Positions 1 through 8,227 of a stretch of DNA of 8,227 nucleotides are shown here, one piece after another. The notes beneath the pieces were generated by a model. The model saw only the letters and a list, made by a program, of their open reading frames with translations. It was not told the origin of the DNA and searched no databases. How positions within the stretch are numbered: the first letter of the stretch is position 1; each line of letters starts with the position of its first letter. The translations under genes and the position numbers were made by a program. This DNA comes from Candidatus Iainarchaeum sp. (GTDB taxonomy: Archaea > Iainarchaeota > Iainarchaeia > Iainarchaeales > UBA10191), in NCBI GenBank assembly GCA_013331925.1, contig DUFJ01000049.1, forward strand, positions 1-8,227, given 5' to 3'.

Positions 1-117
1 GTCCACTTTGATGTTTTGCTTGAATTCTTTCCACTCATGAGAAAGCCAGCTCGCGCTTGCAAAACCGCCCAAGCCGATTATTGCCAAAACTAAAACCAGG
101 ATTATTGCAACTCTCAT
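1..117 (-). CDS. Secreted protein, N-terminal fragment cut by window edge
   Basis: The first 39 codons of a gene that leaves the window on the left; ATG lies at 117-115. The visible part is a textbook signal peptide: Arg at residue 2, a hydrophobic core of Ile, Leu, Val, Ala and Gly from about residue 3 to 19, then an A-S-A motif (residues 20-22) suited to signal peptidase cleavage before Ser23. The exposed mature start is polar and charged (HEWKEFKQ). The product is therefore probably exported or anchored outside the cell. There is no lipobox cysteine. A weak GGGTTAG lies just upstream of the ATG. Function cannot be told from this piece. It follows the surface-protein operon on the same strand but is separated from it by a T-rich tract, so it may be its own transcription unit. 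Confidence 0.75.
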   Translation of the reverse strand, partial: MRVAIILVLVLAIIGLGGFASASWLSHEWKEFKQNIKVD

Positions 118-158
118 ACACTAACCCTTTTATGTAGAAGGTTTTTTATTTCTCTTGG

Positions 159-164
159 TTTAAA
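159..164 (-). promoter_or_regulatory. Weak TATA-like box upstream of the left-edge secreted gene
   Basis: TTTAAA on the minus strand is centred about 45 bases before the ATG at 117. An archaeal start about 26 bases downstream would fall near 135, giving a leader of about 18 bases. The upstream BRE is not convincing, and the T-rich tract beside it (171-186) could be read as either terminator or promoter. Low confidence. Confidence 0.25.
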
Positions 165-170
165 GCTGGC

Positions 171-186
171 AAAATAAAAAAGAAAG
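171..186 (-). terminator. T-rich tract, candidate archaeal terminator
   Basis: On the minus strand this reads CTTTCTTTTTTATTTT, about 95 bases after the stop of the large secreted gene and before the next start. Archaeal transcription often ends at such U-rich runs without a stable hairpin. No strong hairpin was seen; only a 4-bp AACC/GGTT pairing lies just upstream. The rest of the 118-279 gap holds no gene that I can support. Confidence 0.4.
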
Positions 187-279
187 CGAACCAATGGACG
201 GTTTTCAAATGCCAATTTTAGGCGCCTGAGGACCAGTGTAGGGAACCAGGCACGTATGTAACCCCACTCTCACCATCAG

Positions 280-3200
280 TCACCAAGCGAAATTTGCAAA
301 CCATCTTCCAACCCTTGCACTGCAGCCTGACTCCAAGGAAGTTCGATTGGCTGCATTGCCTGCAGTTGCCGAAACTGCATTCATGACTGCTATAGCATCC
401 TGCCCGCTGATTTTTCCATCCGCGTTTGCTTCAAGGTCTGCAAAAACATCGGCGTTTAGTTGAGATGCCGTGTACTCTCTCGTGCCATTGGCGGTAACAA
501 CCCTAATTATGCCCTCAAGAACAATGCAAGGAGCCGACGCTGGAGCCGCTGTTATGGCCGATTTTGCATTATTAAGACACACATTAGCGTCCTGCAAAAC
601 AATGCCGTTTAACTGTTTTGTGTAAGCGTCTATGCAGACATAAAAAGTCTCGGCATTCGAACCACACTGGGAAACAGGATACGTGTTATTTGCCCCGCAA
701 TAACGCTCAACTGACACGAGTGGTGGCAAAGAAGACCTATATTTTATTAGGCCAGGATAGTTGAGTAATGTTTGCATTCTCTCGCTGCATTGCGCCCAAT
801 TCAAGTCTTTGTTTATTACCGCAAGCATATCAGCAGAGCTTATCTTGTTGTCTGCGTTGGCATTGAATGCGTTAAAGACTGCTGTTGGATAAACCCCTTG
901 CGCTAGCTCGCTGTTGCCGTTCTGCACCACTACCCTCAAGAATCCTTCAAGCTGCGTGCAAGGCGCTGCTTTTGCAACTAAAACATCCTGGCACCTGAAG
1001 TAAGCGTCAGCATTCACTGTTCCTGCAAAATAGCCTGTAGCGCATACTGAATAGTTTTCTGCGCTTGTCTCACAAGATGCTATTGTTACGTTTCCGCATC
1101 TTGGAAGGGCTTGCTCTACCTGGCTGATTCTTTGTTGGCATTCTGAAGCCTGTAATGCTCCTCCAATTACTTGCAAAACGTCTTGGGCATCAATGTCTCC
1201 GTCGCCGTTAATGTCAAAAATGCTTGAATAGTAATTAGTGTCTACAGTCAAGGTTCCTTGATTGGTTATAGTGCGTAACTGTCCTTCCAACTGCTGGCAT
1301 GCTGGCGCTGTCTTTGCCAAATCTGTACAGCGTTTAATGTCCTCAAGCGTTACATTATTCTGCTCCGCAAGGTAAGAGCTCCTGCATGCTGACATTGTTT
1401 CGCCGCTTGTCGCGCAAGCAGAGACTGGGTGAGTGTTATTGGTGTAGCAAAAGTTTACTGTGTCTGCAAGCACAACATTCACTTCGATTTCAGCAGTGGA
1501 AAACTCTGGGTTTTGCGGAACTATGCGGATTGAGTTGACTTTCACATTTACATAGCTGCCGGCGCTTGCTCCAGAGCCTTCCAAAACGTTAGCGTTCTGG
1601 TCTGCCTGCAAGTAAGTGAAGTCTCTTGCTGAGGATATGAAAACTGCCTCTGGAGGATGTTCTGTGCTGCCTGGAGGGTTTGCAAAGTACAGGTTTGACA
1701 ATGTCACTGTTTCTGAAGAAACTTCCGGAACTTCAATCCTATCCATTTGATGTACTGTATAACTTCCGCTTGCTGTAATGACTTGGCGTTCCGGAATTAC
1801 AACGTTTACTTCAATGCTTGCCCTAGATAGTGTTGAGTCGAAATTATTGATGTTGATTGAATTGACTTTTACATTCACATAGCTGCCTGCTTCAGCACCA
1901 CCGCCTATTAGGAAATTTGCATCCTGGCCTTCTTGCAGGTAAGTGAAATTCCTATAGCTTGTGATAAAAACAACTTGTGCTGGATGTTCTGTGCTGCCTG
2001 GAATGTTTGCAAAAGCCATTCTTTCAATCAGCACAGTTCTTGAGGAAACTTCTGGCACTTCAATTCCGTCTCCTCCCTTGACTGTGTATGTTCCGCTTTC
2101 GCTTATGATTTGAGGTATTGGAACTGGCGGAGTGGTTGGAACGCTAGGCACTGTAATTTGGACATGCTTTTCGTCATCAAACCATGCAATGCTTTCCTGC
2201 ACCATTCCAAAGTATACTGTGTAATTTCCTGGGCCTTCATTAAGCCATGTTGGAATGCGCTGGCCGCTTGAGTTAATAAAAGTCGCATTCTGGTCCAAGA
2301 GGATTGTTAGCTGTTTGTTATTAATGCTCTCTCCAGGGGCTATTGTTCCTGGAAGATTAGAGCCTGTAACAACAGGGTCCCAGAGCAGTTTTCCAGAAGG
2401 CGTTTGAATAGCATGCACCCTGTAGCGGAAGTCATCATAATAATCCAACGGAGTGCTAGCTCCAGTAGTCCAGGTGGTGTTGCCGTTGTTCCTAATGTTT
2501 GCCTTAATAAAAAAAGTAGGCACTATTCTGCTTGGCACCACTGGGGTGATGTATTCTCTGTATTCCGAGCTTACGTTTGAAATTACAGCGCTGTTCTGGA
2601 ATACAATCTGCCCTAAATGCCCGCCTTCATATTGCTGCGAGCTCCAAGGCTTTAAAACCTGCCTTAGTGTTCCAGTCCTTGAAAGAGTCGGAGCGCTTCT
2701 CTCATAACGGAAATAATTTCCTGCTGCTCCTGTTCCTTTCTTTCCCAAAACCAGGTTTCCGTTAATGTCTGTTATTAAAAAGTCAAACCTGTCTCCAACA
2801 TCTGCTGAAGCTCCGCTGAATGTTGTAATAAGGTTCATGTCGAATTTTGCTGGAGGGAGGCTTGATTCTGCTGGCGAGGCGGTGTCTGTGTAAATGCTTC
2901 CTGTAGCATTGCTGCCAGTGGGCGGAGTTGAACCGCTGCCAGCGCCTGCTGCAGGAAGTTCAGTTGCTAAAATTATCCACAAGTTTGCTGTTCCTCTTTG
3001 TGCTGAAAGATAATCATACTCTATTGCGTCAATTTTTGAGGCAGGCACATTAATGCCTGTTTCTGCAGCGCCGAGCAAAGCAAACTGCCCTGAAAGGCTC
3101 AAGGCGTAAAAGTTGTTGTCTGCTCCGATTGCGAGCAATGGATAACCTTGGGTAAATGCAACGTGGTTTACCGGAAGCTTTGCCAATGCCTTTATTGGCT

Positions 3201-3432
3201 TGCTTAGCGTTGTCCTGGCGTTTTCTTCCGCAATATTGCAGCTAACTATGTCTCCAAACTTGAACTGCGAGTCTGTAATGTACATCGTTGTCTCGTTGTC
3301 TATGAAAACATAGCATTCTTGTGTAAGCATTGTTGCAGCTGTGATGTTTGCCTGTTCAATGTTTAAAGTGTCTGCAATTGCAAAGCTTGAGAATGCCAGC
3401 AATGCAATCAAAACAATTATTTCTTTTTTCAT
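280..3432 (-). CDS. Large secreted multidomain protein with 109-residue repeats and three six-Cys/calcium-loop modules
   Basis: A 1050-residue exported protein, not recognised as a named family. A signal peptide covers residues 1-20 (KK, hydrophobic core, A-I-A before Asp21). Residues 21-160 form a domain with one Cys pair (C40, C65). A Gly/Ser/Pro linker follows (about 161-192). Residues 195-435 are beta-rich and include an Asn-Gly-rich segment (NNGNTTWT, about 316-323) resembling CARDB/NBR1-like Ig folds. Next come two gapless 109-residue repeats (442-550, 551-659), then three modules (660-778, 779-911, 912-1050), each with six cysteines and one DxNxDGxIxxxD-type loop. There are many NxS/T sequons, so glycosylation is possible. 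No C-terminal membrane anchor or sorting segment is visible. The ATG overlaps the stop of the lipoprotein gene (ATGA), implying translational coupling and a shared role. The domain make-up suggests adhesion or protein binding at the cell surface; no catalytic motif was seen. The stop is TGA. Confidence 0.9.
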   Translation of the reverse strand: MKKEIIVLIALLAFSSFAIADTLNIEQANITAATMLTQECYVFIDNETTMYITDSQFKFGDIVSCNIAEENARTTLSKPIKALAKLPVNHVAFTQGYPLLAIGADNNFYALSLSGQFALLGAAETGINVPASKIDAIEYDYLSAQRGTANLWIILATELPAAGAGSGSTPPTGSNATGSIYTDTASPAESSLPPAKFDMNLITTFSGASADVGDRFDFLITDINGNLVLGKKGTGAAGNYFRYERSAPTLSRTGTLRQVLKPWSSQQYEGGHLGQIVFQNSAVISNVSSEYREYITPVVPSRIVPTFFIKANIRNNGNTTWTTGASTPLDYYDDFRYRVHAIQTPSGKLLWDPVVTGSNLPGTIAPGESINNKQLTILLDQNATFINSSGQRIPTWLNEGPGNYTVYFGMVQESIAWFDDEKHVQITVPSVPTTPPVPIPQIISESGTYTVKGGDGIEVPEVSSRTVLIERMAFANIPGSTEHPAQVVFITSYRNFTYLQEGQDANFLIGGGAEAGSYVNVKVNSININNFDSTLSRASIEVNVVIPERQVITASGSYTVHQMDRIEVPEVSSETVTLSNLYFANPPGSTEHPPEAVFISSARDFTYLQADQNANVLEGSGASAGSYVNVKVNSIRIVPQNPEFSTAEIEVNVVLADTVNFCYTNNTHPVSACATSGETMSACRSSYLAEQNNVTLEDIKRCTDLAKTAPACQQLEGQLRTITNQGTLTVDTNYYSSIFDINGDGDIDAQDVLQVIGGALQASECQQRISQVEQALPRCGNVTIASCETSAENYSVCATGYFAGTVNADAYFRCQDVLVAKAAPCTQLEGFLRVVVQNGNSELAQGVYPTAVFNAFNANADNKISSADMLAVINKDLNWAQCSERMQTLLNYPGLIKYRSSLPPLVSVERYCGANNTYPVSQCGSNAETFYVCIDAYTKQLNGIVLQDANVCLNNAKSAITAAPASAPCIVLEGIIRVVTANGTREYTASQLNADVFADLEANADGKISGQDAIAVMNAVSATAGNAANRTSLESGCSARVGRWFANFAW
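283..699 (-). repeat. Six-Cys plus calcium-loop module 3 (residues 912-1050)
   Basis: Cysteines at 912, 923, 933, 952, 969 and 1037. The motif after Cys5 is IVLEG. The loop at 1001-1012 (EANADGKISGQD) has Glu at position 1. The Cys1-Cys4 spacings match module 1 exactly (11, 10, 19), while the later spacings are longer. It forms the C-terminus of the protein. Confidence 0.7.
700..1098 (-). repeat. Six-Cys plus calcium-loop module 2 (residues 779-911)
   Basis: Cysteines at 779, 787, 797, 814, 825 and 882 keep the same order and near-identical spacing as module 1. The motif after Cys5 is TQLEG. The loop at 857-868 (NANADNKISSAD) has Asn in place of the first Asp and lacks the central Gly, so calcium binding may be weaker. 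An extra tail of about 29 residues leads to module 3. Confidence 0.7.
1099..1455 (-). repeat. Six-Cys plus calcium-loop module 1 (residues 660-778)
   Basis: Cysteines at 662, 673, 683, 702, 712 and 765. A loop at 740-751 (DINGDGDIDAQD) matches the dockerin/EF-hand pattern with Asp at positions 1, 5 and 12 and Asn at 3. The motif after Cys5 is QQLEG. This is the only module with a fully canonical loop. Three disulfides and bound calcium are inferred. Confidence 0.75.
1456..1782 (-). repeat. 109-residue repeat, copy 2 (residues 551-659)
   Basis: Second copy, directly abutting copy 1 with the same length (327 bases). The most divergent stretches are the segment just after EVSS and the one after VNSI, likely loops. 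It ends at the junction with the first cysteine-rich module. Confidence 0.85.
1783..2109 (-). repeat. 109-residue repeat, copy 1 (residues 442-550)
   Basis: First of two adjacent repeats within the large secreted protein. By eye it aligns without gaps to copy 2, with about 65 of 109 residues identical. Conserved blocks include IEVPEVSS, PGSTEHP, FTYLQ and GSYVNVKVNSI. Alternating hydrophobic and polar residues suggest a beta-sandwich. I do not recognise the family. Confidence 0.85.
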
Positions 3433-3869
3433 TGTGCTTCGCCTCCGCTGACTGTTATTGTTTTGCTAATGGTTTTGATTTGATAGTCTGCTGTAAGCGT
3501 GATAATATCAACAGTGTACGTTCCAGGGCTTGCGTACTCCTGGTTTGCAGAGTAAGCGCACTCTGTTTTATTGTCGCATTGGAATGTCCTAAAGCTGTCA
3601 ATGCCTTCAACTCCTGCTCCTTTGAAATTCACAATCACTTCCACAATGCCCTTGTCATAAGTTGCAATTCCGCTGATTTCCACATTCCTGCGGACAAGAG
3701 CTGTTGAAGGCGCAGTAGCATCAACTGTTATGTCTGATAGTTGAGGAGGCTCTTCTGGAGGAACAATTGGGGGATTTTCTGGGGGAGTTTCAGGAGGCTG
3801 CTCAACGCAGCCTGTTATAAAAATAATAATGCCTAGTGCCAAGGCAAGGACTAGAATTTTGCTTTTCAA
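3429..3869 (-). CDS. Small surface lipoprotein with Pro/Glu-rich linker and beta-rich domain
   Basis: A 146-residue lipoprotein. The start chosen is TTG at 3869-3867, because AAGGAGGA ends eight bases upstream and the predicted transcription start (about 3908) lies between this TTG and the upstream in-frame GTG at 3917. From TTG the protein has a classic lipoprotein signal (K-S-K, hydrophobic core, lipobox I-T-G-C with Cys21). Lipid attachment at Cys21 would tether it to the outer face of the membrane. Next is a PPE-rich spacer (about residues 22-43), then about 100 residues resembling an Ig or PKD-like beta-sandwich with one probable disulfide (QCDNKTEC). It ends in TGA overlapping the ATG of the large secreted gene, so the two are probably made together. 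The spacer would hold the domain away from the membrane, perhaps as an anchor or partner for the 1050-residue protein (inference). Family not recognised. Confidence 0.85.
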   Translation of the reverse strand: MKSKILVLALALGIIIFITGCVEQPPETPPENPPIVPPEEPPQLSDITVDATAPSTALVRRNVEISGIATYDKGIVEVIVNFKGAGVEGIDSFRTFQCDNKTECAYSANQEYASPGTYTVDIITLTADYQIKTISKTITVSGGEAQ

Positions 3870-3876
3870 CTTTAAA

Positions 3877-3884
3877 TCCTCCTT
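3877..3884 (-). promoter_or_regulatory. Strong ribosome binding site fixing the lipoprotein start
   Basis: AAGGAGGA on the minus strand, with GGAGG ending eight bases before the TTG at 3869. It lies inside the longer open frame that starts at GTG 3917, and is the main reason for preferring the shorter protein. Confidence 0.75.
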
Positions 3885-3930
3885 AAGGAACAGTTTTTCC
3901 TGTATTGTAAGTATCACTTATCCTTGTAAT

Positions 3931-3939
3931 GTATAAAAA
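3931..3939 (-). promoter_or_regulatory. TATA box of the lipoprotein/secreted-protein operon
   Basis: TTTTTATAC on the minus strand, preceded by an A-rich BRE-like stretch (ACAAAAGC). Archaeal initiation about 26 bases downstream would start near 3908, giving a leader of roughly 40 bases with the ribosome site at its end. The T-runs here and at 3955-3959 may also help end the dnaJ transcript. Confidence 0.5.
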
Positions 3940-3969
3940 GCTTTTGTTTTGCTTAAAAACAGCGTTTGC

Positions 3970-4344
3970 TCATTTGGAAAATTTTCTCTTGAAGCCTGAG
4001 AAAAAGCCTTCCCTTTCTTTAAAACCGTCAAGCCTTGAGAGCTCTTCAAAAAGCTCTTTTTGCTTTTTTGAAAGGCTTGCAGGAGTCTTGACTATTGCTT
4101 TAACGTACAAGTCTCCAATCCTTGAGGAGTTTATCTCTTTCACTCCAAGGCCTTTGAGCTTGAATATAGTGTCTGTCTGCGTGCCTGCTGGAACTTTAAG
4201 CATTGCTTTTTTTCCTGAAATTGTCGGAACCTCAAGCTCGCTTCCTAGCGCTGCTTCCGTAAAGCTTATTGGCATTTCTAAAAACAAGTCGCTTGCGCCT
4301 CTTTTGAAAATCTTGTGGGGCTTTACTAGCACAACAACATACAA
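3970..4344 (-). CDS. dnaJ: DnaJ C-terminal part, downstream of in-frame UGA
   Basis: This continues the dnaJ reading frame after the TGA at 4348-4350; no frameshift separates the two parts. It holds the rest of the client-binding region, CTD II and the dimerisation tail: YVVVLVKPHKIF, then PISFTEAALGSELEVPT, VPAGTQTDTIFKLKGLGV, a second GDLYV, and the usual charged end (KEREGFFSGFKRKFSK). If translated alone, the nearest start is TTG at 4344-4342, two codons after the stop (the Leu of DLYV). A weak GGCGGA lies about 13 bases upstream. Alone it lacks the J-domain and zinc region, so it could not stimulate DnaK. With the N-terminal part and one residue for the TGA, the total is about 377 residues, the normal DnaJ length. 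It ends at TGA, about 30 bases before the next promoter. Confidence 0.85.
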   Translation of the reverse strand: MYVVVLVKPHKIFKRGASDLFLEMPISFTEAALGSELEVPTISGKKAMLKVPAGTQTDTIFKLKGLGVKEINSSRIGDLYVKAIVKTPASLSKKQKELFEELSRLDGFKEREGFFSGFKRKFSK

Positions 4345-4347
4345 GTC

Positions 4348-4350
4348 TCA
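4348..4350 (-). other. dnaJ: In-frame TGA at the conserved Gly codon of dnaJ
   Basis: The minus strand reads GGC GGA ATG CAC TGA GAC TTG TAT. DnaJ proteins have GGxxGDLYV here; this gene has GGMH-stop-DLYV, so the stop replaces the glycine exactly. One change, GGA to TGA, would account for it. Confidence 0.9.
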
Positions 4351-5103
4351 GTGCATTCCGCCCTTCAAGCCAGTGTTTCCCTCTCCTTTGAGCCTTAAGT
4401 GGTTTCCTGAATCAATGCCTGCAGGAATTTTTACACTAATTCTTTTCTTGACTCGCATCTGGCCTGAACCGTTGCATTTTCTGCAAGGGTTTTTTATCGC
4501 AATTCCTGAGCCTTGGCATTTTGGGCAGGTGGTACGAGTAGAAAATATTCCAAACACTGTCCTTTGCGTCCTTTCAACCATTCCTCTTCCATTGCATGCA
4601 CTGCATTTTGAGAGCTCTTTATCCCTGCTTCCTGTTCCTTCGCATTCAGAGCATTTTTCAGTCTTTGCAATCTCTATTGTTTTTTCAGTGCCTGTTGCTG
4701 CTTCTTCAAGCTCTATTTCCAATTCTGTCTTAAGGTCTGCTCCGCGCTGGCTTGCCTGCTTTCTCTCCACTTTGAAGGATTGCTCGAAAGGGTCAAATCC
4801 TAGGTCTCCGAAAAGGTCTGAAAAGTCAAAGTGTGCTCCGCCTCTCCTTATGAAATCGTTGATGTCAAATCCTGCAAATTCAGGGCTTTCAAACCCGTAA
4901 GAGTCATAGGCCGAGCGCTTTTGCGCGTCTGAAAGTATAGTGTATGCTTCCAGGACTTCCTTGAATTTTTCTTCAGCTCCTGGCTCTTTGTTGATGTCTG
5001 GATGGTATTTTTTCGCTAACTCTTTGTACGCCTGTTTTACCTGTTCCGGAGTCGCATTTCTCCCCAAGCCTAAAGTTTCATAATAGTCTCTTTTTTCAGG
5101 CAT
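4348..5103 (-). CDS. dnaJ: DnaJ (Hsp40) co-chaperone, N-terminal part ending at in-frame UGA
   Basis: Hsp40 partner that delivers unfolded proteins to DnaK and stimulates its ATPase. This 251-residue part has a J-domain (about 5-70) with HPD at 34-36. A Gly/Phe region follows (about 71-116) with a DIF-like DFSDLFGD. All four CxxCxGxG zinc motifs are intact, at Cys 151/154, 167/170, 193/196 and 207/210. The start of the client-binding domain (KIPAGIDSGNHLRLKGEG) then runs up to the TGA. The ATG at 5103 fits the usual family start (KRDYYE). It lies 51 bases after dnaK with no clear ribosome site. If the UGA stops translation, the product keeps the J, G/F and zinc regions but loses CTD II and the dimer interface. 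Such a piece could still act on DnaK, but client handling would probably be impaired. Family identity is certain; only the meaning of the stop is open. Confidence 0.95.
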   Translation of the reverse strand: MPEKRDYYETLGLGRNATPEQVKQAYKELAKKYHPDINKEPGAEEKFKEVLEAYTILSDAQKRSAYDSYGFESPEFAGFDINDFIRRGGAHFDFSDLFGDLGFDPFEQSFKVERKQASQRGADLKTELEIELEEAATGTEKTIEIAKTEKCSECEGTGSRDKELSKCSACNGRGMVERTQRTVFGIFSTRTTCPKCQGSGIAIKNPCRKCNGSGQMRVKKRISVKIPAGIDSGNHLRLKGEGNTGLKGGMH

Positions 5104-5154
5104 TTTTTAAAACCAGTTTTCTTTTGGCAGGTTATTGATAGCTTGCGGCTCTTT

Positions 5155-7017
5155 CTATTTCTTGTCGTCTTCAACTTTAAAGTCAGCATCAACTGCGTTA
5201 TCCTTGTCTGGATTTGTGCCTTCAGGCTTTTGCTCCGGCTCTTGCTTTTGGTCTCGTGCTTGCTGCGCTTTCTGGTAAAGCTCTGTTGAAGCCTCTTGCA
5301 CTAAAGCCTGCAGTTCCGCAAGCTTTGCTTTTATCGCGTTAGCGTCTTTTTTCTCTGGCTTGAGCAATGCCTTCATCTCTTCTATTTTTGCTTTAATCTT
5401 TTCTATCTCGCTGCTTGAAACCTTTCCCTCAAAGTCTTTGAGCAAATTCTCTGTCTGGTACACTAGAGAGTCCGCGTTGTTTATTGTCTCAATCTCTTGC
5501 TTTCTTTTCTCGTCTTCAGAGGCGTGCTCTTCAGCCTCTTTTTGCATTCTTTTAATCTCTTCTTCTGAAAGCTTTTGCGCTGCTATGATTTTTATGCTCT
5601 GCTGCTTTCCTGTGCCTAAATCCTTTGCTGTAACGTGAACTATTCCGTTGGCGTCAATGTCAAAGCTTACTTCGATTTGCGGAATTCCCCTAGGCGCTGG
5701 AGGAATTCCGACAAGCTGGAATCTTCCCAAAGTTTTATTGTCCAGAGCCATCGGCCTTTCTCCCTGCAAAACATGAATGTCCACTGCTGTTTGCGAATCA
5801 GCTGCTGTTGAAAAAATCTGGCTCTTTCTTGTCGGGATTGTGGTGTTTCTTTCAATCAGCTTTGTCAGCACTCCGCCTAGAGTTTCAACTCCAAGGCTTA
5901 GTGGCGTGACATCAAGCAATAAGATGTCTTTTACCTCTCCTGCCAGCACTCCAGCCTGGATTGCAGCTCCTGCAGCCACTGCCTCCATCGGGTCAACGCC
6001 TCTTTCTGGAACTTTTCCGAATTGCGTTTCAATGAATTTTTGCACTGCGGGCATTCTTGTAGGCCCGCCTATAAGAATTATTTTTCCAATGTCCGCTGCC
6101 TCAAGCTTTGCGTCAGCTAATGCCTGCCTTACTGGCTTTTCGCATTTCTTGATCAAGGGCATTACTATCTCTTCAAGCTTTGCCCTGTTCAAAGTGTAGG
6201 TAAAGTGTTTCGGGCCTGAAGAGTCAGCTGTTATGTACGGAAGGTTAATGTCCGTGCTTAGGCTTGTTGAAAGCTCTATTTTTGCTCTCTCCGCACTCTC
6301 CTTCAAGCGTTGCATTGCAACGCTGTCCTTCCTTAAATCAATTGCTTCTATTTTTTTGAACTCCTGCAGCAGGAATTCTGTAAGCGAGGCATCCATGTCA
6401 GTTCCGCCAAGCTGCGTGTCTCCAGAGGTTGATTTTACCTCAAACACTCCGTTCCCGAATTCCATTACTGTAACGTCTAAAGTTCCGCCTCCAAAATCAA
6501 ACACGACTATTTTTTGCTCCTTGCTTTGCTTGTCTAATCCGTAAGCTAGCGAGGCTGCTGTAGGCTCGTTAATGATTCTAATAACTTCCAATCCTGCAAT
6601 AGCTCCTGCATCCTTTGTTGCCTGGCGTTGATTGTCGTCAAAGTATGCCGGAACTGTAATTACTGCTTTTTCAACTTTCTCCCCCAGAAAAGCTTCAGCG
6701 TCTTTTTTGATTTTCTGCAATAGGAAAGCGCTTAGCTGCTGTGGATTGTACTCTTTTCCCCCAGCCTTGTACTTGAAGTCTGTGCCCATTTTTCTCTTGA
6801 ATGCAGTGAAGGTGTTTTCAGGGTTTGAAACAGCCTGCCTTTTTGCTGGCTCTCCTACGAGCATCTGGCCTTCTTTAGTAAAGGCTACAACGCTTGGGAA
6901 TGCCTTTCCATAAAGCGAAACTCCTTCTGCTGATGGAATAATGCGCGGCTTTCCTGCTTCCAGGACTGCTGCTCCGGAATTCGTCGTTCCGAGGTCTATG
7001 CCTATGAGCTTTGCCAT
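5155..7017 (-). CDS. dnaK: Molecular chaperone DnaK (Hsp70)
   Basis: ATP-driven cytoplasmic chaperone that binds and releases exposed hydrophobic peptides, working with DnaJ and GrpE encoded beside it. It is full length at 620 residues. The nucleotide-binding domain has IDLGTTNS (7-14), the second phosphate motif [10 protein letters not shown] (173-182) and LIGGPTRMP (315-323). The interdomain linker is [13 protein letters not shown] (364-376). The substrate-binding beta domain and helical lid follow, then a disordered Gln/Glu/Pro-rich end closing in VEDDKK. The roughly 24-residue insertion that Gram-negative DnaKs carry after about residue 80 is absent, as in archaeal and Gram-positive homologues. 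ATG at 7017 has GGGGAGTGA just upstream and lies four bases after the grpE stop, so the two are translated in tandem. The stop is TAG, the only non-TGA stop in the window. Confidence 0.98.
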
Positions 7018-7021
7018 TCTC

Positions 7022-7750
7022 TCACTCCCCTATTTTCTCTACTGAATCGTTTTCTGTTGAATTGTAAGGTTCTTCTTTTTCCAAGCCTTCAGCTTCTGGC
7101 TTTTTTTCTTCTTTTTCCTCTTCTTTCTTTCCTGTTTCTGCTTCTTTCCCTTCAATTTTTCCGGAATCTTCCCTGCTTTCTACTGTTTTTTCTTTTGGCG
7201 GCTCTTTTTCAAGCTCTTGGAGTTGGGTTTGCAGCTGTTTTTTTATTTCAGCGATTTTTTTCACTGGCTTCTGGTTTATTTTTACAGTTGCATGCCTTAA
7301 GAGCTTTCCATTAAGCGTATAGCCTTTCTTGAACTCTTCAAGCACTATTCCTTCATCCTTGTCCTGGCTGTAGCCTGTCTCTACTGCCTCGTGCATTTCA
7401 GGATTGAAAAGTTCATTAAGCGCGGAGAATTGCTTTACGCTGTTTTTTCCAAGGAATGATTTCAGGAGATAGTATAAGGGCTCTATTGCCCCCCTTTGCT
7501 CCTCGTTTCCTTTCTTCAAGGCGCTTTCAAAAGCGTCCATTATTGGGAGGATTTCTGTGAAAACTCCTGCGGTTGAGAATTTTTCAAACTCTGTCTTGTT
7601 TTTTTCCTCTCTTTTCCTGAAGTTTTCAAACTCTGCCTGAAGCCTTTGCAAAGTTTCAATAAGCTCTTTGTTGTCTTTCACTACCTCTTCAAGCTTTAGC
7701 CTTTCAGCTTCCACTGCCTCTCTTGCTTTTTTGCCATCAAACACGCTCAA
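7022..7750 (-). CDS. grpE: GrpE nucleotide exchange factor with long acidic C-terminal tail
   Basis: Cytoplasmic exchange factor that removes ADP from DnaK. The GrpE core fills residues 1-162: a long coiled-coil helix (about 7-58) with FENFRKRE, the helical dimer region ([12 protein letters not shown]), and the beta-wing signature [16 protein letters not shown] (143-158). After that come about 80 residues rich in Glu, Lys and Pro with no visible fold. Most GrpEs carry such disorder before the core, so a C-terminal placement is unusual. The start chosen is TTG at 7750, with GGTG five bases upstream; the GTG at 7744 two codons later is a possible alternative. It is the first gene of the chaperone operon, with the stop TGA four bases from dnaK. 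Confidence 0.93.
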
Positions 7751-7761
7751 AAGACCACCAC

Positions 7762-7777
7762 TTCAAATCGTTCAAAT
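7762..7777 (-). repeat. Tandem ATTTGAA pair in the grpE leader
   Basis: On the minus strand ATTTGAACGATTTGAA places two 7-base copies nine bases apart, between the downstream arm of the inverted repeat and the ribosome site. No known function; it may be chance in AT-rich leader sequence. Confidence 0.35.
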
Positions 7778-7819
7778 TGTCTAAAATATGCAGATTGTTG
7801 TATGCTATTTTAGACAATT
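7775..7819 (-). promoter_or_regulatory. Perfect 14-bp inverted repeat, candidate operator of the chaperone operon
   Basis: Arms AATTGTCTAAAATA (7775-7788 on the plus strand) and TATTTTAGACAATT (7806-7819) match at all 14 positions, with a 17-base spacer. Arm centres are 31 bases apart, about three helical turns, so both would face the same side of the DNA. One arm lies between the TATA box and the predicted start near 7800, the other just downstream. A bound repressor would block RNA polymerase. The sequence is not the bacterial CIRCE element (TTAGCACTC-N9-GAGTGCTAA), and I do not recognise it as a known archaeal heat-shock site. Confidence 0.7.
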
Positions 7820-7822
7820 ATG

Positions 7823-7830
7823 TATTTAAA
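7823..7830 (-). promoter_or_regulatory. TATA box of the grpE-dnaK-dnaJ operon
   Basis: TTTAAATA on the minus strand, preceded by GAAAAGAAAGG, a purine-rich BRE-like stretch. Initiation about 26 bases downstream falls near 7800, in the middle of the inverted repeat, leaving a leader of about 50 bases before the grpE start. The position, 30 bases after the upstream gene's stop, supports a dedicated promoter. Confidence 0.65.
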
Positions 7831-7860
7831 CCTTTCTTTTCCCAAGTTTTGCATGAGTTC

Positions 7861-8227
7861 TCACACTAGGCGCCTCTTAAGAGGCCCTGATAATTCTTTC
7901 CTTCTTACCACAAAGCCTTTTGCAAAGCCCACACGCCATAATACTATTGGCTTTGAACTGTCTTTGAAGAGTATAGAGCCTCCGTTTTCAAGCAAGCTGG
8001 ATGAAGAATTGGACTTTTTGTGCAGTTCATTCGGCTTTTCAGAACCTTTTGGAAAGCAGAATTCCGCATCCTTGGTTTTTAAGGAATTGGTGAAGAACGC
8101 TAGAATGCATTTCCCTTTAAAAACAGCTTCAACCTTGAGCATGCTTTCGAGCTCCGAGCTTTCAAGGCGCTTGAGGCTTTCCAGAGGAGCAATAATAAAC
8201 CAGTTGAATAATTTGCAGAGAAGCGGC
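7861..8227 (-). CDS. Hypothetical protein, C-terminal fragment cut by window edge
   Basis: The frame stays open from the right edge (first full codon 8226-8224) to the TGA at 7863-7861, giving at least 121 visible residues. A methionine at 8142 is internal to this open frame and need not be the start; about 28 more codons lie upstream in the window. The visible part has a leucine-rich, helical-looking segment (LESLKRLESSELESML), then an alternating hydrophobic stretch (EAVFKGKCILAFF) and a Ser/Lys/Asn-rich middle. It closes with a strongly basic end (GFVVRRKELSGPLKRRLV), which hints at nucleic-acid binding but does not prove it. No signal peptide or membrane segment is visible. I do not recognise the family. 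No T-rich terminator separates it from the chaperone promoter. Confidence 0.6.
   Translation of the reverse strand, partial: PLLCKLFNWFIIAPLESLKRLESSELESMLKVEAVFKGKCILAFFTNSLKTKDAEFCFPKGSEKPNELHKKSNSSSSLLENGGSILFKDSSKPIVLWRVGFAKGFVVRRKELSGPLKRRLV

Follow-up and report, generated by a model that had tools for sequence, protein, structure and literature searches.

The window, that is, the whole stretch of DNA analysed here, is a contig of 8,227 bases which contains no N and belongs to a draft genome of 796,716 bases in 116 contigs, with an estimated completeness of 81%. Its reverse strand carries grpE (7022..7750), dnaK (5155..7017) and dnaJ (5103..3970). The first two genes, both recognised with Pfam, are intact: grpE encodes a protein of 242 residues and ends with TGA, and dnaK encodes an HSP70 of 620 residues and ends with TAG. 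The gene order and all three Pfam domains of DnaJ are those of a Type I DnaJ (Hsp40) in a grpE-dnaK-dnaJ cluster; unlike in such clusters, however, the dnaJ gene of the present assembly is interrupted at codon 252.

The dnaJ frame consists of 378 codons and has stops exclusively at codons 252 and 378. Codon 378 is a TGA, the natural end of the frame. Codon 252 of 377 (4350..4348, reverse strand) is also a TGA, and it lies on the Gly of the GGxxGDLYV motif, as an earlier note on this DNA had reported for positions 4345-4356, which include the codon. The upstream part (4348..5103, reverse strand; 251 residues) comprises the J domain, the G/F-rich region, the CXXCXGXG zinc domain and the start of the C-terminal domain. 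The downstream part (3970..4347, reverse strand) continues in frame with the remainder of the C-terminal domain up to its own terminal TGA, and a TTG at 4344 is a possible start codon for it.

Pfam profiles agree with this division. Before the TGA they match the J domain, the CXXCXGXG domain and positions 2-61 of the 152 of the DnaJ_C profile; after it, DnaJ_C is matched over positions 66-152 of 152. When the stop is read as X, the match covers positions 2-152 of 152, that is, a complete C-terminal domain, and the three domains that identify a Type I DnaJ (PF00226, PF00684 and PF01556) are all found on the frame. The HPD motif and the four CxxCxGxG motifs are visible in the translation. The earlier description of a 377-residue DnaJ which is otherwise canonical is thus borne out, with Pfam domains on both halves. 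An Rfam search of the window gave no match, and a plasmid search found nothing.

The rest of the window, on the same strand, holds a gene for a secreted-looking protein of 1,050 residues (280-3432), in which a dockerin-like match at residues 734-756 barely exceeds the Pfam threshold; inspection of the translation by eye also showed two similar units in the middle of the protein. A further gene encodes a 162-residue protein (3429-3917) in which a lipobox seems to be present on visual inspection, together with a proline-rich segment; this protein gave no Pfam match.

Codon 252 in homologues and relatives

The 251-residue piece, used as a query, has as its top match a database protein of 377 residues, P0001, which comes from a contig of 3,188 bases and belongs to a cluster of 8 members. 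P0001 differs from the frame of the window at two positions: T137I, and a G at codon 252. The first of these differences shows that P0001 was not re-translated from the window. As P0001 is known as protein letters only, its G at position 252 would presumably come from a Gly codon. The downstream half of dnaJ is identical to P0001, in line with the earlier claim that this half is conserved. No equally truncated copy of DnaJ occurs among the best 120 matches listed for the 251-residue piece.

In an alignment of the best 120 listed database homologues, 117 sequences have Gly at the column of the TGA, 3 have Ser and none has Cys. The residue had been called invariant; it is indeed a conserved Gly, but the three Ser make the word a slight overstatement.

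At the level of DNA, the site is occupied by a Gly codon in all 29 loci of relatives (17 GGA, 9 GGC, 2 GGG and 1 GGT), including that of G001, a genome of the same genus (69% identical). The same is true of a further 80 loci, many of them bacterial (33 GGC, 26 GGT, 17 GGA and 4 GGG), which brings the count to 109 of the 109 loci retrieved outside this genome. Comparison with related dnaJ genes had been suggested beforehand, and its outcome is that the relatives examined are intact at this site and the present assembly stands alone.

Many of the genomes searched lack DnaJ itself, which is not universal in the group. A dnaJ match is found in 85 of 143 genomes, this one included, and in 46 of the 77 with a completeness of at least 90% and a contamination of at most 5%; no match is found in the other 58, nor in 31 of those 77.

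Eight genomes besides this one have a stop inside the listed dnaJ match. A recoding site shared with G039 (L009), G054 (L010) and G033 (L025) was considered and discarded, the inner TGA listed for them lying at the C-terminal end. The dnaJ matches of G026, G046, G066, G070 and G142, which lie outside the fetched loci, are listed with TAA, TGA or TAG inside. In G001, a second match restricted to the J domain (C49:79157-79348) lies in a frame of 142 residues directly upstream of the intact dnaJ.

Probable assembly error or recent nonsense mutation

The near-identical full-length protein, together with the use of UGA as an ordinary stop in the sampled part of this genome (see below), makes an error or a very recent mutation likely, and not recoding. 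Of the options raised earlier (a nonsense mutation, a base-calling error, or readthrough with insertion of an amino acid), recoding finds no support here. The other two stand, and the balance tips just towards an error in the consensus, or a base from mixed strains, as the origin of the TGA in this rough metagenome assembly. The change would then have arisen during sequencing or assembly, and not in the cell.

Both the near-identical P0001, with its G, and the Gly codon of the 109 loci argue for such an error. So does the state of the draft. A sample of 299 kb contains 83 runs of N, of which 75 have a length of exactly two. The 108 conserved genes compared at 55% identity or more (29,248 aligned residues) have 11 frame breaks, each with an N at most 20 bases away; at 40% identity or more, the count is 13 frame changes. 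The reverse survey of G001 gave no frame break with 102 queries, and seven lines with inner stops, the query ORFs of this survey including opposite-strand frames of genes. Two pairs of overlapping contig ends mismatch at 38 of 413 bases (L161:1-413 with L166:4403-4815) and at 4 of 150 bases, i.e., at about 3-9%; an overlap of 56 bases between L211 and L212, which lies away from contig ends, was left out. Around an NN join (for example in the region L164:2618-2859), the two flanks are copies of one another save for 7 mismatches in 120. The disagreeing ends and the repeated flanks suggest that the draft either mixes variants or errs at ends and joins.

Other features of the same data count against an error. 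The window is free of N, all the frame breaks counted at 55% identity have an N nearby, and besides the TGA of dnaJ there is a single inner stop in the 29,248 aligned residues, immediately before a start codon (L226). The lack of N-free frame breaks and the scarcity of inner stops suggest that the bases outside gaps may be reliable. Moreover, since DnaJ is not universal in the group, the gene could plausibly carry a genuine null allele.

A genuine nonsense mutation of very recent date is a close rival, slightly behind, which we regard as a serious possibility and as somewhat less probable than its opposite. According to this explanation, the cell makes a truncated DnaJ of 251 residues and perhaps also a separate piece of 124 residues, restarted at the TTG at 4344. 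The low number of inner stops, the confinement of frame breaks to the vicinity of N and the 58 genomes without DnaJ all favour it, and the identity of the downstream half with P0001 is what a very young change should leave. Also on this side, a DnaJ of the cyanobacterium Synechocystis is reported to need no more than its J and G/F domains for viability, although these are not enough under stress (PMC7609799). Against the mutation, the adjoining dnaK and grpE are intact, the rest of dnaJ shows no decay, the best 120 listed matches include no similarly truncated copy, and overlapping contig ends disagree within the assembly.

The case resembles the lone stops that occur in draft metagenome-assembled genomes, with which it shares an otherwise intact frame, a near-identical intact copy and the restriction to one assembly among those examined. 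No difference was found from the lone-stop errors or young pseudogenes of draft genomes; it is the coincidence with a conserved Gly that made dnaJ conspicuous.

UGA and tRNAs in the draft genome

The use of UGA was surveyed in 40 stretches (299,376 bases, including the window) of the 797-kb draft, to which reading frames from 40 stretches of G001 (612,918 bases) were aligned. The sampled stretches have a G+C content of 43%. In 127 alignments with at least 55% identity, from which a margin of 12 columns at the alignment ends was excluded, G001 has Gly at 1,884 columns. The codon of the draft is TGA at one of them, the site in dnaJ; at the others it is GGA (850), GGC (498), GGG (212), GGT (32), GGN (1) or a non-Gly codon (290). 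The 94 alignments that reach the end of the homologue terminate with TAA (43), TGA (35) or TAG (16), and 32 of the 35 terminal TGA are at most 15 codons from the homologue's end. UGA is an ordinary stop in the sampled part of the genome.

With a looser cut at 40% identity, 18 stops (7 TGA and 11 TAA) appear in 10 alignments. Two extra TGA then lie opposite a Gly, outside the stricter count: one (L209) is 3 columns from the alignment end and beside an NN join, and the other belongs to an alignment which contains seven stops. Also dropped were a TGA facing Trp on L167, where the alignment is 50% identical, and alignments rich in stops (L154). Once the 55% threshold, the margin of 12 columns and the rule on flanks are applied, the stop in dnaJ and the one before the start codon in L226 are left. 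The search for further in-frame TGA at conserved sites, which the earlier note had put forward, found by these rules none opposite a Gly beyond dnaJ in the 299 kb.

The whole draft gives 21 Rfam tRNA matches, and ARAGORN, with introns allowed, finds 22 tRNA genes at those loci. The sampled stretches add Lys(CTT) and Asp(GTC), for a total of 24. A tRNA-Gly with a UCA anticodon is not among these 24 genes, which come from an 81% complete draft and a search that misses intron-bearing tRNAs; the anticodons of the intron-bearing genes are also less certain. The two tRNA-Gly genes found have the anticodons TCC and GCC.

A tRNA with a UCA anticodon, another lead of the earlier note, appeared once: ARAGORN called the gene at C10:8474-8595 (L130:1501-1622) a tRNA-Sec(UCA) with one intron of 49 bases. 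A gene of G001 (C9:955-1073, L169) aligns with it over the full length, and a stretch resembling an anticodon loop, common to both genes, sits within the supposed intron. Each gene would have two introns in the anticodon arm, of 27 and 20 bases here and of 25 and 20 bases in G001. With splice points predicted in this way from the two sequences, the gene of the draft would be a tRNA-Arg(CCU), in which the final pair of the anticodon stem is mismatched, and that of G001 a tRNA-Lys(CUU). The UCA call was therefore rejected as being, on this two-intron reading, an artefact of the one-intron model.

If the UGA is real, a full-length DnaJ could still be made by strain-specific local readthrough in a DPANN-type archaeon, a near-cognate or suppressor tRNA supplying an amino acid at this single codon. 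Two points favour it: the reading frame and the sequence are fully preserved in the downstream half, and the survey of the code covers 299 kb out of 797 kb, in a draft that is 81% complete. We nevertheless consider it very improbable. None of the 109 fetched loci shares the TGA, so that a conserved recoding site was not found, and no UCA-anticodon tRNA is among the 24, given the two-intron reading. The window has no Rfam match, and the RNA past the TGA folds worse than shuffled sequences (z = +1.33; 184 of the 200 shuffles matched or exceeded it in stability). A recoding structure was also discarded for the region around the TGA (z = +0.61) and for that after the gene (z = −0.98). Nothing that was found speaks for readthrough.

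Even less credit is due to a genome-wide reading of UGA as Gly. The known bacterial reassignments of UGA, as described in a passage of PMC8629427, give it the meaning Gly in Absconditabacteria and Gracilibacteria, and Trp in other groups. The present case resembles the former (NCBI table 25) in that a UGA stands exactly at a conserved Gly, which is what the earlier note had found noteworthy. However, it differs from them by its archaeal host, by being a single case in the sample, by the regular termination of genes at UGA and by the lack of a tRNA-Gly with anticodon UCA among those found in the 81% complete draft. The counts of TGA at one of 1,884 Gly columns and at 35 of 94 gene ends refute this code for the part of the genome that was surveyed. 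The position on a Gly calls for no special cause, since Gly is commonly conserved and some Gly codons are one base away from TGA.

The affiliation of the host agrees with this. Two proteins of the draft, presumably one release factor and one Pelota, carry the first domain of eRF1, and in 14 control genomes this family has matches exclusively in the 4 archaea. The named relatives of the DnaJ of the window include Candidatus Diapherotrites and Candidatus ainarchaeum, and the genome is that of an uncultured archaeon, probably one of this DPANN group. Archaeal-type release factor domains and nearest named relatives which include Diapherotrites place it outside the bacteria that read UGA as Gly, and the lead towards Absconditabacteria and Gracilibacteria was abandoned.

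UGA also encodes selenocysteine, and selenocysteine systems exist in archaea. Its insertion at codon 252 was likewise rejected as extremely unlikely, because the column is Gly or Ser and never Cys in the best 120 listed homologues, no tRNA-Sec (RF01852) scores above the cut-off in the draft (the best of 10 weaker matches is a tRNA-Ser) and SepSecS (PF05889) has no match there, absences which, at 81% completeness, are not final.

Meaning for DnaJ and for reports of recoding

The case is chiefly a warning: a stop codon on a conserved Gly mimics recoding, yet the conserved genes of the same draft show the normal use of UGA. Similarly, an archaeal tRNA with two introns, miscalled as tRNA-Sec(UCA), could pass as support for recoding. 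Should the base be real, translation would end at codon 252 with the release of a DnaJ of 251 residues which has the J domain, the G/F region and the zinc domain, and which does not have a complete C-terminal substrate-binding domain.
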